From Dehalococcoidia bacterium (GTDB lineage Bacteria; Chloroflexota; Dehalococcoidia; CAUJGQ01): 64,000 nucleotides of DNA. The stretch is taken from positions 1 to 64,000 of the forward strand of contig DATGEL010000061.1 in NCBI GenBank assembly GCA_035310145.1. The letters are read 5' to 3'. Below the pieces are notes generated by a model. The model worked only from the letters and a program-made list of their open reading frames with translations. It was not told the origin of the DNA and did not search any database. Shown here in pieces: positions 1 through 64,000 of this stretch. Each line of letters starts with the position of its first letter. Positions within the stretch are counted from its first letter, which is position 1. The translations under genes were made by a program, and so were the position numbers.

Positions 1-798
1 TCGGGCGGCGGCTGCCGCGCGCCGAACCGCCTGCTCGCCGACGCGGTGCAGTACGCCCGCGACCGCGGTGTATTGGTCGTCGCGCCGGCAGGCGACAGCG
101 ACCAGCCCTGTGTGGCCGATCCCGCCGCGGCGCCCGAAGCGCTGGCGGTTGGTGGCTACCAGCTTCCCGCGCGCACGCGGCTGCGTGTGGGCCGCGGCCG
201 CACGGCGGCTAACTGGGGCGCGGAGATCACGGTCGCCGCGCCCGCGCTCGACCTGGCGAGCACGATCCCGTTGCAGCCCGGCCGCACGCCGCCCGATGAC
301 CGTTACGCCACGAGCTACGGCACGGCCTTCGCCGCGGGCCTCGTGGGCGGCGCGGCGGCGCTGCTGCTCTCGCAGAACCCGTTGCTCACGCCCGACTGGC
401 TCACGCAGTTGCTGGCGCTTGGCGCGCGGCCGCTGGCGGATGGCAGCACGCCCGGTTGGGCCGGTGCGGGCGCGATCGACATCGCCGCGTCGTTGCGGCT
501 CGTGCCCGCGGGCTTCGCCGGCGCCGTGACGATTGAGGGCGAGCCGGCGCCGGACGGCACGCTGATTGAGGCATATGTTAACGGCGCGCTCTGCGCCTCT
601 ACCGCCAGCTTCACCGAGAACGGCCGCGCCTCGTATGCTCTACTCGTGCCCGCGGCGGCGATGCAGGCCGGCTGCGGCAGCGCTGGCGTCGCCGTCGAGC
701 TGCGCGTCAACGGCGCCGCGGCCGCGCAGACGGTCTGGAACGCGGCAGCGAATGCCCTGGACCTGGACGGCGCCGCAGCGGCCACCAGCACGCCGTGA
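1..798 (+). CDS. Subtilisin-like (S8) protein, C-terminal part, probably catalytically dead
   Basis: The reading frame is open from the first base, so the N-terminus lies outside the window; 265 residues are visible. The fold is that of the C-terminal half of an S8 peptidase: a VVAPAG strand, then SYGTAFAAGLVGGAAALL, which corresponds to the usual GTSxAAPxVAGxAALL. The catalytic Ser of GTS is Ala here, and the oxyanion-hole Asn of the AGN motif is Asp (APAGDSD). After the peptidase core, from about residue 175, comes a beta-rich tail (VTIEGEPAPDGTLIEAYVNG) like domains found at the ends of many Chloroflexota secreted proteins. It ends at a TGA 79 bases before the cyclophilin start. Compare the active-looking paralogue at 22342-24165. 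Family assignment is secure; loss of activity is inferred from the two substitutions. Confidence 0.8.
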   Translation, partial: SGGGCRAPNRLLADAVQYARDRGVLVVAPAGDSDQPCVADPAAAPEALAVGGYQLPARTRLRVGRGRTAANWGAEITVAAPALDLASTIPLQPGRTPPDDRYATSYGTAFAAGLVGGAAALLLSQNPLLTPDWLTQLLALGARPLADGSTPGWAGAGAIDIAASLRLVPAGFAGAVTIEGEPAPDGTLIEAYVNGALCASTASFTENGRASYALLVPAAAMQAGCGSAGVAVELRVNGAAAAQTVWNAAANALDLDGAAAATSTP

Positions 799-877
799 GG
801 CGCGGCCCTCGCGCGTGGCGCCGGCGCGGTCCCGACGCGAGCGAAGCGAGAACCATGGGGCGGCCAAGGGGGATGGG

Positions 878-1603
878 GTGAGGGTGAAGTCGTGGTGCGC
901 GTGCGGCGCCGCGCTGCTTGCGGCGCTGCTGCTCGCGGGCACGGCGTGCGGCTCGAACAACAACGGCAACAAGAAGGCGGCCGGCGGGCCGGGTACACCC
1001 GCTCCCACGCCCGTCGCCTCCGGTGCACGCACGGGCGGCATTATCAGGTTCGACAAGGCGCCGCCGTTCACGATCGACCCGAACAAGGGCTACGTGGCCA
1101 CGATCAAGTTCGCCAAGGGCGACGTCGTTGTCGAGCTGAACGCGAAGGCGGCGCCGCTCACCGTCAACAACTTCGTGTTTCTCGCCCGCCAGCACTTCTA
1201 CGACGGCACCACCTGCCACCGCGTGATCCCGAACTTCGTGGCGCAGTGCGGCGACCCGCTGGGCACGGGCGGCGGCGGACCCGGCTACACCATTCCCGAC
1301 GAGAAGAGCCCGCTGCTGCACGATGTTGGCGCGATCGCGATGGCCAAGACCAACGATCCCAACTCGGCCGGCAGCCAGTTCTACATCACGATGGCGCCGC
1401 AGCCCTCGCTCGACGGCCACTACACCGTCTTCGGCCAGGTGATCTCCGGGCAGGACGTGGTGACGAAGCTCACGCCGCGCGATCCTGCCACCAACCCGGC
1501 CGCGCCGGCCGGCGACCGCATCATCAGCATCACGATCCAGGAGACGGACCAGACCCCGACGCCGTTCGTCGCCCCCGCAGCCTCGCCGAAGCCTACGCCT
1601 TGA
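878..1603 (+). CDS. Cyclophilin-type peptidyl-prolyl isomerase, lipoprotein
   Basis: This 241-residue protein should catalyse cis-trans isomerisation of prolyl bonds outside the cytoplasmic membrane. The GTG at 878 follows a purine-rich AAGGGGGA and gives a classic export signal: MRVKSW, a Leu/Ala core, then AGTACGS, a lipobox-like end. A longer frame upstream lacks coding character. The cyclophilin core runs from about residue 70 to 225. Visible hallmarks are TTCHRVIPNFVAQCGD (active-site Arg and Phe), GTGGGGPGYTIPDE, and AGSQFYITMAPQPSLDGHYTVFGQV. A short Asn/Lys and Pro/Thr-rich linker separates the lipid anchor from the domain. It lies between the S8-like protein and a TolB-like lipoprotein, both probably extracytoplasmic. 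Family certain; exact start fairly sure. Confidence 0.92.
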   Translation: MRVKSWCACGAALLAALLLAGTACGSNNNGNKKAAGGPGTPAPTPVASGARTGGIIRFDKAPPFTIDPNKGYVATIKFAKGDVVVELNAKAAPLTVNNFVFLARQHFYDGTTCHRVIPNFVAQCGDPLGTGGGGPGYTIPDEKSPLLHDVGAIAMAKTNDPNSAGSQFYITMAPQPSLDGHYTVFGQVISGQDVVTKLTPRDPATNPAAPAGDRIISITIQETDQTPTPFVAPAASPKPTP

Positions 1604-1655
1604 GGCGAGCGACGCGAGAGAGGTGCGGCAGGCACGCAGCGCGGGATCGCGGCCG

Positions 1656-3317
1656 ATGACAAGGAGTGAACACGGCGCAGGCAGAGCCGAGCGACGGCGT
1701 GCCCACGCCGCGCCCGTCCCGCGGCTGTTGAGTCTGCTGGCGGTGCTGCTGCTGGCAGTCGCCTGCACCGGCGGCAAATCCGCCTCGGCGCCCAGCAGCG
1801 TGGCCACGCCGGCGGCCGCGGCCGCGGCGCCGGCTCGCGGCAGAACGCCCGAAGGCGGCGCCTCCGTGCCGGCCGGCCCGACCACGGCGGTCACGCCGGC
1901 CCCGGCGGCCGCCTTCAGCGGAACCGCAGCCGTCCCGGCGACCGCGACGCCGACGCCGGCGCCGCGCCCGCTCGTGCCGGAGGCCACGCCGCCGGCGAAG
2001 ATCGAGGCGGGAACCTGGGGCGAGGTGAACACGCTGGGTGGCTGCCTCAAAGTGCGACTCTCTTTCGAGCAGGACTCGCAGGCGATCGACTGCCTTCCCT
2101 ACCGGCTGCTGGTCTTCGTCGACAGCGTGCAGACGGTGCAGGGGCAGGAGGTGGTGCATCTCGCCGGACGCGGCTACACCTATCCCGAAGGACTGACACC
2201 GCTGCAAAACCCCGCCGAGACGTTCGTCGACTTCGCCGCCCGGCCGCACGACCTGGGCACCGTCGCCTACACGGCGCCCGACGGCAACGTCTGGACGATT
2301 GCGGGCGACGGCTCCGGCGCGCGGCAGATCACCGGCGCCGGCGGCGACCAGAACGCCGGCGTCTACTATTCCGGCCTCGCCTGGTCGCACGATGGCAGAG
2401 AGCTGCTGCTCAGCGCGGACACGGACTCCGGCCGCCTGCTCCAGGTCTACGACGCGAAGAACGGCCTGCACACCGTCTCGGCGCCGGGGAGCGCGAGCGG
2501 CGGCTACCCGGGCGCCGCCTCGTGGTCGTCCGATTCTTTCCACCTGCTTGTGGCCGACTATGACCTGCCGGGCAACGCCTGCGAGCGCGACTTCAACAGG
2601 TACGCGCTGCAACTGGTAGACCGCTCCAACAACCAGGCAACGGATCTCTACAGCGGCACGGTGCAGGGCTTCGTCGCCGGTATCGCGCCCTCGCCGGACG
2701 GCCGCTACATCGCCCTGTTGCTTGGCGCCGCCTGCGACTCGGTTTCCTTCGACCTCTGTTTGCTCTCGCTGCAGGCCGACCCGGCCTACGCGGTGAAGGC
2801 GGGGCAACTGCGCTGCCCGCGCGGCGCGAAGGCGGGCAGTGTCGCCTGGTCGCCGGACAGCAAGCAGCTCGCCTTCACCAGCCGCCTGCAAGGGCGCGAC
2901 GACGAGTCACAGCTCTCCGTCGGCCTGCCGATGAATGTGCTTGAGCCGCACAGCGCCACGTATTACCCGCTTGCCTGGCCGTTGCGCATCGATCGGAACA
3001 TCATCGGCGCCGTCTACGAGCCGGACAGCCGCACGCTGCGCATCGAGGAGGAGGTGCCGCGCGGCCTCGCCGATATCGAGCTGCCGGACCGCATCATCCG
3101 CCGCATCACCTCGGACGGCTCGCGCGCGGCGATCACGGAGGCGGCGGGCGACCGTCTGCTGGATCTGCGGCCGCTGCTGGCGCCGGCGACCGTGCACGGC
3201 GAATACGCGCTGGCCAGCGGCGCCACCGGGGCGCTGTGGGTGATCCAACTCGGCCAGCAGGACGCCCGCTGGCAGCTCACCGACGTGGCGGCCGGCGTCT
3301 ATGCCTGGAACCAGTGA
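1656..3317 (+). CDS. TolB/PD40-like beta-propeller lipoprotein
   Basis: The 553-residue product has an N-terminal basic stretch, a hydrophobic core and AVACTGG, a lipobox-like end, then a long Ala/Pro/Thr-rich linker to about residue 125. The rest is a WD40-like propeller of the PD40/TolB type. Blade signatures SGLAWSHDGRELLLS, ASWSSDSFHLLVADY, IAPSPDGRYIALLL and VAWSPDSKQLAFTS are visible, each the usual Ser-Pro-Asp-Gly turn. Such proteins are generally surface-anchored binding scaffolds; no enzymatic motif is seen. The ATG at 1656 is chosen because it begins the signal peptide; a GTG at 1623 is in frame. Specific function unknown. Confidence 0.75.
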   Translation: MTRSEHGAGRAERRRAHAAPVPRLLSLLAVLLLAVACTGGKSASAPSSVATPAAAAAAPARGRTPEGGASVPAGPTTAVTPAPAAAFSGTAAVPATATPTPAPRPLVPEATPPAKIEAGTWGEVNTLGGCLKVRLSFEQDSQAIDCLPYRLLVFVDSVQTVQGQEVVHLAGRGYTYPEGLTPLQNPAETFVDFAARPHDLGTVAYTAPDGNVWTIAGDGSGARQITGAGGDQNAGVYYSGLAWSHDGRELLLSADTDSGRLLQVYDAKNGLHTVSAPGSASGGYPGAASWSSDSFHLLVADYDLPGNACERDFNRYALQLVDRSNNQATDLYSGTVQGFVAGIAPSPDGRYIALLLGAACDSVSFDLCLLSLQADPAYAVKAGQLRCPRGAKAGSVAWSPDSKQLAFTSRLQGRDDESQLSVGLPMNVLEPHSATYYPLAWPLRIDRNIIGAVYEPDSRTLRIEEEVPRGLADIELPDRIIRRITSDGSRAAITEAAGDRLLDLRPLLAPATVHGEYALASGATGALWVIQLGQQDARWQLTDVAAGVYAWNQ

Positions 3318-3323
3318 CGCACG

Positions 3324-3584
3324 TTGACTGCACTGCTCGCGCTCACCGTGCTCGCCTCGCTGGCGGTGGCCTGCGCCACGCTGCTTGTGGATCTGCGCCG
3401 TGTGCGCAGCGGGGCGGTCCGCCCGCTGACCCGGCGTGCGCTCGGCACGGCGCAGGCGGCCACGGGCCTGCTCTGGCTCGTCTACGGCGACCTGGCGCTG
3501 GCCGGCGCCGGCGGGGCGCGCGGCTGGTTCGCCATTGCCATCGGCGCCCTGTTCGTGCTGCAAGGCGTGCGGCGGCTGAAGTGA
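3324..3584 (+). CDS. Small integral membrane protein, unknown function
   Basis: An 86-residue protein begins with TTG six bases after the preceding stop. It has two to three hydrophobic segments: residues 1-22, about 45-60 and about 66-80, separated by a basic loop (DLRRVRSGAVRPLTRRA) and ending in a basic tail (VRRLK). No family is recognised. The tight spacing to the propeller lipoprotein and to the MOSC gene downstream suggests cotranscription. The start codon is uncertain; the hydrophobic pattern supports it being real. Confidence 0.6.
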   Translation: MTALLALTVLASLAVACATLLVDLRRVRSGAVRPLTRRALGTAQAATGLLWLVYGDLALAGAGGARGWFAIAIGALFVLQGVRRLK

Positions 3585-3622
3585 CTGCCGCACCGCCGAA
3601 GTCATCCGGCTACACTGAACGC

Positions 3623-4132
3623 ATGACAGCAGCGCAAGCCGTCGTCGGCCACGTCGCCGCGCTCTACACCGCCGGAAGTGCCGGCGCGCCGATGCAGCGC
3701 CACCGGCAGATCGAGCTGATCACCGGCGTCGGCGTCGCCGGCGACCGCTACGCGCTGGGCACGGGCTACTGGAGCGATCCGCGCTGGCCCGACCAGGAGC
3801 TGACGCTGCTGATGGCCGAGACGGCTACGGCTCTCGGCCTGGACCCGGCCAGCCTGCGCCGCAATATCGTCACCCGCGGCGTGGACCTGGACGCGCTGAT
3901 CGGTGTGACGTTCCAGATCGGGGAGGCCACGCTGCTTGGCGTGCGCCGCTGCGATCCCTGCCGCTACATCGAACGGTTCACGCGCTCCGGCGCCATGCGC
4001 GAGCTGGCCACCCGCGGCGGCCTGCGGGCGCACATTGTGACCGGCGGCCGTGTGCACGTTGGCGATCGGCCGCAGACGCTGCAGGCGCATCAAGCCGTTG
4101 AGCGCGTTGTCTCGCCCAGCCCCATCAGTTAG
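3623..4132 (+). CDS. MOSC domain-containing protein
   Basis: MOSC domains (molybdenum cofactor sulfurase C-terminal) handle sulfur or bind molybdopterin-type groups. This 169-residue stand-alone MOSC protein has the expected pattern: an N-terminal GDRYALGTGYW, then LTLLMAETATAL, the NIVTRGVDL box and the conserved cysteine segment RRCDPCRYIERF, where the first or second Cys is the candidate sulfur carrier. The ATG at 3623 begins the domain directly; a longer upstream frame is not supported. It converges with the toxin-antitoxin remnant that follows. Family assignment is firm, substrate unknown. Confidence 0.88.
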   Translation: MTAAQAVVGHVAALYTAGSAGAPMQRHRQIELITGVGVAGDRYALGTGYWSDPRWPDQELTLLMAETATALGLDPASLRRNIVTRGVDLDALIGVTFQIGEATLLGVRRCDPCRYIERFTRSGAMRELATRGGLRAHIVTGGRVHVGDRPQTLQAHQAVERVVSPSPIS

Positions 4133-4156
4133 TGACCGGCGTGCTCGTCATCATCG
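4133..4156 (-). pseudogene. Remnant of a third DUF433 start
   Basis: Reading leftward from 4156, ATG ATG ACG AGC ACG CCG GTC reproduces the first codons of the two intact DUF433 genes (MTTSTPV) and then stops. The bases just before it also resemble the toxin/antitoxin junctions at about 4625-4660 and 5300-5330. This looks like the broken edge of another copy of the tandem module, now abutting the MOSC gene. Confidence 0.5.
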
Positions 4157-4158
4157 TT

Positions 4159-4326
4159 TCACTGCCAGATGACTCGACTGCGTTCCGTCGCAAAGTGAAG
4201 CTGCTCGGCATCCTTCCAGTGCCGTGTTCCCGCCTCGGCGACGGTGAGCACATCGGCGCCGCGCGCTCGTAGCGCCGCGACCAGCGCGCCCTGCATGCTG
4301 TCTTCGTCGAAGTAGAGCGAAAACAC
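4159..4326 (-). pseudogene. Truncated DUF5615 (PIN-like) toxin
   Basis: A GTG at 4326, seven bases after the DUF433 stop, opens a 55-residue frame starting VFSLYFDEDSMQGALVAALR. This matches the first half of the intact DUF5615 protein at 4646-5002 (MFPLYVDEDSMDRGLVAALR) through DAEQLHFATERSRVIW, then hits a TGA. The conserved central and C-terminal parts, including the N.PDFARLH segment, are missing. The acidic residues at the N-terminus survive but the fold cannot be complete, so it is called a pseudogene. It is the decayed partner of the DUF433 gene just upstream. Confidence 0.7.
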
Positions 4327-4332
4327 GCGCCA

Positions 4333-4641
4333 CTACACGTTCTCGTGGCCCCAGCCATGCGGATGGCGGGCGGCGAGTTCGTCGTAGAGCGCCTCGTCGG
4401 CCGCAAAGTCTGCGTCGATGCGGGCGCGGTTAGCGAGGTAGTACGTGATGGCCGCGTAGAACAGCGTGAGATCGAGATCGGGAAACTCCGTCTGAATCTG
4501 CTCTGCACTCATCCCCTGGTTGTATAGGTCTGCTACGGCGTGCACGGTCATGCCGGTGCCGGCGAGGCAAGCGCAGCCCGAATGCAGCTCGGGGTCGGAG
4601 TGAATCAGGGTGCCGATATCCACTGGTGTGCTCGTCGTCAT
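4333..4641 (-). CDS. DUF433 family protein, putative antitoxin (copy 1)
   Basis: The 102-residue protein belongs to DUF433, small helix-turn-helix-like proteins usually encoded just before a DUF5615 PIN-like partner and thought to be the antitoxin and autoregulator. Family features seen are IHSDPELHSG, the CLAGTGMTVHAVADLY box and DLTLFYAAITYYLANRARID. It is nearly identical to copy 2 (5007-5315), with changes concentrated in the middle and end. Its own downstream toxin is truncated, whereas the intact toxin gene ends only four bases before its ATG. Antitoxin role is inferred from family and context. Confidence 0.8.
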   Translation of the reverse strand: MTTSTPVDIGTLIHSDPELHSGCACLAGTGMTVHAVADLYNQGMSAEQIQTEFPDLDLTLFYAAITYYLANRARIDADFAADEALYDELAARHPHGWGHENV

Positions 4642-4645
4642 CGCT

Positions 4646-5002
4646 TCACCGCCAGTTGCTCAGGAACTCCAGCTTGTCGGCCACCTCTTCCGCACTCCTC
4701 GCGGTCAGGATGGCCATGAGCCCGCGCAGTTGTTCGCCAACGGACCAGCTCTGATCGGTGAGCAAGATAATCCCGCCATGGTGCTCTCCCCGCGCCAGGA
4801 GTTGGTGGTGCAGGCGAGCAAAGTCGGGCACGTTCGCTGAATACAGGGCGCGGCCGGCAGCCGTCGCGAAGGCCAGCTGGCTTGCATCGGTGCGTCCGCG
4901 CGTGTTCGCCTCCTGTACCGTGACAACGTCCACATCCTGTCGGCGCAATGCCGCGACCAGCCCGCGGTCCATGCTGTCTTCATCCACATATAGTGGGAAC
5001 AC
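4646..5002 (-). CDS. DUF5615 PIN-like protein, putative toxin
   Basis: The 118-residue protein begins with GTG four bases after the stop of DUF433 copy 2. DUF5615 proteins have a PIN-like nuclease fold; the N-terminal YVDEDSMDRGLVAALR with its two adjacent acidic residues, the central ALYSANVPDFARLH and the C-terminal GGIILLTDQ are the family landmarks. By analogy with VapC it would cut RNA, and the adjacent DUF433 would neutralise it. It is the only full-length toxin of the duplicated locus. Family firm; activity inferred. Confidence 0.8.
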   Translation of the reverse strand: MFPLYVDEDSMDRGLVAALRRQDVDVVTVQEANTRGRTDASQLAFATAAGRALYSANVPDFARLHHQLLARGEHHGGIILLTDQSWSVGEQLRGLMAILTARSAEEVADKLEFLSNWR

Positions 5003-5006
5003 GCGG

Positions 5007-5315
5007 CTATATATCCTCGCGGCCCCAGCCGTTAGGGTAGCGCGCCGCGAGTTCCTCCCCCAGCGCCTGGTCGGCGGCCAGCTCGGCGTCGATGCGAGCG
5101 CGGTTCGCCAGGTAGTAGGTGATCGCGGCGTAGAAGAGGGTGAGGTCGAGATCCGGGATCGAGTCCTGGATCTCTTCCGCGCTCATGCCCCGCTTGTAGC
5201 GCGCGGCGACAGCGTGCACGGTCATGCCGGTGCCGGCGAGGCAAGGGCGGCCCGAATGCAGCTCGGGGTCGGAGTGAATCAGGGTGCCGATATCCACCGG
5301 TGTGCTCGTCGTCAT
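5007..5315 (-). CDS. DUF433 family protein, putative antitoxin (copy 2)
   Basis: The 102-residue protein starts at the ATG at 5315 and is the first gene of the locus in transcription order. It shares the first 30 or so residues almost exactly with copy 1 (IHSDPELHSG, CLAGTGMTVHAVA) and the DLTLFYAAITYYLANRARID segment, but differs at GRP for GCA and at KRGMSAEEIQDSIP. The DUF5615 gene follows directly, so this pair is the intact module. The upstream 118 bases before pnp hold the presumed promoter, but no clear hexamers stand out. Confidence 0.8.
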   Translation of the reverse strand: MTTSTPVDIGTLIHSDPELHSGRPCLAGTGMTVHAVAARYKRGMSAEEIQDSIPDLDLTLFYAAITYYLANRARIDAELAADQALGEELAARYPNGWGREDI

Positions 5316-5378
5316 CGCTTCACCGCCTGAGGTACGTTCCCACCCATTGTCGCATGCGGTGCGAGCCGCAGATGCGGA

Positions 5379-5409
5379 CCGGCGGGCCAGCACAACGCCG
5401 ACCCGCCGG
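5379..5409 (-). terminator. Hairpin downstream of pnp
   Basis: CCGGCGGG at 5379-5386 and CCCGCCGG at 5402-5409 are perfect 8-base inverted arms with a 15-base loop, 25 bases beyond the pnp stop. No T-run follows on the minus strand, so it may be a transcript-end stabiliser rather than an intrinsic terminator. Confidence 0.4.
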
Positions 5410-5433
5410 AATAGCTTCCATCCAAGGGACGGG

Positions 5434-7713
5434 TTAGCGCCGGCGCGGGCCGCCGCCGCTACCGCCGCCGGGACCGCCCGGGCCGCGCCGCGGCGGGCCG
5501 CCGCCGGGTCCGCCGGGGCCGCGCCCACCGAAGCCGCCGGGTCGGCCACCGCCCGGCCGTGGGCCGCGGCCGCCCATCAACGAGCCGCCGCGCCGGCCCT
5601 CCATGTCTTCGGCCATACCCTCGCCGGCGCCGTTGCGGTCGCCGCCTTCGAGCAGGGCGCGACGCGAGAGGTTGATGCGGCCCATGTGGTCGATCTCGCT
5701 GACCACGACCGTCACTTCGTCGCCGATGTTGACCGCGTCTTCCACGCGCTCCACGCGGTGGTCGGCCAGCTCGGAGATATGCACCAGGCCGTCTTTGTTC
5801 GGCAGGATCTCCACGAAGGCGCCGAACGGCATGATGCGCGTGACCTTGCCCGTGTAGACCTGGCCGACCTCGACCTCTTTGGTCAGCCCCTCGACCATCT
5901 GGATCGCCTTGCGGGCGCCCTCTTCGTTGGCCGAGCCGATGAAGACCGTGCCGTCGTCCTCGATGTCGATCGTGGCCTTGGTCGCATCGATGATCGAGCG
6001 GATCGTCTTGCCGCCGGGGCCGATCACCGCGCCGATCTTCTCCGGGTTGATGTGGATCGTGTACATACGCGGCGCGTAGGGCGACATCTCTGCACGCGGC
6101 TCGGGAATCGTCTCCAGCATCGCGTTCATGATGACCATGCGGCCGTCTTTGGCCTGTGCCAGCGCCTTCTCCATGATCTCCGGCGTAATGCCCTTGACCT
6201 TGATATCCATCTGCAGCGCGGTGATGCCGTCTTTGGTGCCGGCGACCTTGAAGTCCATGTCGCCCAGGTGGTCTTCGATGCCGGCGATGTCGGTCAGCAC
6301 GGTGTACTTGCCGTCGTCGCGCATCACCAGGCCCATCGCCACGCCGGCCACAGGCTTCTTCAGGGGCACACCCGCGTCCATCAACGCCAGCGTGCTGCCG
6401 CAGACGCTGCCCATCGAGCTGCTGCCGTTTGAGCCGAGTGTCTCCGAGACGAGCCGCAACGTGTAGGGGAAATCTTCCACCGGGGGAATCACCGGCAACA
6501 GCGCCCGCTCGGCCAGGGCGCCGTGGCCGATCTCGCGGCGGCCGGGCGAGCCGATGCGCCGCACCTCGCCCACGGAGAAGGGCGGGAAGTTGTAGTGATG
6601 GATGTAGCGCTTGCTGTCTTCCGGGTTGAGGCTGTCGATCTTCTGCGCCTCGCCCACGCCGCCCAGGGTGGCGATCGTCAGGATTTGTGTTTCGCCGCGC
6701 TGGAAGAGGCCCGTGCCGTGCGTGCGCGGCAGAATGCCGACGGCGCAGCTGAGCGGGCGGATCTCGGTGAGGGCGCGGCCGTCGGGGCGGCGTGCCCCGT
6801 CGATGATCGCGTTGCGCACGCCGTCCTTGAGCATCGACTCGAACACGGCGTCCACCGCGTCCTTGTCGTACTGCTCGGCGAAGTGGGCGAGCACATCGGC
6901 CTTGACGCTGTGCTCCGCCTCGCGCTGCGCCTCCTTGGAGCTGCCGCCGAGCGCCGGACCGATCTTGTCGGCCAGGTACGCGCGCACGGCCTGGTCGACC
7001 TCCGGGTCGATCTTCTTGACCGCGACCTCCATCTTCGGCTTGCCGTTGCGGGCGATCAGCTCTTCCTGCACGGCGATGATCTGCTTGTTAACCGCGTCGC
7101 CGAAGCGGATCGCCGCCACCATGTCGTCTTCGGAGACCTCTTGCGAGCCGCACTCGACCATCATGATCGCGTCGCGCGTGCCGGCCACCACGAGGTCGAG
7201 ATCGCTCTTCTGCAGCTCGGCATAGGTCGGCAGGGCGATGAACTGGCCGTCCACGCGGCCGACGCGCACGCTGCTGACCGGTCCATCGAAGGGGATGTTG
7301 GAGATCATCAGCGCGGCCGAGGCGCCGATCGTGCCCAGCACATCAGGGTCGTTCTCCTGGTCGGCCGAGAGCACGGTGATGATCACCTGCACGTCGTTGC
7401 GGAAGCCCTTGGGGAAGAGCGGGCGGATCGGCCGGTCGGTGAGGCGGGCGGCGAGAATCGCCTCGGTGCCGGGTCGGCCCTCGCGGCGGAAGAAGCTGCC
7501 GGGGATCTTGCCGGCGGCATAGAGCCGCTCTTCGTAGTCCACGGTGAGGGGGAAGAAGTCGAGCGGGCGGGGTTCGGCGGTCGCCGTGGCGGTAACGAGC
7601 ACCACGGTGTCGCCGTAGCGCACGCTGACGGCGCCGCCGGCCTGCTGGGCCAGCGTCCCCGTCTCGATCAGCAGCGGGCGGCCATTAATCTGGGTTTCGA
7701 CGTAGTCTGCCAT
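5434..7713 (-). CDS. pnp: Polyribonucleotide nucleotidyltransferase (PNPase)
   Basis: The 759-residue enzyme degrades RNA 3' to 5' by phosphorolysis and can add nucleotides to 3' ends. It has two RNase PH-like domains ([21 protein letters not shown] and [11 protein letters not shown] in the first; [17 protein letters not shown] and [18 protein letters not shown] in the second, the phosphate-binding region), a KH domain at about 555-615 ([15 protein letters not shown]) and an S1 domain at about 620-690 ([20 protein letters not shown]). The last 65 residues are an unusually Gly/Arg-rich tail with repeated GGRGP and GGPG units, longer than in most homologues. It lies downstream of rpsO in the classic order. 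Identification is certain. Confidence 0.97.
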
Positions 7714-7889
7714 TGGTCCTTGTCTTTTCTATGTTCGCTCAACCGCGTCTTCGCGGGAGCATTGGCCCGTTGGGCCGTTCAGGTCTGGTCGCGGGCGCTG
7801 CAGCGGTCGCGGCCGGCGAAAGCCGCGCTCAAGCGCGCCAGTGCGCTGCGCTGGATGCGGGCCATTCAGCCCCGCTGCCCCGCGCATCG

Positions 7890-7967
7890 CTCTCCCCTTC
7901 CCCCAGGATTGGGGGCGAAGAGATGACCTGGGGGATGGGGGCCGGCCGGCGCAAGCGAAAGGCCCCC
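7890..7967. repeat. Palindromic intergenic repeat, between rpsO and pnp
   Basis: CTCTCCCCTTCCCCCAGGAT, TGGGGGCGAAGAG and a GGGGGATGGGGG tail match the repeat family seen at 10281, 10402, 29907, 41050 and 41153. Inside the same stretch GGGGGCC (7937-7943) pairs with GGCCCCC (7961-7967), giving rpsO mRNA a 3' hairpin. It separates rpsO from pnp, a place where many bacteria have an RNA processing site. Confidence 0.6.
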
Positions 7968-7971
7968 GCGC

Positions 7972-8238
7972 CTATTTGCGGAGGCCCAGCCGGCCGATGA
8001 CGGCGCGGTAGCGCTCGACGTCGCTCTTATTGAGATACGCGAGCGTGCGGCGGCGTTGACCGACGAGCTTGAGCAGGCCGCGGCGCGAGTGGTGGTCCTT
8101 CTTGTGCGTGCGCAGGTGGTCGGTCAGCTCGGTGATGCGCGCCGTCAGCAGGGCGACCTGGACTTCGGGCGAGCCGGTGTCCGTGTCGTGCACGCGGTAT
8201 GAGGAGATGATCTCCTCGCGTTTTTCCTTGGTTAGCAT
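7972..8238 (-). CDS. rpsO: 30S ribosomal protein S15
   Basis: The 88-residue protein is full length. Hallmarks are [46 protein letters not shown] and [15 protein letters not shown]15 binds the central domain of 16S rRNA early in 30S assembly. The ATG at 8238 follows AGAAAGG and is preferred over an in-frame extension upstream. The rpsO-pnp pairing is widely conserved, and S15 often represses its own translation; no specific operator was recognised here. Confidence 0.97.
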
Positions 8239-8341
8239 GCGCCTTTCTTCTCTCTGGTGCCCGCTCTCGCAGTCGGGCGCGTCTTTCACGCTCTTTTGTA
8301 CGGCACCATGCTAACAGACGGCTTGCAGCCGGCACAACGGA

Positions 8342-8363
8342 GGGAATAGGGAATAGGGAATAG
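8342..8363. repeat. Short tandem repeat GGGAATA x3
   Basis: Three head-to-tail copies of GGGAATA lie just upstream of rpsO. No function is evident. Confidence 0.6.
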
Positions 8364-8452
8364 AGCGGCGGGCGTCGGAAGGACGTGAATGCTCCTTCCT
8401 CCGCGCACCGGAGGACCGATCGTCCATGCTTCAGGCTCCCCCGTCGCCGCTG

Positions 8453-8508
8453 CTCTCCCGTAGGCTCGTCTGGGGTAGCAAAGCCTCTGCCGTCCGTGTA
8501 CGGGAGAG
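8453..8508. repeat. Long-looped inverted repeat near the ccsB 3' end
   Basis: CTCTCCCGTA (8453-8462) and TACGGGAGAG (8499-8508) are perfect 10-base inverted arms with 36 bases between. The arms and the following GGGGATGAG resemble the palindromic repeat family, but the core differs. It lies 30 bases beyond the ccsB stop and could fold in that transcript. Confidence 0.5.
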
Positions 8509-8537
8509 AAGGGGATGAGCGTAGTGAGGGCCGCGCT

Positions 8538-9428
8538 TCACGCGCCGGCGTAGGAGTGCAGGCCGGAGATGACGAAGTTCACCACGAAGATGTTGAAGGT
8601 GATCATCGCCCAGCCGGCGACGACGATGAAGGCGGCGCGCTTGCCGCGCCAGCCGGCCAGGCTGCGGGCGTGCAGGAAGCCGGCGAAGATCAGCCAGGTG
8701 ATCAGCGCCGTCGTCTCCTTCGGATCCCAGCCCCAGTAGCGGCCCCAGGCGATGTTGCCCCAGTAAGCGCCCAGCGCGATGCCCAGCCCCAAAAGCGGGA
8801 AGCCGACCAGCACCGCCTTGTACGAGAGCGACTCCATTACCCGCGCCTTCGGCAGCCGCGGGAAGCGGTTCGCGTCGCCCTGCACCAGGTAGAGCGCCGT
8901 CGCCGCGAAGGCCACGGTCAGGGCGCCGTAGCTGATCACCATACAGGCGACGTGGATCGCCAGCAGGCGGTTGTTTTGCAGCGCCGGCACGAGCGGCTCG
9001 ACCTTCGGCGAGAACACCCACTGCGCCAGCAGCAGGAAGAGCAGCGAGAGCGGCATGGCGAAGGCGCCGAGTGTGCGCTGGTGATAGCGCCGCTCGAAGA
9101 TCAGGTAGAAGACCGCCGTCGTCGTGCCGAAGGCCGAAAGGTACTCGAACATGTCGGAGTAGGGCGGGTGGCCGGTGGCGATCGAGCGCGTAGTCATCGC
9201 CGTGAGCAGGAAGGCGACGGTGCTCACCATGCAGGCGGTGGCGAGCCGGCCCACGATCGGCGGCAGCGGCTGCCGCTCGCTCAGCGTCACCTCGCCGGCG
9301 CTGGTCGCCGCCTGCTGCGCGACCACGCGCCAGCCCCAGGCCGCCGCGATGTACAGAATCGACGCCAGCGCGGCGAAGACGATGCCGCACCAGTACAGCG
9401 ATTCGGAAAACCCCGCGAGACCAGACAT
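8538..9428 (-). CDS. ccsB: Cytochrome c biogenesis protein CcsB/CcsA family
   Basis: The 296-residue polytopic membrane protein belongs to the CcsA/ResC family that delivers and attaches haem to apocytochrome c in the system II pathway. About eight hydrophobic segments are visible, with the diagnostic tryptophan-rich motif WGRYWGWDPKETTALITWL near residue 235 and flanking conserved His residues (AIHVACM, FLHARS). The ATG follows GGGGAGGACGCGGC, a strong ribosome site. The partner ResB/Ccs1 is not in the window. It is the last gene of a minus-strand run after the PIG-L deacetylase, with 111 bases between, so cotranscription is possible but not shown. Confidence 0.93.
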   Translation of the reverse strand: MSGLAGFSESLYWCGIVFAALASILYIAAAWGWRVVAQQAATSAGEVTLSERQPLPPIVGRLATACMVSTVAFLLTAMTTRSIATGHPPYSDMFEYLSAFGTTTAVFYLIFERRYHQRTLGAFAMPLSLLFLLLAQWVFSPKVEPLVPALQNNRLLAIHVACMVISYGALTVAFAATALYLVQGDANRFPRLPKARVMESLSYKAVLVGFPLLGLGIALGAYWGNIAWGRYWGWDPKETTALITWLIFAGFLHARSLAGWRGKRAAFIVVAGWAMITFNIFVVNFVISGLHSYAGA

Positions 9429-9539
9429 GCCGCGTCCTCCCCGCGCCGCCGCCTGCCCGGCAGCGGACGGCAGCCCCTGACTCGCCCGGTGGAGTGTTGC
9501 GCGCCGCGCGGGGTGGCTGCGCGGCCGCCGTTCGCGCGA

Positions 9540-10274
9540 TTACGTTCGCATCGTAACGCGGCGGAACGCTTCCGTGAAAGGCACGCCGCCCTCGCGGCCG
9601 CCCTTCTCGCCGCGCTCACGGTACTCCTTGTAGAACTCCTCCCACGGTTTCTGCTCGATCTGGCTCCAGTGGCAGTAGATCGCCCGCGCCTTCGTCTCGA
9701 TGAAGTCGGCGACGTCCACGAAATAGTCGGGCTGGTCGCTGCCGGCAAGCAGGATCTCGCCCACGCGGTGGTGCGGCATACCGTCGGCGATGTCATCCGG
9801 GTAGTAGAGCGGGTCGCGCACGGCGGGAAAGAGCGCGTCGTAGGTGGCGATGCCGATGTTGCGATGGTCGCGGTGGTTGAAGCCGCGGCGGAAGCCGTCC
9901 CAGGTGATCACCGTGTCTGGCCGGTAGCGGCGCAGCAGGCGCACAATCTGCCCGCGCAGCGCCGGACCGTCCTCCAGGAAGCCGTCCGGGTGGCGCAGGT
10001 AGAGGCACTCTTTGACGCCCAGCGCCGCGCCGGCCGCACTCTGCTCGGCCTCGCGCATGTTGGCGAGCATGGCGGGCGTCAGCGCCGGATCTTTGGTGCC
10101 CTTGTCGCCGCTGGTGGCGACGATGTAGCGCACCTCCCAGCCGGCGGCGCAGAGCTTCGCCACCGTGCCGCCGCAGAGAAACTCGGCGTCGTCGGGGTGG
10201 GCAAAGATGCCCAGCGCTCGCTTCGGTCGCGGCGGCTCGGCGGGCTGCGCTTGTTCCGTGGCGTCTGTCGTCAT
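9540..10274 (-). CDS. PIG-L family deacetylase (MshB/BshB-like)
   Basis: The 244-residue enzyme belongs to the PIG-L/LmbE zinc deacetylases that remove N-acetyl groups from GlcNAc-containing metabolites. The zinc-site motif is clear: IFAHPDDAEFLCGGT near residue 24, and the third ligand region HRDHRNIG near residue 135. The AEFLCGG, ATSGDKGTKD and REAEQSAAGAALG segments are as in MshB and BshB. It lies downstream of an MshA-like glycosyltransferase, the enzyme order expected for mycothiol- or bacillithiol-type thiols, but members also act on other sugars. Family is certain, substrate inferred. Confidence 0.9.
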   Translation of the reverse strand: MTTDATEQAQPAEPPRPKRALGIFAHPDDAEFLCGGTVAKLCAAGWEVRYIVATSGDKGTKDPALTPAMLANMREAEQSAAGAALGVKECLYLRHPDGFLEDGPALRGQIVRLLRRYRPDTVITWDGFRRGFNHRDHRNIGIATYDALFPAVRDPLYYPDDIADGMPHHRVGEILLAGSDQPDYFVDVADFIETKARAIYCHWSQIEQKPWEEFYKEYRERGEKGGREGGVPFTEAFRRVTMRT

Positions 10275-10280
10275 GCCGTT

Positions 10281-10345
10281 CGGCCCTCATCCTCTCTTCT
10301 CACCTTCTCTCAATCCTGGGAGAAGGTGACGATCCGGCGGCGGGC
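10281..10345. repeat. Palindromic intergenic repeat
   Basis: CACCTTCTC (10301-10309) and GAGAAGGTG (10320-10328) form a perfect 9-base stem around TCAATCCTGG, followed by CGATCCGGCGG. The same CGATCCGGCGG tail follows the copy at 41050-41080. It sits directly upstream of the deacetylase start. Confidence 0.65.
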
Positions 10346-10401
10346 GTTCCGACCAGCCTGCGGTTAACCCGGCGCCCTTTCGGAACGTTCTCACAACGAT
10401 C

Positions 10402-10440
10402 CCCCTCGCCCAGGATTGGGAGAGGGGAGGGGCCGAGGGC
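10402..10440. repeat. Palindromic intergenic repeat
   Basis: The 26 bases from CCCCTCGCCC to GAGAGGGG (10402-10427) form a hairpin with one mismatch and are identical to those at 41153-41178. A GAGGGCCGA-type tail follows. The copy lies at the end of the glycosyltransferase gene. Confidence 0.7.
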
Positions 10441-10443
10441 CGA

Positions 10444-11787
10444 CTACGCTACGTCGCAGCGCACATGGCCGGCTTTGTGGCCGTCCGCCTCGTCGGGGTG
10501 GCAGGCGCGGGCGAGGGCACGCTCGGCCAGCACCTCGTCGTAGAGCGTATCCAGCCGTTCGGCGATCGCATGCCAGCGGAAGCCCAGCGCCCACTCGTGC
10601 GCCGATTCGCCGAAGCGCCGGCGCAGCGCCTCGTTGCGCAGGAGCAGGTCGATCTGTTCGGCGAAGGGCTGCGGGCAGCGCCAGGGTACGAGAAAACCGG
10701 TGACGCCGTCGCGCACCGCGGAGGGCAGCCCGCCCACGCGCGAGGCGACGACCGGCGTGCCGCAGGCCTGCGCCTCCAGCGCCGCCATGCCGAAGCTTTC
10801 GTAGAACGAGGGCACGACGCAGACGTCCGCCAGCGAGTAGATCGCCGGCAGTTCCGCCTGCGGCACGGAGCCGGCGAAGCGCAGACGATCCGCCACGCCC
10901 GCCGCCTCGCCGCGCGCCCGCAGCCGCCGGATCTCGCCCGCCGCGTGGCCGTCGCCGCCGACGATCAGCAGCAGCGGACGCGGTTGCTCCAGCGTCGCCA
11001 GCGCGTCGATCGCCACGTCCAGCCCCTTCAGCGGCTCGACCCGCCCCGCGTAGAGCAGCACGCGCTCGCTGCTGTCCAGGCCGAGTTGAGCGCGGGCAGA
11101 GGCCTGCTCGGCGGCGGTTCGCGGGTAGAAGAGCGAGACATCGACGCCGCAGGGAATCGTCTCCAGCGCGTCGGCCTGCGCGTGGTAGAGGTCGCGCAGC
11201 AGGCTGCGCTCGTGTGCGGTGGCGCAGACGATGCGATCGGCGCTTCGCACGATCGCGTGCTCGCCGGCGATGCGCTCGACGCTCTCGTGCTCGCCCACGC
11301 GCGCCCGGTTCTTCACCTCGCCCAGCGTGTGGAACATGGTGACGTGGGGCACGTCCCAGCGCCGCTGCAGCTGGAGGCCGGCCAGGCCCGAGAGCCAGTA
11401 GTGGCTGTGCAGCAGCTCGTAGCGCAGCCCGGTTTGCAGGCGGAACTCGGCCACGCCACGCACGAACTCCGGCAGGAACTCGCCCAGCCGCGCCTTCTCC
11501 ACGCGCCGGCGCGGCCCGGCCTCGACGTGGACGAGGCGCACGCCCGGCGCCAGCGTCTCGGTCGCCGCCTTCATGCTCGTGGCGCGCGTAAAGATGTCGA
11601 CGGCGCAGCCGCGTTCCGCCAGCGCCCGCGCCGCTTCGCGCACATACACATTCATGCCGCCGGCGTCCTGACCGCCGGGCCGCGCGGCGGGCGAGGTGTG
11701 GTAGCAAAGCACGGCCAGCCGGCGCCGGCGGCCCTCAGTGCCGCCGGCCGGCGGGGTACAGGGGAGCGGTTCGGTCGTGGCGCTCAC
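10444..11787 (-). CDS. GT4-family glycosyltransferase, MshA-like
   Basis: This 447-residue GT-B enzyme has the N-terminal [23 protein letters not shown] box typical of MshA and sucrose-phosphate synthase-like transferases, [12 protein letters not shown], the [11 protein letters not shown] segment, and in the C-terminal half [38 protein letters not shown] (sugar-nucleotide binding EX7E). MshA joins UDP-GlcNAc to inositol phosphate in mycothiol synthesis; BshA uses malate. The GTG at 11787 overlaps the folE stop by four bases, which shows coupling and sets the start. A PIG-L deacetylase follows. Family firm, acceptor unknown. Confidence 0.88.
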
Positions 11788-12404
11788 GCCTTGCTCCGCA
11801 GCAGAGTGAGAAACTCGGAGCGGCTGACGCTGCGCTCCTTGAAGTGGCCGCGCACCGCCGAGGTGACCATGCGGCTGCCGGGCTTCTTCACGCCGCGCAT
11901 GGTCATGCACAGGTGCTCCGCCTCGACCACGACGGCCACGCCGTCGGGCTGCAGCGCGTCGAGGATGCAGTCGGCGATCTGCGCGGTGAGCCGCTCCTGC
12001 AACTGCGGCCGCTTGGCGAACGCTTCGACCACGCGGGCGATCTTGCTGATGCCGACCACGCGCCCTTCGGGGATGTAGCCGACGTGCGCCACACCGTGAA
12101 AGGGCAGGAAGTGGTGCTCGCAGAGCGAGTAGAAGGGGATGTCCTTGAGGATCACCATCTCGTCGTGGCCCTCGTCGAAGGTCACGGCAAGCAGATCGCG
12201 CGGATCCTGCCAGAGGCCGGCGAAGATCTCGCCGTACATGTCGGCGATGCGCCGCGGCGTGTCGATCAGCCCCTCGCGCCGCGGATCCTCGCCCACCGCC
12301 TCAATGATCTCCCGTACCGCCGCCTGCACACGCTCCTGGTCGATGCCGCCCGGGTGGGTACTGCTGTCTGCCGTCTTGCCGTTCGTGCTGAACTGGGATG
12401 CCAT
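11784..12404 (-). CDS. folE: GTP cyclohydrolase I
   Basis: The 206-residue enzyme converts GTP to dihydroneopterin triphosphate, the first step to folate and other pterins. Diagnostic segments are [17 protein letters not shown], the zinc-binding [46 protein letters not shown] and [17 protein letters not shown] with its second zinc Cys. Length is as usual for the family with a short N-terminal extension. It is coupled to the downstream glycosyltransferase gene by a four-base overlap. A -10-like TAGGAT lies upstream on the minus strand but no good -35 was seen. Confidence 0.96.
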
Positions 12405-12515
12405 GTTTCCGTCTGTTCCTCCCGGGCCGGGCCGTCTGTCAGGAGCCGTAGAGCCTTCCCGATCCTAGCACAGCCGTTCCAGCATCGCTCACCGGACGTG
12501 AGCGACTGACGAAAG

Positions 12516-12540
12516 ATGCGCGGTTCCCGTGACCGCGCAT
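12516..12540 (-). terminator. Probable terminator after thrC
   Basis: ATGCGCGGT (12516-12524) and ACCGCGCAT (12532-12540) are perfect 9-base arms around a 7-base loop, 49 bases beyond the thrC stop. On the minus strand CTTTCG follows, a weak T-run. It would separate the hom-thrC operon from folE. Confidence 0.55.
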
Positions 12541-12588
12541 ACACAGAGATCGGCAGATTGCGGCAGAGTTGCCAGACCGGCGGCCGCC

Positions 12589-13668
12589 TCAGCCCAGCCC
12601 CAGCGCTCGCTCGATCGCCGCGGCGTCGGCGGGCACATCGTGGCGCAGCGGGGCGATGCGCAGCGCGGCGTCGAGGTCTTTGAGGCCGTTGCCGGTGATC
12701 ACGCAGACCAGCGTTTGCCCGGCGAAGCGTTGTCCCTCACGCACGAGCCGCAGCAGGCCGGCCACCGGCGCGGCGCTGGCCGGCTCGCCGAAGACGCCCT
12801 CCTCCGAAGCCAGCAGCCGCTGCGCCGCGAGGATTTCGTCGTCCGTCACCGCGGTAATGCTGCCGGCCGACTCGTCGCGCGCCCGCACGGCGAGCGGCCA
12901 GGAGGCGGGACGGCCGATCTCGATCGCGCTGGCGACGGTCTTCGGCACGTCTACCGGCGTGCCGGAGACGAGCGGTGCGGCGCCGGCCGCCTGGAAGCCG
13001 AGCAGGCGCGGGTGCTTCGAGGCGAGGCCGGCCTCGGCGTACTCGCAAAATCCCTGCCAGTAGGCCGAGATATTGCCGGCGTTGCCCACGGGGATGCACA
13101 GCGCATCCGGAGCGTCGCCCAGCGTATCGACGATTTCGAACGCCGCCGTCTTCTGACCTTCGAGCCGGTGCGGGTTGACCGAATTGACCAGCGCTATGCC
13201 GTGCTTCGCCGTCAGCTCGCGTACCAGTCGCAGCGCGTCGTCGAAGTTGCCCTCGATCGCGAGGATGGTCGAGCCGTAGGCGACGGCCTGGGCGAGCTTG
13301 CCCATCGCGATCTTGCCGGCGGGAATGGCGACATAACAGGTGAGCCCGAGGTAGGCGGCGTACGCCGCGGCCGAGGCGCTGGTGTTGCCCGTGGAGGCGC
13401 ACATAATCGCGCTCGCGCCGGCCTCGGCCGCCTTGGCCACGGCCACCACCATGCCGCGGTCCTTGAACGAGCCGCTGGGGTTGCAGCCTTCCAGCTTGAA
13501 GTAGAGCCGCTCGCAGCCGACGCGCTCGACCAGGCGGCGCGATCGCACCAGCGGTGTACTGCCTTCGCCGAGGGTGAAGCGCGGCGTCGCGGGGGTCAGG
13601 GGCAGACGGTCGGCGTAGCGGGCGAGCACGCCCTGCTGCTGCTCAGTCATCCGCACGTCGGTAGGCAT
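12589..13668 (-). CDS. thrC: Threonine synthase
   Basis: The 359-residue PLP enzyme converts O-phosphohomoserine to threonine. It has the fold type II signatures GEGSTPLVRS, LEGCNPSGSFKDRGM with the PLP lysine, CASTGNTSASAAAYAAYLG, GNFDDALRLVREL, NSVNPHRLEGQKTAAFEI, PVGNAGNISAYWQGF and the C-terminal CVITGNGLKD. The start may be ATG 13668 or the inner ATG 13650; either overlaps the coiled-coil gene upstream. With hom at 14643-15977 it completes the aspartate-to-threonine branch, except for homoserine kinase and the earlier steps, which are not in the window. Confidence 0.96.
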   Translation of the reverse strand: MPTDVRMTEQQQGVLARYADRLPLTPATPRFTLGEGSTPLVRSRRLVERVGCERLYFKLEGCNPSGSFKDRGMVVAVAKAAEAGASAIMCASTGNTSASAAAYAAYLGLTCYVAIPAGKIAMGKLAQAVAYGSTILAIEGNFDDALRLVRELTAKHGIALVNSVNPHRLEGQKTAAFEIVDTLGDAPDALCIPVGNAGNISAYWQGFCEYAEAGLASKHPRLLGFQAAGAAPLVSGTPVDVPKTVASAIEIGRPASWPLAVRARDESAGSITAVTDDEILAAQRLLASEEGVFGEPASAAPVAGLLRLVREGQRFAGQTLVCVITGNGLKDLDAALRIAPLRHDVPADAAAIERALGLG

Positions 13669-14656
13669 TGACCTTCAACTCCCTGATCTCGCGTTCCAGC
13701 GCCTCGATGCGCTGCTTGCGTTGCTTTTCCGCCAGCGCCTGCACCTGGGCAAAGTACTGCGCGAGATGCAGGCGGTAGGCGGCCAGTTCTTCGTTCAGCT
13801 CGCCCACGCGGTCGCGAAAGGCGCGGTCGCGCGCGTCGATCAGCGCGACCGCGCGGGTGTGTTCGTCGATCTGCCCGCGCATACTGTCGTCCGCGGCTTC
13901 GACGGCGTTGATCCGCTCCTCGATGCGGCGCAGGTTGGTGCGGTGCAGCTCGAACTTTTCCGCAAACTCGCGGCGCACGTCTTGCTGCTGCGCCACGGCG
14001 GCGATCTCTTCCTCCACGCGCTTGATCATCTCGGCGTAGACCTGCAGCCGCTCGCCCTGGGCCGTGTCGATCTTCTGCAGCGCCTCGATCTCGGTGTGCA
14101 GCATGGTGAACTCGCCGCTCACGTGCTTGAGCGTGTCGGCCGTGCGTGCGGCGCGCTGATCGACGGCCTCGACGTAGCGCTCGAAGTCGTCGACGCGCTG
14201 CTGCACGATCGAGGCGCTCTCCTTGGCGCGGCGGCTGGCCTCTTCCAGCACGTCGAGCCGGCCGGACCAACCCTGCGTCAGCCGCTCCCAGGCCTCGATG
14301 CGTTTGAACTGCTCGTTCAATTCGCCGCGGGCGCGGTCGGCGTCCACCTGCTCCTGGCGCGTGACTTCGACCAGCCGCGTTTCCAGCGCCGTTTGGCGGT
14401 CTTCGGCGCGCACGATCTTGTCGGCGAGCGTGGTCAGGTTCTCGTCCAGGCGGGGAATGATGCCCAGCTCGGCGGCCAGCGCCTGCGCGACCTCCTCCGA
14501 GCGTTGCAGGCGGTGCGTCAGCTCCCAGATCTGCGTCGTCGCCTGCTCGATCTGCTGCAGGCAGCGTCCGATCTGGCTCTTCGACTCGCGCGCCGTGTCT
14601 TCGAGCCAGGCGAGCGTGCTGGCGATCTGGGCCGACTGGCGCTCACTGCTGACCAT
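13643..14656 (-). CDS. Coiled-coil protein of unknown function inside the hom-thrC operon
   Basis: The 337-residue protein is almost entirely predicted helix. It has no signal peptide, no membrane segment and no Cys pairs, and is rich in Glu, Gln, Arg and Leu with heptad-like spacing throughout (for example RLDENLTTLADKIVRAEDRQ, KIDTAQGERLQVYAEMIKRV). Its start overlaps the end of hom by 14 bases and its end overlaps thrC by 8 or 26 bases, so it must be translated with the pathway genes. No family is recognised. A scaffold or a cytoskeletal or chromosome-associated role are both possible. Its existence as a gene is well supported by the long frame and overlaps. Confidence 0.8.
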   Translation of the reverse strand: MVSSERQSAQIASTLAWLEDTARESKSQIGRCLQQIEQATTQIWELTHRLQRSEEVAQALAAELGIIPRLDENLTTLADKIVRAEDRQTALETRLVEVTRQEQVDADRARGELNEQFKRIEAWERLTQGWSGRLDVLEEASRRAKESASIVQQRVDDFERYVEAVDQRAARTADTLKHVSGEFTMLHTEIEALQKIDTAQGERLQVYAEMIKRVEEEIAAVAQQQDVRREFAEKFELHRTNLRRIEERINAVEAADDSMRGQIDEHTRAVALIDARDRAFRDRVGELNEELAAYRLHLAQYFAQVQALAEKQRKQRIEALEREIRELKVNAYRRADD

Positions 14657-15977
14657 GGGCGTGGTCCTCGACCCGGATCACGTTGCCGATCGCCGCGACC
14701 ACGGCGAGCTGCCGCAGCTCGCCCAGCGCCTTCTGCATGGACGCCTCGACGGCCTCGTGCGTCATGATCACCAGCTCGGCGGTCTGCGCGGCCTCGTCGG
14801 TCTCCTTTTGGATGACCGAGGCGATGCTGATGCCGTAGCCCTCGCCCAGAATACGCGTGATCTGCGCCAGCACGCCCGCCTGGTCGGCGACCTGGATGCG
14901 GATGTAGTAGCGCGTGCGCACCGCCTCCATGCCGCGCACCAGGCAGGGCAGATCCCGCACATGCGGGGCCGGCTCGGCGCCGCCCTGCGCCAGCGTGCGC
15001 GCCAGGTCGATCACGTCGGCGACGACGGCGCTGGTGGTGGGCATCGAGCCGGCGCCGCGGCCCTGGAAGAGCACGGCGCCGAGCAGATCGCCTTCGAGCT
15101 GCACCGCGTTGAAGACGCCGTCGACTTTGGCCAGCGGCGCGTCGGCGGGCACGAAGGCCGGATGCACCCGCGCCTCGAGGCCGCCGTCGCTGCGCCGGCC
15201 GATCGCCAGCAGCTTGATCGCGTAGCCCAGCTCCTGCGCGTAGCGGAAGTCGCGCGCGGTGAGCCTGGTGATCCCCTCGCGGTAGACCTGGTCGGGGTGC
15301 ACCTCCGAGCGGAAGGCGAGGCTGGCGAGGATCGCCAGCTTGTAGGCGGCGTCGATCCCTTCCACGTCGGCCGTCGGGTCCGGCTCCGCGTAGCCGAGGT
15401 TCTGGGCGGCGGCGAGCGCGACCGCGAAGTCGCTGCCCTCGTTGCTCATGCGTGTGAGGATGTAGTTGGTCGTGCCGTTGATGATCGCGCGCACGTTGGT
15501 TAGCTCGTTGGCGAGCAGGTCGCGCTTGAGCGGCGCGATCAGCGGGATGCCGCCGCCGACACTGGCCTCGTAGAGGATCTCGACGCCGTGCTCATGCGCG
15601 AGCGCCAGCAGCCGCGGCCCATGCTTCGCCATCACCTCCTTGCTGGCGGTGACGACGTGCTTGCCCCGTTCGATCGCCTCGGTCATGTACTCCAGCGCCG
15701 GATGCTCGCCGCCCATCGCTTCGATCACGATCTGAATCGCGTCGTCGTCGAGGATGCGGCGCGGGTCGGTGGAGATCAGACCGCGGTCGATGCTGGTGCG
15801 GCGCGGCTTCGTGCCGTCGCGCACGAGCACGGCACGAAGCCGCAGCGGCCGGCCCACACGGCGGGCGTAAACCTCCGCCCGCTCCGTCAGGATCTCGGCG
15901 ACGCCGCCGCCCACGGTGCCAAGGCCCATGAGGCCGATGCCGATCGCGCCTTCGCGGGCGCCGTTACGGGGTGCCAC
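14643..15977 (-). CDS. hom: Homoserine dehydrogenase with C-terminal ACT domain
   Basis: The 444-residue enzyme reduces aspartate semialdehyde to homoserine with NAD(P)H. Seen are the Rossmann start IGIGLMGLGTVGGGVAEIL, the catalytic domain YEASVGGGIPLIAPLKRDLLANE, INGTTNYILTRM, EPDPTADVEGIDAAYKLAIL, and a C-terminal ACT domain from about residue 360 (YYIRIQVADQAGVLAQITRI), likely the site of threonine feedback. The GTG at 15977 overlaps the foldase stop by 14 bases; longer upstream frames run through that gene and are rejected. The operon order is foldase, hom, coiled-coil protein, thrC. Confidence 0.96.
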   Translation of the reverse strand: MAPRNGAREGAIGIGLMGLGTVGGGVAEILTERAEVYARRVGRPLRLRAVLVRDGTKPRRTSIDRGLISTDPRRILDDDAIQIVIEAMGGEHPALEYMTEAIERGKHVVTASKEVMAKHGPRLLALAHEHGVEILYEASVGGGIPLIAPLKRDLLANELTNVRAIINGTTNYILTRMSNEGSDFAVALAAAQNLGYAEPDPTADVEGIDAAYKLAILASLAFRSEVHPDQVYREGITRLTARDFRYAQELGYAIKLLAIGRRSDGGLEARVHPAFVPADAPLAKVDGVFNAVQLEGDLLGAVLFQGRGAGSMPTTSAVVADVIDLARTLAQGGAEPAPHVRDLPCLVRGMEAVRTRYYIRIQVADQAGVLAQITRILGEGYGISIASVIQKETDEAAQTAELVIMTHEAVEASMQKALGELRQLAVVAAIGNVIRVEDHAHGQQ

Positions 15978-17265
15978 CGGGCACCGGCGGCAGCGATGGC
16001 GCGGTGGGGACGCCCGCGGGCACTCCGGCCGGCGCGGAAGCGGAGGGCAGTTGCGGGCCGGACTGGCTGCCCGGCACGGCCGGCGCCCCGGGCGCCGCGC
16101 CCGGATTGCCGGGCGGCGCCGCCGGCGTCGGCGTGGCCCTGGCCTGGAGCGGCAGGCCCATGTGCTGCACGGCCCAGAGCTGCTTGCCCTGGTCCATGAA
16201 CGATTTGACGCCGAGTGCCGTCTTCTGGTCGGCCAGCCACTTGTCGCGCTGCGCCGAGGCGATCTGCTGCTTCTGCACGTCGCTGACCGTGTGGCTCGCA
16301 TCGCGATCGGTGATCGTGAGCAGCACCCAGGTCGGCGTGCTGCTGGAACTGGTCGAGTCGATCTTGATCACGTCGCTCACTTCTCCCGGCGAGAGCTTGC
16401 TGGCGACATCTTCGACGTTCGGCGCGCCCAGCGGCGAAACCAGGATGCCGTAGGGCACGGGCGTGAAGTCGAAGGGCCGCGCGTGGCCGTCGCTGGGGCT
16501 GGCGATCAGGTCACTGGCGACATCGGTAAAGGCGTCGCCGTTTTCGAGCCGCTGCTGCGCCGCGCGGGCCTTCTCTTCTGAGGTGAAGGTCATCGCCTCG
16601 CCTTTGACGGCGAGCGTTTGCGCGGGCACGCCGGCCTTGAAATGGTCGAGCAGCTTGCTCTTGAGCGCGTTGGCGCGGGCGATCTCGCGGAACTGGCCAA
16701 GCGAAAGGCCGTCTTTTTGCAGTTGAGCCCGCACGTCGAATTCGTAGACCGCGTAGTCCTTGGGGTCGAGCTTGCCGTTGCTCGTCGGCGCCTGCACAAG
16801 CTGGGCCGCGGCGGCGGCGATGTCCTGATCGTCGACGCTGACGCCGAGCGAGGCGGCGCGCTGCAGATAAACCTGCTCCTCTTCGATCGTGTCGGTGACC
16901 GCGGTGAGCTTGTTGAAGGCGTCGGCCTGTGTGCCGGGGCCGTTGTTGTCCAACGTCGCTGCCTTCAGCCGGTCGCGGAAGTAGCCGAGGCTCACGTTGT
17001 GCTTGCCGACACGCAGCGCCGTGTCACGGGCCGGGCCGATGTTGTCGTTGTAGTAACCGACGCCGACCAACAGCAGCACGAGCAGCCCAATGCCGCCGCC
17101 CACCAGCCAGGCGAGGCGGGCGCCCCGATCGTTGTGCTGGTGCGAACGCACCACCGTGCGCGTACGCCCGGCTCTCGCTGCCGGACGCGTGGCGCCGGCG
17201 CGGGTTGCCGTCGCGTTGCGGCGCGGGGGCGCGCCCTTCGGGGGGACTGCGGGCTTGTTCTCCAC
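15964..17265 (-). CDS. SurA-like membrane-anchored peptidyl-prolyl isomerase
   Basis: The 433-residue protein starts with a basic cytoplasmic tail (to about 45), one transmembrane helix (LAWLVGGGIGLLVLLLVGVGYY), then a SurA N-terminal helical chaperone domain (DTIEEEQVYLQRAASLGVSV, IAAAAAQLVQ) and a parvulin-type (PpiC) region from about 220 (EEKARAAQQRLENGDAFTDVASDL, LSPGEVSDVIKID). The tail from about 365 is Pro/Ala-rich low complexity. Such proteins fold secreted proteins at the outer face of the membrane. Its stop overlaps hom, an unexpected link between an export foldase and amino-acid synthesis. Parvulin activity is inferred; the domain is divergent. Confidence 0.85.
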   Translation of the reverse strand: MENKPAVPPKGAPPRRNATATRAGATRPAARAGRTRTVVRSHQHNDRGARLAWLVGGGIGLLVLLLVGVGYYNDNIGPARDTALRVGKHNVSLGYFRDRLKAATLDNNGPGTQADAFNKLTAVTDTIEEEQVYLQRAASLGVSVDDQDIAAAAAQLVQAPTSNGKLDPKDYAVYEFDVRAQLQKDGLSLGQFREIARANALKSKLLDHFKAGVPAQTLAVKGEAMTFTSEEKARAAQQRLENGDAFTDVASDLIASPSDGHARPFDFTPVPYGILVSPLGAPNVEDVASKLSPGEVSDVIKIDSTSSSSTPTWVLLTITDRDASHTVSDVQKQQIASAQRDKWLADQKTALGVKSFMDQGKQLWAVQHMGLPLQARATPTPAAPPGNPGAAPGAPAVPGSQSGPQLPSASAPAGVPAGVPTAPSLPPVPGGTP

Positions 17266-17330
17266 GGTTACCTGCTGCGATCTACTGGCTGCCGCTGCCC
17301 GCCGGCAGGACGACCTCCGTGCGACGCCGG

Positions 17331-17714
17331 CTAGCCGCGCGGCCGGTAAAAGCCGGACTCGCGCATGTGCACGCCGGTGAAGGGCAGCAGCGCGATGTGC
17401 CGGGCGCGCTTCAGCGCCACGGTCAGCGTGCGCTGGTGCCTGGAGCAGGTGCCCATTTTGCGGCGCGGCTCGATCTTGCCCCGCTCGGAGATGTAGCGGC
17501 CGAGCGTGTTCGTGTCCTTGTAGTCGATCTTATCGATCTTCTTGACGCAGAAGTCGCATACCCGCCGCCGCGGTATGAAGCGCGTTCTGCGCCGCGGTCG
17601 TTCGCCGCGCGGCCCGCCGGGTCCACCCGGCCCTCCGGGGGCGGCGCCGGCCGGGCCGCCCGCCGCGGGTGCAGGCGGCGCAGCGCCGGGAAAAGGTTCA
17701 GGTTGCGTTGTCAC
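17331..17714 (-). CDS. rpsR: 30S ribosomal protein S18, with long N-terminal extension
   Basis: The conserved S18 body begins near residue 47 ([58 protein letters not shown]) and contains the zinc-type cysteine arrangement CxxC and C. The first 45 residues are Pro/Gly/Ala-rich ([17 protein letters not shown]), giving 127 residues against about 75-90 in most bacteria. The GTG at 17714 is used as start; an internal start is not obvious. It is the third gene of rpsF-ssb-rpsR. Confidence 0.95.
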
Positions 17715-17817
17715 CGTAGCGTACCTCTCATCATCATCGCCTCACGGCGCCATCGTGCTGTGTCAAACGCTGCCGCGGCCGCGCCCGGGGACGGCGCCGG
17801 GCGCCGCACACCGCGCA

Positions 17818-18234
17818 CTACTCGAACGGCAGATCGTCGGGGTCGTTGATCTCGCCGTCCATCATCGCGTCGCGGCCGCCGTTGCCAGCGGCAGCGGGCG
17901 CGCCCGCGCGATCGAGGAACTGCACGTCCTGCGCCACGACTTCCGTCGTGTAGCGCTTTTGGCCGTCCTGCCCGTCCCACGACCGCGTCTGCAGGCGGCC
18001 CTCGACGTAGACGCGCCGGCCCTTTTGCAAGAACTGGTTGCACTGCTCGGCCAGCTTGTTCCAGGTCACCACCCGCACCCACTCGGTCTCTTCGCGGCGT
18101 TCGCCGTCGGCCGAGCTGTACTGGCGGCTGACCGCGACGGTGAAGTTCGTGACCGCGCTGCCGTTGGCCGTGAACCGCATCTCCGGGTCGCGGCCGAGGT
18201 TGCCGATGATCATCACCTTGTTCAGGCCCGCCAT
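17818..18234 (-). CDS. ssb: Single-stranded DNA-binding protein
   Basis: The 138-residue protein has the OB fold of bacterial SSB: MAGLNKVMIIGNLGRDPEMR, FTVAVSRQY, TEWVRVVTWNKLAEQCNQFLQKGRRVYVEGRLQTRSW, and a C-terminal acidic tip DPDDLPFE that recruits partner proteins. It sits between rpsF and rpsR as in many bacteria, with a 128-base gap to rpsF. The ATG follows GAGAGGAGTTCCGGCG. Confidence 0.97.
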   Translation of the reverse strand: MAGLNKVMIIGNLGRDPEMRFTANGSAVTNFTVAVSRQYSSADGERREETEWVRVVTWNKLAEQCNQFLQKGRRVYVEGRLQTRSWDGQDGQKRYTTEVVAQDVQFLDRAGAPAAAGNGGRDAMMDGEINDPDDLPFE

Positions 18235-18398
18235 CGCCGGAACTCCTCTCGCTCCCTATCCGTTGCTCGCTGCTGTACTCATCGTCCCGACATCCCGCGG
18301 GCTGCCCGCCCGGCGGCCGCCCGTGCGGCCGTCCTGCAAGCCGCGGGCCCTGTCATCGTGCAACCGCACCTCCTGTACTTCCACCGAGCTGCGCGGGG

Positions 18399-18689
18399 CT
18401 ATTTCTCGTCCGTGCGCACGATCAGGTGACGGATCACCTCTTCGGAGATGCGCAGGTTCGCCTCCAGCTCGGCCACGCTGGGCGCCGGCAGCTTCAGCTC
18501 CGTCACCACGTACGTGCCCTCGGTGAAGCGCTTGATCGGATAGGCCAGCCGCCGCCGGCCCCACTGGTCGACATTGGTGACCTCGCCGCCGCGGTTGGCG
18601 ATGTAGGTGTTGATCCGCTCGACCGCGGCCGGCACCTCTTCCTCGCCGATCTGCGGACTCAGGATCGTGACCAGCTCGTACTGATGCAC
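18399..18689 (-). CDS. rpsF: 30S ribosomal protein S6
   Basis: The 96-residue protein has the S6 pattern YELVTILSPQIGEEEV, INTYIANRGGEVTNVDQWGRRRLAYPIKRFTEGTYVV and LRISEEVIRHLIVR. The GTG at 18689 follows GGAGGGAAACCC, a strong ribosome site, so longer forms reaching 18749 are rejected. First gene of rpsF-ssb-rpsR; S6 and S18 bind together on the 30S platform. Confidence 0.96.
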   Translation of the reverse strand: MHQYELVTILSPQIGEEEVPAAVERINTYIANRGGEVTNVDQWGRRRLAYPIKRFTEGTYVVTELKLPAPSVAELEANLRISEEVIRHLIVRTDEK

Positions 18690-18739
18690 CGGGTTTCCCT
18701 CCAGGCCGGCGATGCCCGCGCTCGGCGCACCGCCCGTAG

Positions 18740-18768
18740 AGTATAGCATAACAGCTTTGCGGCATTCC
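18740..18768 (-). promoter_or_regulatory. Putative rpsF operon promoter
   Basis: A good -10 box, TATACT, reads leftward at 18745-18740, about 50 bases before the rpsF start and preceded by TTATGC. The -35 position (GGAATG) matches poorly, so the element is supported mainly by the -10 and its location. Confidence 0.4.
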
Positions 18769-18779
18769 CCCCGGCGGCC

Positions 18780-20045
18780 TCAGGCAGCGATGCCCGGCAC
18801 GGGGAAGCGGGCGCACAGCTCCTCGACATCGCCGCGCACGCGCTGCGTCACCGTCGCCTCACCGCCGCTCTGCAACACCTCGAGCATCCAGCCGGCGATG
18901 CGGCGCATCTCGGCCACACCCATACCGCGCGTGGTCAGCGCCGGCGTGCCGACGCGGATGCCGCTGGCGATCGTGGGCGGGCGCTGGTCGTAGGGGATCG
19001 TGTTCTTGTTGACGGTGATGCCGGCCTCGTCCAGCAGGCGCTCGGCCTTCTTGCCGCTCATGCCGAGGCCGGTGAGGTCGCAGAGCAGCAGGTGCGTGTC
19101 TGTGCCGCCGGAGACGATGCGCACGCCGCCGGCCTGCAGGTCCGCTGCCAGGGTGCGGGCGTTCTGCAGCACGGCGAGCTGGTAGTCGCGGAAGGCGGGC
19201 CGCATCGCCTCGCCGAAGGCGACGGCCTTGCCGGCGACGACGTGCATTAACGGGCCGCCCTGCAGGCCGGGGAAGACCGCGCGGTCGATCGCCTTGCCCA
19301 GCTCGGCCTTGCAGAGGATGAAGGCGCTGCGCGGGCCGCGCAGGGTCTTGTGCGTGGTCGATGTGACGATATCCGACATCGGCACGGGGCTGGGATGCAC
19401 GCCGGCGGCGACGAGGCCGCTGATGTGCGCCATGTCCACCATCAGCCTGGCGCCAACGTCGTCGGCCACGGCGCGGAACTGGTCGAAGTCGAGCGTGCGT
19501 GGGTATGCCGTGGCGCCGGCGACGATCAGCTTCGGCCGGCACTCGCGCGCCGTCTGCGCCAGCGCGGCGAAGTCGATCTGCTCGCTCTCGCGGTCCACAC
19601 CGTAGGGCACGAAGTTGTAGAGCCGGCCGGAGAAGTTGACGGGAAGGCCGTGCGAAAGGTGCCCGCCCTGCGCGAGGTTGAGGCCCATCGCCGTGTCGCC
19701 CGGCTCGAGCACGGCGAAGTAGGCGGCCATGTTCGCCTGGGCGCCGGCATGGGGCTGCACGTTGGCGTACTCGGCGCCGAAAAGCTGCTTCGCCCGGTCG
19801 CGCGCCAGGTTCTCGACGATATCGACGAACTCGCAGCCGCCGTAGTAGCGGGCGCCGGGGTAGCCCTCGGCGTACTTGTTGGTGAGCACGGTGCCGACGG
19901 CTTCGAGCACGGCCTGGCTGGTGTAGTTTTCAGAGGCGATCATCTCCAGCTTGAAGCGCTGGCGGTGCTCTTCGCTGCGCACGGCGGCGAAGACTTCCGG
20001 GTCTTGCTCGGCAAGGCTCTGGCGTGCGTCGACCAACTGCGCCAT
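18780..20045 (-). CDS. glyA: Serine hydroxymethyltransferase
   Basis: The 421-residue PLP enzyme interconverts serine and glycine with transfer of the one-carbon unit to tetrahydrofolate. Hallmarks are [14 protein letters not shown] (read [14 protein letters not shown]), the [16 protein letters not shown] box, [36 protein letters not shown], and [19 protein letters not shown] with the PLP lysine. Length is typical. It has its own promoter and a structured leader of about 135 bases (see those entries). Together with folE it feeds one-carbon metabolism. Confidence 0.97.
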
Positions 20046-20185
20046 CGTGGTCGCTCCTGCGGCGCGAGCGCCGGGACAACGAAAAGAGCCACGTCATCGC
20101 TGTCGTGGCTCGCGGGACGCATCCCGAAGGCGCCCGGGGCTTGCCCGCTCTCCCGCCGCGCGCCGGCTCCGGGCCGCGATCGATC
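20046..20185 (-). promoter_or_regulatory. Structured glyA leader
   Basis: The transcribed leader holds two hairpins: one from CGGGCGC to GCGTCCCG (roughly 20135-20112) and GAGCCACG/CGTGGCTC with a 10-base loop, followed on the minus strand by TTTTCG (about 20112-20083). The second has terminator form although glyA follows, so attenuation or a riboswitch is possible. It does not match the glycine, THF or ZTP riboswitch consensus as I know them. Confidence 0.45.
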
Positions 20186-20189
20186 TGCA

Positions 20190-20223
20190 AAGACGATAGC
20201 CCGCGCCCGGGGTAGTGTCAAAC
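20190..20223 (-). promoter_or_regulatory. glyA promoter
   Basis: Reading leftward, TTGACA is followed after exactly 17 bases by TATCGT, a strong sigma-70-type pair, between the hpf stop and glyA. Transcription would start near 20183. Confidence 0.65.
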
Positions 20224-20228
20224 GAGTC

Positions 20229-20816
20229 TCACGATACCTCGGGCAGGATCAGGCCGTAGCCGCCGTCGTTGCGCTTGTAGAGCAGGCCGTACGTCTTCTC
20301 GTCGGCTTTGAAGAAGAGGAAGAAATCGTGGCCGAGCAGATCGGCCTGCTGGATCGCCTCCTCCACGGTCATCGGCTTCATCGGGAAGCGCTTGACGCGG
20401 ACCACGTCCTCCGGCGAGATCGGCGCGGCCTCGTCGTCGTCATCCGAAACGTCGATCTCCGCCACGGCGGGGTTGGCCGGCTCGCTCACGAGCGAGCGGG
20501 TGAAGGAGGTGCGGTCCTTCTGCCGGCGGCGCTGCCGGTAGCGCCGCGCCTGGCGCGCCAGCTTGTCGGCGGCCGCATCGATGGCGGCCTCCAGGTCGCG
20601 GGCGCGTTCCTCGGCGCGTACGATGCGGCGGCCGTCGTTGAGCGTGGCCTGCACGATGTAGCGCTGCTCGGCCGCGCGCGTCTCCTCGCGGCGCAGCTCC
20701 AGCACCAGCTCCGTGCTCTCCGGAAGGTAGCGGTCAAGCCGCGTGAAGCGCCGCCGCGCATGCGCCTTGATCGGGTCCGGCACCGCCAGCCCCTGACCTT
20801 TGAAGGTAAGCTGCAT
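20229..20816 (-). CDS. hpf: Ribosome hibernation promoting factor, long form
   Basis: The 195-residue protein binds the decoding centre of idle ribosomes and, in the long form, dimerises them into 100S particles. The N-terminal S30AE domain (residues 1-105) has ARRRFTRLDRYLPEST, VQATLNDGRRIVRAEERARDLEAAIDAAADKLARQ; a variable acidic linker follows; the C-terminal dimerisation domain (from about 130) has VVRVKRFPMKPMTVEEAIQQADLLGHDFFLFF. The ATG at 20816 starts the domain directly. It is downstream of comF with a 40-base gap, a frequent pairing. Confidence 0.94.
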   Translation of the reverse strand: MQLTFKGQGLAVPDPIKAHARRRFTRLDRYLPESTELVLELRREETRAAEQRYIVQATLNDGRRIVRAEERARDLEAAIDAAADKLARQARRYRQRRRQKDRTSFTRSLVSEPANPAVAEIDVSDDDDEAAPISPEDVVRVKRFPMKPMTVEEAIQQADLLGHDFFLFFKADEKTYGLLYKRNDGGYGLILPEVS

Positions 20817-20856
20817 CGTCCCCGCTCCCTGCGGGCCGGGTGTGGCCCGAGTCTGA

Positions 20857-21564
20857 TCAGCCGGCGATGGCGAAGGCGAGGCCGTAGACCGCCTCGGCGC
20901 CGGCCTGGAAGAGCACATCGGCGCAGGCGCCGAGCGTGGCGCCCGTGGTGGTGACGTCGTCTACCAGCAGGAGGCGACGCCCTTTGATACGTGTCTCGTC
21001 GGCGCAGGCGAAGGCGCCGTAGATGTTGGCCCGCCGCTCCGCCTCGGAAATCGTGCGCGCCTGCGGCGACGTGGCGCGGGTGCGGAGCAGCAGCTCCGGT
21101 GCGCAGGTCAGCCCGAGCGCCTGCGCCATGGGCCGCGCCAGCTTTTCGGCCTGGTTGAAGCCGCGCGAGCGCCGGCGCCACGAATGCAGCGGCACGGGCA
21201 CGACGAGATCGGCGGCAAGGCGCCAGCCCGGCCACGCCGCGGCCAGCAGCGCCGCCATCGGCGCCGCCAGCGCGTACTGCCCGCCGTACTTCACCGCGGT
21301 GACCAGCCGGCGCGCGCCACCGCGGTAGACGAAGGGTGCGCGGATCGCCGTGCACTCGCAGCCGTACGCGGAACAGCGCGGGCATTCGCCGGCGGCGTAC
21401 GCCTGCCAGCAGCGCGTGCAGCGCTTCTCCGCTGCCGCCGGCAACGCGCCGCGGCAGCGCCCGCAGAGGAGGCTGCCGAAGGCGCCGCACACGCCGCAGC
21501 GCGCGGGCAGAAGCTGCTCCAGTCCTGCCGCCCAAACGCGCGAAACGGCGGTTGCCAGCGTCAT
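20857..21564 (-). CDS. comF: ComF family phosphoribosyltransferase-like protein
   Basis: The 235-residue protein has an N-terminal zinc-finger region with four CxxC pairs or near-pairs (CGVCGAF, CGRCRG, CTRCWQAY, CPRCSAYGC) and a C-terminal phosphoribosyltransferase domain with PVPLHSWRRRSRGFNQAEKLAR and the PRPP motif LLLVDDVTTTGATLGACA. ComF proteins act in DNA uptake in transformable bacteria, in the cytoplasm near the ComEC channel. Family assignment is firm; competence in this organism is not shown. Confidence 0.92.
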   Translation of the reverse strand: MTLATAVSRVWAAGLEQLLPARCGVCGAFGSLLCGRCRGALPAAAEKRCTRCWQAYAAGECPRCSAYGCECTAIRAPFVYRGGARRLVTAVKYGGQYALAAPMAALLAAAWPGWRLAADLVVPVPLHSWRRRSRGFNQAEKLARPMAQALGLTCAPELLLRTRATSPQARTISEAERRANIYGAFACADETRIKGRRLLLVDDVTTTGATLGACADVLFQAGAEAVYGLAFAIAG

Positions 21565-21644
21565 GCGTCGCCGCCCGGCCCGATCGCTTCCGGCGCCCGG
21601 CGTCGCGCCGGATCAACGCCGGGAGACCATCCTACTACGCCGCG

Positions 21645-22274
21645 CTACTGGCCGGGGTCGGGCGTGGGGCTGGCCTGCGGGTTGAACAGGCTCGATGCGG
21701 CAAAGACTTGCGAGAGATCAACGGAATCGCCGGCTTGCAGGCCGTTGCGGGCATACCACGTTGCGTTCGCCTCGATCGCCACCTGGTAGGGCGCGGCGGG
21801 CGTGTGCGCGTCCAGCGTCTCCGCCTGCATCTCCTGGATGTCCACGATCGTGCCGTTGGCGTCGATGAAGGCGATCGAAAGGGGAATCAGCGTGTCCTTC
21901 ATCCAGAACGACTCGGTGACCTCTGTGCTCCAGAGAAAGGCCATGCCCTGGTCGTCCGGCATGCTGGGGCGGTTCATCAGGCCCAGCTCGCGCGCCGGCT
22001 CCGTGTCGGCGATCTCGACGTAGAGCTGCACCTGCTGCCCGTCCGCCGTCGTGAAGGCCGCCGCCGGCAGGCCGTTCTGCGCGCTCTGCTGCACCGTCGC
22101 CGCACGGCGCGCCGGCGTGGCGCTGGCCTGGGCGAAGGCCGCACGGGCAGCGGGCCGGCGACTCTGCGCGTGTGACGAGACGCAGCCGCACAGCGCCAGC
22201 ATCAGCGCGGCTGCGAGCGCCGCCGCGCGCTGCAGTCGTGAACTCGTGAACGAACCGCTCCAGATCAGTTTCAT
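21645..22274 (-). CDS. DUF192 family lipoprotein
   Basis: The 209-residue product has a signal peptide with ALMLALCGCVSS, a lipobox placing Cys at about residue 33, and a DUF192 domain from about 80: YVEIADTEPARELGLMNRPSMPDDQGMAFLW, FWMKDTLIPLSIAFIDANG, IVDIQEMQ and the closing ANATWYARNGLQAGDSV. The family is small, extracytoplasmic and of unknown activity. The ATG at 22274 starts the signal; a GTG just upstream is also possible. It opens the envelope-protein block. Confidence 0.88.
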   Translation of the reverse strand: MKLIWSGSFTSSRLQRAAALAAALMLALCGCVSSHAQSRRPAARAAFAQASATPARRAATVQQSAQNGLPAAAFTTADGQQVQLYVEIADTEPARELGLMNRPSMPDDQGMAFLWSTEVTESFWMKDTLIPLSIAFIDANGTIVDIQEMQAETLDAHTPAAPYQVAIEANATWYARNGLQAGDSVDLSQVFAASSLFNPQASPTPDPGQ

Positions 22275-22341
22275 CACCGCCACCCCACCCCCAATCGCGG
22301 CCACGGTATCACAGCCGGCCCCGTCTTCCCGCCGCCGGCCG

Positions 22342-24165
22342 TCAGGGCGAGCTGCTCAGGTGCAGCACGATCGGCGCCGTGGCATAGACCCAATAGGGCG
22401 CGTCGCCGCTCAGCGTCTGGAGGTCGCTGGGCGCGGCCGCGTCGCCGAAGAAGCCGCGCCAGACGGCGCCGGCCGCGTCCCAGCCGAAGAGGCTCCTGGG
22501 TGGCGCCGAGAACGCGTTGAGCGCGGCGGCCGGTGGGCCTGCCGGCAGCTCGAGATTGTTCCAGCCGGGCGACAAGGTGAGCGTTGGCGGCGGATCCGTG
22601 CCCGTGGGCGTCGTCGTGAAGTCGGCGGCCTCCTGCAGGAAGATCCAGTAGGCGCCGCGCTCCACCAGGAGCTGCAGGTCGCTCGCCGCGGGCGCGGCGG
22701 GCAGATAGGCGGACCAGGTCGCCCGCAGCGGATCCCACTGGTAGACGCTGCTGACTTTGCCCTTGAGCGGCGCCAGCGCCGTGTCGATGCGCCGGGTCGG
22801 GCCCTCGTACAGCAGGTTGTTCCAGCCCTGCTGCAGGTGCACGGTCCGCGGCGTGGTGGGGCTGCCATGCGGGTCCTTGCCCTTCACCGCCAGCGTCAGC
22901 GCACGGTACGCGTTCACGCGGCCGCAGCCGTAGGCCGGATTCCAGCCGTCGGGCACGTCGCAGGTCGAGCTGATCCATTTGACGGTGTTGGCGTTCGTGG
23001 CGCCGGGCAGCGCCATCAGCAGCGCCGCGATGCCCGCGACCTGCGGCGCGGCGAACGAGGTGCCGCTGCCGATCGAATATTCGCCGCCGGGGAAGGTGGT
23101 GAGGATGCGCTCGCCGGGCGCCGCGACCTTCACCCAGGGACCGAAGTTGGAGAACGAAGACGGCTGGTCGTTCATGTCCGTGGAGGCCACCGCGAGCACG
23201 TGCGTATCGGCGGCGGGGAAGACGCCGGCGTTGCAGCCGCCGCCGTTGCCCGCCGAGGCCACCAGCACGGCGCCGTGGTTCCAGGCGTAGCTGATCGCGT
23301 CGCGCATCGGCGGCGACTCGGGCGCACCGCAGGCTCCGCTGAAGCTGAAGTTCAGCACATTGGCGCCGTGGTCTACGGCCCAGAGCAGGCCGGTGATGAA
23401 GTCGCTCTCCAGCCCCTGGTCGTTCTGCGTCATGCGCACCGGCAGAATCGAGGCGTTCCAGGCGACGCCGGCGATCCCTTCGCGGTTATCGGTCTGCGCG
23501 GCGATGATGCCGGCAACGTTGGTGCCGTGGCCCTCCGGGTCCTGCGGCGGTGTGCCCTTGCCGTCTGGAAAGCACCGCCGGTCGGCAATCAGATTGCAGC
23601 CGATCGGCAGCAGGTGCCCGGCGAGGTCGGGATGACTCAGGTCCACGCCGGAGTCCAGCACGCCGACGATCACGCTGCTGGCGCCGCGGCTCAGCTCCCA
23701 GGCCCAGGGCACCTGCATCGTTTGCAAGGCCCACTGGCGCGCGTAGAGGCGATCGCCGGGCGACAGCGCGGCATGCAGCAGGTGGTCGGCGCCGGCCCAG
23801 GCCACGCGCGGGTCGGCGTTGAGCCGTCGCAGCGCCGCGCTCACCGCGCCGCGCCGCGCACGCAGCACCAGCACGCCCGTCTCCGGCAGGGCACGTACCA
23901 GGGCGAAGGCGCCGGCGTCGCGCAGCTCGGCCGGATCGAGCGAGCGATCCCGCAGCTTCACCAGCAGCGTGTCCGGCGCGGGCAAGTGGGTCACCTGCGG
24001 TTCGGACGGCGGAGACGCGGTGGGGCGCGCCGTGGCGTCGGTGGAGATGCCCAGCAGGAAGCAGGCGACGATGGCGCCCAGGACGAGCGGGAAGCGGAGG
24101 CTCACGCCCAACACCCGGACGGCCGCTGCAAGGCCGTCCCACGTTCGCAGACAGCGCTTCAACAC
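22342..24165 (-). CDS. Secreted subtilisin-family (S8) serine protease with two C-terminal WNN repeats
   Basis: The 607-residue protease has a signal or anchor helix (residues 17-40), an I9-like propeptide (about 65-130), and an intact catalytic domain: Asp171 in VIVGVLDSGVDLSHPDL, His213 in EGHGTNVAGI, Asn307 in VASAGNGGG and Ser370 in GSGTSFAAPQVAGIAALL. The C-terminus holds two repeats of about 75 residues (443-515 and 529-605) with GWNNL, a central F/YxWD, a Trp then Y/FF, and SDLQxL...YWxxxx. The same kind of module ends the DUF5667 protein at 28048-29694. It follows a DUF192 lipoprotein and precedes a sortase; a role in the extracellular face is likely. Confidence 0.94.
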   Translation of the reverse strand: MLKRCLRTWDGLAAAVRVLGVSLRFPLVLGAIVACFLLGISTDATARPTASPPSEPQVTHLPAPDTLLVKLRDRSLDPAELRDAGAFALVRALPETGVLVLRARRGAVSAALRRLNADPRVAWAGADHLLHAALSPGDRLYARQWALQTMQVPWAWELSRGASSVIVGVLDSGVDLSHPDLAGHLLPIGCNLIADRRCFPDGKGTPPQDPEGHGTNVAGIIAAQTDNREGIAGVAWNASILPVRMTQNDQGLESDFITGLLWAVDHGANVLNFSFSGACGAPESPPMRDAISYAWNHGAVLVASAGNGGGCNAGVFPAADTHVLAVASTDMNDQPSSFSNFGPWVKVAAPGERILTTFPGGEYSIGSGTSFAAPQVAGIAALLMALPGATNANTVKWISSTCDVPDGWNPAYGCGRVNAYRALTLAVKGKDPHGSPTTPRTVHLQQGWNNLLYEGPTRRIDTALAPLKGKVSSVYQWDPLRATWSAYLPAAPAASDLQLLVERGAYWIFLQEAADFTTTPTGTDPPPTLTLSPGWNNLELPAGPPAAALNAFSAPPRSLFGWDAAGAVWRGFFGDAAAPSDLQTLSGDAPYWVYATAPIVLHLSSSP

Positions 24166-24279
24166 CGGCGTTCGGCAGCCTGGAGGGCACCCCTGGCGGC
24201 GCCAGGGCCGATTCTGAAGCCGTCCTGGCTGCGCGCGCCGCGTGGCGGGGGGTGGTGCGTGCGCCGCGCGTGCCGCGAG

Positions 24280-24990
24280 CTACGAATAGACGCGCTCGGC
24301 CCGCACCACGCGCCGCTTGTTGTACTCCGCGGAGGCCTGATCGAACGTGCCCTCGCAGGTGATCATGGTAAGCGACTCGACGGGAGTGTCGCCCACAATT
24401 TCGTCAACCGGGGCCTTGTCGGCGTCGTACAATTCTGTATCCGTCACGGTGTAGTGCAGCGTGCGCCCGTCCTGCAGCACGAGCTGGATGTCGTCGCCCT
24501 TCTCCAGCTTCTTCAGATCCCAGAAGACGCCGGTCTGGTGCGTGTACCAGTCCACGTGGCCGGAGACCAGGGTATTGCCGCCGTGGGTGGGCAGCGGCGA
24601 GAAGTCGTAATAGCCGACGTCATCTTTGGTCTTGGGCGAGTCCATCTCGTTTGTGCCCGCGATCAGGCCGATCGTGACGAAGCGGGCATTGACGCTGATC
24701 TTGGGGATCACCAGCCGTGCCAGCGGCGAATCGTCCGGCGTCTCCGTCGGCGTCGCCGAGGGCGGGCGCAGGGCGACTTCAGGCGTCGGCTGCGGCGTGC
24801 TGACGGCCGCGGCCGGCGTCGTTCCGGGCAGGCTGATGCCGCTGGTTGCGGGCGGATTCGCCGTCTGCGTTGCCGTGGGCGTCTTCGACTTGCTGCCGCT
24901 GCTGCAGCCCGCCAGCAACAGCGCGCCCGCGAGCCCCAGCGCCAGGGTTGCGCCGCGCCCGCCGCGTGTGAAAGTGTGCCGTTCGTTCAT
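24280..24990 (-). CDS. Class E-like sortase, lipoprotein form
   Basis: The 236-residue protein has a lipobox (LLLAGC, Cys29), a Thr/Pro-rich linker to about 88 and a sortase domain with LVIPKISVNARFVTIG, GNTLVSGHVDWYTHQTGVFWDL (catalytic His145), SLTMITCEGTFD (Cys212) and RRVVRAERVYS (Arg). Sortases join surface proteins to the cell wall through a sorting signal. A lipid anchor in place of a transmembrane helix is unusual. No clear LPxTG-type substrate is seen in this window. Family firm. Confidence 0.9.
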   Translation of the reverse strand: MNERHTFTRGGRGATLALGLAGALLLAGCSSGSKSKTPTATQTANPPATSGISLPGTTPAAAVSTPQPTPEVALRPPSATPTETPDDSPLARLVIPKISVNARFVTIGLIAGTNEMDSPKTKDDVGYYDFSPLPTHGGNTLVSGHVDWYTHQTGVFWDLKKLEKGDDIQLVLQDGRTLHYTVTDTELYDADKAPVDEIVGDTPVESLTMITCEGTFDQASAEYNKRRVVRAERVYS

Positions 24991-25160
24991 CTACCGGGGT
25001 TCCTCCACCACTGCGACTCGGGTTCCGCCACCCGGCCGGATACCAGCGTGCGCGCCTCCGCCTGATCCAGCTTAGCCCGGCCGCCGCGCGAGAAGGCAAG
25101 CGCGCCAATGCCCTGTCGCCGGGCTCAGCCGGCGAACGGAGCAGAGATTTCAGCGCAGCA

Positions 25161-27002
25161 CTAGTGCCCGCTGCCGTCGGCCGGTGGATTCTGGATACCC
25201 GCCTCCACCGCAGGCTCGGGACGCGGCGCCGCCTCGGCGGACTGATAGGCGTCCGGGCCGGGCTCCGCGATCGTGAGACCGGTGCGCGTGCCCTGGTCCA
25301 AAAGGCGCCACTGCTCCGGCGCTCCCGGCGAGCCGGCGAACTTGCCGATCGAGAAGTCGTGCCCCGAGAGCCCCACGGGGTTGCCGTTCACGTCGGTGAA
25401 GGCCGACTGCTGTGTGCTGAAGGCGTACCAGGCGATGTACTGCAGGTAGGTATCCGTGTAGGAGGTTCGGTCGCGCGTGCCCAGCCAGGTGTCGTAGTGA
25501 TGCCAGGCGCCGGCATACCAGACCTGGTTCGCACCCTCCTGGTAATACGTCACGTGCCAGGTGCCCGAGTTGTCCTGGAAGTTCGGCCGTGCCAGGCCGA
25601 TCGTCAGCTCGCGCGTCGGCAGCCCCAGCTCGCGCGTGAGCGAGGAGACGAAGTAGGCGTGGGCGATGCAGATGTACTCGCCGCGCCGTGCGCCCGGCAC
25701 AAGCGAGCCGTTGACGATACGGCCCAGCAGCACCAGGTCTGTCTGCAACTCGCCCGGATCGCCGATACCGAGCACGCCGTTCACGTACCGGTAGATGTTG
25801 TCCGCCGCGCGCTGCGGGTCGTTGGGGAAGACGCCGCCGTTGCGGGCGATCTTGATCGCCCAGCGCCGCAGCATCGGATCGTCGGCCGCGTGGAAGTCCT
25901 TGTCGCCCTTGAGGTAGTAGTCGTCGACGTCGTCCTCGTTCGCGGGGCGGCCGACGATCGGCAGATACGTCGGGTAGGTAACGGCCCAGATGTTGGGTGG
26001 TGGCGCCGTGGGGGCCGGCGCTGGGGGCGTCGCGGGGGCCGGCGCCGCGGGCGTCGCCGTGCGCGGCGCGGCGGTCGCCTGCGCGTAACTGCGTCCGGCC
26101 GGCGCGTGGGTGGGCGACGGCGTGGGCGCCACACCGCCCGCGGCGTCCGGCGCGGGTGAGGCCGGCGCGGGACTCGGCGTCGGCGAAGGGATCGGTGTGG
26201 GCGGGGCGCCCTGAATCGGCACGGAGAAGCCGGCAGGCTTTAGCAACGAGGTCGTGTACGTGACGCTCTCGCTGCCGCCGCCGGAGACCGGATAGCCGAG
26301 CGTCAGCGTCACGTTGTTGGCCAGCGGGATGTTGCTGACGCTCTCGTCGATCAGCGAGGCGAGGTCCGAGTCGTCTTCGTTGACCACGCGCACGTCGGGG
26401 ATCTCCAGCAGCGCGGGCGCATTGCCGCCCTGGAAATCCCAGCGGTCGCTGTAGAGAAAGGTTCCGCCGATCTTGGCGGAGATGGTGGCCGGCCCCGAGG
26501 CGTTGAGCGCCAGCAGGGCGGTGAAGGAGGACGCCGGGGTGATCTGTCCCAGCGCGGGCCGGCCGTCCAGCTCGGTGATCGCGGGGATCACCCGTACGTT
26601 GCGCGATGCCGTATCCGTGTGACCCTGGTGGTCCTGCACGGTGAGTTTGATCGTGTAGTCATCGACGCCGCGGTAGAGGTGGGTGGTCTTCGATCCGCCG
26701 CTGGGCGTCGTGCCGTCGCCGAAGTCCCAGCTGAAGTTCGCGATGTCGCCCGTTGAGCTGCTGCCGTCGAGGCTGACCGTGCTGCCGATGGTCAGATCGC
26801 CGGGATCGGCGATTACGGCGCTGAGGCCGCCCGTCTGCCGCGGCAGCGAGCGCTGCGGCGGCGTCGCCGGCCGCGTGGCGCCCAGCGCCCGCGGCGGGGT
26901 GGCCCCCGCCACACCCGTGATCAACACACCGCCAAGGAGGGCGACCGCCGCCACACCGCCCGGCCTGAATACGCCGGACCATCCCCGCATCCGCTCCGTC
27001 AT
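25161..27002 (-). CDS. Secreted PKD-domain and transglutaminase-like protein
   Basis: The 613-residue protein has a signal peptide (to about 35), a PKD domain at about 60-140 (VSLDGSSSTG, FSWDFGDGTTPSGG, VDDYTIKLTVQDHQGHTDTA), a beta-rich region, a long Pro/Ala/Thr linker at about 270-340 and a transglutaminase-like domain from about 360. Probable catalytic residues are Cys in RRGEYICIAHAYFVSSLTRELGLPTRE, His in GTWHVTYY or AWHHYDTW, and Asp in HHYDTW. Such domains are often extracellular Cys proteases or cross-linkers. The head of the next operon (sigma factor) is divergent. Function not determined. Confidence 0.85.
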   Translation of the reverse strand: MTERMRGWSGVFRPGGVAAVALLGGVLITGVAGATPPRALGATRPATPPQRSLPRQTGGLSAVIADPGDLTIGSTVSLDGSSSTGDIANFSWDFGDGTTPSGGSKTTHLYRGVDDYTIKLTVQDHQGHTDTASRNVRVIPAITELDGRPALGQITPASSFTALLALNASGPATISAKIGGTFLYSDRWDFQGGNAPALLEIPDVRVVNEDDSDLASLIDESVSNIPLANNVTLTLGYPVSGGGSESVTYTTSLLKPAGFSVPIQGAPPTPIPSPTPSPAPASPAPDAAGGVAPTPSPTHAPAGRSYAQATAAPRTATPAAPAPATPPAPAPTAPPPNIWAVTYPTYLPIVGRPANEDDVDDYYLKGDKDFHAADDPMLRRWAIKIARNGGVFPNDPQRAADNIYRYVNGVLGIGDPGELQTDLVLLGRIVNGSLVPGARRGEYICIAHAYFVSSLTRELGLPTRELTIGLARPNFQDNSGTWHVTYYQEGANQVWYAGAWHHYDTWLGTRDRTSYTDTYLQYIAWYAFSTQQSAFTDVNGNPVGLSGHDFSIGKFAGSPGAPEQWRLLDQGTRTGLTIAEPGPDAYQSAEAAPRPEPAVEAGIQNPPADGSGH

Positions 27003-27392
27003 GCCACCTGTCCTAGAATTTTGGATCCGTACTGTGACCGCGGCGCCGAAAGTAACACTGCTTCCGGTTTACCCGGCTGTACAATTTCGGTCAAACGCGC
27101 GCGGCATCGCGGGGAGATGTGGCACGTCGCTATCACCGTTATCGGCTTGTCTCGTCGGTACAGCTATAGTAGCGTGAGCCCGTGGGAAGCGTGCCGATCC
27201 GTTTTGTCGATTATCCGCCCCCGCTGTTCGGACGCGCCCGGTGTGCTGCCTCGGTCTTGCTCTCCATAACGCGGGCGGTCCTGCCACTTTCGCTTGCCGC
27301 ACCAGCAAGCGAATCCTCACGTGCGGCCGCCGTAGAGGCCGCTCTGCGAAGCCGCGGGCGTTAACTTTCCCGTCCGCCGGACGTTTGAACCT
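27003..27392. other. Divergent intergenic region
   Basis: This 390-base region separates the PKD protein from the ECF sigma gene and should hold both promoters. A minus-strand TTGACC with TAAACC 17 bases later (about 27094-27066) and a TATAGT at about 27164 on the plus strand are weak candidates. A perfect 9-base inverted repeat, TTCGCTTGC/GCAAGCGAA, occupies 27289-27313 with a 7-base loop. No gene was recognised. Confidence 0.5.
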
Positions 27393-28070
27393 ATGGACGG
27401 ACCACGCGCCGCCGGTCTTCCGCCAGGCGCCGTCGCCGGCGCCAGGCGGGTGGCACCGGACGGCAGCGAGCCCGCCCCGGACGCCCGCACGCCGTCCCAG
27501 ACCGTGCAGCACGACGAGCGCGAACTGGTTTCACGGGCGCAGTCCGGTGATGCCGTTGCGTTGGGCGCGCTGTACGACACGCATTACCCGCGGGTGTACG
27601 GCTACATCCGCTACAAGCTGGGAAACCAGGAAGATGCCGAGGATCTCGCCCAGGAAACGTTCATACGCATGTTGGACGCGCTCGATCGCTACGAACAGCG
27701 CGGCGCGCCGTTCCGGGCGTGGCTGATGCAGATCGCGGCCAATCTGGTACGCGACCACTACCGGCGCCGCGGCGCTGCCGGCACACCGATCGGCGTGGAC
27801 GTGGGCGATCTGGATCTGATCGGCGAGGGCGATCCGGCGGAGACCATGGCCATGCAGTTCGCCTTGGAGGAAGTTACCGGGGCGCTGCCGCTGCTCACCG
27901 AGACGGAGCGCGAGATCCTGCTGCTGCGTTACGCGGCCGACCTGAGCATTGCGGAGACGGCGGCGGCGGCGAACAAGACGGAGAACAACGTCAAGCAGTT
28001 GACGTTCAAGGCGCTGACGAAGCTGCGCAAGGCGCTGGCGGAGAACGATGCTCGGGCTGAGCGGGCGTAG
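27393..28070 (+). CDS. RNA polymerase sigma factor, ECF family
   Basis: The 225-residue protein has region 2 (LYDTHYPRVYGYIRYKLGNQEDAEDLAQETFIRML, then YEQRGAPFRAWLMQIAANLVRDHYRRR) and region 4 (EEVTGALPLLTETEREILLLRYAADLSIAETAAAANKTENNVKQLTFKALTKLRKAL). The N-terminal 45 residues are Pro/Ala-rich and probably disordered; the true start might be further in. It overlaps the DUF5667 gene by 23 bases, which suggests that gene is its partner or anti-sigma factor. A typical autoregulated ECF promoter was not clearly seen. Confidence 0.93.
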   Translation: MDGPRAAGLPPGAVAGARRVAPDGSEPAPDARTPSQTVQHDERELVSRAQSGDAVALGALYDTHYPRVYGYIRYKLGNQEDAEDLAQETFIRMLDALDRYEQRGAPFRAWLMQIAANLVRDHYRRRGAAGTPIGVDVGDLDLIGEGDPAETMAMQFALEEVTGALPLLTETEREILLLRYAADLSIAETAAAANKTENNVKQLTFKALTKLRKALAENDARAERA

Positions 28071-29694
28071 CCGGGAACGGCGGTTGGCCGAGGCGTTGGC
28101 CGCGTCGCTGGACGCGGTGCGCGCCGGCACGGCCTCCGTCGACGACTGCCTGCGCCGCTATCCCGCGTTCGCGGCCGAGCTGGAGCCGCTGCTGCGCACC
28201 GCGGCGCGCCTGCAGGTGTTGAGCCGCATCGCGCCGTCCGAGGAGGCGCGGTTCGCCGGGCGCGCCGCGTTCCTGCAGGCCGCGGCGCAGCGCCGCCAGC
28301 CCGCGACGATCACGCCGCGACCCGTCGTGCACCGGCGCCCCTGGATCGCCTTCGCGCCGGCCGCCGTCGCGGCCGCGCTGTTCGCGGCGATCGCCATCCC
28401 CGTGGTCGGCTCAATGGACACCGGCTCGACGCCCGGTGACTGGAACTACGGCTTCAAGCGGGCCACGGAGCGCATCCGCCTCGCTATCACCACCGATCCG
28501 GGCCAGCGCCGGCTGCTGCGCCTCGAGTTTGCCGCGCGGCGGTTGGACGAAATCGAGCGGCTCAACGCTACCGGGCACGTCGCCTCGCAGCGCTCCGACG
28601 TGATCGCGGTGATCCATGACTACCAGGCGGACATCGCGCAGGTGACGGCCAGCACGCAGTCCGCCGGAGCGCTGCCCGCCGCGCAAAAGGATCAGTTCGT
28701 CAACGTCACCGTCAAGGCGACCGATGTGCTCAGCCAGGTGCAGCAGAGCGTGCCACCCTCCGACCCGGTGAACAGCGCGGCGCAGAACGCGAAGGACGAG
28801 ACCGGTGCGGCGGCCACGGTGGCGCAGGCGGTACCCACGACCACGCCCAGATCGGCCGGCAACCCGCCGAGCCCGACGCGCTCGCCCGCGACCGCTGCCG
28901 TGACCGCCACACAGAACGCCACGCCCGCTACTGTCGTCACCACGCCGCCGCCGACCGCGTCCGCCGCCACACCGCCGCCGGGCACCGGCACGCCGGCCAG
29001 CACGGGCACGCCGTCCGGAACCGGCACACCCGCCGCTACGGGGACGGCGAGCGGCACCTCGACCGTCGTGAGCGGGTCGGCCACCGCGGCGCCGACCCCC
29101 GTGCCCACGCGCGAGGCGCCGGTGCTGGCGCCAATCCTGCTCACGCCGGCGAACACGGCGGTAAGCCCGGCCGCGAGCACGCCGTCGAGCACGCCTGTGC
29201 GCACGCCCAGCCCGCCGCCCGCGAGCAGCACCCCGGCGAGCGCGCCGCCCGCGAGCGGTACGCCGGAGCCGGCGGTGGTGGCGGCGAACCCGGCGCGCAC
29301 ACCGCTGCCCGCGGCGCTGGCGCCGGCCGGCGGTTCGCCGCCGCCCACCACCGCTGCGGAGCCGACGCCGGCTCGTACCTCCACGTCGTCCGTGCCGACT
29401 CCGGTTGGCACACGTGCCTCGACGGTGCTGCCGCCCGTCACGGGCAGCACCACGCTCGGCGCCGGCGCGAACGTCTTCAAGTACGCCGGCGAGGCGGCGA
29501 GCCTGGATCAGATCACGGCATCGCTGGGCGGCCAGCTCGTCGTCGTCTGGTACGTGAACGCGCAGCAGACGAGCAGCAGTTGGTATCCCGGCACACCCGC
29601 GCCGACGATTGGGCCCGGTACGCTGCTCACGATCGTCACGCGCGGCCCCGCCGTGCTGGCGGCGCCGGGCACGCTGCTCTCTGCAGGACGCTGA
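28048..29694 (+). CDS. DUF5667 membrane protein, probable partner of the sigma factor
   Basis: The 548-residue protein has an N-terminal cytoplasmic helical part (to about 95; CLRRYPAFAAELEPLLRTAARL), a single transmembrane helix (WIAFAPAAVAAALFAAIAIPVV), a DUF5667 domain (GDWNYGFKRATERIRLAIT, then RLLRLEFAARRLDEIERL), about 260 residues of Ala/Thr/Pro/Gly-rich low complexity, and a C-terminal module of about 70 residues (NVFKYAG, LVVVWYVNAQQTSSSWYPG). That module resembles the WNN repeats of the S8 protease. The architecture recalls RsgI-type anti-sigma proteins with an outside sensor domain. Anti-sigma role is inferred from overlap and topology. Confidence 0.75.
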   Translation: MLGLSGRSRERRLAEALAASLDAVRAGTASVDDCLRRYPAFAAELEPLLRTAARLQVLSRIAPSEEARFAGRAAFLQAAAQRRQPATITPRPVVHRRPWIAFAPAAVAAALFAAIAIPVVGSMDTGSTPGDWNYGFKRATERIRLAITTDPGQRRLLRLEFAARRLDEIERLNATGHVASQRSDVIAVIHDYQADIAQVTASTQSAGALPAAQKDQFVNVTVKATDVLSQVQQSVPPSDPVNSAAQNAKDETGAAATVAQAVPTTTPRSAGNPPSPTRSPATAAVTATQNATPATVVTTPPPTASAATPPPGTGTPASTGTPSGTGTPAATGTASGTSTVVSGSATAAPTPVPTREAPVLAPILLTPANTAVSPAASTPSSTPVRTPSPPPASSTPASAPPASGTPEPAVVAANPARTPLPAALAPAGGSPPPTTAAEPTPARTSTSSVPTPVGTRASTVLPPVTGSTTLGAGANVFKYAGEAASLDQITASLGGQLVVVWYVNAQQTSSSWYPGTPAPTIGPGTLLTIVTRGPAVLAAPGTLLSAGR

Positions 29695-29906
29695 CACGGG
29701 CTGCGGCGCGTGTAACCCCCGTCCCTTTCGCACGCATGCACTGGGTTTCGCGAGATCTGCGGCCTTTGGCGGGCGTATGGGAGGGAAAGGGCGACCCGGC
29801 GTCGAGCGATCCAGACGGTGTGCAGCTTCCGCCGCGGCCGTGCATGGCTGCCGCCCCACGATGCCGCACTAACCAGGCCGTGCCACGCGCCTCCTCCCCA
29901 CGATCG

Positions 29907-29938
29907 CCCCTTCTCTCCCAGGATTGGGAGAGAAGGGG
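29907..29938. repeat. Perfect 14-base hairpin repeat between convergent genes
   Basis: CCCCTTCTCTCCCA (29907-29920) and TGGGAGAGAAGGGG (29925-29938) are perfect inverted arms around GGAT. It belongs to the palindromic family and lies between the convergent sigma-partner and AAA genes, where it could end transcription from either side, although no long T-run flanks it. Confidence 0.75.
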
Positions 29939-29946
29939 GACGGGGG

Positions 29947-31338
29947 TTATGAGGGCCGCCGCCGTCGCGCCGGTTCCTGCCGCGCCGCGCGTTGCAGGCC
30001 GCGGTAGTCCGGCGCCTGGATCTCCATGATCATCGAGACCTTGTCGTCATACATGCGCGAGACCCAGGCCCGCGGCAGCGCGTCGAGCGAGCCCGAGATC
30101 GTGATCACCGTCGCCAGGCGCGCGTTGTAGCGGTAATTCAGGATCTGGTAGAGCTTCTCCTGCGCCCAGTTGGTGGCGCTGTGCACGCCCAGGTCGTCCA
30201 GGACCAGGAACGGCGCCGTGCGGATCTCCTCCACCACGTCGCGGCGCACGCCGTCTTCGGCGTGCATGGCGGCGCGCAGGTGGTCGAGCAGATCCGGCAC
30301 GACGACGAAGCGGGCGAGGCGGCGCTGTTCGCGCAGGGCATGGGCGATCGCCGCGGCCAGGTGCGTCTTGCCGCTGCCTGTCTCGCCCAGCAGCACCAGC
30401 CAGCCCTCGGGATGCTCCGCGAAGTTGCGCGCCGCCAGCAGCACGCGCTGCAGGCCGCGCGAGACCTGCTCGCTGATCTGCGGCGGCGCCGGTTTGTAGT
30501 TGAAGCTGGCGAAGGTCATGCCGCGCACCAGCGGCAGCGAGAGCGCGTCCGGCAGGCCGCGTCCCTGGCCCGGCCCGTCTTCCAGCACGTGCACGCGCGT
30601 GAGCGACGGATCGGAGAGGCGGGTGCGCAGCCGTTCGTCCAGCTCGTCCAATGGCGCCGAGCAGGTGAAGACGGTCGGCGTCTGGGCGTTGTAGCGATGG
30701 TTGAGGATCTGGAAGAGCTTCTCCTCCGCCCAGGGCGTGCTGAACTGCGTCCCCAGCGCGTCCAGGACGAGCACCGGCGCCGAGCGCACCGTCTCGAACA
30801 GCCGGTCGTAAGGCAGCTCGCTGGCCGGCGCGTAGGCGGCGCGCAGGTGATCCAGCAGGTCGGGCACGACGCTGAAGAAGACGGGCACGCCCTGCTCGAT
30901 CAACCGGTTGGTGATCGCGGCGGCCAGGTGTGTCTTGCCCGTGCCGCTCTCGCCGACGAAGGCGATCCAGCCCTCCGGCTGCTCGGCGAAGCGCTCCGCG
31001 TCGGCCAGGGCGCGGGCAAAGCGTTCTTGATGCGATGGCTCAGGGCTGCGGCCGCGCGGCAGCAGCGTGGCGAAGCTCTGGCGGGCGAGGGCGCCGAGGT
31101 TGCTGTAGCGCTGCAGCCGGTCCTGGCGCTCGTCGTCGTGCTCGCTCAGCACGCAGACACAGGGGATTGCGCGGCCGAAATCGGGGTGGCCGAAGGCCAC
31201 GGCGCGGCGCACGAAGCCAATGCCGGCGCACTGCGGGCAGTCCGGATCGCCCGCGCCCGCGGCCGGCGCCAGCGCCGACGACGCCTCCGGCAGCGGCTCA
31301 GCGCTGAACGTGACGCCAGTATCGTCCGGCAAGGCCAC
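29947..31338 (-). CDS. DnaC/IstB-like ATPase with two AAA domains
   Basis: The 463-residue protein has a cysteine cluster (CPQCAGIGF, then CVC) followed by two AAA ATPase domains of the helicase-loader type. Domain 1 has Walker A VGESGTGKTHLAAAI and Walker B VLVLDALG; domain 2 has GETGSGKTHLAAAI and FLVLDDLG. The two share the sequence PDLLDHLRAA after Walker A and WAEEKLFQILNHRYNA or WAQEKLYQILNYRYNA after Walker B. Domain 1 lacks the second acidic Walker B residue. A GTG at 31338 with AAGG upstream is preferred to TTG 31416, which has no ribosome site. It follows DnaD and DnaB genes. A role in loading DnaB is likely but inferred. Confidence 0.82.
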   Translation of the reverse strand: MALPDDTGVTFSAEPLPEASSALAPAAGAGDPDCPQCAGIGFVRRAVAFGHPDFGRAIPCVCVLSEHDDERQDRLQRYSNLGALARQSFATLLPRGRSPEPSHQERFARALADAERFAEQPEGWIAFVGESGTGKTHLAAAITNRLIEQGVPVFFSVVPDLLDHLRAAYAPASELPYDRLFETVRSAPVLVLDALGTQFSTPWAEEKLFQILNHRYNAQTPTVFTCSAPLDELDERLRTRLSDPSLTRVHVLEDGPGQGRGLPDALSLPLVRGMTFASFNYKPAPPQISEQVSRGLQRVLLAARNFAEHPEGWLVLLGETGSGKTHLAAAIAHALREQRRLARFVVVPDLLDHLRAAMHAEDGVRRDVVEEIRTAPFLVLDDLGVHSATNWAQEKLYQILNYRYNARLATVITISGSLDALPRAWVSRMYDDKVSMIMEIQAPDYRGLQRAARQEPARRRRPS

Positions 31339-32059
31339 GGCTCTCGCCTTCAGCAGTTCTTCTAAGCGCCTCAAGGTCTGGCCCTTCGCTCCGCCAACGT
31401 TCCAGGATGCGTTCAATATAGCGCCAGTTGCGCCGGTTCAGCGCCACCGCCTCGCGGAACGCCGCCTCGATCCACGGCCAGGGCAACTCACGCTCGGCCT
31501 CGCGCAGTTGCTCGGCAAGCAGCGGCGAGATCACGCCGATGTTCGCCTCGTACAGCGCGAAGATATTCGGCAGCGGCCCCGTGATCGCCTCGATCACGCC
31601 GCCCGCGGGTTCGACCGCGTCCAAACCGGCCACACCGCGCAGCAGCTCCAGCCCCGCGGGCGAATGCAGGGCGAACAGGTCCACGCTCTTGCCGTCGCGG
31701 CGGCTGACCGCGCGCAGGAGCGTACCGCGCCGCACGGCCGCCGCCAGGCCACGGCGCAGCGCCTCGTCCGCGCCGCCCGCCAGGCGGTCGAGCGCCCGCA
31801 GCAACGGCGCCTCGGCGCGCAGCTCGCTCTCCACAAAGAAACGGCTCGCCGGCCGCTTTCTGCCGAGCAGGTAGAAGGCGTAGAGGGTGACCAGCAGCTC
31901 GGCCTCATCGTCGATCGCCGGCAGTACGTCGCTGAAGAAGAGACTGGGCACCGGCGTGGCGCGCGCCCCTTCGGGAAAGCCCCCGCGCCCGACCGTGCCG
32001 CCCGCCGGCTCCGCCACGCCCGTCCGATCCTTCCGTTCGCTTGCTGGCGTGCTAATCAC
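31298..32059 (-). CDS. DnaD-like replication initiation protein
   Basis: The 253-residue protein has the DnaD/DnaB C-terminal domain from about residue 155: IFALYEANIGVISPLLAEQL, LPWPWIEAAFREAVALNRRNWRYIERILERWRSEG. The N-terminal part (EAELLVTLYAFYLLGRKRP) resembles the winged-helix domain of DnaD. DnaD binds DNA and helps load the replicative helicase. The GTG at 32059 overlaps the dnaB stop by 8 bases, setting the start. Its end overlaps the AAA gene by 41 bases. The trio is evidently one transcript. Confidence 0.85.
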   Translation of the reverse strand: MISTPASERKDRTGVAEPAGGTVGRGGFPEGARATPVPSLFFSDVLPAIDDEAELLVTLYAFYLLGRKRPASRFFVESELRAEAPLLRALDRLAGGADEALRRGLAAAVRRGTLLRAVSRRDGKSVDLFALHSPAGLELLRGVAGLDAVEPAGGVIEAITGPLPNIFALYEANIGVISPLLAEQLREAERELPWPWIEAAFREAVALNRRNWRYIERILERWRSEGPDLEALRRTAEGESRGLAGRYWRHVQR

Positions 32060-33428
32060 GCAGGTGCAGGTCTTCGAACTTTGTCGTGCGGCTGTGGAAG
32101 CGCAGATCCACCTGGCCGGTGGGACCGTTGCGGTGCTTGGCGATGATGATCGAGGCGATGCCCGTCGGGTATGAGCGGCCCGGCTGGTCGGGATGCGCGT
32201 CCTGCCAGTCGTCTTTGCGCATGTACGCGTCTTCACGGTAGATGAACATGACGACGTCGGCGTCCTGCTCGATGCTGCCGGATTCGCGCAGGTCGCTGAG
32301 CATGGGGATGTGCGGTGTCCGCGACTCGACGGCGCGCGAGAGCTGGGCGCAGGCGAGCACCGGCACGTCCAGCTCGCGGGCAAGCTGCTTGAGCGAGCGT
32401 GAGATGAAGCTGATCTCCTGCACGCGGTTCTCCTGGCCGCCGGTGAAGCCGGAGTGCATGAGCTGCAGATAGTCCACGATGATCAGGTTCAGGCCCTTCT
32501 CGTGCTTCAGCCGGCGGGCGCGCGAGCGCAGCTCGGCAACGGTGAGCGCCGCCGTGTCGTCGATGTAGATGCCCAGCGCGGAGAGCCGCCCGACGCTGTC
32601 CATGATTTCGCGCTCTTCGTCCTCGCGCAGATGGCCCAGCAAGAGCAGGCGGCTCGCCTCCACGCCGGATTCGGCCGAGAGCATACGGATCGCGAGCTGG
32701 TCGCTGGACATTTCCAACGAGAAGATCGCGACTTTCGCGTCCTGGGCCACGGCGGCGTTGCGCGCCATCGTCACGGCCAGGCTGGTTTTGCCGAGGCCCG
32801 GCCGTGCGGCGACGATCACCAGGTCGGAGCGGTGCAGGCCGCCAAGGTAGGTATCGAGCGCGGGGAAGCCGGTGCGCAGGTAGGCGATCGAGTCGGCGGT
32901 TTCCGTCTCCTCGGCGTGCACATCGGCGAGGAACTGGTTGAGCAGGTCCTGGATGTGCTGAAAGTCGGCCACGCCCTGGGCCGAGCGCACGGCCATCAGC
33001 AGGTTTTCGGCCCGCGCCATCACGGAGTCGAGCTCCGGCCCGCCCTCCCAGGCCATCTGCGCGATCTGCTGGCCGGCGGTCATCAGGCGGCGGTAGATCG
33101 AGTCGCGCGCGACGATGCGGGCGTAGTACTCGACGCCGACGGCGGTGGGCAGATCGGTGGTGAGGCGGGCGAGATAGGCGGAGCCGCCGATCGCCTCCAG
33201 CCGGCCCTGGCTGTGCAGCTCGTTGGCCAGCGTGATCTGGTTGATCGGATCGTTGCGCTGCCAGAGCGCGAGGCCGGCGTCGTAGATCCAGGCGTTGCGC
33301 TCGCGGAAGAAGTCGTCCGGCCGCACGATCGGGGCGACCTGGTAGATCGCCTCGTCGCTGACCATGATCGAGGCGACGATCGCCTCTTCGGCGGCCACGT
33401 CATGGGGCGGCAGCTTCTCGGTGACCAC
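32052..33428 (-). CDS. dnaB: Replicative DNA helicase DnaB
   Basis: The 458-residue helicase has the N-terminal collar domain (KLPPHDVAAEEAIVASIMVSDEAIYQ) and the RecA-like domain with Walker A VIVAARPGLGKTSLAV, FSLEMSSDQLAIRMLS, Walker B LIIVDYLQLM, and the C-terminal LACAQLSRAVESR, LSDLRESGSIEQDADVVMFIYRED. The GTG at 33428 follows GGAGG at a good distance; an upstream frame to 33488 is rejected. No intein is visible. It is followed by DnaD and a loader-like ATPase, and preceded by rplI with 117 bases between. Confidence 0.97.
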   Translation of the reverse strand: MVTEKLPPHDVAAEEAIVASIMVSDEAIYQVAPIVRPDDFFRERNAWIYDAGLALWQRNDPINQITLANELHSQGRLEAIGGSAYLARLTTDLPTAVGVEYYARIVARDSIYRRLMTAGQQIAQMAWEGGPELDSVMARAENLLMAVRSAQGVADFQHIQDLLNQFLADVHAEETETADSIAYLRTGFPALDTYLGGLHRSDLVIVAARPGLGKTSLAVTMARNAAVAQDAKVAIFSLEMSSDQLAIRMLSAESGVEASRLLLLGHLREDEEREIMDSVGRLSALGIYIDDTAALTVAELRSRARRLKHEKGLNLIIVDYLQLMHSGFTGGQENRVQEISFISRSLKQLARELDVPVLACAQLSRAVESRTPHIPMLSDLRESGSIEQDADVVMFIYREDAYMRKDDWQDAHPDQPGRSYPTGIASIIIAKHRNGPTGQVDLRFHSRTTKFEDLHLRD

Positions 33429-33545
33429 GACGCCCGCCTCCGGCCGCGCGGCGCCCGCGCCGGCCCTCCGGTTGTAATGGTATAACAAGAGCGGAAGACC
33501 CCCGCAAGGATCTCCCGCTCATTTTCGCGCCGCTGGCCGATCGAG

Positions 33546-34118
33546 CTACGCTTCTTCCTCATCCAGCTCGTTGGTTTCGTCAAGCTGGGGTGCATCGGCC
33601 GGGGATTCGGCCGGCGGCGCCGCGGCAGCCGGCACGGCCGGCGCCTGCTGGTAGTGGGCCGGCCCTTCGTCGTTCTCACCGCGGACGTGCACCTGCACGT
33701 CGGCGCCGACGTTGCGCGTGAGGCGGATGTGAATCGTGTAGTCGCCCACCTGGCGGATCGGCTCGCCCAGCTCGATCGTGCGGCGGTCGATCTCGGTGCC
33801 GGCGCGGGCATCGATCGCCTCGGCGATGTCGGCGGCCGTGACCGAGCCATAGAGGCGGCCGGTTTCGCCCACGCGGGCGCGCAGCACGAACGGCTGGTCG
33901 CCGATGCGCTCCCGCAGCTTCGAGGCGTCGGTGTCGAGCGCCACCTGGCGGCGCTCTTCGCGGCGCATGGCGGCCTGGGCGCGCTCGATCGCGGCGTTCG
34001 ACGCCGGCAGCGCCACGCCGCGCGGCAGCAGGAAGTTGCGGGCGTAGCCGTTCTTCACGTCCTTCACGTCGCCCACACGCGGCCCATTGGGAATCGATTC
34101 GAGGAACACAACCTTCAT
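33546..34118 (-). CDS. rplI: 50S ribosomal protein L9, with acidic C-terminal extension
   Basis: The conserved L9 body fills residues 1-148: MKVVFLESIPNGPRVGDVKDV, NGYARNFLLPRGVALPAS, YGSVTAADIAEAI, RTIELGEPIRQVGDYTIHIRL. The remaining 42 residues are Pro/Ala-rich and end in an acidic tail (DETNELDEEEA), making 190 residues. The ATG at 34118 follows GGAGACGAG. rplI-dnaB adjacency is widely conserved. Confidence 0.96.
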   Translation of the reverse strand: MKVVFLESIPNGPRVGDVKDVKNGYARNFLLPRGVALPASNAAIERAQAAMRREERRQVALDTDASKLRERIGDQPFVLRARVGETGRLYGSVTAADIAEAIDARAGTEIDRRTIELGEPIRQVGDYTIHIRLTRNVGADVQVHVRGENDEGPAHYQQAPAVPAAAAPPAESPADAPQLDETNELDEEEA

Positions 34119-34233
34119 CGCGGAACTCGTCTCCACTGCGCCGTGTTCGCGGCTTTGCGCCGCCCGGCGCGACCTTTGGCCGGGCCGGGGGCGGGCACAG
34201 CATGCGCGTTGCCGCCTTCGGACACCCGCACAG

Positions 34234-34261
34234 TGTATAAGCCGCGCTCAGCGCGGCTCAA
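34234..34261 (-). promoter_or_regulatory. rplI-dnaB promoter with palindromic spacer
   Basis: Reading leftward, TTGAGC (34261-34256) is followed after 16 bases by TATACA (34239-34234). The spacer is almost filled by the perfect repeat AGCCGCGCT-c-AGCGCGGCT (34240-34258). It may be an operator, or a terminator stem for the response regulator gene whose stop is 45 bases away. Confidence 0.45.
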
Positions 34262-34302
34262 GCGGATGCGACCAGCGGCGGGAGGCGTGGACCACCGGCG
34301 TG

Positions 34303-34962
34303 CTAGCGCATCGGCACGATACGCTCGCGCACGGCGTAGAGCGCGGCCTGCGTGCGGTCGGCGAGGCCCAGCTTGCTGAGGATGTTGCTGACGTGGCCCT
34401 TCACCGTGCGCTCGTTCAGCACCAGCTCGCGGGCGATCTCCTTGTTGCTCATGCCGCTGGCGATCAGGCGCAAGACTTCGAGCTCGCGCGGCGTGAGTGC
34501 GGCGCCGGGCGGTTCCTGGCGCGCGGCGGGCTGCGAAACCTGCTCCATCAGCTTGCGCGCCACTTCGGGATGCAACTGCGCCTGGCCCTTGTTCGCGCCC
34601 TCGATCGCGCGCACGAGGTCGGTCGCCGAGACGTCCTTGAGCAGGTAGCCCGTGGCGCCGGCGCGCAGGGCGGGCATGATGTGCTCGTCGTCGGTGAAGC
34701 TGGTCAGCACGATCACGTTGGTCTCGGGGCTAACCTCTTTGACGCCGCGCGTGGCCGCGATGCCGTCCATCTCCGGCATCAGCAGGTCCATCAGCATCAC
34801 GTCTGGCTTGAGCTGGCGCGCCCGATCGACGGCTTCGCGGCCGTTGCGCGCCTCGCCCACCACCTCGATCTCGTCGCTCAGCTCCAGGTAGGTGCGCAGC
34901 CCTTCGCGCACCACGGCATGGTCATCCACGATCACGACCCGGATCGCGCCTTCGTCCGCCAT
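34303..34962 (-). CDS. NarL/FixJ-type response regulator
   Basis: The 219-residue protein has a standard receiver ([14 protein letters not shown], phosphorylated Asp59 in [15 protein letters not shown], conserved Thr/Ser and Lys in VIVLTSF and GYLLKDVSA) and a LuxR-type DNA-binding domain ([45 protein letters not shown]). It lies 64 bases downstream of the sensor kinase gene and is its likely partner. All key residues are present. Confidence 0.95.
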
Positions 34963-35026
34963 GCGCCAACCCTCCCGCCTTGCAAACAGGATACAGGCAG
35001 ATGGGCAAGGCCGGCCACCGTTTCGT

Positions 35027-37189
35027 TCAGTCCTGCCGTTCTGACGCCGCCGCGCGGCAGGGGAGCGCCACGCGCACCTCGGTGCCGGCGCCCGGCGCGC
35101 TGTGCACGTCGAGCGTGGCGCCGGCGAGGGTGGCCCGCTCGCGCATGCTGGTCATGCCGAAGCCGCGGCGGCCCGCCGGCTGCGCCGCGGGGTTGAAGCC
35201 CACGCCGTCGTCGCGCACCGAGAGCGTGGCGCGGCCCTCGTCGAAGTGCAGGCCGATGGCGACGGCGCCGGCGCCGGCGTGCTTGGCGACGTTGTTCAGC
35301 GCCTCCTGCGCGATGCGGAAGAGCGCCTCTTCCTGTTCCAGCGGCAGGCGCCGCTCCTGCGTGGCCGTGACCGTGGTCTTCACGCCTTCGCGGCTCTCGA
35401 ACGCGGCGGCATATTTGCTGATCGCGGAGACCAGCCCTTCCTGCTCCAGCGCCGCGGGCCGCAGCTCGAAGATCAGCGAGCGCATCTCGGCCAGGGCGCC
35501 GCCGGCCAGCTCCGAGAGCCGCTCGACGCGCTCGCGGGCGCGGGCGGGGTCGCGGTCCAGCATCTCCATCAGCGCCTTCGTGATCAGCGAGATGCTGAAC
35601 AGCGACTGCGTGACCGAGTCGTGCAGCTCCCGCGCCAGGCGGTTGCGCTCGTCCACGACGGCCAGGCGGCGGCTCTCTTCAAACAGGCGCGCGTGCTCGA
35701 TCGCGATCGCGGCCTGCTCCCCGAACGTCCGCGCCAGGCCGATCTCGGTTTCCGAGTACGTGCGCACCTCATCGTGGTAGAGCACGAAGACGCCGCGCTG
35801 CTCGCCGCGGTAGCGCAGCATCACGAACAGCATCGAGCGGAAGCCCTCACGCGTGGCAACCTCCCGCAGCGGTCCCATGCGCGGGTCGGTGGTGGCGTCC
35901 GCGATGTAGCGGTAGTCAGACGGCAGCTCCGGCGGCTCCTGGGGCGCCGTCTCGTAGCGCTTGCGCACCGCCTGCAAATACTCGGCGGAGAGCCCGTGGG
36001 AGGCGACCGGGCTCATCTCGCCCCCCGCCTTGTCCTGCATGTAGATGGCGGCGCGATCGGCGCCGAAGAGTTGGGCCGCGGCGTTGAGCGCGTGTTCGAG
36101 CGTCTCGCGCAGATCGAGGCTGCCGGCGACGGCGGAGGTCAGCCGCTGCAGGGCGCGGGTTTGCCGCAGGCTTTCGTCCATCTCCTCGTAGAGCCGCGCG
36201 TTGGCGATCGCGACGGCGGCCTGGTCCGCCAGCGCCGAGAGCAGGGGCAGCTCGTTCACCGCGTCGGGCCGCGGGCGCGTGTCATAGACGAACAGCGCCC
36301 CCTCAAAGCGGCCCTTCGCCACCAGCGGGATGCAGACGCTGGCGAGCAGCCCCGCCGCCAGCATTGCCTGCCGGCCGGGCCCCGGCGCCATCTCCGCGGC
36401 CACATCCTGCACGATCGCCGGGCCTTTCGTGCTCATCACCAGGTGCAGCACGCTGCCGCGCAATGGCGGCGCGTTGATTGGGAAGCCGGTCAGGCTCGCG
36501 CGAAAGGATTCCGGCACGTTCACCGAGGCGACGAAATCGACCAGCAGCGTGCGCGGCTGCAGCAGCGCCAGGGCCGCGATCGGAAATGAGCTGTGCTCGG
36601 TGGCGACACGCACGATCGCCTCGATCACCGGCTGCATGTCGATCGAGGCGCTGAGCGCCTGCGCGACCTTGTACATCGAGCCGAGCTGCGCCAGGCGGCG
36701 CTCGGCCGCTTCGTACAGGCTGGCGTTTTCGATCGCCAGCGCCGCCTGGCTGATCAGGCCCGCCAGGCCCGCCAGCGGCTCGTCGCGGAAGTAGCCGGGG
36801 CGCGAATCGCCCAGCACCAGCACGCCGATCACCTGGTCGCGCGTCTTCAGCGGCAGCCAGAGCAGGGCGCGGATGCCGGGAATGCGGGCGCGAAACTCGC
36901 CGTCGTAGAATTTCAGCCGCGTCACGTCGTCGACGATCGCCGGCTCGGCGATGCGCAGGGTGCGGCCAAGCATCGTCGCGTGCAGCGGCAGGCGCAGGCC
37001 GGGCGTCAGCGTGGAGGACGGATCGATGCCGCTGCCGGCGACGTAGCGCAGCTCGTTGGCCTCGACGTCGATCAGGCAGACTGCTCCGGCCTCGGCGCCC
37101 GTCTGGCGGATCGCGGCTTCGATCACGCTGTTCAGCGCGCCCAGCAGCCGTTCGGCCGGGGGATCCGATTGCAGCAGCGTAGCGGACAT
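35027..37189 (-). CDS. GAF-domain sensor histidine kinase, NarX/LiaS type
   Basis: The 720-residue cytoplasmic kinase has three GAF-like sensor domains (about 15-175, 190-340, 355-505; the sentence VCLIDVEANELRYVAG opens the first) and a HisKA_3 dimerisation domain with ERNRLARELHDSVTQSLFSISL (phospho-His), then HATPase_c with EALNNVAKHAGA and VRDDGVGF, RRGFGMTSMRERATLAGATL. No membrane segment is visible, so it senses an internal signal, perhaps a redox or small-molecule cue. Start at ATG 37189; an extension to 37219 is possible. Forms an operon with the regulator at 34303. Confidence 0.94.
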   Translation of the reverse strand: MSATLLQSDPPAERLLGALNSVIEAAIRQTGAEAGAVCLIDVEANELRYVAGSGIDPSSTLTPGLRLPLHATMLGRTLRIAEPAIVDDVTRLKFYDGEFRARIPGIRALLWLPLKTRDQVIGVLVLGDSRPGYFRDEPLAGLAGLISQAALAIENASLYEAAERRLAQLGSMYKVAQALSASIDMQPVIEAIVRVATEHSSFPIAALALLQPRTLLVDFVASVNVPESFRASLTGFPINAPPLRGSVLHLVMSTKGPAIVQDVAAEMAPGPGRQAMLAAGLLASVCIPLVAKGRFEGALFVYDTRPRPDAVNELPLLSALADQAAVAIANARLYEEMDESLRQTRALQRLTSAVAGSLDLRETLEHALNAAAQLFGADRAAIYMQDKAGGEMSPVASHGLSAEYLQAVRKRYETAPQEPPELPSDYRYIADATTDPRMGPLREVATREGFRSMLFVMLRYRGEQRGVFVLYHDEVRTYSETEIGLARTFGEQAAIAIEHARLFEESRRLAVVDERNRLARELHDSVTQSLFSISLITKALMEMLDRDPARARERVERLSELAGGALAEMRSLIFELRPAALEQEGLVSAISKYAAAFESREGVKTTVTATQERRLPLEQEEALFRIAQEALNNVAKHAGAGAVAIGLHFDEGRATLSVRDDGVGFNPAAQPAGRRGFGMTSMRERATLAGATLDVHSAPGAGTEVRVALPCRAAASERQD

Positions 37190-37517
37190 GGATTGATCCA
37201 GGCGCGAGGGGCGGCGCACGACCCGCCGTCCGGCGCGGAACGTTCCGAGCCGAATCGCTTTGGTATGATACCAGACCTGGCGCCTACGTACCCGAATGTG
37301 GCTCGATCTTGCGCCGGTGAAAACACGCGCCGGCAGCCGGGGCGCGGCGCCTAACCCTCGTTTCGCTGGCGAAACCCGTCCCTTCCCGCGTCGGGAAGGG
37401 TCGCCTGGAGCGTTCGGAGCGCTGTACGAAGACGTGCGACTCCAGGCCCGACGCGGGCAGGCGTCGCAGAAGCGTTCCGGGCGCCGTGCGAGGGCAGCGG
37501 GGCTGGGATTGCCGCCG
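37190..37517. promoter_or_regulatory. Kinase upstream region with two palindromes and a hairpin repeat
   Basis: Two perfect palindromes lie close together upstream of the kinase: CGGAACGTTCCG (37236-37247) and TGGTAT-g-ATACCA (37261-37273). The second contains TATCAT on the minus strand, a possible -10. Such sites would suit a NarL-type dimer regulating its own operon. The rest, 37349-37400, is a repeat described separately; no gene is seen. Confidence 0.45.
37349..37400. repeat. Two-hairpin repeat, left copy
   Basis: CCTAACCCT, GTTTCGC/GCGAAAC, then CCCTTCCCG/CGGGAAGGG. The reverse complement of 39789-39843 matches along its whole length with about ten differences or gaps. Confidence 0.65.
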
Positions 37518-38666
37518 CTACCCCTGGTTGGTCATGATCACCGTGCCGGCGGCGGAGAACATGCCGCCGGGGCCGTGGGCAATGCTGATCTTGACGTTTG
37601 GCAACTGCGCCTCGGCCTCGCCGCGCAACTGCCGCACCGATTCCTGCAAGGCGAACATGCCGTACATGCCGGTGTGCGTGTAGGAGAGGCCGCCGCCGTT
37701 GGTGTTCACCGGCAGCTCGCCGCCCGGCGCCCCGCGCATCTCCGCGAAGAACGGCCCGCTCTCGCCCGGCTTGACGAAGCCCAGCCCTTCAAGCGCGTAC
37801 ATCGGCGTGTGCACGAACGCGTCGTAGAGCTGCAGGTGGTCCACGTCCTTGCGCTCGATGCCGGCCAGGCGGAAGGCGCGGTCGCCGGAGGTCTTGAACG
37901 ATCGCGACTCGGTAAAGTCGTGCATCGTGCTGACCATCACGTCCTCGCACGATTCGCCTGTTCCCAGCACGTAGACCGGCGGCTTCTTGAAGTCGCGTGC
38001 CTTCTCGGCCGTGGTCAGGATCAGCGCCCCGCCGCCGTCGGTCACCAGGCAGCATTCGAGCAGGTGCAGCGGCCAGCTGATCAGGCGCGAGTTGAGCACG
38101 TCGTCGATTGTGATTGGGTCGCGCATCATCGCCCGCGTGTTCTTCGCCGCCCAGGCGCGGGTGGAGACGGCGACGGCGGCGAGCTGCTCCTCCGTGGTGC
38201 CGTACTTCTGCATGTGGCGCACGATCGGCACGGGAAACTGCGATGGCGCGCCGAATGTCCCGTAGGGCGCCTCGAACTGGCCGGGAATCGAGCTGGCGCC
38301 GCCGCCGAAGCCGCCCTTGCCCACGCGCGAGCGCCCGCTCTCGCCGTGCGTGATCAGCACGAAGTTGCAGTAGCCCGCCGTCAGCGCCGCCACGGCGTGC
38401 GAGACGTGGATCATGAAGGAGCAGCCGCCGACCGAGGTGCCGTCCACGTACTGCGGCACGATGCCGAGGTAGTCGGCCACGGCCACCGGCGACTGGCCGG
38501 CGCTGGCGATGCCGTCGATCAGCTTCTTGTCGATGCCCGCGTCGCGGATCGCGTTGCGCGCGGCGTTGGCGTGCAGTTGAATCTCGGAGACGCCGGGAAT
38601 GACGCCGACCGTATCCGTCTCGGCCGCGCCGATGATCGCCACTTGCTTGCGCAGATCGGGTGCCAT
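37518..38666 (-). CDS. Thiolase-like (lipid-transfer/SCP2 type) protein
   Basis: The 382-residue protein has a thiolase fold: VAIIGAAETDTVGV, DGIASAGQ, SVGGCSFMIHVSHAVAAL with the nucleophile-position Cys, RAMMRDPITIDDVLNSRLISWPLHLLECCLVTDGGGALIL, and NTNGGGLSYTHTGMYGM. In true thiolases the C-terminal motif holds a second catalytic Cys; here it is HGPGGMFSAAGTVI without Cys. It lies 3 bases downstream of a DUF35 gene. Thiolase/DUF35 pairs include retro-aldolases and HMG-CoA-related complexes. Family firm, reaction uncertain. Confidence 0.85.
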   Translation of the reverse strand: MAPDLRKQVAIIGAAETDTVGVIPGVSEIQLHANAARNAIRDAGIDKKLIDGIASAGQSPVAVADYLGIVPQYVDGTSVGGCSFMIHVSHAVAALTAGYCNFVLITHGESGRSRVGKGGFGGGASSIPGQFEAPYGTFGAPSQFPVPIVRHMQKYGTTEEQLAAVAVSTRAWAAKNTRAMMRDPITIDDVLNSRLISWPLHLLECCLVTDGGGALILTTAEKARDFKKPPVYVLGTGESCEDVMVSTMHDFTESRSFKTSGDRAFRLAGIERKDVDHLQLYDAFVHTPMYALEGLGFVKPGESGPFFAEMRGAPGGELPVNTNGGGLSYTHTGMYGMFALQESVRQLRGEAEAQLPNVKISIAHGPGGMFSAAGTVIMTNQG

Positions 38667-38669
38667 CGC

Positions 38670-39098
38670 CTACGCTCCTTGCTTCTGCGCCGGCTGGAAG
38701 CGCGGCAGGGTGATCGTTTCGCTCATCTCGGTGAATACGACTTCGAGCGGCATGTCGGGCTTGAGGCTCTCCGGCTTCGGCTCGACGTTGATGATGTTGG
38801 ACATCAGGTGCGGGCCTTCGTCCAGCTTGACGACCGCGATCACGTACGGCGCCTCGTCCTCGAAGCCCGGAGCCGGGCGCTGGCTGATCAGGTAGGTGTG
38901 CAGCGTGCCCTTGCCGGAGAGCGTCTTCCACTCGAAGTTGTCCGAGAGGCACTCGGGGCAGAAGGCGCGGGGATAGAAGAAGAACGCCTTGCAGTCGTTG
39001 CAGTACTGCAGGCGCAGCTCGTGCTGCTTGCAGCCGTCCCAGTAGGGCTGGGTTTCGGGCGTCGGCTGCGGCAACGCCCTCGCTCTGCGCGTGGTCAT
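38670..39098 (-). CDS. DUF35 (zinc-ribbon and OB-fold) acyl-CoA-associated protein
   Basis: The 142-residue protein has a rubredoxin-like zinc ribbon (LQYCNDCKAFFFYPRAFCPECLS) followed by an OB fold (GKGTLHTYLISQRPAPGFEDEAPYVIAVVKLDEGPHLMSNI). DUF35 proteins form complexes with thiolase-like proteins and channel acyl-CoA. The ATG at 39098 follows GAGGAGG. The pair with the following thiolase gene, 3 bases apart, is conserved. Function of the complex unknown here. Confidence 0.9.
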   Translation of the reverse strand: MTTRRARALPQPTPETQPYWDGCKQHELRLQYCNDCKAFFFYPRAFCPECLSDNFEWKTLSGKGTLHTYLISQRPAPGFEDEAPYVIAVVKLDEGPHLMSNIINVEPKPESLKPDMPLEVVFTEMSETITLPRFQPAQKQGA

Positions 39099-39272
39099 CT
39101 GAGGTATCCTCCTCTGCCGGGCCTGACCCGGATGTGCGGTAGGGGCCTCGGGCGACGCCGCCGGTTGGCGTCCGTCTTTATCTACCCAACCCGCCGCTTG
39201 AGCCGCAAGCGCGCCGCCCACGCGCGGCGCTACGATGGGCGAGCGACAGCGCCATCCCGGGAGAGAAAGGCG

Positions 39273-39680
39273 ATGGACTCAGCCAGCTTCGAGGTGCGCA
39301 CCGGCGACCAGCCCGTCGTGGTCGATATTACCGGCCGGGTTGAGCAGGCGCTGGCAGGCCGCGGCGACGGCCTGGCGCACATCTTTGTGCCGCACGCGAC
39401 GGCCGGCCTCGCCCTGATCGAGACCGGCTCCGGCAGCGAGCGCGACCTGCTTGACCGGCTCGATGCGCTGCTGCCGCGCGATGCCCGCTACCAGCACGCG
39501 CACGGCGCCGCCGGTCACGGCCGCGATCATCTGCTGCCGGCCTTTCTGCCGCCCGCGATCACGCTCGTCGTGCGCGGAGGCCGGCTGCAGCTCGGACGCT
39601 GGCAGTCGCTGGTGCTGGTCGACACCAACATCGACAACCCCGTGCGCACCGTGCAGGTCACGCTGCTGCCGCGTGCCTAA
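39273..39680 (+). CDS. YjbQ/UPF0047 family protein
   Basis: The 135-residue protein matches the YjbQ family, in which some members have weak thiamine-phosphate synthase activity. Visible landmarks are IFVPHATAGLALIE, SERDLLDRLDALLP, HGAAGHGRDHLLPAFL, LQLGRWQSLVLVDTN. The ATG at 39273 follows GAGAGAAAGG. The His residues of HATAG and HGRDH are the likely metal or active site. It reads opposite to the DUF35-thiolase pair. Family clear, physiological role unclear. Confidence 0.88.
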   Translation: MDSASFEVRTGDQPVVVDITGRVEQALAGRGDGLAHIFVPHATAGLALIETGSGSERDLLDRLDALLPRDARYQHAHGAAGHGRDHLLPAFLPPAITLVVRGGRLQLGRWQSLVLVDTNIDNPVRTVQVTLLPRA

Positions 39681-39980
39681 CCGCGCTTTGCTTCGACATC
39701 GCCGCCCTGCGGCGATCTGAAGTACGCCGCGTCTCCCTTCCCCACCGGAGAAGGGTTGTCCGCGAGGTACCTATTGTCCTCAGTCCCCACCCTTCCCGCG
39801 CCGGGAAAAGGGACAGGTTTCGCAAGCGAAACCAGGGTTAGGCCCCCGGCCGCGACCGCGATTGCCGGCATAGCTCGCCGGCGCAGATCCCGATTCTGGA
39901 TTGACCCGCCGTGGCGTCCGCCCTACCATGCCGCTCGGCGGGAGCACTGCCTTCCCGCACGAACCGTGGACAGGACTACC
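39681..39980. other. Intergenic region with two hairpin repeats
   Basis: Contains CCCTTC/GAAGGG (39735-39740 and 39750-39755) and the right copy of the two-hairpin repeat (39789-39843). No coding frame is convincing. The LLM gene begins at 39981. Confidence 0.5.
39789..39843. repeat. Two-hairpin repeat, right copy (inverted)
   Basis: CCCTTCCCG/CGGGAAAAGGG and GGTTTCGC/GCGAAACC, ending CAGGGTTAGG. It is the inverse of the copy at 37349-37400, so the pair brackets the thiolase, DUF35 and YjbQ genes. Confidence 0.65.
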
Positions 39981-41024
39981 ATGCTCGTCGAAACCGGCAT
40001 TCCCTCCAACGACCTGCGCGCGGCGGGCGCGGCGGCGCAGCGGCTCGAAGCGCTTGGCTACGACGGCGTCGTCACGCCGGAAGTGAAGAACGACCCGTTC
40101 CTGCCGCTTGCCGTGGCGGCCACGACGACGGAGCGCGTCTCGCTCGGCACCTCCGTCGCCATCGCCTTCCCGCGTAGCCCGATGATCACGGCGCTGATGA
40201 GCTGGGACCTGCAGCGCGCCTCCAGCGGCCGTTTCATCCTCGGCCTGGGCACGCAGGTGAAGGGCCACAACGAGCGCCGCTACAGCACGCCATGGGTCGG
40301 CCCGGCGCAGCCGCGCATGCGCGAGTACGTCGGCGCCCTGCGCGCGATCTGGCACACCTGGCAGACGGGCGAGAAGCTCGACTTCCGCGGCAAGTACTAC
40401 ACGCACACACTGATGACGCCGGAGTTCAACCCCGGTCCGCTGGCGTCGGGCGCGCCGAAGATCGTGGTCTCGGCCGTGGGACCGTACATGGCGCGGCTGG
40501 CCGGCGAGCTGTGTGACGGCGTGCGCATGCACGGCTTCTGCACCGCCAAATACATCCAGGACGTGATCTTGCCCGAGCTCAAGATCGGCGCCGAGCGCGC
40601 CGGCCGCGATCCGAAGACGCTTGAGGTCTCCGGCGGCGGCTTCATCGTCACCGGCGAGACGCAGGCCGAGGTGGAGAAGGCTCGAGAGGCGGCGCGCACG
40701 CGCGTCTCGTTCTACGGCTCGACGCGCTCCTACCACGGCGTGTTCGAGGCGCACGGCTGGAGCGACATCGGCCCGCGCCTGCACGAGATGTCGCTCAAGG
40801 GCCAATGGCAGGCGATGCCCGGCGCCGTGCCGGACGACGTGCTGGAGCATTTCGTCGTGGCCGGCACCTACGACCAGATCGTGCAGCGCATCACGCAGCG
40901 CTTCGGCGGCATCTGCACCCGCGTCTCGCTCTCGCTGCCGGCGCGCACGCCGGAGGAAGAGGCGCGGGCGAAGGCGATGCTCGCCGAACTGCACGCGGCG
41001 GGCGCGCCCGCCGCGGCACGTTGA
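39981..41024 (+). CDS. LLM-class (F420-dependent type) oxidoreductase
   Basis: The 347-residue protein has the luciferase-like monooxygenase barrel: LEALGYDGVVTPEVKNDPFLPLAVAATTTERVSLGTSV, RSPMITALMSWDLQRASSGRFILGLGTQVKGHN, MREYVGALRAIWHTWQTGEKLDFRGKYY, KIVVSAVGPYMARLAGELCDGVRMH. Many close relatives use cofactor F420 and act on unknown substrates. The ATG at 39981 begins the domain; upstream frame is not coding. Located near a LysR regulator and thiolase block. Cofactor use is inferred from family. Confidence 0.9.
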   Translation: MLVETGIPSNDLRAAGAAAQRLEALGYDGVVTPEVKNDPFLPLAVAATTTERVSLGTSVAIAFPRSPMITALMSWDLQRASSGRFILGLGTQVKGHNERRYSTPWVGPAQPRMREYVGALRAIWHTWQTGEKLDFRGKYYTHTLMTPEFNPGPLASGAPKIVVSAVGPYMARLAGELCDGVRMHGFCTAKYIQDVILPELKIGAERAGRDPKTLEVSGGGFIVTGETQAEVEKAREAARTRVSFYGSTRSYHGVFEAHGWSDIGPRLHEMSLKGQWQAMPGAVPDDVLEHFVVAGTYDQIVQRITQRFGGICTRVSLSLPARTPEEEARAKAMLAELHAAGAPAAAR

Positions 41025-41049
41025 GGCCGGTCGGCCCTCAATCCCCCGT

Positions 41050-41080
41050 CCCCTTTCCCCCAATTCTGGAGGGAAAGGGG
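41050..41080. repeat. Palindromic intergenic repeat
   Basis: CCCCTTTCCC (41050-41059) and GGGAAAGGGG (41071-41080) are perfect 10-base arms around CCAATTCTGGA, followed by CGATCCGGCGG. Confidence 0.7.
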
Positions 41081-41121
41081 CGATCCGGCGGAGCACGGCT
41101 CGATCGGCGCCGGGTTAACCG

Positions 41122-42078
41122 TTAGCCAATCGGAGTGCCCAACCAACCGTCTCCCCTCGCCCAGGATTGGGAGAGGGGCCGGGGGTGAGGGCCGAGCGCG
41201 CCGCCCGCGGCCTGCTTGACCTGCTCGATGAAGGCCAGCGCCAGCGGTGAGAGGTGGCGGCCGCGCCGTGCCGCCCAGCCGATGCGGCGCTGCAGCGCGG
41301 GCAGCAGCGGCCGCACGGCGAGCAGCGAGCGGAACTCGAGCGTGCTGCTGACCGGCGCGAAGCAGACGCCGGCACCGCGTGCCACCAGTTGCAGCAGCGC
41401 GTGCTGGCTGCGCAGCTCGATCGCGCTCTCCAGCCCCAGCCCGAGCACCTGCGCCTCCCGCTCGAGCTGGGCGCGCAGGCCGTGCCCCGGCATCGAGAGC
41501 AGCAGCCCCGGCTCCGAGAGAGCCGTGTCCAGCGGAACGGCCGCGCCCGCGGCGAGGGCGTGATCCGGCGGCAGCGCCAGCACGATCTCCTCGTCGAACA
41601 GGGGACGGATCGCCAGGCGCGAGTCGGCAAGCGGCAGCACGACGATCGCCAGATCGGCCTCGTCGGCCAGGATGCGGCGCAGCGCGTCGTCCGTGCCCAG
41701 CATCTCCACGCTGATCCGCGCCCGCGGGCTGGTCTGGCACAGCGCGGCGAGGGCTGGCGGCAGAATGTTGTCGGTCACCGTTTCGGTGGCGCAGACGCGT
41801 AGGCTGCCCGCCGGGCTCGTACGCAGGCCGGCGATCGCGCTCGCCGTCGCCGCCAGGTCGTCGAGCACGCGCTCGGCCGCTTCGGCCAGCAGCAGGCCGG
41901 CGTCGGTGGGCAGCACGCGCCGGCCCACGCGGTGGAAGAGTGGTGTGCCCAGCTCGCGCTCCAGTACGCGGATCTGCTTGCTGATCGATGGCTGAGCGAC
42001 GTGTTCAGCCTCGGCGGCGCGGGTGACGCTGCCCGCGCGTACCACGGCGCGCAGGTAGCGCAGTTGATGCAGCTCCAC
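41122..42078 (-). CDS. LysR-family transcriptional regulator
   Basis: The protein has an N-terminal winged helix (LHQLRYLRAVVRAGSVTRAAEAEHVAQPSISKQIRVLERELGTPLFHR) and a type 2 periplasmic-binding-like effector domain (GSLRVCATETVTDNILPP through QRRIGWAARRGRHLSPLALAFIEQVKQ). GTG 42078 is preferred, with GAAGGGCATGAG upstream; an ATG further upstream (42132) is also in frame. The last ~25 residues (PHPRPLSQSWARGDGW) are encoded by the palindromic repeat at 41153-41178 and are unlike any LysR tail. Divergent from a methyltransferase gene, with which it shares a 107-base control region. Confidence 0.9.
   Translation of the reverse strand: MELHQLRYLRAVVRAGSVTRAAEAEHVAQPSISKQIRVLERELGTPLFHRVGRRVLPTDAGLLLAEAAERVLDDLAATASAIAGLRTSPAGSLRVCATETVTDNILPPALAALCQTSPRARISVEMLGTDDALRRILADEADLAIVVLPLADSRLAIRPLFDEEIVLALPPDHALAAGAAVPLDTALSEPGLLLSMPGHGLRAQLEREAQVLGLGLESAIELRSQHALLQLVARGAGVCFAPVSSTLEFRSLLAVRPLLPALQRRIGWAARRGRHLSPLALAFIEQVKQAAGGALGPHPRPLSQSWARGDGWLGTPIG
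41153..41190. repeat. Palindromic repeat inside the LysR gene end
   Basis: The 26-base core (41153-41178) is identical to that at 10402-10427 and continues into GGGGGTGAGGGCCGAG. Here it lies within coding sequence, just before the LysR stop. Confidence 0.75.
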
Positions 42079-42185
42079 CTCATGCCCTTCGTCTATGCAA
42101 GCGATGCGATCCATATCGTAGTCGCGTGGCATTGCACGGGCGATACTGACCTCATGGATTCTTTGCTGAAAGACGGGGCGAGGCG

Positions 42186-42983
42186 ATGGCTGTGGATTCG
42201 GGACATAATGTGGCCGGCGTGCGCGAGCAGTTCGGCGCGATCGCGGCCGCCTACGCCGTCAGCGCTGTGCACGCCTCCGGGCCGGACCTGGCGCACTTGA
42301 TCGAGGCCGCCGAGTTCACCGCCAGCGAGACCGTGCTCGACCTCGGCTGCGGCGCCGGGCACACGGCGCTGGCCGCGGCGCCGCGCGTGGCGCGGGTCAT
42401 CGCCGTGGACGTCACGCCGGAGATGCTGGAGGTGGCCGCGGGCCTGGCCGTGCAGCGCGGCGTGACGAATGTTGAGTTCCGCCGCGCTGACGTGCTCGCC
42501 CTGCCCTTCGCCGATGCCAGCTTCGACGTCATCACCAGCCGTTACAGCGCCCATCACTACGCCGATCCGCAGCAGGCGCTGCGCGAGGCGGCGCGGGTGC
42601 TGCGTCCGGGCGGGCGCTTTCTGCTGGTGGACACGTCCGCGCCGGAGACGCCGTTCCTCGACACCTTCTTCAACGCGGTCGAGCTGCTGCGCGACCCCTC
42701 GCATGTGCGCAACTGCCGCATCTCCGAGTGGACGCGGCTGTTCAGCACGGCCGGCTTCGCCTGCGAGACGCTGCTGGAAGGCGCGATTCCGCTGGAAGGC
42801 GATGCCTGGGTGGAGCGCAGCCGCACCGCGCCCGAGCGCGTGGCCGCGATCAAAGCCGTCTTCGCCACCGCCCCGCCCGCCGCGGTCGAAGCGTTCGCGC
42901 TGCGTACTGGCGCCGCGTGGGGCTGGACGATCCCGATGGCCCTGCTGCGCGGGCGCCTGGCCACGACCAAAGCCGCCGCCTGA
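42186..42983 (+). CDS. Class I SAM-dependent methyltransferase
   Basis: The 265-residue enzyme has the SAM motif VLDLGCGAGHTALAAAP, then VIAVDVTPEMLEVAAGLA, VEFRRADVLALPFADASFDVITSRYSAHHYADP and LREAARVLRPGGRFLLVD, typical of UbiE/MenG-like enzymes. Substrate is not known. Adjacent and divergent LysR gene suggests it may be regulated by that protein. Start at ATG 42186 with GGGGCGAGGC upstream. Confidence 0.9.
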   Translation: MAVDSGHNVAGVREQFGAIAAAYAVSAVHASGPDLAHLIEAAEFTASETVLDLGCGAGHTALAAAPRVARVIAVDVTPEMLEVAAGLAVQRGVTNVEFRRADVLALPFADASFDVITSRYSAHHYADPQQALREAARVLRPGGRFLLVDTSAPETPFLDTFFNAVELLRDPSHVRNCRISEWTRLFSTAGFACETLLEGAIPLEGDAWVERSRTAPERVAAIKAVFATAPPAAVEAFALRTGAAWGWTIPMALLRGRLATTKAAA

Positions 42984-43457
42984 GCGCCGCACGGCCAGAG
43001 GGCACGCTGCACGAGGCGCCCGAGCGGGGCCGAGTCGTCTTTCGCCGCGCTCGGCCGGCTCACGTTACACCGGTTGCCCTGGCCTTGAGTGGCCTCGAGC
43101 TGGCCATGCCGCCGCCGTTTGCCTGGCGTCCGTGGCCGCCGTGGATCGGTCGCGATGGCTCGTTCCGGGCGCCCGCCGCGCGGCAATCTGGCCGAATCAC
43201 GGCCAGGGCTGGTGCGGCGCGGCGGAATGTGTATAATTTCACACATGCCCGCGGCAAAATCCGCGGGCCCGGCGTCTTGACGAGCTTCGGATCCGTGGTA
43301 CGATCACGAGTCAACTCGGGCGTACGCGGATCATCCCCACGGCGGTCTACCGGGCATTTGCTGGACCCCACGCAGGCGCCGCTCGTCGCAGCAGGGCGAT
43401 TCGCAGCACAGACGAGACGGCATCGGCGGCATTCGCATTTATGAGAGACGCGGGCCG
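42984..43457. promoter_or_regulatory. gltB upstream control region
   Basis: No gene is seen in this 474-base stretch. A -10 TATAAT (43232-43237) is embedded in the inverted repeat ATGTGT-N8-ACACAT (43227-43246), an operator-like element. A second promoter candidate has TTGACG (43277-43282), a 16-base spacer and TACGAT (43299-43304). Between them the perfect hairpin GCCCGCGG/CCGCGGGC lies at 43247-43268. A further CGAGT-CA-ACTCG repeat lies at about 43306-43317. The leader to gltB would be about 150-210 bases. Confidence 0.55.
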
Positions 43458-46400
43458 ATGACTGAACGTTCCCCCTTTGCTCTGCCGGCTGGCCCCGGCG
43501 CCCAGGCGCTCGATCTGCGCGGGTCGTTGTACAACCCGAAACACGAGCACGATGCCTGCGGCGTGGGATTCGTGGCCGACACCTCGGGGGCGCGGAGCCA
43601 TCGCATCCTCGCCACGGCGATCGAGTGCGTCACGAACCTGACGCACCGCGGCGCGATCAGCGCCGACGGCCGCACCGGCGACGGCGCCGGCATCACCACC
43701 CAGATCCCGTACAAGCTCTTCCGCCCGCTGCTGGAGCGCAAAGGGCTGCACCTGGGAGACGACGGCGACCTCGGTGTGGGCATGGTGTTCCTGCCCAACG
43801 GCGACCCGGCCGCGCGTGAGCGGGCGCGGGCGATCGCGGAGGCGGCCTTGCAGCGCCAGGGGCTGCGCCTCTTGCTCTGGCGCACCGTGCCGGTCGACGC
43901 CTCGGTGCTGGGTGAGATGGCGGCGCGCGAGCGGCCCTGGATCGAGCAGGTGCTGGTCGGCCGGCCGGCTGCGCTCAAGCCGCTCGACTACACGCGGCGG
44001 CTCTTCCTGGCGCGCAAGGAGATGGAGCGGCGCGCCCTGGAAGGGAACATCCAGGGCTTCTATCTGCCCTCGCTCTCGAACCGTACGCTCGTCTACAAGG
44101 GGCTGCTCGTCGCGCACCAGTTGCCGACCTTCTACCGCGACCTGCGCGAGCCGAGCTACGAAACGGCGCTGGCCGTCTTCCACCAGCGCTACAGCACCAA
44201 CACCTTCCCCAACTGGTACCTGGCGCAGCCCTTCCGCATGCTCGCGCACAACGGCGAGATTAACACGCTGGCCGGCAACACGAACTGGACGCGGGCGCGT
44301 GAGGCCGAGCTGCAGTCCGGGATCTGGGGCGACGCGGTGCGCGAGATCGAGCCGCTGATCCAGCCGGGCGGCTCGGACTCCTCGGCGCTCGACAACGTGC
44401 TGGAGACGATCGTGCTCTCCGGCCGCGACATCCGCCACGCCTTCATGATGTTGATCCCCGAGGCGTGGGAGAACATGCCCAACATGCCCAAAGAGCGGCG
44501 GGCGTTCTACGAGTACCACGCCTGCCTGAGCGAACCCTGGGACGGCCCGGCCAGCATGGCCTTCACCGACGGCGTCTTCGTCGGCGCCACGCTCGATCGC
44601 AACGGCCTGCGGCCCGCGCGCTACCAGCTCACCCGCGACGGCATGATCGTGATGGGCTCCGAGGCGGGCATGGTCGATCTCGACCCGGCGGACGTGGTGG
44701 AGAAGGGCCGGCTCGGCCCAGGCCACCTGATCGGCGTCGACACGGCGAAGGGCGAGCTGCTCTACAACGACGAGATCAAGGACGCGATCGCCGCGCAGCA
44801 GCCCTACGGCACCTGGGTGAAGCGGCAACTGCTGCACCTCGACTCCTGGCTGGAGACGCGCTCGCCCAGCGATCTGCCCGCCGACCCGCTCGATCTGCAG
44901 CGGGCGCAGGCGGTCTTCGGCTACACCTCCGAAGAGCTGGAGTTCGTGCTCAAGCCGATGGCGGCCGAGGGCAAGGAGCCGGTCGGCTCGATGGGCGACG
45001 ACACGGCGCTGGCCGTCTTCGCCTCGCGCCCGCGCCTCGCCTCCTCCTACTTCAAGCAGAAGTTCGCGCAGGTCACCAACCCGCCGATCGACCCCATCCG
45101 CGAAGAGCTGGTGATGTCGCTGGACAGCTACCTCGGCCGGCGGCGCAGCCTGCTCGAAGAGACGGAGCAGCACGCGCGCCTGATGCACCTGGCCAGCCCG
45201 CTGATGATCGACGAGGAGATGGACGCGCTGCGTCGCATCGCCGAGCCGGCCTTCCACGCGATCACGATCCCCTGCACGTTCGATGTCGCGGACGGCGCCG
45301 AGGGCATGGCGTCGGCGCTGCAGAGGCTTTGCGCCCAGGCTGAGATCGCGGTCGAGGACGGCGCCACGATCCTGGTGCTGAGCGACCGTGGCATCACGGC
45401 GACGAAGGCGCCGATCCCGATGCTGCTGGCCGTGGGCGCGGTGCATCATCAACTGATCCGCGGCGGCAAGCGCATGAAGGCGAGCATCATCGCCGAAACC
45501 GGCGAGGCGCGCGACGTACACCAGATCGCGCTGCTGATCGGCTTTGGCGCCAGCGCGGTGAATCCGTACCTGGCCTACGCCACGCTGCGGGCGCTGGTCG
45601 AGGAAGGAAACGCCTCAGCCAAGGACACGCTCAAGGGCACGAGCGAGGAGAAGGCCGCCGAGAACTACGAGAAGGCGATCGACGCCGGCCTGCTCAAGAT
45701 CATCTCCAAGATGGGCATCTCCACGATCAGCGGCTACCACGCCGCCCAGATCTTCGAAGCGATCGGCCTCGACCAGGCCACGCTCGACCTCTGTTTCGCC
45801 GGCCTCGAGTCGCGCATCGGCGGCGTCGGCATCCGCCACCTGGCCGAGGAGACGTTGCAGCGGCACGGCGTCGCCTTCGCCAACGGTTCCGCGCCCGCGC
45901 TGGACGCCGGCGCCTACTACCGCTACCGCCGCGACGGCGAGTACCACAGCTTCAACCCCGATGTCTGGCGGCAACTGCACAAGGCGGTGCAGGGCGGCGA
46001 CTTCGCCGAGCACAAGGCCTACGCCGAGCTGGTGAACAGCCGCCACCCGGCCACGCTGCGCGACCTGCTGCAGTTTGTGCCCGGCGACCCGGTGCCCCTC
46101 GATGAGGTCGAGCCGGCCGAGCAGATCGTCAAGCGCTTCGTCGCCACGGCGATGTCGCTGGGCGCGCTCTCGCCCGAGGCGCACGGCACGATTGCGACCG
46201 GCATGAACCGGCTCGGCGCCAAGAGCAACACCGGCGAGGGCGGCGAGAACAGCGAGCGCCGCGCCATCCTGCCCAACGGCGATACCGCCAACAGCAAGAT
46301 CAAGCAGGTGGCCTCGGCCCGCTTCGGCGTTACGCCCGTCTATCTCTCCTCGGCTGAGGAGTTCGAGATCAAGATGGCGCAGGGCAGCAAGCCCGGCGAG

Positions 46401-48044
46401 GGCGGCCAGTTGCCCGCGTTCAAGGTCTCGGCCACGATCGCGGCGCTGCGCCACACGCTGCCGGGCACGCCGCTGATCTCGCCGCCGCCGCACCACGACA
46501 TCTACAGCATCGAAGACCTGAAGCAACTGATCTATGACCTGAAGATGGTGAACCCGCGCGCCCGCGTGGCCGTGAAGCTGGTGGCCGAAGAGGGCGTGGG
46601 TACGATCGCGGCCGGCGTGGCCAAGGGCTACGCCGACACGATCCACATCTCCGGCCATGACGGCGGCACCGGCGCCTCGCCGCTCTCCTCGATCAAGAAC
46701 GCCGGCGCCCCCTTCGAGCTGGGTCTCTCCGAGACGCAGCAGGTGCTGGTGATGAACGATCTGCGCGGCCGGGTGAAGGTCCGCGCGGACGGCGGCATGA
46801 AGACGGCGCGTGACGTGATCGTGGCGGCGATGCTGGGCGCCGAGGAGTTCGGCTTCGGCACGGCGGCCGCCGTCTCCGTGGGCTGCAAGATGGCGCGGCA
46901 GTGCCATCTCAACACCTGCCCCGTGGGCGTGGCCACGCAGCGCGAGGACCTGCGCGCCAAGTTCATCGGCACGCCGGAGATGGTGGTCAACTTCTTCATG
47001 CACCTGGCGCAGGACGTGCGCGAGACGCTGGCCGGCCTCGGCTTCCGCTCGGTAGACGAGATCGTCGGCCGTACGGACCTGCTGCGCCAGGTGCGCGCCG
47101 GCGAAGATCCGCGCGTACACCTGGTCAGCCTCGCGCGCGTGCTCAAGCAGGTGGACCCGGAGGGCAGGCGCCCGCACCGGCACGAGCAGGAACGCAACAC
47201 GGAGCCGGGTGACCAGCCGCTGGACGACCGGATCCTCGCCGACCTGGGCGACGCGATCGCGTCGCCGCGACCCATCCGGCTCTCTTACGAGATCACCAAC
47301 CGCAACCGCACCGTCGGCGCCCGCGTGGCCGGCGAGATCGCCTACCGTCATGGCGACGACGGCCTGCCGGCAGGCAACATCGAGTTGCACTTCACCGGCA
47401 GCGCCGGCCAGAGCTTCGGCGCCTTCACCTACAAGGGCATGCAGCTTGTGCTCACGGGCGAGGCGAACGACTACGTGGCCAAGGGCATGGGCGGCGGCGA
47501 GGTGGTGGTGCGGCCGCCGGCTGAGTCCGGCTTCGCCAGCCACGAGAACACGATCGTCGGCAACACCGTGCTCTACGGCGCCACGGGCGGCAAGCTGTTC
47601 GTGGCGGGCCGCGCCGGCGAGCGCTTCGCCGTACGCAACAGCGGCGCCCTCGCCGTGGTCGAGGGCGTGGGCGACCATGGCTGCGAGTACATGACCGAGG
47701 GCGTGGTCGTGATCCTGGGCGAGACGGGGCGCAACTTCGGCGCGGGCATGTCCAACGGCGTCGCTTACGTGCTGGACGAGAGCCGCGAATTCCCCAAGAA
47801 GATCAACCCGGAGCTGGTGGGGCTGGCGCAGGTGACGGGTGCGGCGGACATCGAGATGATGGAGACGCTGATCCGCCGTCACCACGAGCTGACCGGCAGC
47901 CAGCGCGCCCGCCAGATCCTCGACAACTGGGACGCCTACCTGCCGCTCTTCTGGAAGGCCGCGCCGCACCTGGCGTTGACCGAAGACGGCCCGATGACGA
48001 TCGTCCACCGCCACCTGCGCAGCCTCAAAGAGCTGGTGCACTGA
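43458..48044 (+). CDS. gltB: Glutamate synthase large subunit (GOGAT)
   Basis: The 1528-residue enzyme makes two glutamates from glutamine and 2-oxoglutarate. A 33-residue propeptide precedes the nucleophile Cys34 (HDACGVGFVAD) of the type 2 glutaminase domain (to about 430); then the central domain, the FMN/2-oxoglutarate synthase domain (about 800-1190; GGENSERR, QGSKPGEGGQLPA, HISGHDGGTGASPLSSIKNAG), a 3Fe-4S cysteine set CKMARQCHLNTCPVGVATQ, and the C-terminal beta-helix (GAFTYKGMQLVLTGEANDYVAKGMGGGE). No gltD follows, so the electron donor partner is elsewhere or it is a ferredoxin type. A hairpin follows the stop. Confidence 0.97.
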   Translation: MTERSPFALPAGPGAQALDLRGSLYNPKHEHDACGVGFVADTSGARSHRILATAIECVTNLTHRGAISADGRTGDGAGITTQIPYKLFRPLLERKGLHLGDDGDLGVGMVFLPNGDPAARERARAIAEAALQRQGLRLLLWRTVPVDASVLGEMAARERPWIEQVLVGRPAALKPLDYTRRLFLARKEMERRALEGNIQGFYLPSLSNRTLVYKGLLVAHQLPTFYRDLREPSYETALAVFHQRYSTNTFPNWYLAQPFRMLAHNGEINTLAGNTNWTRAREAELQSGIWGDAVREIEPLIQPGGSDSSALDNVLETIVLSGRDIRHAFMMLIPEAWENMPNMPKERRAFYEYHACLSEPWDGPASMAFTDGVFVGATLDRNGLRPARYQLTRDGMIVMGSEAGMVDLDPADVVEKGRLGPGHLIGVDTAKGELLYNDEIKDAIAAQQPYGTWVKRQLLHLDSWLETRSPSDLPADPLDLQRAQAVFGYTSEELEFVLKPMAAEGKEPVGSMGDDTALAVFASRPRLASSYFKQKFAQVTNPPIDPIREELVMSLDSYLGRRRSLLEETEQHARLMHLASPLMIDEEMDALRRIAEPAFHAITIPCTFDVADGAEGMASALQRLCAQAEIAVEDGATILVLSDRGITATKAPIPMLLAVGAVHHQLIRGGKRMKASIIAETGEARDVHQIALLIGFGASAVNPYLAYATLRALVEEGNASAKDTLKGTSEEKAAENYEKAIDAGLLKIISKMGISTISGYHAAQIFEAIGLDQATLDLCFAGLESRIGGVGIRHLAEETLQRHGVAFANGSAPALDAGAYYRYRRDGEYHSFNPDVWRQLHKAVQGGDFAEHKAYAELVNSRHPATLRDLLQFVPGDPVPLDEVEPAEQIVKRFVATAMSLGALSPEAHGTIATGMNRLGAKSNTGEGGENSERRAILPNGDTANSKIKQVASARFGVTPVYLSSAEEFEIKMAQGSKPGEGGQLPAFKVSATIAALRHTLPGTPLISPPPHHDIYSIEDLKQLIYDLKMVNPRARVAVKLVAEEGVGTIAAGVAKGYADTIHISGHDGGTGASPLSSIKNAGAPFELGLSETQQVLVMNDLRGRVKVRADGGMKTARDVIVAAMLGAEEFGFGTAAAVSVGCKMARQCHLNTCPVGVATQREDLRAKFIGTPEMVVNFFMHLAQDVRETLAGLGFRSVDEIVGRTDLLRQVRAGEDPRVHLVSLARVLKQVDPEGRRPHRHEQERNTEPGDQPLDDRILADLGDAIASPRPIRLSYEITNRNRTVGARVAGEIAYRHGDDGLPAGNIELHFTGSAGQSFGAFTYKGMQLVLTGEANDYVAKGMGGGEVVVRPPAESGFASHENTIVGNTVLYGATGGKLFVAGRAGERFAVRNSGALAVVEGVGDHGCEYMTEGVVVILGETGRNFGAGMSNGVAYVLDESREFPKKINPELVGLAQVTGAADIEMMETLIRRHHELTGSQRARQILDNWDAYLPLFWKAAPHLALTEDGPMTIVHRHLRSLKELVH

Positions 48045-48204
48045 GCCGCCGTAAGCGGCCAACGAGCGATGAGTGCGGCTGGGCGTTTCGCTTAATCTCG
48101 ATGCATCCCATCCCACGCCACGGGTGAGGCCGATAGGTCCAACGGCCAGAGCGCAGTGAGTAAGTCGCACGGCGATTCTTTTGGTCCGTCACGCGAGATG
48201 GAGC

Positions 48205-49038
48205 GTGAGCAAGGTGAGTGTGGATCGTGAGAATATTGCAGCCGCAGATGCAGCGGTCTTCCACAACCCGGACGTTGTGGCAGCCTACCGATATCGACCG
48301 CCGTACCCCGAGGAGGTATTCGATCTCCTCACCAATCTGATCACGGTGGTGCCGCATCGGGTTCTCGATGTCGGCTGTGGATCTGGGGAAATAGCACGCT
48401 ACCTCGTCCGGCGGGTCGAGCACGTCGATGCTGTGGATTTCTCGTCAGCCATGATTGAGACGGGGAAGCAGCTTCCTGGAGGGCACGATCCACGGCTCCG
48501 GTGGCTCTGTGGAGCTATCGAAGATGCACCCCTTGATCCGCCCTATGCGCTCATTACGGCCGGCGCCAGCCTTCACTGGATGGCGTGGCCCGTCGTCTTC
48601 CCGCGTCTCCAGGCCGCTCTTGCGTGCGGCGGTTACCTCGTCTTCATTGAGCAGCGGATCACCCCGGACGTGTGGTCGGCGCTTGGCGATATCATCCCGC
48701 GCTACCGCGTTGATACGTATCGGGCGCCAGCGCGACCGATGATCGAGGAATTGCAGCAGCGCGGCTTTTTCCAGGCTGTCGGCGAACGGGTCACCGAGAA
48801 GGTTCCCTTTGCTCAGTCGATTGATGCCTATATTGCGTCGTATCATTCCCGTGTTGGCTTCGCCCGTGAGCGGCTGGGCAAGGAGCGAGCGGCGGCTTTC
48901 GACCAGGAGGCACGCCGGTCACTGATCGAGTCCTATCCCAACGGCTCGATAACCCTCCAAGTTGCTGCGCAGATCGTCTGGGGGATCCCAGTGCGGACCC
49001 AGCATCAGTCGTTTGCACTGGAGCACCCAAGTTCGTAA
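48205..49038 (+). CDS. SAM-dependent methyltransferase, accessory
   Basis: The 277-residue enzyme has AAYRYRPPYPEEVFDLL, VPHRVLDVGCGSGEIARYL, VDAVDFSSAMIETGKQL, LITAGASLHWMAWPVVFPRLQAALACGGYLVFI, as in a class I methyltransferase family. GTG 48205 has GGAG upstream; GTG 48214 or 48220 are alternatives. The gene has visibly lower GC and different codon use than gltB next to it, which suggests recent acquisition. It is followed by toxin-antitoxin genes read from the opposite strand. Substrate unknown. Confidence 0.8.
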   Translation: MSKVSVDRENIAAADAAVFHNPDVVAAYRYRPPYPEEVFDLLTNLITVVPHRVLDVGCGSGEIARYLVRRVEHVDAVDFSSAMIETGKQLPGGHDPRLRWLCGAIEDAPLDPPYALITAGASLHWMAWPVVFPRLQAALACGGYLVFIEQRITPDVWSALGDIIPRYRVDTYRAPARPMIEELQQRGFFQAVGERVTEKVPFAQSIDAYIASYHSRVGFARERLGKERAAAFDQEARRSLIESYPNGSITLQVAAQIVWGIPVRTQHQSFALEHPSS

Positions 49039-49040
49039 CA

Positions 49041-49272
49041 GGCTCCAGCGCCGTCGTGCACGGGCGTATGCCGTATCGTGCGGGCCGTTGCTGACGAAGA
49101 CCACGACGTCTGCTTCGATGGTGTACACCAGCCGGTAGGCGACACCTTTTGACGCGCAGATCGTAGGCGCGGACGTGGGCGAGGTCGCCCGTCTTCGGCC
49201 TGCCCGCGGCGTACGGAACATTCAGGATCGCGGGAATGTGCTCGGTGGCGATGGCGTGCAACAGGGGAACGT
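49041..49272 (-). pseudogene. Frameshifted RelE/ParE-type toxin
   Basis: Reading leftward, one frame gives ATEHIPAILNVPYAAGRPKTGDLAHVRAYDLRVK and the next gives GVAYRLVYTIEADVVVFVSNGPHDTAYARARRR. Together they make a RelE-like toxin, but a one-base expansion in an A-run near 49146-49149 splits the frame. No strong start codon is visible upstream and no stop is found until far beyond, inside the methyltransferase gene. No neighbouring antitoxin of the matching type is seen. Confidence 0.65.
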
Positions 49273-49287
49273 CGTGGCGGTTGAGCG

Positions 49288-49746
49288 CTACGGCGTGAGC
49301 GGATAGCTGCTGATGTCCCGGACCCACGGCGCTCGGCCGCCGAGCGCCGTGAGCAGGCGCTTGTCCGCCGTCCACAGCTCGGCGCCGAATAGCTGCGCGA
49401 GCACGACGTAGAGCGCGTCGTAGATCGCCCCAAGGTGGTGGAGCGCCGCGAAGTCGAGCGCTCGCTCGTAGAGGGCTGGCGGATCGAGCGTCTCGATCGG
49501 GTAGCGGAGCAACTGGCTCAGCGCGTTGTCCACTCCCACACGATCGAGCCGCTTCGCCTGGTCGGCGGTTCTGAGACGCTGGTAGATCCCGTTGGCGGCC
49601 TCGCCGCGCATGTGGGGCGGAGCGAACATCCCGCGTCCGTCTCGAATGCAATCATCGACCAAAGCGCGTGCGTTGTTTGTAGATTGCTCGATGACTACGA
49701 GCTTGATCGCAACGCTGGCATCAATGACCACCGGTGGTCGATTCAT
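49288..49746 (-). CDS. PIN-domain toxin VapC (module 1)
   Basis: The 152-residue protein has the PIN acidic residues in VVIDASVAIKLVV, EAANGIYQRL, IYDALYVVLA and LWTADKRLLTAL. VapC proteins are RNases inhibited by a cognate antitoxin. It overlaps the XRE-type antitoxin gene by four bases (ATGA), which sets both ends. Clearly a paralogue of the toxin at 50260-50718. Family firm; target RNA unknown. Confidence 0.9.
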   Translation of the reverse strand: MNRPPVVIDASVAIKLVVIEQSTNNARALVDDCIRDGRGMFAPPHMRGEAANGIYQRLRTADQAKRLDRVGVDNALSQLLRYPIETLDPPALYERALDFAALHHLGAIYDALYVVLAQLFGAELWTADKRLLTALGGRAPWVRDISSYPLTP

Positions 49747-50168
49747 AGCAGCCGCGAGCGCTCGTCGCGCGCGGCATTAATGAGCGGCCAGGATTCATCG
49801 AACGGCACGCCGCCTCGCGCGGCCAGTTGCTCCTCCAGTGATTGGCGCGACTCTTCTAACAGCGCCAGCGCCCGCTCGCGTTCTTCGTCGGTCAGCGGCC
49901 TGATCTGCGCCCGCAATGCAGCGATCTGCTCAGCCTCCGCGCTGTTACGACCCGCGCTGCCGTTGCGGTCCAACTCGAACAGGTCGCCGGGCTCACAGCC
50001 GAGCGCGTCGCAGAGCCGGGCCAGTGTCTCGAACTGGATGCCGTGTACCGCGCCGCGTTCCAGCGAAGAAACGGTGTCGGGCCGTATCCCGGCGGCGGCG
50101 GCGACCTGGCGCTGCGACAGGCGCCGGCTGGCGCGGAGTTCGGGAAGACGCAAACGGATGCGGCTCAT
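49743..50168 (-). CDS. XRE-type antitoxin, partner of VapC module 1
   Basis: The 141-residue protein has an XRE helix-turn-helix (LRASRRLSQRQVAAAAGIRPDTVSSLERG, then LCDALGCEPGDLF) and a C-terminal segment (LTDEERERALALLEESRQSLE, GVPFDESWPLINAARDERSRLL) shared with the antitoxin of module 2. The shared segment is the probable toxin-binding part. A 14-base palindrome lies 26-39 bases upstream and is its likely operator. Confidence 0.88.
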   Translation of the reverse strand: MSRIRLRLPELRASRRLSQRQVAAAAGIRPDTVSSLERGAVHGIQFETLARLCDALGCEPGDLFELDRNGSAGRNSAEAEQIAALRAQIRPLTDEERERALALLEESRQSLEEQLAARGGVPFDESWPLINAARDERSRLL

Positions 50169-50193
50169 GTGACACGCTCCGTTCCATTAATAG

Positions 50194-50207
50194 CACGGTA
50201 TACCGTG
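50194..50207. promoter_or_regulatory. Perfect palindromic operator
   Basis: CACGGTATACCGTG is a perfect 14-base palindrome upstream of the XRE antitoxin gene and contains TATACC on the minus strand, overlapping a possible -10. Typical placement for autoregulation by the antitoxin. Confidence 0.6.
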
Positions 50208-50259
50208 GCAGATGCAGGATACATTGAGCCGGCTGCACGCGCTATGTCGCGCGTGACCA

Positions 50260-50718
50260 TCAAGCGAGAGGATAGCTGGCAATGTCCCGCACCCACGGCG
50301 CGGCGCTGTTGAGTGCGGTGAGCAGGCGCTGGTCCGCCGTCCACAACTCGGCGCCGAGCATCTGCGCGAGCACGACGTAGATCGCGTCGTAGACGCTCGG
50401 CAGGCGGTGGGCCGTGGCGAAATCGAGGGCATGCCCATAGATGCCAAACGGCGCCAGTACTTCGAGCGGTTGGTCGAGAAGATCCACGATAGCGCCGGCG
50501 GCCTCGGCCAACGGGATCGCCATGATTGGATCGGTTGTACGGAGTCGCTGATAGATGGCATTGGTTGCCTCGGGAAGCATCGATGGCGGCGCAGTGATTG
50601 GACAATCTTCTCGCAGGCTGTCGATCAGGAGAGCGATCGCCTGCTGACTGTGCTCTTCTTCGAGCACCCACTTTACGGCGACGCTGGCATCGACCACGAT
50701 TGGCGCGATTCCTACCAA
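50260..50718 (-). CDS. PIN-domain toxin VapC (module 2)
   Basis: The 152-residue protein is a paralogue of the toxin at 49288-49746: IVVDASVAVKWVL, EATNAIYQRLRTTDP, VYDAIYVVLAQMLGAELWTADQRLLTALNSAAPWVRDIASYPL against the same regions there. All four acidic PIN residues are present. It overlaps its antitoxin gene by seven bases. Activity inferred. Confidence 0.9.
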   Translation of the reverse strand: MVGIAPIVVDASVAVKWVLEEEHSQQAIALLIDSLREDCPITAPPSMLPEATNAIYQRLRTTDPIMAIPLAEAAGAIVDLLDQPLEVLAPFGIYGHALDFATAHRLPSVYDAIYVVLAQMLGAELWTADQRLLTALNSAAPWVRDIASYPLA

Positions 50719-51104
50719 TGTCGCGCGGGATCCTCTCTGGCCGCGCGAATGATCGGCCAGGATTCGCCAAGCGGCGCGCCGCGCTCAGCACGCATGCGCG
50801 CCATGCGTTGTCGGGAGCGCTCGAGCGCGGCCAGCCCGCGCCGCACCTCCTCATCCGACAGGCGTCGAGGCCGCGGTATCTCCCCGCCAGCTCCGGTACG
50901 GGTGGTTCCAGCCGGGGTGGCTGCCGTCACCGGAAGCACGAGGTTCGCAAGATCCTCCCGACGCAGGCGCAGCGCCCGCGGGCCGACGTGATACGCCCGC
51001 AGCCGGCCCTGCTTCAGCCAGCGGTGAATCGTTACCTGGCTGACTCGGAGCAGTTGCGCCGCCTCTTTCACCGTGATCAGATCGAGATCCTGTTCGACGG
51101 CCAT
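50712..51104 (-). CDS. Excisionase-type (HTH_17) antitoxin of module 2
   Basis: The 130-residue protein has an excisionase-like helix-turn-helix (DLITVKEAAQLLRVSQVTIHRWLKQGRLRAYHVGPRALRLRREDLANLV), an Ala/Thr/Gly linker, then LSDEEVRRGLAALERSRQRM and GAPLGESWPIIRAAREDPARHW, which match the end of the XRE antitoxin of module 1. The ATG at 51104 is chosen because it begins the domain. Just upstream are GCGTTATGA and GCGTATGA direct repeats. Confidence 0.85.
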   Translation of the reverse strand: MAVEQDLDLITVKEAAQLLRVSQVTIHRWLKQGRLRAYHVGPRALRLRREDLANLVLPVTAATPAGTTRTGAGGEIPRPRRLSDEEVRRGLAALERSRQRMARMRAERGAPLGESWPIIRAAREDPARHW

Positions 51105-51151
51105 GGCGTCCCTCGTGCGGTTAGCGCCGTACCATTGATGCTCATACGCTA

Positions 51152-51559
51152 TCATAACGCATCTTCGGCCGGCCCGGCGCCGATCACCCTGCCCGCGGCG
51201 TCGGTGCGCAGCGGGCCGGTGGTCATATCGAGCAGCACCAGTTGTGTGCCCCAGGGATCCTCGACCACCACGCAGCGGCCGATGGCGATTGCGAACGGCC
51301 CGGCGACGATTCTGCCGCCCGCTGCAACGAAGCGCGCGGCCGCAGCCTCGGCGGAATCGACCAGCCAGTCGATCTCCGGGCCGGGCCGCTCGGACTGCAA
51401 CACCAGCTCCTCACTACCTTCCGGCAGGCGCAGACCGGCCGCGGTCGCGCTGCGCCAGTTGAGCTGGTGGCCGAGCTTGTCGCGGTAGAAGGCCAGCCCC
51501 GCTTCGAGGTCGGGCACGGCGATCTGGATGCTGTCGATCCTGCGGAACAGCGGCTCCAT
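51152..51559 (-). CDS. VOC-family (glyoxalase-like) protein
   Basis: The 135-residue protein has the vicinal oxygen chelate pattern: IDSIQIAVPDLEAGLAFYRDKLGHQLNWR, SERPGPEIDWLVDSAEAAAARFVAAGGRIVAGP, IAIGRCVVVEDPWGTQLVLLD. Metal-binding residues are not fully evident, so it may be an enzyme or a binding protein. It begins 14 bases after the glutamine synthetase stop, so the two are cotranscribed. Family firm; function unknown. Confidence 0.87.
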   Translation of the reverse strand: MEPLFRRIDSIQIAVPDLEAGLAFYRDKLGHQLNWRSATAAGLRLPEGSEELVLQSERPGPEIDWLVDSAEAAAARFVAAGGRIVAGPFAIAIGRCVVVEDPWGTQLVLLDMTTGPLRTDAAGRVIGAGPAEDAL

Positions 51560-51573
51560 GCTTGCCTGCCGTC

Positions 51574-53550
51574 TCAGACCTCGGCGCCGCTGGCCGCCAC
51601 GGCGGAGAAGAGGCGCAGCGAGTCCACGGCGGCGGCATCGGGCAGTGGATCGAGCACGTTGCGCGTATAGGCGACGTAGCGCCGGCGCAGCTCTCCCATC
51701 TGCGTGTTCATCTCCTGCTGCAGCGCGGACACCTCCGCATGGTCCGGGTGGGCGATGGCGGCGCGCACGCGCGAGAAGAGCGAGGGCTCAAGCCGGCGGT
51801 CCTGCGCCAACTGGCGCCGCAGCGCATCGACCTCGCTCCACAGCTCGTCGACCAGATCGCTTTGCTCGTTGGCGTGGATGCGACGGCACTCGCGCACGGC
51901 GTCCATGTTGGCGGCCAGGATGCGCTCGCTCAGCTCCAGCAGCCAGCGTGTGCGCATCGCTTCGGCGTAGGAATTGATCGTGCGCTCGTCGAACACGCCG
52001 TCGGCCAGCAGCACCGAGCGGCCCTCGGCATCGGCGTCCAGCGTGCGCAGCGTCTCGAAGACCGTGGCCGGCGGCTTGCCGAAGAGACGGTCGCGCTCGG
52101 CCTGGTCGTAGTGCTCGAAGACGTCCGCCTCGCTGCGGTAGGCGCGCGCGGTCTCCAGGTAGGCGCCTGGCTCGCCCGGCTTCTTGGAGAACTCGGCCTG
52201 CAGCTCGCCGGCGGAGCGGCCCGACTTCAGCGCATACGAGATGCCGTCCAGCATCGCCTGGTACATCGCCGCGATCGCCAGGTAGCTGTTGGTGTGCGGG
52301 TTCGGCGCCCGCACCTCGAAGCGCGTCGCCAGCGGGCTCTCGCGGTCGCGCACCAGGCCGGCGAGCACGCTGCGGTTGCGCGACGGCTCTTCGACCGTGT
52401 GGCCGACGGCCGCGACCGCGCAGACCGGCGCTTCGAAGCCGGGCTTCAGCCGGTTGAAAGCGTCGGTGGAGCAGGTGACGAAGGGGCTGACCACGTCCCA
52501 GCGGCGCAGCAGGCCCATCAGCGCGCCCCAGCCGATCGGGCTCAGGTAGTCGCGCCCCGGCTCGGCGGCGGTGAACAGGTTCTTGACCGAGCCGTCGCGC
52601 AGGCGCACGGCGATGCCGATATGCGTGTGCTCGCCGCTGCCGGCCACGCCCTCGATCGGCTTGGCCAGGAACGTCACCTCCAGGCCCACCGAGCGGAAAG
52701 CGCGGGCGATCAGGCTGCGGGCCAGCAGCTCGTTGTCGGCGGCTTCGAGGGCCGTGGCGAAGCGCCAGTCGATCTCGATCTGCTCCATCACGGCGATGCC
52801 GTGCGAGCCCGCCAGCCGCGCGTCGACGCCGCCGACCTCCTTGTGGCCCATCTCCGGCCGCAGGCCACAGGCCTCAAGCAGGGTCAGCGCCCGCTCGAGC
52901 CCCGTGCGCACGGCGCCCCGGGTCGGCTTCCAGTACTGCTCCTGCAGCGCCTGCGAGACGGCGAGCTGCTCGACCTCCTCGCGCGTGCCCGGCGTGCGCA
53001 CCCAGAACTCGAGCTCCGTGGCGCTGGTAAGCAGCACGTCTGCGACCTCGCCGGGCTCGAAACCCAGCGCCCGCGCCGCCGCGGGATGCTGCGCGAACAG
53101 CGCCAGCAGCCGGCGCTCTGCCGAGGCCTCGGCCCGCGCCAGCACGGCACGGGCATCCACCCGCTTGCCGGCATGCTCCAAAGAGGCGGGGATCTTGACC
53201 GTGCCTACCGGCAGGCCCGTGGCCTCGTCGCGGTAGTCGTCGTTGTAATCCACGATCCAGCGGGCGGCGGGGTCGGCGATCAGATCGACCTTGCCGTCGT
53301 TCAGCGTGGCGATGCCGGGCAGCACCACGCTGGAGCCGTCGGTCTGCACGCCGCCCGCGAGCAAGGTCTCGGCGTCGGGCAGGAAGGTGGAAACGGGGAT
53401 GCGCTCGTCGGTCTCGTTGCCGCCCAGGTCGACGCCGACCAGCGAAACGAAACGCACGTTGGGGTGGGCGGCGACGAACTGGCGCAGACCGGCAGCGCTG
53501 CGCTGCTCGGCCGCCAGCGCGAGCGGCAAGGTGGCAGAAATGTCGGGCAT
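51574..53550 (-). CDS. Glutamine synthetase, large (type III-like) form
   Basis: The 658-residue enzyme makes glutamine from glutamate, ammonia and ATP. It has the catalytic barrel (SATELEFWVRTPG, GLRPEMGHKEVGG, GSGEHTHIGIAVR, VEEPSRNRSVLAGLVRDRESPLATRFEVRAPNPHTNSYLAIAAMYQAML) with a long N-terminal part (LVGVDLGGNETDERIPVSTFL) and a C-terminal helical extension. This is longer than GlnA of GSI type (about 450) and closest in size to GlnN-like enzymes. The ATG at 53550 follows AGGAGGATCCCTG. It lies near GOGAT, with the TA island in between. Subtype uncertain. Confidence 0.9.
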   Translation of the reverse strand: MPDISATLPLALAAEQRSAAGLRQFVAAHPNVRFVSLVGVDLGGNETDERIPVSTFLPDAETLLAGGVQTDGSSVVLPGIATLNDGKVDLIADPAARWIVDYNDDYRDEATGLPVGTVKIPASLEHAGKRVDARAVLARAEASAERRLLALFAQHPAAARALGFEPGEVADVLLTSATELEFWVRTPGTREEVEQLAVSQALQEQYWKPTRGAVRTGLERALTLLEACGLRPEMGHKEVGGVDARLAGSHGIAVMEQIEIDWRFATALEAADNELLARSLIARAFRSVGLEVTFLAKPIEGVAGSGEHTHIGIAVRLRDGSVKNLFTAAEPGRDYLSPIGWGALMGLLRRWDVVSPFVTCSTDAFNRLKPGFEAPVCAVAAVGHTVEEPSRNRSVLAGLVRDRESPLATRFEVRAPNPHTNSYLAIAAMYQAMLDGISYALKSGRSAGELQAEFSKKPGEPGAYLETARAYRSEADVFEHYDQAERDRLFGKPPATVFETLRTLDADAEGRSVLLADGVFDERTINSYAEAMRTRWLLELSERILAANMDAVRECRRIHANEQSDLVDELWSEVDALRRQLAQDRRLEPSLFSRVRAAIAHPDHAEVSALQQEMNTQMGELRRRYVAYTRNVLDPLPDAAAVDSLRLFSAVAASGAEV

Positions 53551-53694
53551 CAGGGATCCTCCTGCGGGATGAACCGCATGCCTACATACGCACCATACGA
53601 TTTCGCCGGATATGGTCCCACCGCTGAGCGCCGGTGCGAGGGCGAAGGGTAGCGGGCAAAGTGGGCGCTTCACGCCTTGTCCTTCTCAGCCGGC

Positions 53695-53723
53695 TTCACG
53701 CGCGGGCAGGCGGCGGCTATGAT
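53695..53723 (+). promoter_or_regulatory. Promoter for the aspS T-box transcript
   Basis: TTCACG (53695-53700), a 17-base spacer and TATGAT (53718-53723) form a sigma-70-type promoter upstream of the T-box leader. The start would be near 53730. Confidence 0.6.
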
Positions 53724-53754
53724 CGAGGGACAAGGGCGCGTCGCGCGCCTGCAT

Positions 53755-54031
53755 CGCCAACGCGACGACGGAGAGAAGCGGCGGAGCACAGCGCAGCCCA
53801 GAGAGCCGCCGATGCTGCAAATGCGGCCTGCGCTGCCCGCTCAAGACCCTCCCGAGCGCGGGGAAGAACGGGCGCCCTTCGCCCCCAAGCCCCGCCGGCC
53901 AGCCCCCGTTAGCAGGCATCAAGGCCGCGTCGTGCCGTCTGAGCACGGCAGCGCGCCGGAATGCGTTCCGGCCGGCGCGGCGAAGTGCGGTGGCACCACG
54001 GGCGCCCCCTCGTCCGCACGACGAGGGGGCG
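53755..54031 (+). ncRNA. T-box leader controlling aspS, aspartate specifier
   Basis: Stem I features are visible: GACGACGGAGAGAAG, the distal helix CAGCGCAG/CTGCGCTG (53789-53796 and 53828-53835) enclosing the AGAGAG bulge (53800-53805) and GCCGCCGATGCTGCAAATGCGGC-like loop. A GAC codon at 53845-53847 is a good candidate specifier (Asp). The T-box itself, GCGGTGGCACCACG, is at 53987-54000, followed by a perfect 12-base terminator stem (54003-54014 and 54020-54031) and a T-rich stretch. Uncharged tRNA(Asp) would stabilise the antiterminator and permit aspS expression. The 520-base stretch before aspS otherwise holds no gene. Confidence 0.8.
54003..54031 (+). terminator. T-box terminator hairpin
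   Basis: CGCCCCCTCGTC (54003-54014) pairs perfectly with GACGAGGGGGCG (54020-54031) around a 5-base loop; TTGCTGTTG follows. It is the OFF structure of the T-box, 40 bases before the aspS start. Confidence 0.8.
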
Positions 54032-54070
54032 TTGCTGTTGTGCGCGCCGTGCCGCGCTGGAGGTGTCGCC

Positions 54071-55372
54071 GTGGAACGTATCTTCGCATCCGAACTGCCG
54101 AACCATGCCGGCGAGCGCGTGCGCCTGCAGGGCTGGCTGCACCGCCTGCGCCGCCTGAGCGAGGTGACATTCCTCGTGCTGCGCGATGCGAGCGGACTCG
54201 CCCAGGTCGTCGTCCACGACTCGGCGCTCGATGCGCGCCTGGCCGAACTGCACGCCGAGTCGGTGCTCGCGGTCGAAGGGCTGGCGGTGGCGATGCCGCA
54301 GGCGCCGGGCGGCGTCGAGCTGCACGAGCCGAGCGTGGAGCCGATCGCGCCCGCCGCCGAACCGCCGCCATTCGACCTCTTCCGCCCCGCGATCAAGGCG
54401 CTGCTGCCCACGATCCTCGACCACGCGCCGCTGAGCCTGCGCCACCCGGCGCACCGTGCCCGCTTCCGCCTCGCCGCAGCGGCAATGGAGGGCTTCCGCC
54501 AAACCCTGCGGGCGCGGCGCTTCGTCGAGATCCAGACGCCCAAGCTGGTCGGCTCCGCGACGGAGGGCGGCGCCAACGTCTTCCGCCTCGACTACTTCGG
54601 CCGGCCGGCATATCTGGCGCAGAGCCCGCAGTTCTACAAGCAGATCATGGTGGGCGTGTTCGAGCGCGTGTTCGAGGTGGGGCCGGTGTTCCGCGCGGAG
54701 CCCCACGACACGCCGCGCCACCTGAACGAGTACGTCTCGCTCGACGCCGAGCTGGGCTTCATCGCCGACCACACGAGCGTGATGGCCGTGCTCGGCGACG
54801 TGCTCCGCGGCATGCTGGCCGCCGTCGCGGCAGAGTGCGCCGTCGAACTCAGCCTGCTGCGCGTCGAGCTGCCGAGCGTGCCCGAGACGATTCCCGCGAT
54901 CCACTTCGCCGAGGCGCAGGCGCTGCTGGCGCGCGAGAGCGGTGAAGATCCGCGTGGCGAGCCGGACCTGGCGCCGGCGCACGAGCGCTGGCTGGGCGAG
55001 TGGACGCGGCGCGAGCACGGCTCCGATTTCCTCTTCGTCGCGGGCTATCCCATGGTGAAGCGGCCGTTCTACACCCATCCGGATCCGGCGCGGCCCGCCT
55101 TCTCGAACAGCTTCGACCTGCTCTTCCGCGGGCTGGAGCTGGTAACCGGCGGCCAGCGCCTGCATCTGTATGCCGACTACCTGGCGGCGCTGGCGCGGAA
55201 CGGCCTCGATCCGGCGGACTTCGCCGGCTATCTCGAAGCGTTTAAGCACGGCATGCCGCCGCACGGCGGCTTTGCCATCGGCCTGGAGCGCTTCGTCGGC
55301 CGGCTGATCGGCGCCGCCAATATTCGCGAGGCGACGCTGTTTCCGCGCGACCTCAGCCGCCTGGCGCCGTAA
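54071..55372 (+). CDS. aspS: Aspartyl-tRNA synthetase, archaeal type (probably non-discriminating)
   Basis: The 433-residue class II enzyme has an N-terminal OB fold (RVRLQGWLHRLRRLSEVTFLVLRDASGLAQVVV), motif 2 and 3 regions (VFEVGPVFRAEPHDTPRHLNEYVSLD; GGFAIGLERFVGRLIGAANIREATLFPRD) and no GAD insertion domain, so it is of the shorter archaeal/eukaryotic type. The His in GWLH corresponds to the position where discriminating archaeal enzymes carry Trp, so it may charge both tRNA(Asp) and tRNA(Asn). GTG 54071 follows GGAGG at the right distance. Confidence 0.9.
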   Translation: MERIFASELPNHAGERVRLQGWLHRLRRLSEVTFLVLRDASGLAQVVVHDSALDARLAELHAESVLAVEGLAVAMPQAPGGVELHEPSVEPIAPAAEPPPFDLFRPAIKALLPTILDHAPLSLRHPAHRARFRLAAAAMEGFRQTLRARRFVEIQTPKLVGSATEGGANVFRLDYFGRPAYLAQSPQFYKQIMVGVFERVFEVGPVFRAEPHDTPRHLNEYVSLDAELGFIADHTSVMAVLGDVLRGMLAAVAAECAVELSLLRVELPSVPETIPAIHFAEAQALLARESGEDPRGEPDLAPAHERWLGEWTRREHGSDFLFVAGYPMVKRPFYTHPDPARPAFSNSFDLLFRGLELVTGGQRLHLYADYLAALARNGLDPADFAGYLEAFKHGMPPHGGFAIGLERFVGRLIGAANIREATLFPRDLSRLAP

Positions 55373-55451
55373 CGGTTACGTAAAGATCGTGCTGTTGCCC
55401 GCCGATACTGATTCCGGGACTCAGGGGGATGAGTATCGCCGGGAGGGCAGG

Positions 55452-57149
55452 TTGAACGCACAGTCCGTCGATCCGTCGCCCGGCGAACACCTGGCCGCGG
55501 TCTCGCTCTGGAACGCGCTGGAGGTACACCGCCAGCCACACTTCGCCGGCGTGTTGCGCGCCACGGTGGCGACGGCGCGCCGGTTGGATGCGGCCTGCTA
55601 TTTGCTGGCGCTGGTACGCGACACCACCAGCGACGAGTGGCGGCTGGCGGCGCTGCTCGACGCCTCGGCCCGGCCGTTGCCGCTCGATCAGCTTGGCGTG
55701 CCGCTCGCTTCCTTCCGCTTTACTCCGCCCGAAGCGCTCGCGCCGTATCCACTGGCGGCGACGCTGGGCCAGAGCTGGGGCGCCCGCACCTGCGCCGCGC
55801 TCGAAGTGCGCTGCGGCACCTCTGCCGCGCTGTGCATGCCGATCGACGGCTCGCGCGGCGTGCAGGGGGCGCTGATCGCGATGGTCGCCAGCGCCGAGCG
55901 GTCGGCGCTGCTGGAAGGCGTGCTGGCGCACGCGGCGGCCGCTGCCGGCCGGCACCTGGAGCGGCAGAACGCGCCGCTGGCCGAAGGCATGCTGGAACCG
56001 GCGGCCTTCAACGCCCGTGCCGGTGAAGAGGTCCATCGCGCGCGCCGCTACCGCCGGCCGCTAACGGTCGTCGTCTTCGACCTGAAGACGGCGACGGATC
56101 TGCCGCTGGCCGGTGAGATTCTCACGCACACGCTGCGCAGTTGCGACGTGCTGGGCAGGCTCGCCGGGCATCGGCCGCGCCTCGCCGCCGTCTTGCCAGA
56201 GACGAATCGCAAGGCGGCGCTCGGCTTCTTACGCCGCCTTGGCAACCGCGCCGCGACGATGGCGATCGGCACCGCGACCATGCCCGAAGAAGCTGTCACG
56301 CTCGACGATCTGCTCGAACGCGCGGAAGCGCGTGCGCAGGGCGAACGTGCGCCCGACGACGCCGATGCAAGCGGCGTGCACTGCCCCCTTTGCCTGCGCG
56401 TCTTCCCGCTCAACGCGCCCGAGGGCGCCTCAGCGGACGATCTGCATCGCGCGGCGCAGGCCGCGCAGGCACTGATCGAGGCAGACTGCCCGCAGCATCG
56501 GGAGTACGCCGGCCTGGCCGCTGTAGAGACGAAGACGCGGGGCGCAGTGTCGCTGGACGTGCTGCCGCCGGCCTCCGGACGTTCGCGACGGCGCGGCGGG
56601 CGGGGCCGTCTGTTCGCGGGCGCGGCGGTGATCGCCGCCCTCGCGTTTGCCGGCGTCCTTGCCTTCAGCCGTGGTTACGAGAGCCGGCGCGTGAACGGCA
56701 GCGACCGGGGCAGCAGTGCCGTCGGCACCGCCTTGCCGCCGACGCCCACGGCGGAAGCATCGGCGGGCGTACCCGGCGTCGCGGCGATCGTGCGTTCCAC
56801 GCCGAACGCAGGAGCGGCGGCCTCGCCCGCGGCCACGGCGTCGCCGGCGGTCGGCGCCAGCCCGTCGCCGAGCCCCACGCCATCGCCCAGCCCAACGCCG
56901 AGTCCGTCGCCGTCACCGACCCCGCAGCCGACCGCCTCGCCCACGCCCGAGCCGACGCCGGCGCCGACCCCGCCGCCGCAGACCGCCGCGCCGATCGACA
57001 ACGGCTGCCCGATCGACTTCCCCGTGAAGGTTACGATGCAGAACCGCGCATACGACGTCACCAGCAGCCGCTACACCGCGATGGTGCCCGTCACCTGCTA
57101 CGTGAACGTCGCCGCGGCCAACGCCGCCGGCTATCAAACCGGCCGCTGA
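55452..57149 (+). CDS. Membrane protein with GAF-like and degenerate GGDEF domains
   Basis: The 565-residue protein has an N-terminal GAF-like region (to about 180), a GGDEF-like domain (ARRYRRPLTVVVFDL, then RSCDVLGRLAGHRPRLAAVLPET, where the GGDEF loop is replaced, then MAIGTATMPEEAVTLDDLLERAEARA), a CPLC motif, one transmembrane helix (LFAGAAVIAALAFAGVLAFS), a long Pro/Ser/Thr stretch of PSPSPTP repeats, and a C-terminal domain ending TCYVNVAAANAAGYQTGR. It cannot make cyclic di-GMP if the loop is essential. TTG 55452 follows GGGAGGG; GTG 55389 is an alternative. Role unknown; regulatory or sensory is plausible. Confidence 0.72.
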   Translation: MNAQSVDPSPGEHLAAVSLWNALEVHRQPHFAGVLRATVATARRLDAACYLLALVRDTTSDEWRLAALLDASARPLPLDQLGVPLASFRFTPPEALAPYPLAATLGQSWGARTCAALEVRCGTSAALCMPIDGSRGVQGALIAMVASAERSALLEGVLAHAAAAAGRHLERQNAPLAEGMLEPAAFNARAGEEVHRARRYRRPLTVVVFDLKTATDLPLAGEILTHTLRSCDVLGRLAGHRPRLAAVLPETNRKAALGFLRRLGNRAATMAIGTATMPEEAVTLDDLLERAEARAQGERAPDDADASGVHCPLCLRVFPLNAPEGASADDLHRAAQAAQALIEADCPQHREYAGLAAVETKTRGAVSLDVLPPASGRSRRRGGRGRLFAGAAVIAALAFAGVLAFSRGYESRRVNGSDRGSSAVGTALPPTPTAEASAGVPGVAAIVRSTPNAGAAASPAATASPAVGASPSPSPTPSPSPTPSPSPSPTPQPTASPTPEPTPAPTPPPQTAAPIDNGCPIDFPVKVTMQNRAYDVTSSRYTAMVPVTCYVNVAAANAAGYQTGR

Positions 57150-57210
57150 GCGGCGGCCGGAGCTCTCCGTGCGCGCAGGGCCGCGGGCCTGCCGCCCCGT
57201 CGCGTTCGGA

Positions 57211-57369
57211 CTAAATCACGCCCAAAAACAGAAGAACGAGCAGAACCAGGCACCAAAAGACGATGCTGATGAGCAGGCCGATCACGAGACCGCGGATGGC
57301 GCGCGGGCGAGTATCGACAAGGTAGTCTGGCGATTCATGGCCGGCGGGAGCAGCCGGCGTGGTGGACAC
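57211..57369 (-). CDS. Small single-pass membrane protein
   Basis: The 52-residue frame ends in one hydrophobic helix (GLVIGLLISIVFWCLVLLVLLFLGVI) after a Pro/Ala-rich hydrophilic start (GHESPDYLVDTRPRAIR). GTG 57369 is chosen; a longer form to 57399 is possible. It is convergent with the preceding membrane protein. No family is recognised; a real gene is plausible but unproven. Confidence 0.45.
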   Translation of the reverse strand: MSTTPAAPAGHESPDYLVDTRPRAIRGLVIGLLISIVFWCLVLLVLLFLGVI

Positions 57370-57508
57370 TCGCTCGCCGGCCCGTCTTGCCTCGCACACG
57401 CACCGAGTATGTCACTCGAACCTGTGCCGCAACAAGCCCATACCGCCGCGGCTCGGACGCCGGGGATGGTCGAATGGCGATGCGGGTCGGCGCCGTCGGA
57501 TGGGCCGC

Positions 57509-59572
57509 TCAGGCGCTGCGAGCCACGGCAACGGCGGTCGGCGTGAGTGCCGGCTTGACGAGTTCCACCGGCGCGAGCTCGGGAAGCGTGAACGTGAATG
57601 CGGCGCCCTGACCGCTTCCGGGCTCCAACCAGATCTGCCCGCCCATCGTGTGCACCAGCCGCCTCACGATGAAGAGACCGAGGCCATGGCCGGCCGGGCG
57701 CTCGTCCGCGGCTCCACCCCGGTAGAAGCGATCGAACACGCGCGGCGCCACCTCGGCGGCGATCCCCGGACCGCTGTCGCGGACGGTGATGCGCACCTCG
57801 CCGTCGAACCGGCAGGCAGAGACGGAGATGCTGTCGTCTGGTGACGTGTGCTTAATCGCATTCGTCAGCAGGTTGCGCAGCACGGTCCGCAGCTTTGCGC
57901 CGTCGGCGAAGACGGTCAGGGCCGGATCGAGGCAGATGTGGATGCGCGAGCTGTCGGCAGCCGACAACGCCAGCTCGTCGATCAGCGCCGTACACCCCTG
58001 GCGCAGGTTTACCCGGTCACGTCGGCAGGTTTCGGGACGCGCCGAAGCCTGGTACGCGTCGAGCACATCGGCGGCAATCTTGTCGGTGCGCTCGACGAGA
58101 CGCGCGACGTTGCCCATCAGATAGAGGCGTTCGTCGGTGGTGACGTCGTCTTCGATCGCGAGCTGGCTCGCCACGCGAAGCGCGGTCAGGGGCGAGCGGA
58201 GGTCGTGGGCCATCATCGCGGTAAGATCGAGCCCGCTCAGGTCGTCTTCCGGCGTGCCGCCCTTCGCGTGCCCCTCGGGCGCGAGGCTAACGGCAACGAT
58301 GCCCGACTGACCCGGGGCTGCCACCGCCCAGACGCTGGCGGTGGACGTGGACTCGGCCAGAACAACGTCGACGAGGATGGTGTCCAGGGCGGTCACGATC
58401 GGACCTTCGCCGCGCAGCGCCCTATGCAGCACACAGTCGCATTCCTGCGGACCAGCGCAGAGCCTGAGGCCGATGAGGCTGGCGGCGACTCGTCCCAGCG
58501 CCCGCTCCGCGGCGGCGTTGACCACGATCACACGGGCGTAGCGATTCAGCAGCAGCAGCGGCGACGGGAGGTCGCGCAGCAGGCGACCGAACGGCAGCCC
58601 GATCTGGCTGACGAGATCCGTTGCCAGGGCGGCGCAGATCTCGGGGCGGCGGCGGGCCAGGCCCACACGCAGGGTCGCAAGATCGCGTTCAAAGGCGCTG
58701 GCTGAAGCGGTGGCGTTCGCCTTCACGACCACCAGACCGCGCGCCGGCTCCGTGGCGATCAGCGGGCCGGCCGCAATCATCGCGTCCGCGTTCAGGCCGG
58801 CGCCGACGTCTTGCCCAAACGCCTCGCGCTCAATTCCCAGGCCAGGCTGCCGCCACGAACCGTGCTTCAGAACCTCGGCAAGGAGCGGGCAGCGATCCAG
58901 CACGAGCCGCACATGTTCGGGCGGGGCCGCGACCCAGCCCTGCTCGGCCGATGCCGCGGCACGCAGGACCAGGGCGCGCTGGTCGTCGCTCAGGGTAAAG
59001 ACGCGGACGCAGGCAAAGCTGCCGGTGGCCGCGATCTGGGCCGCAAGGGGATAGAGGACAGCGTCTGGGTCGGCGCCTTCGGCGCTGTATGAACTCTCGA
59101 CGCCGCCTGGCGCGGTGGTCCGCCGGCGATGGAAGCGACGGGCGCGCCAGCCCTTCGCGGATGCCGGCATTCGACCGGCGATGCCTGCCGCTGCACCTGC
59201 GAGGACCGCAAGCAGCGTCAACGCCGGTGTCCAGGCAAGCAGGACGACGCAGGCGATGGCGACCACGGCAGCGAGGGTAAGCTCTGCGAGCACGAGCAAC
59301 ACGACCTCGGTTGGCCTGGGCCTCCGTGCCTTCGCGCGCGCAAGCACGCCGAAGACCGCAACGCCGGTGGCCAGGGCGATGATGCCGAGGCCAGCTACAT
59401 CAAGTATCGATGGCCAACGCTGATGGGCGAGGTACAACGCGGCGATGGCGAGGACGGCAGCGATTGCGTCACCTGCGAGCAGCCGCACCGGACCCCACGC
59501 TCGGGCGAAACCGTGTTCGGCGGCGGCACGGCCTTCGGCCGAACCACCGCGGGCTGCTGGCTGCTGCAACAT
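57509..59572 (-). CDS. Membrane sensor histidine kinase
   Basis: The 687-residue protein has four hydrophobic helices at residues 28-145, a GAF-like region, a PAS-like region with CAGPQECDCVLHRAL, and the kinase core: HisKA with MMAHDLRSPLTALRVA (phospho-His), HATPase_c with FADGAKLRTVLRNLLTNAIKHTS, VRDSGPGIAAE and HGLGLFIVRRLVHTMGG. No response regulator is adjacent in the same direction. The two LuxR regulators downstream on the plus strand, facing away, are candidate partners by location. Cysteines in the PAS-like part may bind metal or sense redox. Confidence 0.93.
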   Translation of the reverse strand: MLQQPAARGGSAEGRAAAEHGFARAWGPVRLLAGDAIAAVLAIAALYLAHQRWPSILDVAGLGIIALATGVAVFGVLARAKARRPRPTEVVLLVLAELTLAAVVAIACVVLLAWTPALTLLAVLAGAAAGIAGRMPASAKGWRARRFHRRRTTAPGGVESSYSAEGADPDAVLYPLAAQIAATGSFACVRVFTLSDDQRALVLRAAASAEQGWVAAPPEHVRLVLDRCPLLAEVLKHGSWRQPGLGIEREAFGQDVGAGLNADAMIAAGPLIATEPARGLVVVKANATASASAFERDLATLRVGLARRRPEICAALATDLVSQIGLPFGRLLRDLPSPLLLLNRYARVIVVNAAAERALGRVAASLIGLRLCAGPQECDCVLHRALRGEGPIVTALDTILVDVVLAESTSTASVWAVAAPGQSGIVAVSLAPEGHAKGGTPEDDLSGLDLTAMMAHDLRSPLTALRVASQLAIEDDVTTDERLYLMGNVARLVERTDKIAADVLDAYQASARPETCRRDRVNLRQGCTALIDELALSAADSSRIHICLDPALTVFADGAKLRTVLRNLLTNAIKHTSPDDSISVSACRFDGEVRITVRDSGPGIAAEVAPRVFDRFYRGGAADERPAGHGLGLFIVRRLVHTMGGQIWLEPGSGQGAAFTFTLPELAPVELVKPALTPTAVAVARSA

Positions 59573-59919
59573 CCGCCCTCTACTCCAGGCCGCCCGACCA
59601 CAGTGATCGTGCAGCGTGTCGCGCGATCCTACGGATCTGAAGCCAGCCGTCTCAACCTTTTCGTGCGATCTGACCGGGCATCGGGTGTAGAAATGGTGAA
59701 GGACCCGAGTTATCGTAACCCGGTGACGATCCGAGATTCACCACGGCGCGTCGTCCTTTTCGTGCACGAATGGGTATCGGGTGCGAGACAACGGCTAGCG
59801 AGTTGGACTATGATTGGCGCCGCTGGGATGTTCCGTTCGCCGGCAGACGCTCCCTGCGGAGCCAGGGGTACGGCGAGCGCCGCCCTGGCGATGCGACACT
59901 CCCCGAGCTGAGGAAGCCC
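59573..59919. other. Divergent intergenic region
   Basis: Between the histidine kinase and the LuxR regulator. It holds an imperfect inverted repeat CCGAGTTA-tcg-TAACCCGG near 59706-59724. An in-frame extension of the regulator to ATG 59770 lacks a ribosome site. No other gene is seen. Confidence 0.4.
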
Positions 59920-60642
59920 TTGCCTGCACGGGAAGCGATCAGTGTCCTCATCGCCGATCCGAGCGCTATTCGGCGGCTGGCGATCGGCGACGTGCTGCGC
60001 CGGCACAAAGGGATCGTCCTCATCGGTGAAGCCGATGGTGAAGCGTCCGCATGCGCGATGTCCGCCGACCACCAGCCCGCCGTCTGCCTGGCCCACGCGG
60101 TGCTGCTGAGCACAAGCCCGGCCTGGCTCGATCGGCTACACTCGGCCGCGCCGTATACCACGGTGCTGGTGTATGGCGCGAACCCTGCGGCGGATACCGC
60201 CAGTGAGCTGCTTCGCGCCGGAGTTCGTGGCCTCATCGCGCCAGATACCACCGCGGCACAGTTCGTCCAGCTCCTGAGCGTCGTCGGCTCGCGCCAGGTC
60301 GAGAGACGCGGTCCCGGCAGCAACCTTGCTCTCCCAGTTCTGCTCACATCCGACGAAGGCGTTGCCCCGCCACGGGCTGCCGCCCCGGCTCGCTTGACAG
60401 GACATCAACTCGAGGTGCTCGACCTTGTGGCCGCCGGCCATTCGAATCGCGAGATCGCCTGGCGACTCGGCCGCTCCGAACACACCGTTCGGGCGCACCT
60501 GCGGACGGCCTACAGGCGCATCGGCGCACGGAACCGCGCCCAGGCGGTGAGCTGGCTGATCGGCGCCGGGCTGTATCAGGAGGAGCGTCCACCCGGCGGG
60601 ATCGCGGATACCGACGTCGTGGAACTCCGGGAGGGGGGCTGA
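59920..60642 (+). CDS. LuxR-type regulator with degenerate receiver (first)
   Basis: The 240-residue protein begins at TTG 59920 after CTGAGGAAG. The N-terminal part has receiver-like folds (ISVLIADPSAIRRLAIGDVLRRHKGIVLIGEA) but the phospho-acceptor site is replaced: the expected PDxxLLD is PAVCLAHAVLL, and the conserved Lys is absent. The C-terminal LuxR domain is intact (LTGHQLEVLDLVAAGHSNREIAWRLGRSEHTVRAHLRTAYRRIGARNRAQAV). It should bind DNA without phosphorylation. It overlaps the next regulator by one base. Confidence 0.85.
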   Translation: MPAREAISVLIADPSAIRRLAIGDVLRRHKGIVLIGEADGEASACAMSADHQPAVCLAHAVLLSTSPAWLDRLHSAAPYTTVLVYGANPAADTASELLRAGVRGLIAPDTTAAQFVQLLSVVGSRQVERRGPGSNLALPVLLTSDEGVAPPRAAAPARLTGHQLEVLDLVAAGHSNREIAWRLGRSEHTVRAHLRTAYRRIGARNRAQAVSWLIGAGLYQEERPPGGIADTDVVELREGG

Positions 60643-61379
60643 TGAAGCAGGCGGGTGCGCTGCCGGATGCGGATCATCAGGGCGCGGCGGTACGGTTGCT
60701 GATCTCGACGCAGCACGTCCTCTTGGCGGAGGGTATCCGCTCGCTCGCTCACGAGCGGCCCGGCATCGTCACCCGGGTCGCCTGTGAGGAGCGGGCGCTG
60801 ACCGATGCCCTGCAGTCCTGGGCGCCAACGGTCGTCCTCGTCGACGCGATCAGCCGCGTCCAGCGCATCGCGGACGCGACCATGCTCAATGGTGCGGGCA
60901 GCGAACCCGCCGTGGTCGTCCTCGCGCCGGATGAGCCGGTTCAGATCGAAGTCGCGCTGCTGGCCGGCGCCCGCGGGTTTATTCCGCACGGGGCCAGCGC
61001 CGGCTCGCTGTTTGCCTGCATTGAGGCGGTCTCGCGCGGGGAATGGGGACTGCCCCGCAACTTCGTCGGCGAACTGGTTGAGGAGTATCTCTCAAGGAGA
61101 AGCGATCGACCCGCGCTGGTCATGCCGCTCGAAGCGCGAGAACGGCAGATTCTGGAGCTGTTTGCGGGCGGCATGAGCGCCGCGAAGATCGGTGACTGTC
61201 TTTTTCTCTCCGAGAGTGCCATACGGACGGAACTGCGTATCCTGAAGCGCAAGTTCGGCGCGACCAGCAGGGCGCGGCTCGTGGCGCTTGCCCTGCGCAA
61301 TGGCGTGGTTCCGCAGAGCGAACCGCCGGCCGCCGCGTGGGATCGGTCCGAAGCCGGCCCTGACGCGGCTGCGCTGTGA
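60642..61379 (+). CDS. LuxR-type regulator with divergent receiver (second)
   Basis: The 245-residue protein starts at ATG 60642, overlapping the previous stop (TGATG). The receiver-like domain keeps an Asp (PTVVLVDAISR) but lacks the acidic pair at the N-terminus and the Lys. The LuxR domain has LEARERQILELFAGGMSAAKIGDCLFLSESAIRTELRILKRKFGATSRARLVALAL, in which the recognition helix is less typical. The pair is probably cotranscribed. They may act together on the glycosyltransferase locus downstream. Confidence 0.82.
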   Translation: MKQAGALPDADHQGAAVRLLISTQHVLLAEGIRSLAHERPGIVTRVACEERALTDALQSWAPTVVLVDAISRVQRIADATMLNGAGSEPAVVVLAPDEPVQIEVALLAGARGFIPHGASAGSLFACIEAVSRGEWGLPRNFVGELVEEYLSRRSDRPALVMPLEARERQILELFAGGMSAAKIGDCLFLSESAIRTELRILKRKFGATSRARLVALALRNGVVPQSEPPAAAWDRSEAGPDAAAL

Positions 61380-61515
61380 TGCCCGCCGACGCGCGGGCCA
61401 AAGGGGCCGGTGCGGCGCTGAATACTCGACTCCCACGCTGCATTGAAACCTTTGCACCGGATCGTCCATCGTCCTGCACCCGCTCTGCGCCGGACTCAGG
61501 CTAGCCTCGGTTCGT

Positions 61516-61582
61516 GCTCCTGGAGTCCCCGGCGAGAAGCCGCATCGCGGCGACGATCGCTTCGCTGCAGGACTCCAGGAGC
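61516..61582. repeat. 13-base inverted repeat before the glycosyltransferase gene
   Basis: GCTCCTGGAGTCC (61516-61528) and GGACTCCAGGAGC (61570-61582) are perfect arms with 41 bases between, 60 bases before the WecB-like gene. It could form a leader hairpin or be the remains of a mobile element end. Confidence 0.6.
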
Positions 61583-61639
61583 GTCTATGCGAGCGTGCAA
61601 ACACGGCTCGACCCTGCCCGACCGCAGCCGCCGGAGGTC

Positions 61640-62428
61640 ATGGTGCTGAAGGAGTGCCGCATCCTGAGCGTGGGTATCGACCGGGTTACGCTGCCCGAGG
61701 CGGCAGCGCGGTTGGAGGCGCTCGTCACTGCCGGCGGCTCGCATCAGGTCGTCACGGTGAACCTCGACTTCCTGCGCCTGGCACAGCGGGACGCCGAGTT
61801 TCGGCGCGTGCTCAACGCCGCGGCCCTCGCCGTCGCCGACGGTGCACCGCTGGTCTGGGCTTCACGGCTGGCCGGAACTCCCCTGCCGGCGCGGGTGACG
61901 GGCGTCGAGCTCGTCGAGCAGGCGGCGGGCCTGGCGGCACGGCGTGGCTGGAGCATCTATCTGCTTGGCGCCGCGCCAGGGGTAGCCGCGGAGGCGGCCG
62001 CGGCACTGCGGCGCCGGCACGCAGGACTGCGCATTGCGGGAGCCTACGCTCCTCCCTTCGGCCCGCTCGGCGCCGACGAAGAGCAGAGGATCGTTGGCCA
62101 GATCGCCGCGGCTCGGCCCGCGTTTCTCTTTGTGGCGTTCGGTGCGCCGCGACAGGACCTCTGGATCGACCGGCATCTGCACGAGCTTGGCGTGCCGGTT
62201 TGTATGGGGGTTGGCGGGACGTTCGATCTGCTCGGCGGCCGCCTCGCCCGGGCTCCAGGCTGGATGCAGCGCGTGGGCCTCGAGTGGCTGTACCGGCTGC
62301 AGCAGGAGCCGCGACGGTTGTGGCGGCGGTACCTGCTCAACGATCTTCCCTTCTTCGCCAGGCTCCTCTGGACGTTTCGACCGTCACGGTTGATCCGCCG
62401 GGGTGAGACCGACGCCCTCCGCCAGTGA
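61640..62428 (+). CDS. WecB/TagA/CpsF family glycosyltransferase
   Basis: The 262-residue protein has the GT26 landmarks: VTVNLDFLRLAQRDAEFRRVLNAAALAVADGAPLVWASRLAG, VTGVELVEQAAGLAARRGWSIYLLGAAPG, FGAPRQDLWIDRHLHELGVPVCMGVGGTFDLLGG and APGWMQRVGLEWLYRLQQEPRRLWRRYLL. Such enzymes transfer ManNAc-type or related sugars onto lipid-linked carriers in cell-wall or exopolysaccharide assembly. ATG 61640 is close to GGAGG; GTG 61643 fits the spacing better and is an alternative. Confidence 0.92.
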   Translation: MVLKECRILSVGIDRVTLPEAAARLEALVTAGGSHQVVTVNLDFLRLAQRDAEFRRVLNAAALAVADGAPLVWASRLAGTPLPARVTGVELVEQAAGLAARRGWSIYLLGAAPGVAAEAAAALRRRHAGLRIAGAYAPPFGPLGADEEQRIVGQIAAARPAFLFVAFGAPRQDLWIDRHLHELGVPVCMGVGGTFDLLGGRLARAPGWMQRVGLEWLYRLQQEPRRLWRRYLLNDLPFFARLLWTFRPSRLIRRGETDALRQ

Positions 62429-62789
62429 TGGCGGACGCACACGCTCCTCATCGACGCGCGCCGGTGCAGGAAAACGTGGCCGTTCGGCCGGCCGGTTCGC
62501 GCCGGACTCGGCGCCGCTTCCGCGCTCGCACCACCGTAACCGGCTCAGGGTGGCGCGGCCGTCGACGTGCGGGTCGAGCTCCCGCTCTGGTGAACCGTCG
62601 CCCTCTGGATCTTCGCGGTGGGACGAGTGACCACCGCCCCGCCCGCGTGGCGGAGCATGCTCGCGCCGCGGCGCTGCATGAGGGTCCTCCGCGAAAAGTG
62701 CTTACCATGGCGGGGGCAGGTGTGGGGAATCTGCCCGCGGCCGGCGCGGAAGCGGCCAACAAGTTTCACGGGGAAGCGGCTTCCGGATT
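62429..62789. other. Intergenic, no recognised gene
   Basis: This 361-base stretch has open frames in several phases but none with codon bias, domain or ribosome site. No repeat or strong promoter was recognised. Confidence 0.5.
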
Positions 62790-63410
62790 ATGCGCGAATC
62801 CAAACGGTTGACACCAGGGCTGCGGGCAGGAAGCGCGGGCTTGCTGCTCTTTGCGGCCTGGACGCTAATCGTCCGTCTCGGTCTCTCAGATCTGGTATCG
62901 AATCCGCTCGATCATACCATTCGAGCGGCGCACAGCGCGTGGCTGCTGCGGCTCGACCGCGTTCTGGCGCTCCCCGGCACGCCGGTCCTGTCGGCCGCGG
63001 TAGTGCTGGTGATCTGCGCGGCCACCGCGCAGCACAACCCCTGGCGAGCCGCCGGTATCCTCGCAGCGTTCGCGGTCGGATTGCTGATCGAGGCCGCACT
63101 GAAACAGTGGCTGTTCTATCCCTCCACCGGGTCCTATCCCAGCGGCCACGCCCTGCGCGCGCTGTTTCTCGCCGGCGTGAGCGCGCCAGTGGTGAAACGG
63201 CGGTCCCTGCGGCTCGGCCTGTTTGCGCTGGCGCTGGCGGTTGGCGTAAGCCGTGTCTCAGTGGGCGACCACTACAGCGACGAGGTGATCGGCGCCTGGC
63301 TGCTGGGCTGGTCGCTTGCCGTGGTCGCCCTTGCCCGGCTCCTGCCTGGGCCGGCGGCCGCCTTGCCGCCCGCTCCGGCCAGCGATCGCGAGACGGCAGC
63401 GACACGCTGA
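62790..63410 (+). CDS. PAP2-family membrane phosphatase
   Basis: The 206-residue protein has about five hydrophobic segments and two of the three PAP2 motifs: YPSGHALRALFLAG (motif 2, catalytic His) and SRVSVGDHYSDEVIGAWLLG (motif 3, His and Asp). Motif 1 (KX6RP) is degenerate, with KQWLFYP. Such enzymes remove phosphate from lipid carriers such as undecaprenyl pyrophosphate or phosphatidic acid. It sits near a WecB-type transferase, which fits lipid-carrier recycling. Activity is likely but not certain because of motif 1. Confidence 0.85.
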   Translation: MRESKRLTPGLRAGSAGLLLFAAWTLIVRLGLSDLVSNPLDHTIRAAHSAWLLRLDRVLALPGTPVLSAAVVLVICAATAQHNPWRAAGILAAFAVGLLIEAALKQWLFYPSTGSYPSGHALRALFLAGVSAPVVKRRSLRLGLFALALAVGVSRVSVGDHYSDEVIGAWLLGWSLAVVALARLLPGPAAALPPAPASDRETAATR

Positions 63411-63985
63411 GGGGCCCCAATTCCGCTGTCACAGAGCTGACGCCACACGGTGGCATGTCCTCGTGGCCCGTTCCGGCCTCATGCGCCCGGTGGCGGCGCG
63501 AGCGTGCGTCGCAAGCCTGAGGCATGAATCGCGGTTGAGGCTGCAGGAATCGCTCGCGGCTTCGATCATTACCCTGGGCAGGCACCACCGCGCGGGCTGC
63601 TGCGCCATCCCGGCGCCGTGGCTCGCCTGGAACTCGCTGGCTGCCGAGGCAGGCGTGGGCAGGGAAGTCGTACGACTTCCCAACCGGATCTCTACCCGCT
63701 GCCCACCCATAAGGCTGGCCGGGGGGCAGGCCGGTGTCATACAACAGATGCGAGCGTAACCGGGTTACGCACCGGTCACAGTAGAGTTGCTGAATGGTTT
63801 GCGGGCAGACGCCGGAGCGGCCGATCGCTGCGCGGGGTGATCCGTTCACCGATGCCATCGGCGGGCTTCGGCGGCCCACTGCACATTGACCGGCGGCAGG
63901 CGGCGAATCGGGATCAGCCCGCGTCTGGAGCCGGGAAAGCCGCAGCCCCGCACGGCATAGGGGGCATAGGGACGGAGTGGCAGGG
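63411..63985. other. Long intergenic region with palindromes
   Basis: No gene is convincing in these 575 bases. It holds a perfect 20-base palindrome at 63662-63681 and a perfect inverted repeat GCGTAACC-g-GGTTACGC at 63754-63770. It may be a control region for the gene starting near 63986. Confidence 0.5.
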
Positions 63986-64000
63986 ATGACGATTCTTGTT
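63986..64000 (+). CDS. Start of an unidentified gene (partial)
   Basis: ATG at 63986 with GGAG 8 bases before it opens a frame (MTILV) that runs off the window. Too short to identify. Confidence 0.35.

Follow-up and report, generated by a model that had tools for sequence, protein, structure and literature searches.

A toxin-antitoxin operon of a Dehalococcoidia bacterium in which a VapB-type tail and a VapC toxin probably replaced the back of an XRE-RelE module

Results

Module 1, one of two neighbouring toxin-antitoxin modules in a 64,000-nucleotide stretch of DNA from a Dehalococcoidia bacterium (contig DATGEL010000061.1 of assembly GCA_035310145.1; this whole stretch is referred to as the window), is very probably a chimeric operon, as judged from its sequence: a cassette made up of a VapB-type antitoxin tail and a VapC toxin would have taken the place of the rear part of an XRE-RelE operon, with the head of the antitoxin and its operator retained. 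A mosaic of two module types, the seams between them, a retained palindrome predicted to be the operator, and the remnant of the displaced RelE toxin can all be read from the DNA of this one locus.

Two tandem modules with a common antitoxin tail

The four genes lie on the minus strand and are transcribed in the order AT2, VapC2, AT1, VapC1, i.e. as two tandem two-gene modules:

49288-49746, minus strand: VapC1, PIN-domain toxin; its start overlaps the AT1 stop
49743-50168, minus strand: AT1 antitoxin gene
50260-50718, minus strand: VapC2, PIN-domain toxin; TTG start, overlapping the AT2 stop
50712-51104, minus strand: AT2 antitoxin gene, with an HTH_17/excisionase head (residues 9-53) and a VapB-type tail (residues 80-130)

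Within AT1, three parts can be told apart:

49962..50168, minus strand: head, residues 1-69, an XRE (Cro/C1) domain of the XRE-RelE antitoxin family (Pfam HTH_26, E 5.5e-16)
49902..49961, minus strand: linker, residues 70-89, not covered by the head matches and preceding the point at which conservation of the tail family sets in
49746..49901, minus strand: tail, residues 90-141, VapB-type (RPLTDEE...ESWPLINAARDE), 52% identical to the AT2 tail

Both modules have the VapBC gene order, with a small antitoxin gene upstream of an overlapping toxin gene, and both antitoxins consist of a head and a C-terminal tail that is predicted to bind the toxin. A first-pass annotation had placed two VapBC modules with paralogous toxins here, and our analysis agrees with it on the coordinates and on the paralogy: 79 of 146 residues are identical between VapC1 and VapC2 (54%, 154 bits), and Pfam PIN is above cut-off in both (E 8.7e-7 and 1.2e-5, respectively). 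The PIN acid quartet D9, E49, D110 and D128 is kept by both toxins in the alignment. The VapC1 model has a pLDDT of 95.7, and its best PDB match is 2fe1 (PAE0151), followed by PAE2754 and a number of entries for VapBC and FitAB; hits of the VapC profile to designed armadillo proteins in the PDB were disregarded as composition matches. In the draft genome, which comprises 148 contigs, a third VapBC module of the same family, with an excisionase head, lies on another contig (G000:C86, locus L003, 1103-1965).

The same annotation had proposed that the two antitoxins share their C-terminal part under different DNA-binding heads, and this is borne out on both counts. The tails of AT1 and AT2 are identical at 26 of 50 positions (52%, 44 bits, E 2e-11). 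Measured against background, the AT1 tail scored 69.5 bits with a profile trained only on excisionase-headed tails of other genomes, with none from its own genome, while the best of 2000 shuffles scored 10.5 bits, so the similarity of the tails is not due to chance. The heads belong to HTH_26/HTH_3 (XRE) in AT1 and to HTH_17/'excise' in AT2 (Pfam HTH_17, E 3.7e-12; NCBIfam 'excise', E 4.4e-13). The architecture of AT2 is common to the third module of the genome and to nearly all relatives; elsewhere in the phylum, too, this tail is carried on HTH_17 heads, with related PIN toxins following. Overall, of 400 genomes sampled from the phylum, only 12 have the VapB-type tail, and nothing meaningful in the PDB matched the tail profile.

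The tail and its toxin were also found under an AbrB/MazE-type head (G274:C30, locus L099, 1001-1875). This tail scored 64.8 bits with the excisionase-headed tail profile, with shuffles reaching at most 10.6 bits, and the AbrB/MazE-type head represents a second head change, independent of that in AT1. Tail-like matches also occurred with RHH or Phd heads (L110, L080, L087), but these were weak and we did not take them as swaps. Likewise, a correlation of tail and toxin distances was dropped as proof that tail and toxin travel together: it was weak (r 0.19-0.23, p 0.07-0.04), and in the excisionase-headed modules the heads correlate with the toxins at least as well as the tails do.

The head of AT1 is that of an XRE-RelE antitoxin

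For comparison, only five intact XRE-RelE modules were found, in genomes of other families of the same phylum. Over residues 1-70 only, AT1 is 69% identical to the XRE-RelE antitoxin of G041, 62% to that of G008, 70% to that of G181 and 68% to that of G086, while the XRE-RelE antitoxin of G235 is a more distant match; the nearest head is that of G181 (74% over 62 columns). Outside the RelE-partner family, the next nearest XRE domain, found in the class set, is 46% identical to the AT1 head. All five donors carry another tail (LGGPDEDEI...GPSF in most) and have a RelE/ParE-like toxin gene directly after the antitoxin gene. In AT1 this RelE-binding tail is absent and the VapB-type tail stands in its place, and the tails of the RelE antitoxins did not match the excisionase-headed tail profile. 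All head matches stop at residue 69-70, and none of the tail matches begins before residue 74; neither parent family accounts for residues 70-89, and no protein in the searched genomes matched both halves of AT1. The structural model of AT1 is in keeping with a joint at this position, with helices at residues 8-63, a linker at residues 65-75 with pLDDT under 50, and then the helices of the tail. The nearest solved structure to the head is HigA2 of M. tuberculosis (7ewc). A tree of XRE heads was set aside as evidence, being too short to resolve the branching, and the argument rests instead on identity, operator and remnant.

Of the five genomes that have an intact XRE-RelE module, four (G008, G041, G181, G235) carry the VapB-type tail as well, and the two kinds of system may share mobile surroundings. 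Separately, in two genomes (G022:C46, locus L139, and G174:C89, locus L147) a RelE toxin and the LGGPDED antitoxin tail stand behind a different head that Pfam does not recognise; this second head type suggests that the RelE family, too, undergoes head swapping.

The upstream regions of the two modules differ

Two motifs distinguish the DNA in front of the two antitoxin genes:

50194..50207, minus strand: predicted XRE operator CACGGTATACCGTG, a 14-nt palindrome 39 nt upstream of AT1
51150..51156, minus strand: TATGATA upstream of AT2, common to close excisionase-headed relatives

G181 has the identical 14-nt palindrome at -38 of the XRE antitoxin gene of its XRE-RelE module. Within the window, the site upstream of AT1 is the sole copy of CACGGTATACCGTG even when up to 2 mismatches are allowed, with 0.06 expected. 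Its core, CACKRTATA, is also found in G041 and G008, both times at -39, and in G086, at -72; the regions upstream of AT2 and of 14 excisionase-headed modules lack it. TATGAT, for its part, occurs upstream of AT2 and of five of its six close excisionase-headed relatives and is absent upstream of AT1. It may be an operator of the excisionase head or the -10 box of a promoter; because it resembles the latter, we take it as a hint only and not as an excisionase operator.

The proposal in the first-pass annotation that different heads separate the promoter control of the modules thus stands as far as the upstream motifs are concerned, but AT1 follows vapC2 on the same strand at a distance of just 91 nt, with no clear sigma-70-like promoter or terminator found between the two genes, so read-through from module 2 is possible. 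Separate control of modules 1 and 2 is accordingly a possibility. An inverted repeat with 7-nt arms, CACGCGCGACATAGCGCGTG, is present between vapC2 and AT1 at 50225-50244, with no T run.

A RelE/ParE-like remnant lies directly behind vapC1

Two pieces of a RelE/ParE-like toxin gene follow vapC1:

49148..49285, minus strand: first piece, residues 18-63, start lost (tblastn, 67-74% identity)
49048..49149, minus strand: second piece, residues 63-96, in another frame (71-76% identity)

The remnant starts 2 nt past the VapC1 stop codon. In tblastn searches with the intact RelE toxins of G041 and G008, the two pieces gave joint E values of 3e-24 and 8e-26, and a profile search of the whole genome returned the first piece with E 2.4e-17 and the second with E 5e-12, with no other match to this RelE family in the genome. 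Since it lacks a start and is frameshifted, the remnant is a pseudogene; intact copies of this toxin occur in other genomes. Its differences from them lie mainly at third codon positions, as between intact genes (e.g. 28/45 for the first piece against G008), indicating that most of the divergence is older than the break and that the gene was broken late.

The mosaic is likewise apparent at the DNA level. Compared with reference modules, the segments for the AT1 head and the RelE remnant match G181, at 74% and 69% identity, and those for the tail and for vapC match modules of the VapBC type. The head from the RelE-partner family, its operator and the remnant behind VapC1 together argue that the back of an XRE-RelE operon gave way to a cassette of tail and toxin. 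The first reading of this locus had described a swap of heads above a common tail and toxin. One tail-toxin unit under two heads does describe the modules, and this core idea gains strength from the donor family of the odd head, its operator and its displaced toxin. With the remnant, which that reading missed, the direction is, however, better taken as the reverse, the cassette moving under a resident XRE-RelE head and operator.

Two other accounts of the junction fare poorly against these data. It could be supposed that the modules are ordinary VapBC paralogues that diverged, the XRE domain of AT1 coming from a generic regulator and the RelE-like DNA being a coincidental remnant of an independent module; XRE domains are indeed common, remnants of toxin-antitoxin systems cluster in such regions, and XRE-PIN pairs are already known (PMC2701414). 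This is very unlikely, given that the head belongs to the RelE-partner family in particular, with the next best XRE at 46%, that AT1 has the predicted operator of that same family, and that the remnant is the partner toxin of the family, in the expected place and on the expected strand. Still harder to credit is an artefact of assembly or binning. Although a draft in 148 contigs leaves room for misjoins, AT1 runs in frame across the seam and its stop overlaps the vapC1 start, and the 69-74% identity to a single module type, seen in both the DNA upstream of AT1 and the remnant, is too low for a k-mer misjoin.

The pseudogene, together with the failure to find a sigma-70-like promoter upstream of AT1, could also be taken to mean that AT1-VapC1 is decaying and non-functional, module 2 alone being at work. 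We regard this as improbable: AT1 and VapC1 are both full-length, the PIN acid quartet is intact, and AT1 keeps its ribosome-binding region as well as the predicted operator.

The 3' ends of the toxin genes are unusually alike

VapC1 and VapC2 come out as sisters in the toxin tree (support 97/94). The antitoxins of the surrounding group are excisionase-headed except for AT1 and the AbrB case, which makes the XRE head the exception. The paralogy of the toxins nevertheless needs refinement, since their similarity is uneven: codons 5-90 have 43% protein and 51% DNA identity, and codons 91-150, which are far closer, 70% protein and 78% DNA identity. The closer tract is as follows:

49297..49476, minus strand: vapC1 3' tract, codons 91-150, apparently homogenised with vapC2 50266-50445, up to the last codons of the genes

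Third positions differ in 14 of 60 codons in this tract and in 58 of 86 in codons 5-90 (Fisher p 1.4e-7). Among the control pairs listed, third-position differences in the 3' part are all 0.47-0.60, and VapC1-VapC2 has the lowest synonymous difference in the 3' part among 171 pairs. In the N-terminal part, VapC1 is no nearer to VapC2 (42%) than to VapC3 (44%), and a tree of this part gives the VapC1-VapC2 pair a support of just 85/73. The likeness of the 3' ends is best read as gene conversion between the tandem copies, going by these substitution patterns, and the sister position of the two toxins may in part reflect such conversion.

Discussion

The most likely course of events would begin with an XRE-RelE operon consisting of the operator, the XRE head, a RelE-binding tail and the RelE toxin. 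This operon would have lost the antitoxin gene past about codon 70, along with roughly the first 17 codons of relE, and would have received in their place a VapB-type tail and VapC from an excisionase-headed VapBC module such as the neighbouring one. The 3' end of vapC1 would have been homogenised with vapC2 by gene conversion, either later or in the same event. In the resulting module, AT1 is expected to repress through the predicted XRE operator and to inhibit the VapC1 ribonuclease through its tail, so that the autoregulation of VapC1-AT1 would now run off the old RelE control site; read-through transcription from module 2 may add to the expression.

No genome was seen to hold the intact predecessor at this site, and we infer the replacement from its parts. 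The flanking genes (48181-49038 and 51152-51559) offered no route to an unoccupied site, having no match in G001, G008, G041 or G004. Among plasmids, the RelE protein had no match and AT1 matched only generic XRE heads under 45%, and among viral contigs there was no relative of RelE and a single XRE head, 39% identical to that of AT1.

The replacement may also have taken two steps, a whole excisionase-headed VapBC module being inserted between the XRE antitoxin gene and relE, and an in-frame deletion later removing the RelE-binding tail together with the excisionase head. This route leads to the same final gene order, tandem VapBC modules do exist at the locus, and residues 70-89 of AT1 could be its junction sequence; there is, on the other hand, no trace of an excisionase head between the XRE head and the tail. 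We give it somewhat less than an even chance. A more general reading of the replacement is that tail and toxin form a recombining cassette which repeatedly takes over the heads and operators of other toxin-antitoxin systems and leaves the evicted toxin behind as a fossil, the present locus, G274 and G022/G174 being separate products. We consider this generalisation rather doubtful.

If module 1 arose by replacement, it provides a testable example of a toxin that switches its regulator and keeps its antidote, the tail and the toxin moving jointly and the promoter side staying in place. Gene conversion between tandem toxins would, in addition, keep the toxins alike as their regulators diverge.

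With VapBC and FitAB systems, the modules described here share the fold of the PIN toxin, the acid quartet, and an antitoxin tail that ends in an Arg-rich helix. They differ in their heads, those of characterised VapB and FitA antitoxins being AbrB, RHH or Phd-like, and the present tail has no sequence match in the PDB. Pairs of the MerR-PIN, XRE-PIN and XRE-RelE types were catalogued in 2009 (Makarova et al., PMC2701414). Module 2 and its relatives resemble the MerR-PIN modules, in which a truncated MerR/excisionase-like HTH antitoxin accompanies a PIN toxin; in AT2, HTH_17 is above and MerR below the Pfam cut-off, and a PIN toxin is present. In the MerR-PIN modules, however, a small N-terminal domain is the likely PIN-binding part (PMC2701414), whereas the HTH of AT2 begins at residue 9 and the additional conserved part, shared with AT1, is the C-terminal tail. 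Module 1 departs from the MerR-PIN type in its XRE head. Its head, predicted operator and downstream RelE/ParE-like sequence are of the XRE-RelE (HigBA/RelBE-like) type (Makarova et al., 2009), from which it differs in having no RelE-binding tail and, as RelE toxin, only a frameshifted remnant without a start.

Composite and partner-swapping toxin-antitoxin systems are established (PMC1626090; PMC7354431). As far as the accessible text of the respective reports goes, the composite mazE-doc system TasA-TasB (PMC1626090) and the NetFlax antitoxins (PMC10440598) are similar to the present case in that antitoxins recombine their heads and toxin partners, and the NetFlax report regards it as plausible that neutralising tails came to their DNA-binding domains through fusion or exchange events (PMC10440598). 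In the literature we searched, which covered few subscription journals, there was no earlier case of a chimeric antitoxin together with a remnant. The modularity of antitoxins is thus known, and what is new and unusual is an event preserved along with its donor family, operator and displaced toxin. Swapping of heads and partners is usually inferred from the co-occurrence of toxins and antitoxins, as it is from the distribution of pairs in the accessible accounts of TasAB and NetFlax, whereas here the seams, the predicted donor operator and the displaced toxin are all kept at a single locus.

Follow-up and report, generated by a model that had tools for sequence, protein, structure and literature searches.

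A T-box leader with an aspartate specifier precedes a non-discriminating-type AspRS2 gene in a Dehalococcoidia bacterium

The nearest known system to the locus described here is the T-box-controlled transamidation pathway of C. acetobutylicum, and the T-box of its AspRS2/GatCAB pathway was reportedly treated by Saad in 2012 and 2013. This T-box is reported to control the tRNA-dependent Asn pathway and to read tRNA-Asn and tRNA-Glu (PMC4206432, PMC4052509). Our locus resembled that system in having a T-box on genes of the tRNA-dependent Asn route, more than one AspRS, and GatB, where GatCAB is present in C. acetobutylicum. However, the C. acetobutylicum T-box is described there as reading tRNA-Asn and tRNA-Glu in front of a transamidation operon, whereas the leader here carried GAC, preceded aspS2 alone and belonged to a genome without AsnRS. 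The AspRS2 enzymes of T. thermophilus and D. radiodurans (1n9w, 3kfu) are of the same family as ours, with the same H and P markers, a bacterial-type AspRS1 alongside and GatCAB (GatB here). Both bacteria keep AsnRS (PMC4206432), unlike the genome studied here, and a T-box in front of their AspRS2 genes is unmentioned in the literature surveyed. As with tyrZ of B. subtilis and lysK of B. cereus, one isozyme was T-box-controlled and the other was the housekeeping enzyme; unlike those pairs, the second isozyme here would accept a different set of tRNAs and has probably taken over a task lost by AspRS1. Earlier work recorded T-boxes in Chloroflexota and the lack of AsnRS in those of its species whose genomes were available at the time (PMC2494555; PMC3766115). 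Asp- and Asn-specifier T-boxes and non-discriminating AspRS2 are thus each already known. Among the open-access papers searched, none was found that describes a T-box reading Asp in front of AspRS2 in Chloroflexota, or the changes of its specifier.

The locus was found in a stretch of 64,000 nucleotides, which is called the window below; its features are collected in Table 1. Positions 53756–54031 are a real T-box leader of known type. The first-pass annotation had proposed a complete T-box with a promoter, a stem I with AGAGAG, a T-box sequence and a 12-base terminator, and every element that it named was present. The leader shared stem I, AGAGAG, specifier, GAGC, CCGTTA, T-box sequence and antiterminator/terminator with the Rfam family RF00230; unlike typical members, it was very G+C-rich and divergent. 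In the consensus scan for promoter-like sites, the shuffled region yielded 0.0 ± 0.1. Divergent from the leader, a glutamine synthetase-like protein of ~700 aa was encoded at 51574–53673 on the minus strand; the catalytic domain of the family was matched in it, and no curated full-length model scored above cut-off. Farther off (49288–51155, minus strand) were two PIN-like small ORFs, each adjoining a small DNA-binding-like ORF (helix-turn-helix, excisionase-like); by eye, these pairs look like toxin–antitoxin pairs.

Table 1. Features of the aspS2 locus, with positions in the window and the evidence for each.
Feature	Position	Strand	Evidence
Promoter-like -35/-10, TTCACG-17-TATGAT	53695–53723	+	Consensus scan 9/12; candidate site by sequence only
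T-box stem I	53756–53863	+	RF00230 alignment; like anatomy in ~76 orthologous leaders
AGAGAG, distal region of stem I	53800–53805	+	Sequence and RF00230 alignment
Specifier triplet GAC (Asp)	53845–53847	+	RF00230 specifier column; 6 bases before GAGC, as in orthologs
GAGC (GGAGC-like) motif, base of stem I	53854–53857	+	Sequence and RF00230 alignment
Antiterminator, A1 GTGCGG/CCGCAC, A2 ACGGG/CTCGT, bulge TGGCACC	53985–54019	+	11/11 pairs; covariation in 75 leaders
T-box sequence GGTGGCACCACG	53989–54000	+	Sole exact match within the window
Competing terminator hairpin, 12 bp, then weak U tract	54003–54031	+	-26.5 kcal/mol, z -5.9
Shine-Dalgarno GGAGG, outside the terminator hairpin	54059–54063	+	Sequence
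aspS2, archaeal-type, non-discriminating-type AspRS, 433 aa, GTG start, no GAD domain	54071–55372	+	Curated models, Pfam, PDB match

The RF00230 model matched 53756–54020 across all of its 219 positions at 20.9 bits (E 0.015, high bias), well short of the 93 bits required at gathering threshold. A scan of the whole window at gathering threshold found nothing in Rfam, and matches to tfoR and to microRNAs, far under their cut-offs, were set aside as chance. The covariance-model search, which had been suggested as a check, gave a full-length alignment with GAC in the specifier column. A search of the own genome with RF00230 at E 0.001 returned four other T-boxes (L001–L004), without the aspS2 leader among them and with none before AspRS1 or GatB. 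Judged by eye, the four stood before genes resembling those for acetolactate synthase, IleRS, LeuRS and a tryptophan synthase beta-like protein.

Since the score of the window leader was weak on its own, orthologous leaders were tested. The loci came from a scan of species genomes with the downstream protein as query, in which 80 of 441 matched candidates were kept, and from a search of the phylum. Of the 111 loci, which encode AspRS2 homologs of Chloroflexota and Streptosporangiaceae, 86 had the strict T-box motif upstream of aspS2; the Streptosporangium leaders with GGTGGCACCGGG were read by eye. Eight orthologous leaders were scanned with Rfam, and five reached E ≤ 0.001 with 43 to 100.8 bits. 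The leader L058, at 100.8 bits, was above the cut-off, and L080 and L020 scored 90.5 and 85.8 bits.

The terminator hairpin has its 5′ half and loop in common with the antiterminator, of which they form the 3′ strands (A2 and A1); only one of these structures can therefore exist at a time. Across 75 leaders, the A1/A2 helices formed a mean of 10.0 of 11 pairs, compared with 8.3 of 11 for shuffled downstream sequence, and several A1 pairs showed compensatory changes (alternations of CG/TG/AT/TA and of GC/TA/CG). This covariation is good evidence that the structure is conserved. Neither the whole leader (z -0.96) nor the antiterminator alone (z 0.01) folded better than its shuffles; thus, the support comes from covariation and motif anatomy and not from stability. 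All 12 pairs of the terminator were perfect, and none of 200 shuffles was as good. Control of translation or of RNA stability in place of transcription termination would agree with the tract TTGCTGTTGT after the hairpin, which is weak, was left uncalled by the terminator scanner and is similarly poor in some close relatives. However, orthologs such as L024 and L042 pair the same hairpin with long T runs, and the hairpin does not sequester the Shine-Dalgarno sequence, which lies ~27 bases past it. We consider such control improbable for the window leader; with the Shine-Dalgarno sequence and the GTG start beyond the hairpin, transcriptional control is the natural reading. Five leaders of Streptosporangiaceae (L027, L030, L032, L035, and L037) had the same GAC T-box before aspS2 and a 3′ part without a clear terminator and T run, and these may be controlled at translation.

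GAC had been named as the specifier candidate from the window alone, a reading upheld both by the Rfam alignment and by conservation among the leaders, and it fits the controlled gene, an AspRS. Out of line with the Rfam consensus is the base 3′ of it, a C in place of A. In the set of 76 distinct leaders that were read, 70 carried GAC and six carried AAC, the Asn codon (L058, L059, L080, L111, L113, and L117, the last being given AAC after the tree was made). A blind rule, which took the triplet 6 bases before a GAG[CT] placed 49–62 bases after AGAGA, gave GAC in 54 of 67 leaders; most of the remaining 13 had a second AGAGA or a spacer one base longer or shorter and were read by eye. For L058 and L080, AAC also stood in the specifier column when they were aligned to the Rfam model. 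In five leaders (L049, L053, L083, L084, and L105), AAC stood immediately 5′ of the GAC specifier in stem I. This AACGAC could be a tandem reading of Asn and Asp, or it may be the GAA of loop E followed by a C by chance. Two tandem T-box motifs preceded aspS2 in the upstream regions of L045 (2088 and 2317) and L076 (330 and 463), and in both regions the reading of a complete stem I with GAC was limited to the first motif.

On a tree of 99 AspRS2 proteins, AAC appeared at three separate places: L058, L080, and a clade of L059, L111, L113, and L117. The leader L080 was placed beside the GAC-bearing L079 with a branch support of 99. This required a minimum of three changes between GAC and AAC on a tree that is unrooted and gives no direction; from its wide spread, GAC would be the older state. 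A specifier that changed at least three times fits an enzyme that would serve both tRNAs, and the repeated swap is most easily explained if AspRS2 does so. A simple rule linking the specifier to the presence of AsnRS was rejected, because AsnRS was present in the AAC-leader genomes of L058 and L080 and absent from that of L059.

No AAC codon, overlapping or otherwise, was found in the specifier loop of the window, so the supply of Asn would be coupled to the switch indirectly. Both tRNA-Asp and tRNA-Asn of the genome have G73, and the UGGC of the bulge is able to pair with the G73-CCA end of a tRNA. The C of UGGC suits the G73 of either tRNA, and thus the anticodon must discriminate between them. 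Direct sensing of both tRNAs was also considered. GAC would then be read by tRNA-Asp with three Watson-Crick pairs and by tRNA-Asn (anticodon GUU), for which the first of the three pairs would be G-U, and a shortage of either would induce AspRS2. This seems doubtful to us, as T-boxes usually need full specifier pairing, the lineages that switched to AAC would have given up the reading of tRNA-Asp, and the loop offers no overlapping AAC. It is nevertheless true that the one G-U pair is the sole departure from a perfect match to tRNA-Asn and that the G73 of both tRNAs faces the same C, and there are loose precedents in a lysK T-box for which uncharged tRNA-Asn is a further signal (PMC2916919) and in the two-codon T-box of C. 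acetobutylicum, as reviewed in PMC4052509.

The product of aspS2 exceeded the cut-offs of the curated models for aspartate–tRNA(Asn) ligase (NF003483, 551 bits with a cut-off of 353; TIGR00458, 377 bits with a cut-off of 368) and stayed under those for AsnRS and for bacterial AspRS. An identity as AsnRS was rejected on TIGR00457 (203.9 of 342.6 bits) and NF003037 (212 of 414). Its Pfam domains were the OB-fold and tRNA-synt_2 only, with no GAD insertion domain, in agreement with the earlier description of an archaeal-type AspRS. The nearest solved structure was 1n9w, the AspRS2 of T. thermophilus, which was deposited as non-discriminating and archaeal-type. An alignment with 1n9w and 3nel showed that the H of GWLH and the P of QAPGG are common to AspRS2 here and that of T. 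thermophilus; at the same positions, the AspRS of T. kodakarensis (3nel, 1b8a) has W and K. These positions (W26 and K85 of T. kodakarensis, in the anticodon-binding domain) govern tolerance of tRNA-Asn in archaeal-type enzymes. The first-pass annotation had taken the His of GWLH as a hint of a non-discriminating enzyme, a suggestion strengthened here by the cut-offs, the closest structure and the two markers, all of which point to a putative non-discriminating AspRS2.

The genome is 5.3 Mb in size and 99.8% complete. It contained three class II synthetases of the D/K/N group: a bacterial AspRS1, LysRS, and AspRS2. The presence of AsnRS and GatCAB had been named as a point to check; no AsnRS was found in the own genome or in 20 class relatives, and GatB was present in one copy, both outcomes in favour of the earlier reading. 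No AsnB was found in the own genome, where weak matches to the Asn_synthase domain proved to be MnmA and ArgG. The tRNA-Asn has U1-A72 and the tRNA-Asp has G1-C72; U1-A72 is the pair recognised by bacterial GatCAB (PMC4206432). Because no AsnRS exists in this bacterium, AspRS2 is probably also the source of the asparagine used in its proteins. AsnRS was found beside AspRS2 in 33 of 50 other AspRS2 genomes, which means that a dual role of AspRS2 is not obligatory in general.

The bacterial-type AspRS1 had been overlooked by the earlier reading, and its presence means that the T-box switch is not in control of the only AspRS. In bacterial-type AspRS1, the residues H31 and G82 confer tolerance of tRNA-Asn. 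Both are kept in 14 class relatives (13 siblings and G001, a family relative with its own AspRS2), in which the AspRS1 has DHG and, in the next loop, a G as in RPxGTEN; this genome has DQGG and REARWVN, with Q and R in their places. The tolerance residues are carried by the AspRS of P. aeruginosa, which is labelled Asp/Asn in the PDB, and are replaced in that of E. coli. The R here stands where the E. coli enzyme has K, which is consistent with a discriminating enzyme. In the 13 siblings, which have neither AspRS2 nor AsnRS, AspRS1 is the only known candidate for charging tRNA-Asn, and in G001 it retains both residues in spite of an additional AspRS2. With both residues changed in our genome, we infer that AspRS1 now accepts tRNA-Asp only, which probably leaves AspRS2 alone in making Asp-tRNA(Asn).

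Even with Q and R, tRNA-Asn may remain a substrate of AspRS1. In the main rival explanation, AspRS2 would then be an inducible spare AspRS for aspartate shortage, comparable to the T-box-controlled duplicate synthetases of Bacillus, and the supply of Asn would not be its purpose. Most leaders do carry GAC and not AAC, AsnRS accompanies AspRS2 in the majority of other genomes counted above, and most other AspRS1 proteins keep H31 even without AsnRS, all of which this explanation would accommodate. It does not account for an AspRS1 deprived of both tolerance residues in a genome without AsnRS, nor for three separate changes between GAC and AAC or the non-discriminating markers on AspRS2, and we regard it as unlikely, though not negligible.

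Within the class, AspRS2 was confined to 2 of 197 genomes. The window protein fell within a clade of 25 entries of the 99-protein tree (support 99), which included Chloroflexales-like and Streptosporangiaceae sequences, and its closest relative was that of L020 (75% identity). The AspRS2 of G001 was placed elsewhere. The simplest reading of the tree is that AspRS2 was acquired twice independently and on both occasions together with a GAC T-box. The patchy distribution and the apparent horizontal transfer of leader plus gene would also suit an inhibitor-tolerant spare that the T-box would switch on if AspRS1 were poisoned. Antibiotic producers and resistant strains have a second IleRS, TrpRS or SerRS of this kind, and such roles are on record for other synthetases (PMC9437257). 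However, no biosynthetic or resistance genes were noticed adjoining aspS2, and the same gene set recurs in organisms without AsnRS, so that we give this explanation very little credence. A bolder proposal is that GAC is a two-tRNA sensor matched to a two-tRNA enzyme, that leader and aspS2 move between phyla as a cassette, and that AspRS1 was then freed from tRNA-Asn, leaving the T-box to govern all protein Asn; as a whole, it is a long shot.

The reading that we prefer, with a probability of roughly 0.7, is that an antitermination T-box reading tRNA-Asp through GAC controls a horizontally acquired, non-discriminating AspRS2, and that Asp-tRNA(Asp) and Asn-tRNA(Asn) would both depend on this switch for their supply. 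Anatomy, specifier, gene content and residue changes are its basis at the level of sequence, from which tRNA binding, antitermination, dual charging and the specificity of AspRS1 are deduced. When uncharged tRNA-Asp rises, its GUC anticodon would pair with GAC, and the UGGC bulge would take up its G73-CCA end; the antiterminator would then replace the 12-bp terminator, and AspRS2 would be made. With no AsnRS, no AsnB and an AspRS1 without the tolerance residues, a single aspartate signal would in this way set both supplies.

These loci are useful as a large natural series, drawn from Chloroflexota and some of the Actinomycetota, that combines one leader with one enzyme and shows at least three swaps of the specifier from Asp to Asn or the reverse. 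The series includes one lineage whose resident AspRS1 lost the residues for tolerance of tRNA-Asn. With it, one can test how a riboswitch follows an enzyme of two amino acids and how the indirect Asn pathway passes between synthetases. Should AspRS2 alone supply Asp-tRNA(Asn) in this bacterium, a single aspartate-reading T-box would govern all of its protein asparagine.
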